From an uncultured Clostridia bacterium (GTDB lineage Bacteria; Bacillota; Clostridia; Oscillospirales; CAG-272): a stretch of 10,027 nt of DNA. The stretch lies in contig CAMOHW010000020.1 of the NCBI GenBank assembly GCA_946615525.1, positions 1 through 10,027 of the forward strand, in the 5' to 3' direction. Below the pieces are notes generated by a model that saw only the letters and a list, made by a program, of their open reading frames with translations, was not told where the DNA came from and ran no database searches. Positions 1-10,027 of this stretch are shown in pieces. How positions within the stretch are numbered: the stretch's first letter is position 1; each line of letters begins with the position of its first letter. A program made the translations under genes and the position numbers.

Positions 1-188
1 AGTATAAGAGGGATCTTTCCAGAAATCTGCCCATTGAACTTCCGAAAAACTATTTTCCGGGCGACGACCCCACCAAGGCGCCGCAATCCACTTGGCGTTC
101 GGGAGCCAATCTGCTGTTTTCCAACTGGCTGAACTACTTTGTCTATCAGGCAACGCCTTATCGGCTGGACGAGATCCCGTCGATTTGA
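1..188 (+). CDS. metA: Homoserine O-acyltransferase (MetA), C-terminal end only
   Basis: This is the last 61 codons of a gene that begins before the window; the reading frame starts at base 3 and ends with TGA at 186-188. MetA transfers an acetyl or succinyl group to the hydroxyl of homoserine, the committed step of methionine synthesis, in the cytoplasm. The visible residues carry the characteristic C-terminal block of the family: [12 protein letters not shown], then [20 protein letters not shown], then TPYRLDEI just before the stop. I recognise this from the E. coli and B. subtilis proteins. The catalytic Cys and His and the residue that sets acetyl versus succinyl preference lie upstream of the window, so the acyl donor cannot be read here; acetyl-CoA is usual in Bacillota. 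A strong hairpin terminator follows at once, so metA is the last gene of its transcript. Confidence 0.95.
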
Positions 189-196
189 CAATCAAA

Positions 197-232
197 AATC
201 CCGCGGAACGCTTGTTCCGCGGGATTCTTTTG
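197..232. terminator. Bidirectional intrinsic terminator between convergent genes
   Basis: A perfect 13-bp stem (197-209 with 214-226, core CCCGCGGAAC) closes a GCTT tetraloop and is followed by CTTTTG on the plus strand. Read on the minus strand, the same stem is followed by a T-rich run (TTTTTGAT). It sits 8 bp after the metA stop and just past the stop of the convergent SGNH hydrolase gene, so it can end both transcripts. Confidence 0.93.
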
Positions 233-238
233 TTTGGT

Positions 239-964
239 TCAATCTTTCAAAAACGTTTTCAGGGCGGCGGTGATTTTTGCGGATACCACGCGGTATCCTG
301 CGTCGGTCAAATGCACGCCCTCAATGGTATATTCGGCTACAATTTCGTTTGTTTCCGGGTCACAAAGCGGGGTGTAGAGATCCACAAATGTGCAACCGTA
401 TTGTTCTGCCATCTGCTCAATTTTTTGGTTGCCCATTCTCATGGTATCGTTGTATTCCGCCCAGCGATTTCCAAGCACGGTCAGGGAACACCAAACAATT
501 TTTGCCTGCGGTAGGTGCTCTTTCAGACCGGTGATGATTTTTCCGTAGTTTTCATAAACGCTTTCCAAACTTTTGCCGCCCAAAATATCGTTGCCGCCAA
601 TCAAAAGGACAATCGCTTTTGGGTTGGTATCGTATGCCGAAACTTGCAGGCGATCGACCAGACCGTAGGAGGTTTCGCCGCCGATGCCGCGGTTGAAGCA
701 GGAATATTCAGGATAATAGACGCTCAAATCGCAACCATCGGTCAAACTGTCGCCCAAAAACACCACATCCACATTCGGGTTCGTTTGATTTTCCAAACGG
801 TAGGTGGAAAGTTTGTTTTCGTAATATTCGCGGATCAATCGGGCGGTTTCCTCGTGCTTTTTCCTGGCTTTTGTGCGGTTGTAGGCAATCGCCGCCAGAC
901 CGACGAACAGAGCCATGATGAGAGCGCAGGATATTGCAAATATCACAAATTTCTTTTTGCTCAT
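239..964 (-). CDS. Membrane-anchored SGNH/GDSL-family esterase
   Basis: A 241-residue protein of the SGNH/GDSL hydrolase superfamily, probably an O-deacylase of cell-wall or exogenous glycans outside the membrane. Residues about 6-28 form one hydrophobic segment after a lysine-rich start and are followed by a charged stretch, which fits an uncleaved N-terminal anchor. Block I is FLGDSLTDG with nucleophile Ser73. Block II is RGIGGET with oxyanion Gly95 or Gly96. Block III is IGGND with Asn125. Block V is EGVHLTDAGY with His218. The position three before this His is normally Asp (DxxH) but is Glu215 here (codon GAG). The ATG is preceded by AGAGGA at 7 nt. A minus-strand promoter at 1003-1031 serves the gene alone, and it ends against the metA terminator. 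The fold assignment is firm; the substrate is unknown. Confidence 0.88.
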   Translation of the reverse strand: MSKKKFVIFAISCALIMALFVGLAAIAYNRTKARKKHEETARLIREYYENKLSTYRLENQTNPNVDVVFLGDSLTDGCDLSVYYPEYSCFNRGIGGETSYGLVDRLQVSAYDTNPKAIVLLIGGNDILGGKSLESVYENYGKIITGLKEHLPQAKIVWCSLTVLGNRWAEYNDTMRMGNQKIEQMAEQYGCTFVDLYTPLCDPETNEIVAEYTIEGVHLTDAGYRVVSAKITAALKTFLKD

Positions 965-1002
965 TTTTTATTCCTCTCGATCTTTCAGCAATCTGCCCCC
1001 TT

Positions 1003-1031
1003 ATTGTAACATGAAAAAAAGGGGAAGTCAA
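1003..1031 (-). promoter_or_regulatory. Sigma-A promoter with extended -10 for the SGNH hydrolase gene
   Basis: On the minus strand there is TTGACT (plus positions 1026-1031), a 17-bp spacer, then TACAAT (1003-1008). The -10 is preceded by TG one base away, making it an extended -10. The predicted start of transcription lies about 30 bp before the ATG at 964 and leaves room for the AGAGGA ribosome site. No operator or leader structure is apparent. Confidence 0.8.
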
Positions 1032-1063
1032 GAAAAATGAAATTACAAAAAACAAAAAAACAC

Positions 1064-1092
1064 TTGACAAACGAAAAAAAGAACGGTATAAT
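1064..1092 (+). promoter_or_regulatory. Perfect-consensus sigma-A promoter for tRNA-Ser
   Basis: TTGACA at 1064-1069 and TATAAT at 1087-1092 are separated by exactly 17 bp, a full consensus match. A-rich sequence upstream of the -35 could act as an UP element. Transcription would begin near 1099, giving a leader of about 42 nt before the mature tRNA 5' end. Such strength is expected for a stable RNA gene. It faces away from the SGNH hydrolase promoter, with about 32 bp between the two -35 boxes. Confidence 0.92.
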
Positions 1093-1140
1093 AAAAAAGT
1101 CCGCAAGACACTGCAAACGGCATTTTGCGGATGAGTACAC

Positions 1141-1231
1141 GGAGAAGTACTCAAGAGGCCGAAGAGGCGCCCCTGCTAAGGGTGTAGGCCGGGCAACCGG
1201 CGCGAGAGTTCAAATCTCTCCTTCTCCGCCA
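1141..1231 (+). tRNA. tRNA-Ser (anticodon GCU)
   Basis: A 91-nt class II tRNA. The acceptor stem pairs GGAGAAG (1141-1147) with CTTCTCC (1221-1227), followed by discriminator G and an encoded CCA. The anticodon stem 1168-1172/1180-1184 encloses the loop CTGCTAA, giving anticodon GCT at 1175-1177, which reads AGC and AGU. A long variable arm, as expected for serine tRNAs, follows at about 1185-1203. The T arm is GAGAG / TTCAAAT / CTCTC. The D loop is the usual serine type. The gene has its own promoter and terminator and appears monocistronic. Confidence 0.98.
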
Positions 1232-1272
1232 GAAAAGGCTCGTCTTTTGTATATCAAAAGACGAGCCTTTTC
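1232..1272 (+). terminator. Intrinsic terminator of the tRNA-Ser transcript
   Basis: A perfect 17-bp inverted repeat (1232-1248 with 1256-1272, core GGCTCGTC / GACGAGCC) with a 7-nt loop begins on the first base after the tRNA CCA. The right arm ends in CCTTTTC, so the U-run is part of the outer stem, and the hairpin could terminate in either direction. It separates the tRNA unit from the A+T-rich gene downstream. Confidence 0.85.
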
Positions 1273-1342
1273 AACTAAATCCATCTTTCGCCTTTCGGGG
1301 CCTCGGTAATAATTATGATACGATATTATGGAGGTATAAACA

Positions 1343-3304
1343 ATGGACAATATAAAGCGCACTCGTTTTTCGAAAGACCCTATTACTTTTCAATTTGATG
1401 CAACAGACTTTTTCAAAATACACGAATGGTTTTTTAACAAGGATAGTAAGAAATTTCACCTCTTGGATGAAGAGCGTAATTTAGAAATTTACGAGAAATA
1501 CTATAAGTTTACGAGCAAATACCTCGTTTGTTTGTTCGTGGGAGTCAAACTTACTAATTTCGGACAGAGCGAAAGACCAAAGATTGAATTCATTCAAGTG
1601 GTGGAGCGCGATGGGAGCGAAATAGATATATTGAAAACAAAGATAAAGAGTTTATACGCCCATCACGCAAATCCAGATAGAATAAAGGCGATAGAAAAGG
1701 TTATAGCTTTAATCCCTCCTTATGAATCACAAGTTGTGCCTCGCGAACAAAAATCTTTTGGCGACTATGTGGTCGATTTAGGTTACAAAACTTTTCTCAA
1801 AAACTTGCAAAAAGAGTATGTCGTTTTAGATCTTGAAACAAATGGGTTGAGGGAAAAATATGATGATGTCCTGTCCATCTCCATTTATGATCCACAAAAC
1901 GGCTTATGCTATAATCGATTCCTTCCTTTGGATTATCAGCCAGTGGTATTGACGACAAGAATCAACGGTATAAAGCAAGAAGATGTGGAGTCTTGTGGGC
2001 ATATAACTCAAGAAGAATTAGACGAACTAATAAGCACTTTCAAGTTAAAAGAACGTATTATTCTTGTTTATAGCGGAGGGAATGGTACGTTTGACTCGTC
2101 GTTTTTGTGTAATTATTGTGCGCGCCACAAATTATGCGGAATAGAAGGGTTACAATATGAAAACATAAAAGACTATACGCCTTATCTCGGTATGGGTTAC
2201 GAAGGAATGCGAACAAAAGATAATCTTTGTAAATTATTCGGAATCGAGGGCGTGACTGATATACACTCGGGTGCAAACGACTGCTTATTAGAATGGAAAT
2301 TATTCGAAGCCATTAAGGTTACAAGACCATTTTTCAAGAACGGCTACCTATTCTCTTTTTCGGATGAGTATATTGTACCGATTACAATGCTCCTTGCCGA
2401 GCCGCAACTTGGAATGTACAAAGGGATAGAGAGAAGATTTATTGTGGGAGTTCCCTCGTTAGTATATCAATATAATTTTCCTGAAGATGTATCAGAAAGA
2501 TTAAAGCGGTTTCCTAACAATATAACGGGAATTGCTCTTGAAAACGCTATTTATGGGTTGATATCACCGGAAAAGCAAGATAACTGTGCTTTCCTCTTAG
2601 AGAACAAAAAGAAATGTCAGTGTATTGGTTATCTCAAATCAAACCGAGAAGAAATCCCAATTGCAACGCTAGACGATGGAACAATCAAATCGCTTGATTT
2701 TCATCATGACGCATTTATAGACGAAGTCAATGCAGTGTCAAGGCTTTTTGCGGAAAATATTGGCGATACAATAGGGTTTATTAAACATAAAATCTTCTGC
2801 GATGTGCCGATAAAAAAAGAAGAGCTGATTATTTCCGAAGACAAAAAAGTTTTGGCAATATGCGATCTTTCCAGTGATAAGACGGTTCTTGAGATAAAAA
2901 CGGGAAACGTATTATTCCATTCTCCGCGCTTAGATTATGAATATATAATAGTGCCTGGTTATTCACAACAACTGTATTATGAAACAAATGGGCGTAGTCC
3001 GTTTATAATGTCTATCGTATTCGACGTATTTGGCAAAGTAACCATTAACATTTATTCTGTCGAACTGCTGGATATGACAGAAGAAGCAAAAGGCAAAAGG
3101 CCAAAACTTATGGATCGAGAACAGAAAATAATTGAATTGATAAAAGAGAATGAGCGTATCTCTATACCCAAAATGTCCAGGCATTTACATGTATCTGGAA
3201 TAACAATCCAACGCACACTTGAATTTCTGAGAAGGTGGGGATACGTAAAAAGAGAAGGGAGCAAGACAGCAGGCAGATGGGTGATTATTCCTGACGAAAC
3301 ATAA
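1343..3304 (+). CDS. Multidomain DEDDh exonuclease with possible second nuclease core and C-terminal winged helix
   Basis: A 653-residue soluble protein with no family name I recognise as a whole. Residues 1-155 are an unidentified domain. Residues about 157-325 form a DnaQ-type DEDDh 3'-5' exonuclease. Its motif I is VLDLETNG (D163, E165), motif II NGTFDSSFL (D251) and motif III HSGAND (H308, D313), so all five metal and catalytic residues are present. Residues about 330-440 are unassigned. Residues about 455-550 contain ICDLSSDKTVLEIKTG and QQLYYE, which fit the D...ExK...QxxxY pattern of RecB/Cas4-like PD-(D/E)XK nucleases (D508, E517, K519, Q542, Y546); this is suggestive only. Residues 590-650 form a winged helix (IIELIKENERISI... 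GYVKREGS...GRWVI). The start has GGAGG 8 nt upstream. No convincing promoter is visible; TATGAT at 1314-1319 lacks a good -35. The gene is A+T-rich, solitary, and probably acquired by transfer. Confidence 0.85.
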   Translation: MDNIKRTRFSKDPITFQFDATDFFKIHEWFFNKDSKKFHLLDEERNLEIYEKYYKFTSKYLVCLFVGVKLTNFGQSERPKIEFIQVVERDGSEIDILKTKIKSLYAHHANPDRIKAIEKVIALIPPYESQVVPREQKSFGDYVVDLGYKTFLKNLQKEYVVLDLETNGLREKYDDVLSISIYDPQNGLCYNRFLPLDYQPVVLTTRINGIKQEDVESCGHITQEELDELISTFKLKERIILVYSGGNGTFDSSFLCNYCARHKLCGIEGLQYENIKDYTPYLGMGYEGMRTKDNLCKLFGIEGVTDIHSGANDCLLEWKLFEAIKVTRPFFKNGYLFSFSDEYIVPITMLLAEPQLGMYKGIERRFIVGVPSLVYQYNFPEDVSERLKRFPNNITGIALENAIYGLISPEKQDNCAFLLENKKKCQCIGYLKSNREEIPIATLDDGTIKSLDFHHDAFIDEVNAVSRLFAENIGDTIGFIKHKIFCDVPIKKEELIISEDKKVLAICDLSSDKTVLEIKTGNVLFHSPRLDYEYIIVPGYSQQLYYETNGRSPFIMSIVFDVFGKVTINIYSVELLDMTEEAKGKRPKLMDREQKIIELIKENERISIPKMSRHLHVSGITIQRTLEFLRRWGYVKREGSKTAGRWVIIPDET

Positions 3305-3344
3305 AATAGGCGATACACATAAGCTAATCAAAGTGCTACATTAC

Positions 3345-3350
3345 AAAGGA
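3345..3350 (+). promoter_or_regulatory. Ribosome binding site fixing the SASA esterase start
   Basis: AAAGGA lies 6 nt before the ATG at 3357. The same frame is open from a GTG at 3333, but that start has no Shine-Dalgarno site and would put eight polar residues before the signal peptide. The ATG at 3357 gives a proper MKKILLF signal start. Confidence 0.8.
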
Positions 3351-3356
3351 ACCATT

Positions 3357-4277
3357 ATGAAAAAAATACTCTTATTTGTTTTATTGATCGCGCTGATTTT
3401 TTGCGGCATTTCCTGCAAGCAAAAAACGGTGGCGACCCCGATCGGCGCGCTGACCTCTTTTGCAGTGGAAGGCGGCGTCAGCACGGTCACAAATCAGCCT
3501 GCAAAGGTGGTGCTTCTCTATGGTCAGTCCAACGCTACCGGATGCGCCATCAACGCATATTTGAATCAAAAATCTCCTTCCGACTACGCCGAAGCCGAGG
3601 CCGGATATGCAAATGTCCTCATCAACTTCATCACCGAGAACGGGAACAACTCTTCCGGCGGATATTTTGTGCCAACAACCTTGGGGCAGGGCGCTTCCAA
3701 AGATCATTTTGGCCCGGAAGTGGGTATTGCGAGTGATTTATCTGCAAGATTCCCCAATGAAACCGTTTTCATCATCAAATATTCCTGGGGCGGAAGTGTT
3801 TTGGCAAACCAATGGCTGGATGGCAACGGCGAGCGGGGCGAACTCTATGCGGCGGCGCTCAACTTTACCAAAACCTCGCTCGACTTTTTGAGGGGGCAGG
3901 GCTACCTCCCCGAAATTGCGGCGGTCTGCTGGATGCAGGGGGAAAGCGATGCCGTTGACAAGGGAACCGCAAAAGAGTATTACCGCAACACCAAAAACTT
4001 TGTGAGCGATTTGCGCAAAGACTTGAAAGATTACAGTTCCACTCCCTTTTTGTTCCTTGACGCCGGTATTGCCGAGATTGATGTTTGGAAACATTTTGAA
4101 ATCGTCAATCAGGCAAAGGCACGCTTTGCCAAAACCGATGACAACAACATCTATTTCAGCACAACAGCCCTGGGGCTGACGACCGATCAGGAACCCGAAG
4201 GTTCCCCCGATATTGCTCACTACGATGCGCAAAGCGCCCTTATCCTGGGAAAAGAATTTGCCAAATACATTCGCTGA
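3357..4277 (+). CDS. Secreted lipoprotein acetylesterase, SASA / CE6-like family
   Basis: A 306-residue SGNH-type carbohydrate acetylesterase of the sialate O-acetylesterase (SASA, DUF303) group, predicted to remove O-acetyl groups from sugars outside the membrane. The N-terminus is a signal peptide (KK, then hydrophobic 4-16) ending at GISC, so Cys20 is the likely lipidated residue; the -3 Gly makes the lipobox imperfect. Family motifs run in order: LLYGQSN with nucleophile Ser58, FGPE at 118-121, WMQGESD at 192-198, and DIAH with Asp285 and His288. The length is normal for a one-domain member. The next gene, an ABC exporter, starts 17 bp after the stop, so the two are probably co-transcribed. 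The 52 bp upstream show no clear promoter, so transcription may start inside, or read through from, the preceding A+T-rich gene. Substrate unknown. Confidence 0.87.
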   Translation: MKKILLFVLLIALIFCGISCKQKTVATPIGALTSFAVEGGVSTVTNQPAKVVLLYGQSNATGCAINAYLNQKSPSDYAEAEAGYANVLINFITENGNNSSGGYFVPTTLGQGASKDHFGPEVGIASDLSARFPNETVFIIKYSWGGSVLANQWLDGNGERGELYAAALNFTKTSLDFLRGQGYLPEIAAVCWMQGESDAVDKGTAKEYYRNTKNFVSDLRKDLKDYSSTPFLFLDAGIAEIDVWKHFEIVNQAKARFAKTDDNNIYFSTTALGLTTDQEPEGSPDIAHYDAQSALILGKEFAKYIR

Positions 4278-4294
4278 TTACGGAGAAAAGAAGT

Positions 4295-6016
4295 ATGCTC
4301 AAACGATTCATTCGCTATTATCGCCCACACCGGCTCATCTTCTGGCTGGATATGTTTGCCGCGCTTGGAGTTGCCGTCATCGGCGTGTTGTATCCTATGG
4401 TCACGCGCCGAATGCTGAACGATTATATTCCCCAAAAGGAATACAAGATGATCGCCATTATGGGCGCCGTTTTGCTGGGCGTTTACCTTGCCCGTATGGG
4501 GTTCAACTTTTTTATGCAGTATTACGGCCATGTAATGGGCGTCCGGATGCAGAAACAGATGCGCGCCGACCTGTTTGGGCATATTGAAACCCTGCCATAC
4601 AGTTTTTTTGACAACAACGAAACCGGAAGCCTGATGTCCCGCCTGACCAACGATTTGTTCGATGTCAGCGAACTTGCCCATCACGGTCCCGAAAACCTAA
4701 TTATTTCGGCTATTTCGGTGGTGGTTTCGTTTGTGTATCTCTGCACCATCAACTGGGGTTTGACGCTCATCATTTTTGCCTGCACCCCCTTTCTTTTGAC
4801 CATTTCGCTGCTCCTGCGCCGCAAAATGCGCTCGGCGTTCAAACGCAGTCGCCAATCGGTTGCCGAGATCAATGCCTCGGTAGAGGGGAGCATTTCGGGC
4901 ATTCGGGTGACCAAAGCGTTCAACAACTCCGAAAAGGAAGAAGAGAAGTTTGATGTAGGCAACCAAAAGTTTGTTGCCGCGCGCACCGACGCCTACCGCG
5001 CTATGGGGCAATTCCATTCGGCAACCACCTTTATTACAGACGTTTTCAATGTGGTCATTCTGGTTGCCGGCGGCTTTTTCCTTTACAGCAGGCAAATCGG
5101 CTTGGGTGATTATTCCGCGTTTGTGGTTTCCATTCATCTGTTCATTTCCCCGGTCATGACGCTGATCAATTTTATGGAGCAATACCAGGACGGTGTTACC
5201 GGTTTTGAGCGGTTTGTGGAGATCATGGACACTCCATCGGAAATGGATTCCGCGGGCGCTACCGATATGGGACGCGCCGAAGGAAAAATCGAGTTTCGGG
5301 ATGTGACCTATGCGTATGACGGCAAACATGATGTTCTCAACGGCGTCAACCTGAACATTGAGGCGGGGAAAAAGTTTGCACTGGTTGGCCCTTCCGGTGG
5401 CGGCAAAACCACCATTTGCCACCTCATCCCGCATTTTTATGATGTTTCCAACGGCGGTATTTTCATTGACGGCAGGGAGATCCACTCCATCACATTGCGC
5501 TCGCTCCGGCAGAATATCGGGATCGTCCAACAGGATGTTTACCTGTTCAATTCCTCCATTCGCGAAAACATCCTTTACGGGCGCCTGGACGCCACCGATG
5601 AGGAGATTTACGAGGCGGCAAAACGGGCGAATATCCATGATTACATCCTTTCGCTTCCGGATGGCTACGAAACGCAGATCGGCGAGCGGGGAGTCAAACT
5701 TTCCGGCGGACAAAAACAGCGGCTTTCCATTGCACGCGTCTTCCTCAAAGATCCGCCTATCCTCATTTTGGACGAGGCGACCAGCGCTTTGGATAATGCC
5801 ACCGAAATTCAAATTCAAAAGGCACTGGACGAGCTTTGCCGCGGCAGGACCACCCTGGTGGTGGCGCATCGGCTTTCCACTGTGAAAAATGCAGACGAGA
5901 TCGCCGTCATTGAGAATGGAAAAATTACCGAGCAGGGCACGCACACAGAGTTGGTGGCGCTTGGCGGCAAGTATGCCGCGCTCTACCGGATGCAGTTCCG
6001 GGATTTGGAGGATTAA
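4295..6016 (+). CDS. ABC exporter half-transporter (fused transmembrane and ATPase domains)
   Basis: A 573-residue type IV (MsbA/LmrA/BmrA-like) ABC exporter subunit, expected to act as a dimer in the cytoplasmic membrane. Residues 1-310 are the transmembrane domain, with hydrophobic helices near 14-34, 52-75, 134-153, 155-174, 244-264 and 272-294. The coupling helix follows SRLTNDLFDV. The ATPase domain covers about 331-573. It has A-loop Tyr341, Walker A GPSGGGKT (365-372), Q-loop Gln413, signature LSGGQ (469-473), Walker B ILILDE (489-494), D-loop SALD and switch His525. All catalytic elements are intact, including Glu494. GGAG lies about 10 nt before the ATG. There is only one half-transporter here, so a homodimer is likeliest. 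The substrate (drug, lipid, peptide or glycan) cannot be read from the sequence; the upstream lipoprotein esterase hints at an envelope role. Confidence 0.95.
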   Translation: MLKRFIRYYRPHRLIFWLDMFAALGVAVIGVLYPMVTRRMLNDYIPQKEYKMIAIMGAVLLGVYLARMGFNFFMQYYGHVMGVRMQKQMRADLFGHIETLPYSFFDNNETGSLMSRLTNDLFDVSELAHHGPENLIISAISVVVSFVYLCTINWGLTLIIFACTPFLLTISLLLRRKMRSAFKRSRQSVAEINASVEGSISGIRVTKAFNNSEKEEEKFDVGNQKFVAARTDAYRAMGQFHSATTFITDVFNVVILVAGGFFLYSRQIGLGDYSAFVVSIHLFISPVMTLINFMEQYQDGVTGFERFVEIMDTPSEMDSAGATDMGRAEGKIEFRDVTYAYDGKHDVLNGVNLNIEAGKKFALVGPSGGGKTTICHLIPHFYDVSNGGIFIDGREIHSITLRSLRQNIGIVQQDVYLFNSSIRENILYGRLDATDEEIYEAAKRANIHDYILSLPDGYETQIGERGVKLSGGQKQRLSIARVFLKDPPILILDEATSALDNATEIQIQKALDELCRGRTTLVVAHRLSTVKNADEIAVIENGKITEQGTHTELVALGGKYAALYRMQFRDLED

Positions 6017-6062
6017 AGGCGTTTTTCGTCGAAAATATTTCAAAAAAAATCATCAAAAAGTC

Positions 6063-6091
6063 TTTTCATTTTTTCTTTTTTCATGTATAAT
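6063..6091 (+). promoter_or_regulatory. Probable sigma-A promoter of the zapA operon
   Basis: A consensus TATAAT at 6086-6091 lies 17 bp after TTTTCA (6063-6068), a 4/6 match to the -35. The region before it is rich in A and T runs. Transcription would start near 6098, about 45 bp before zapA. The palindrome AGATATCT at 6100-6107 falls just past the predicted start. No hairpin terminator is visible between the ABC gene and this promoter, so some read-through is possible. Confidence 0.65.
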
Positions 6092-6141
6092 AGATTTAGA
6101 GATATCTATGTTTCAATTTATGGAAAGGAAGTAGTTCAAAA

Positions 6142-6687
6142 ATGAAGCAGAAATTCAATATTACCGTTGCGGATATGCAGCTGAATATCGTCAGTGATGC
6201 CAGCCCCGAAGAGGTGGAAGCCATTGTTGGAATGCTGGATCGCAAAATGAGGGATATCAGTTTGAAAAGTCCCCGTTGCACCAAAAACGAAGCGGCAATT
6301 CTCTGCGCACTTTCCTATTGTTCCGAGCGCCAGGCGGCACAGGAGACCGCGAAAAAAATGGAGCGGGAATGCATTCGCTTTGAAACTGAGAACGAACGCT
6401 TGAAAAAGCAGATCGAATCGCTGAAAATTGAGTTGAACGGCGTCCGCGAGGACAATGCCGCCATGCGCTCGATTTTGACGCATACCGGCGGTGAGAACGC
6501 AGAGGCGATGCCTGAGGTCAAACCGGCAGTCAAGGTTGCCCCGGGGGACCAGTTGACGGTTGATATTCCTGCTGCCGCTCCGGTCGAGAGTGCTACACCG
6601 GTCGTTGAGGAATCCACCGAGCAACCGGCAAAAGGCAAAAGCCGTGTAGGCACGATGTTTGATCTACTTACTTTTAGCGACGTCTGA
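6142..6687 (+). CDS. zapA: Cell division protein ZapA with long C-terminal tail
   Basis: A 181-residue ZapA-family protein; ZapA binds FtsZ filaments and promotes their bundling at the Z-ring. Residues 1-65 match the globular ZapA head (FNITVADMQLNIVSDA, then SPEEVEAIVGMLDRKMRDI, then NEAAILCALSY). Residues about 66-112 are a heptad-rich coiled coil (ENERLKKQIESLKIEL) that would form the dimer stalk. After that comes an unusual tail: a low-complexity linker rich in Pro, Ala, Val and Glu (about 115-163), then a compact ending KSRVGTMFDLLTFSDV. Typical ZapA proteins are only about 85-110 residues and lack this tail. GGAAAGGAAG lies about 10 nt before the ATG. The U32 gene begins 6 bp after the stop, and this pairing is common in Clostridia, which supports the call. 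Confidence 0.88.
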   Translation: MKQKFNITVADMQLNIVSDASPEEVEAIVGMLDRKMRDISLKSPRCTKNEAAILCALSYCSERQAAQETAKKMERECIRFETENERLKKQIESLKIELNGVREDNAAMRSILTHTGGENAEAMPEVKPAVKVAPGDQLTVDIPAAAPVESATPVVEESTEQPAKGKSRVGTMFDLLTFSDV

Positions 6688-6693
6688 TTTTTT

Positions 6694-8703
6694 ATGAACG
6701 ATCAAAAACTCAAAAAGCCGGAGCTATTGTGCCCGGCTGGTTCAGCACCGGCATTGGATGCGGCAATTGAAGGCGGAGCCAACGCCATCTATCTTGGCGG
6801 AACCGCCATGAACGCGCGCATCCATGCCGGCAACTTTACGCCGGTGGCGCTTCGGGAAGCCGTCAAAAAAGCGCATGCCTATGGTGTAAAGATCTATTTA
6901 ACGCTCAATACGCTGGTAACCGACTATGAGTTGCCAGCGTTTTTAGAAGCCGCGTGGGATGCCTCCGAGGCAGGAGTGGACGCTTTGATCGTTGCCGACA
7001 TCGGCGGTGCCGTGGCAATTCACCGCGCCATTCCGGACCTGGAACTTCATGCCAGCACGCAAATGTCCGGCCACAACAGCGAAATGGCAAAACAGTTGCA
7101 ATCTTTGGGCTTTTCGCGCATGGTGGCGGCAAGAGAGATCAGCGAGGAGAACCTGAAACTTCTTTTGCAAAACTCTCCAATCGAAACCGAACTGTTTGTG
7201 CATGGCGCGCTTTGCGTTTGTCATTCCGGGCAATGCTTGTTTTCCTCTATGGTGGGGGGCAGGAGCGGTAACCGCGGTGAATGTGCCCAGCCCTGTCGTC
7301 TTCCTTACGGCAACGGCTCCTATCCGCTCTCGCTCAAAGACCTGTCTTTGGCAAACCACATTCCCAAGCTCATCTCGCTGGGTGTTTCCTCGTTGAAAAT
7401 TGAGGGAAGAATGAAATCCCCCGAATATGTGCGGGATGTGACTGCCGTTTTCCGGCGCTTGTTGGATGAGGAACGCGCCGCAAATGCGCGCGAAATGCAA
7501 ATTTTGACCGACGCTTTTTCCCGTCAAGGATTTACCGACGGGTATTTTACAGGCAAACTCGATTCTTCTATGCTCGGCGTTCGCAGAGAGGCGGACAAGG
7601 AAAGCTCGCGCCGGGTCCTTTCTTTTGCCGGATTGGCGAAAAAAGTCGAACTCGATCTTGCGGCAAAAATCTGCCGGGAAAAACCTGCAACCATGACCCT
7701 GAAAAACGGTGACCTGACGGTCACCGTTTCGGGAGAGGTTCCACAGGCGGCAAAAACCGCACCGCTGACCAAAGAAGATGTTGTGCGCAGTCTTTCCCGC
7801 ATGGGGGGAACGCCTTATCAGATCGCGAATGCGACCGTTACAGTGGATGAGGGCGTCATGTTGCCGATTTCACGGCTCAATGACCTGCGCCGCCGCGCCG
7901 TGGAGGCACTGGACCGGGCACAAATGCCGCCCAAACGGGAGCGCTTGCCCATTACATGGCATACCGAAACACCGGCACCGAAGGATTGCCGCACGGCAAG
8001 ATTTTACCGCCCGGAGCAAATTACCCAACAGGCACGCGACTATTTTGAACGCATTTTTCTGCCGCTGGATGTTTATGCGCCGCTTGCCGACGGTGTTGTG
8101 CTTCCGGCTGTGATTTTTGACGGTGAGATCCCCAAAGTTCGCCGGCAGTTGCAACTTGCAAAAGAGCAAGGAGCAAAATGGGCATTGGTGGGCAATTTGG
8201 GGTATTTGAAACTGGCGCAAGACGCAGGATTGACCCCTGTCGGCGATTATCGTTTGAACATTACCAATCGCGAAAGTGCCGCGTTTTACCGGTCGCTTGG
8301 TTTGGAAGATCCTGTTCTTTCGCCGGAGTTGACCTTGCCGCAACTGCGCGACATTGGCGGGGGAAGCCAGACCATTGTTTACGGCAGGATCCCGTTGATG
8401 ACGCTGGAACGCTGTATTTCCAAAAGCAAAGACGGGTGTCGCCTCTGTGAGCAGGGAAAACAAGTTTTGATCGATCGCAAGGGAGCCGTTTTTCCGGTCC
8501 TGCGCGAACAGGATCACCGCAATATTGTCTATAACAGTCTGCCGACCGCCATGCCGGATCGCATGGATCAGTTGGCAAAATATCAGATCCGTTCCTGGCA
8601 TTTTCTCTTTTCTGTGGAAACGCCGGAGGAGGTAGATTCCGTCATTCGCGCCTACCAAAAAGGAATGCCGCTCGGAAGGCAGGTCCGCAGGATCGGCTCT
8701 TAA
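6694..8703 (+). CDS. U32-family [4Fe-4S] protein, long RlhA-like type (probable RNA hydroxylase)
   Basis: A 669-residue cytoplasmic U32 protein, traditionally annotated as a peptidase or collagenase. Members of this family (RlhA, TrhP) are now known as prephenate-dependent hydroxylases of rRNA or tRNA, and the length suits the RlhA-like form. Residues 8-300 form the U32 barrel (PELLCPAG, YLGGTAMNAR, STQMS). Residues 166-184 match the U32 signature exactly (E-x-F-x2-G-A-L-C-x4-G-x-C-x-F-S); C174, C181, C197 and C201 are the expected cluster ligands. Residues about 320-412 are a DUF3656-like insert. The C-terminal part has a second Cys group (C574, C582, C585). The ATG lies 6 bp after the zapA stop with no Shine-Dalgarno site, so translation is probably coupled to zapA. 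Whether the target is rRNA or tRNA cannot be read from the sequence. Confidence 0.9.
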   Translation: MNDQKLKKPELLCPAGSAPALDAAIEGGANAIYLGGTAMNARIHAGNFTPVALREAVKKAHAYGVKIYLTLNTLVTDYELPAFLEAAWDASEAGVDALIVADIGGAVAIHRAIPDLELHASTQMSGHNSEMAKQLQSLGFSRMVAAREISEENLKLLLQNSPIETELFVHGALCVCHSGQCLFSSMVGGRSGNRGECAQPCRLPYGNGSYPLSLKDLSLANHIPKLISLGVSSLKIEGRMKSPEYVRDVTAVFRRLLDEERAANAREMQILTDAFSRQGFTDGYFTGKLDSSMLGVRREADKESSRRVLSFAGLAKKVELDLAAKICREKPATMTLKNGDLTVTVSGEVPQAAKTAPLTKEDVVRSLSRMGGTPYQIANATVTVDEGVMLPISRLNDLRRRAVEALDRAQMPPKRERLPITWHTETPAPKDCRTARFYRPEQITQQARDYFERIFLPLDVYAPLADGVVLPAVIFDGEIPKVRRQLQLAKEQGAKWALVGNLGYLKLAQDAGLTPVGDYRLNITNRESAAFYRSLGLEDPVLSPELTLPQLRDIGGGSQTIVYGRIPLMTLERCISKSKDGCRLCEQGKQVLIDRKGAVFPVLREQDHRNIVYNSLPTAMPDRMDQLAKYQIRSWHFLFSVETPEEVDSVIRAYQKGMPLGRQVRRIGS

Positions 8704-8726
8704 AAATCAATCAATTCATCAAAGAA

Positions 8727-8732
8727 AGGGGG
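8727..8732 (+). promoter_or_regulatory. Ribosome binding site fixing a GTG start
   Basis: AGGGGG, within GAAAGGGGG (8724-8732), lies 8 nt before GTG at 8741. No ATG occurs in this frame until well inside the first membrane segments (about 8920), so the GTG is the only start that gives an intact first helix. Confidence 0.75.
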
Positions 8733-8740
8733 CAGGCGAA

Positions 8741-10027
8741 GTGTTACGCGCTTTGTGGAACAAGATCAAAGAATCAGCAATATCGATCCTTCCGGTCACA
8801 TTGATCGTTCTTTTGCTCGGACTTACGCCGCTGGTCTCCTTTACATGGCAGGAAAATATTGCTTTTCTCATTGCCGCCGCGGCGTTGATTCTGGGAATGG
8901 CGCTGTTCAATCTGGGCGCCGATATGGCAATGACGCCGATGGGGGAACAGGTCGGCTCCGGGCTTTCCAAATCCCGTAACATTTGGCTGTTGTTGTTCGT
9001 TTGCTTTTTGCTGGGGGCGTTCGTTACCATTGCCGAGCCGGATGTTTCGGTTTTGGGTGAGCAGGTCGCGGGAATGATGGACAGCCGCGTTTTGATGATC
9101 GTGATCGGTTGCGGGGTGGGATTTTTCCTGGTGCTTGCCGTTTTGCGAATCGTTACAAAGATTCGCCTTTCCATGATGTTGCTTTATTTTTATTTGGTTT
9201 TATTTGCGCTTTCGGCATTGATCGCCGTAAAGGGCGGTGCGCACTTTTTGCCCATTGCTTTTGATTCGGGAGGGGTGACCACCGGACCCATCACCGTTCC
9301 GTTCATCATGGCACTCGGCGTTGGCGTTGCCGTTACGCTGGGCGGGAAAAACGCCGGTGAAAACAGCTTCGGTCTGGTTGCGCTTTGCTCGGTGGGACCC
9401 ATTCTTGCCGTTTTGGCACTTGGACTATTGGCAAGGGGAACACCGGTTTACACTCCCGCGGATTATAGTCTGGAATCCCATCTTGGCCTTGCATTGGGAA
9501 AAACGGTCTTGCATATTGCCGGGAAAGTGGGCATTTCGCTTGGCTTGATCGTGTTGTTCTTTTTAATCTTGCAGGCAACCTTTCTTCGTTTGCCGCGCCG
9601 CAAGCTGTATCAAATGGCAATCGGCATTGGCTATACGTTTGTCGGCATGGTCATTTTCCTTTCGTCTGCAACGGTCGGTTTTTTGCCGATCGGCTACCAA
9701 ATCGGTTCCCAGTTGGCAAGCAGCAATTCCGCGCTCCTTCCGCTGTTTGGATTTGTCATTGGTTTGGTGGTTGTTTTTGCCGAGCCGGCGATCCATGTGC
9801 TCAATCGGCAGGTGGAGGAAATCACCAACGGGGGGGTCGGCAAAAAATCCATGTTGCTGGCGCTTTCCATCGGCGTTGGGCTTTCCATAGGGCTTTCCAT
9901 GTTGCGCATTTTGCTGGGGTTCAATCTTTTGTATTATCTGATCCCCGGATTTTTGATTTCATTGGGGCTTTCGTTCTTTGTTCCAAGGCTCTATACGGCG
10001 ATTGCCTTTGATTCGGGCGGCGTTGCC
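8741..10027 (+). CDS. DUF1538 membrane transporter (UmpAB-like), 5' part
   Basis: The first 429 codons of a polytopic membrane protein that runs off the window end in frame. It belongs to the DUF1538 family. From memory, members of this family (UmpA/UmpB) have been described as Na+(Li+,K+)/H+ antiporters, so a cation transport role is plausible. About ten or more hydrophobic segments are visible. The protein is an internal duplication: IAEPDVSVLGEQV (97-109) recurs as FAEPAIHVLNRQV (346-358), and FDSGGVTTGP (174-183) recurs as FDSGGVA at 423-429, both with a 249-residue offset. The acidic AEP and FDSGG motifs are the likely functional sites. The gene starts 37 bp after the U32 stop with no terminator between, so it is probably the third gene of the zapA operon. 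The start is GTG. Confidence 0.9.
   Translation, partial: MLRALWNKIKESAISILPVTLIVLLLGLTPLVSFTWQENIAFLIAAAALILGMALFNLGADMAMTPMGEQVGSGLSKSRNIWLLLFVCFLLGAFVTIAEPDVSVLGEQVAGMMDSRVLMIVIGCGVGFFLVLAVLRIVTKIRLSMMLLYFYLVLFALSALIAVKGGAHFLPIAFDSGGVTTGPITVPFIMALGVGVAVTLGGKNAGENSFGLVALCSVGPILAVLALGLLARGTPVYTPADYSLESHLGLALGKTVLHIAGKVGISLGLIVLFFLILQATFLRLPRRKLYQMAIGIGYTFVGMVIFLSSATVGFLPIGYQIGSQLASSNSALLPLFGFVIGLVVVFAEPAIHVLNRQVEEITNGGVGKKSMLLALSIGVGLSIGLSMLRILLGFNLLYYLIPGFLISLGLSFFVPRLYTAIAFDSGGVA

Follow-up and report, generated by a model that had tools for sequence, protein, structure and literature searches.

A solitary, AT-rich gene of an uncultured Clostridia bacterium encodes a predicted nuclease with two active sites and belongs to a sporadic family with exchangeable tails

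The DnaQ-like DEDDh exonucleases (Pol III epsilon, the exonuclease domain of PolC, TREX1, RNase T and the exonuclease domain of DinG) share their fold and all five catalytic residues with part of the protein that we describe here; unlike them, it combines this exonuclease with another nuclease and a tail of DNA-binding type. Shedu (SduA) is also a single-gene nuclease but, to our knowledge, has a different domain make-up without a DEDDh domain, and our protein has no SduA match in PADLOC. In one CRISPR system a DnaQ-like exonuclease substitutes for Cas4 (PMC10284694). The Cas2-DEDDh trimmer-integrase of that paper likewise makes a DnaQ-like exonuclease part of a defence protein that processes DNA, but no Cas1/Cas2 part was seen in our protein, and the unrelated Cas4-like and DnaQ-like nucleases that are interchangeable in spacer trimming are joined here in one chain. 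DEDD enzymes with a link to defence have a precedent in the DEDD diDNases, dinucleotide-specific NrnC-type enzymes reported from genomic islands in Clostridia and Actinomycetes, where defence genes are often close by (41.9% versus 2.1% in the control; PMC11706625); by comparison, our protein is large and multi-domain, and the excess of defence genes near its family is not significant. Finally, phage group II intron endonuclease genes reportedly carry domains related to CapR, DUF4379 and DUF723 (PMC12350094). These DNA-binding modules are akin to the tails of one branch of the family (branch 2, below), but the phage homing endonucleases have an EDxHD/Vsr-related catalytic domain, and our protein has a winged helix instead of those modules.

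We analysed a stretch of 10,027 nt (the window; position 1 is its first letter, and all coordinates in Table 1 refer to it). The gene of interest had been picked out as solitary, AT-rich and adjoining a tRNA gene. This description is accurate: its GC content is 0.371 against 0.507 in the remainder of the window, and it starts 111 bases after the end of tRNA-Ser(GCT).

Table 1. Coordinates of the features of the gene and its surroundings in the window
Feature	Coordinates	Strand	Details
tRNA-Ser(GCT)	1141..1231	+	adjoins the insertion
Terminator-like perfect 18-bp inverted repeat	1232..1272	+	between tRNA-Ser(GCT) and the two-nuclease gene
Segment missing from the corresponding site (L053) of same-genus genome G028	1273..3344	+	approximate limits
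GGAGG ribosome-binding-like site	1330..1334	+	before the ATG of the two-nuclease gene
Two-nuclease gene	1343..3304	+	intact ORF, ATG start, stop included; 653 aa
N-domain	1343..1798	+	residues ~1-152, alpha+beta; R89 and E93 near-invariant in branch 1
DEDDh (DnaQ-like) exonuclease domain	1805..2323	+	residues 155-327; D163, E165, D251, H308, D313
Inter-nuclease region	2324..2698	+	residues 328-452; N393, E400 and N421 invariant in the branch 1 alignment
PD-(D/E)XK nuclease core	2699..3073	+	residues 453-577; E494, D508, E517-x-K519, Q543
C-terminal winged helix	3104..3301	+	residues 588-653

Domain make-up, conserved residues and tails

The window protein is very probably a nuclease with two active sites, both predicted. 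The original prediction had named the five DEDDh residues, a possible PD-(D/E)XK core and a C-terminal winged helix in an unusual combination, and our searches uphold it, the PD-(D/E)XK core as a prediction from its motif residues. In Pfam, the exonuclease domain falls slightly below its cut-off, while the winged helix passes the curated cut-offs of HTH_11 (26.2 versus 25 bits) and HTH_DeoR (22.1 versus 21 bits) and resembles regulators; the remaining Pfam matches are to HTH models or are chance-like. NCBIfam, PADLOC, PHROGs and PDB sequences recover essentially the same two parts, with NCBIfam exonuclease and PolC models scoring at most 27.1 bits against cut-offs of at least 189. The exonuclease domain has the DnaQ/RNase H-like fold. 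In structure searches, run on the full-length protein and on its middle domain, the top-ranked folds for the PD-(D/E)XK region were RecE, lambda exonuclease, Cas4 and MGME1, which suggests but does not establish an alpha-beta core fold, and D508, E517, K519 and Q543 follow the order D ... E-x-K ... Q, which we take to be the motif of the RecB/Cas4/lambda-exonuclease clan. Two other assignments were considered and rejected, namely a PolC DNA polymerase (27.1 bits versus a cut-off of 1043, confined to residues 155-302) and a CRISPR-associated CARF/CasR regulator (the CasR/Csa3/CARF models match the C-terminal part only, 562-641). No family model in Pfam, NCBIfam, PADLOC or PHROGs spans the full protein; since the domain combination lacks a full-length model in these libraries, we class it as a new form of mobile stand-alone nuclease. 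The combination is not named in the titles and abstract openings of the open-licence literature searched, and nothing on this family was found in the accessible part of PMC12839542.

Homologues were collected with the window protein (branch 1; 291 found among the 7,997 candidates scored, those with the most shared words, with 120 listed and aligned) and with a zinc-tailed relative from locus L033 (branch 2; 120 of 584 listed); the two full lists may overlap. All five DEDDh residues are present in 120/120 listed branch 1 proteins, as are N393, E400 and N421, while the PD-(D/E)XK residues are kept in 118 (D508, K519, Q543 and also E494) or 119 (E517) of the 120. R89 and E93 of the N-domain are identical in 117 of the 120, the other three having a gap at this place. 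Branch 2 lacks the N-domain; all 120 of its listed proteins retain E494 and the four PD-(D/E)XK residues, and 118 to 120 of them retain each DEDDh residue. Across the genome loci described below (L023-L039), D508, E517 and K519 were found in 14 of 17; the L037 ORF encodes the exonuclease alone, and contig ends interrupt L038 and L039.

Modules are exchanged within the family. At least 100 residues precede the exonuclease in 116/120 listed branch 1 proteins and fewer than 100 in all 120 listed branch 2 proteins. Among the 119 listed branch 1 proteins that reach Q543, the tail beyond measures 55-110 residues in 68, under 25 in 40 and over 110 in 10, with one in between; in branch 2, 96 of the 120 listed tails have at least two CxxC motifs. 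According to Pfam, the tail is a winged helix in the window protein and P0011 (above cut-off) and in L023 (below), DUF4379 in L025, L033 and L034 (above) and L030 (below), DUF723 in L034 (above) and L033 (below), a Cro/C1-type HTH in L031 and DUF4116 in P0110, and the L024 and L091 proteins terminate shortly beyond the nuclease. Three long members (P0104, P0107 and P0113) have about 165 additional N-terminal residues. The start of P0104 looked GIY-YIG-like by eye, an assignment that we dropped after a PDB search gave a single match, to a type I restriction R protein, at E 0.63.

Distribution, insertion sites and neighbouring genes

The gene is sporadic. True matches were found in 1 of 98 relatives (0 in 34 other genomes of the same genus), 1 of 391 genomes of the class, 1 of 398 of the phylum and 2 of 295 of the family, counts in which the samples overlap, the genome of the window is included each time and many genomes are incomplete (this one 61%). 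In the other 15 positive genomes among the 98 relatives, the match is confined to the part from residue 530 onward, mostly the HTH. This pattern rules out a conserved core gene; contexts differ between homologues, and neither a single-context core gene nor a full-length housekeeping family, the two findings that would have told against the original prediction, was encountered. A contig scan that used just the window protein yielded no confirmed relative. A pattern scan based on the alignment did: across 84,980 species genomes it found at least 17 loci (L023-L039), by their record titles from Bacilli, Bacillales, Erysipelotrichaceae, Clostridia and Eubacterium as well as Olsenella and Tractidigestivibacter, the latter two Actinomycetota.

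At two sites the gene is a lone insertion. In G028, of the same genus and the sole relative found with the window's gene order, both flanks are there at 80-88% identity and the two-nuclease gene is missing. In G923, from another genus of the family, a copy with a GC content of 0.32 (L091) stands alone between two genes. In two further genomes of that genus these flanking genes are separated by 61 bases (G969) and 70 bases (G1050); in G1011 they are 568 bases apart, a gap too short to hold the gene. G028, G969 and G1050 provide gene-free counterparts of the insertion sites, with flanks too diverged for exact placement of the insertion ends. By raw comparison, the GC content of the gene is lower than that of the remainder of the locus in 19/19 loci, by more than 5 points in 7, and by raw count a tRNA gene lies within 1.2 kb upstream in 5/19, the window included.

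The original prediction had raised an anti-phage or mobile-element role and suggested a survey of the homologues' neighbourhoods, which supports this role only in part: some loci have such neighbours, but the enrichment is not significant. At L033 the order is tRNA-Trp, SduA (PADLOC E 6.1e-92, 17 bases upstream of the relative), the relative and two serine recombinases (by eye), with a type II restriction enzyme and methyltransferase beyond. SngA, SngB and SngC lie downstream of the L025 relative, PDC-S11 is the next gene downstream at L036, and PDC-S04 with Fic is the second gene downstream at L035; at L034 a HEPN_AbiU2 protein (Pfam; without a PADLOC match) and a DUF4379 protein are followed by a recombinase (by eye), and PDC-S06 is found farther away from the exonuclease-only relative of L037. 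Serine or tyrosine recombinases were seen by eye in L032, L033, L034 and L039, while no element genes were recognised by eye beside the gene in the window or G923.

At a PADLOC threshold of 1e-20, positives numbered about 9 among 79 near ORFs, at least 5 among 69 ORFs farther away and about 4, or 5 at the most, among 90 controls; the near excess is not significant (Fisher p 0.15, or 0.26 with 5 controls), and locus by locus it vanishes (roughly 4/17 near versus up to 4/16 control, compiled by hand; p 1.0). The near set comprised ORFs of at least 90 aa, up to three per side, from the 17 loci, with the window and L091 outside it; the control ORFs came from elsewhere in the same genomes (contig 7, once contig 3; 16 of the 17 genomes, one control contig of 591 bases having been dropped). 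The nine near positives were deduced from family names, 25 of the 28 matched families being listed; three of them are one system, SngABC, and at least one, a RecD-like helicase, probably has a housekeeping role. No locus was assigned to PDC-S68 and PDC-S53, none of 10 candidates scanned fitting. A simple longest-ORF script supplied the ORFs, which led to wrong-strand calls in the GC-rich L027, L030, L037 and L091.

Searched against phages and plasmids at 1e-5, the window protein had zero matches. At 1e-3, only the zinc tail of the L033 protein matched, in 9 phage records (one annotated as a homing and four as an HNH endonuclease) and 0 plasmids. In IMG/VR, query A1 had no match and query A4 only 15 weak exonuclease-domain matches (27-32% identity). 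The best match in a viral structure library had an E value of 1.0e-6; the 50 matches listed were all DnaQ/exonuclease- or polymerase-type or unnamed, and none of them traced to the whole protein. On these results, the reading of a phage or plasmid gene was set aside.

Proposed role and competing explanations

We favour, at roughly even chances, the reading that this is a stand-alone gene which moves horizontally and encodes a DNA nuclease whose two active sites are independent and whose target is invading DNA; whether the protein acts on foreign DNA at all is likewise finely balanced in our judgement. The C-terminal winged helix, or another DNA-binding module in relatives, would grip or recognise DNA and aim the enzyme. 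The RecB/Cas4/lambda-exonuclease-like PD-(D/E)XK site would cut, open or resect one strand at an end, and removal of 3'-terminal nucleotides by the DEDDh site would complete the degradation of both strands. DNA as the substrate, the strand polarity, the co-operation of the two sites, the defence role and the manner in which self DNA is spared are all inferred; the likeliest target would be invading DNA from phages or other mobile elements. More tentatively, the family may consist of single-gene immunity nucleases, undescribed in the sources searched, that join a DnaQ-like 3'-5' exonuclease to a Cas4/RecB-like nuclease as a two-strand shredder with a cassette-swapped target sensor (winged helix, treble-clef zinc modules, Cro-type HTH or DUF4116). 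Such a nuclease would travel between Bacillota and Actinomycetota as a single gene that carries no integrase. Should the protein act on foreign DNA, it would be a compact one-gene means of destroying both strands; tail swaps found in nature would then let one ask directly what each tail senses.

The best rival, which we consider unlikely, is a homing-type selfish nuclease that would cleave empty alleles and spread its own gene through repair, with the exchangeable tails setting site specificity. The lone intergenic insertions in the window and G923, which have no recognised integrase, would fit it, as would the annotated endonucleases among the phage records that match the L033 zinc tail and the occurrence of CapR/DUF4379/DUF723-related domains in phage homing endonuclease genes. 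PD-(D/E)XK is one of the six known homing families, but DEDDh lies outside them (PMC6083498). Moreover, the two lone sites are unlike each other (tRNA-Ser/esterase versus between two other genes), an unsystematic look at them noticed neither a target duplication nor a common site sequence, some members sit in loci with recombinases, and the window protein's own tail is a winged helix rather than zinc modules. A homing role would make it a selfish nuclease of an unusual kind, with two sites.

The folds nearest to the PD-(D/E)XK core, the DnaQ-like trimmer known from CRISPR adaptation (PMC10284694) and the recombinases seen in several loci would also suit a factor that processes DNA ends or takes part in recombination on behalf of integrative elements, in the manner of RecE/lambda exonuclease or a trimmer, and does not attack foreign DNA. 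We hold this to be rather improbable: the gene has no recognised element genes beside it in the window and G923, and neither a single-strand annealing protein nor cas1/cas2 was recognised among the neighbour sequences read. DEDDh domains act on both RNA and DNA, and a regulator-like winged helix could belong to a host nuclease with a part in stress or repair (DNA repair or RNA turnover) that is accessory by chance, but absence from nearly all relatives searched, the low GC content of the gene and the exchange of modules make this very unlikely.

Further observations at the loci

Esterase-type genes (Pfam) flank the insertion on both sides in the window, sialate-acetylesterase-type (SASA) at 3333-4277 and GDSL lipase-type at 239-964. 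The tRNA-Ser unit and its promoter-like sites are inverted between the window (1001-1231) and G028 (L053, 4687-4925), and a -35/-10-like site (by eye) points at the acetylesterase gene in G028 and at the GDSL gene in the window. A tRNA-Ser(GCT) gene, the same type as the window's, is also found at L027 (1-91), about 1 kb from a relative with a GC content of 0.36 (locus 0.62).

Two overlapping neighbouring genes, both with the DEDDh residues, lie about 230 bases after tRNA-Glu at L035 (9575-11792) and L036 (7397-9614), the exonuclease-only gene first and then the one with exonuclease and PD-(D/E)XK. In G881 (L068/L071) and G880 (L069/L073) the gene is divided between two contig ends at about window residue 374.

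An Rfam scan of the window gave zero matches at gathering level, and an RNA element was discarded as a candidate, the only match being sub-threshold, chance-like and inside the L091 gene. Beside the G923 copy lies a partly self-complementary repeat of about 118 bp (L091, 11425-11543) that resembles a dispersed intergenic repeat, with 8 more matches in G923 and two in G1050 (about 72-78% identity).
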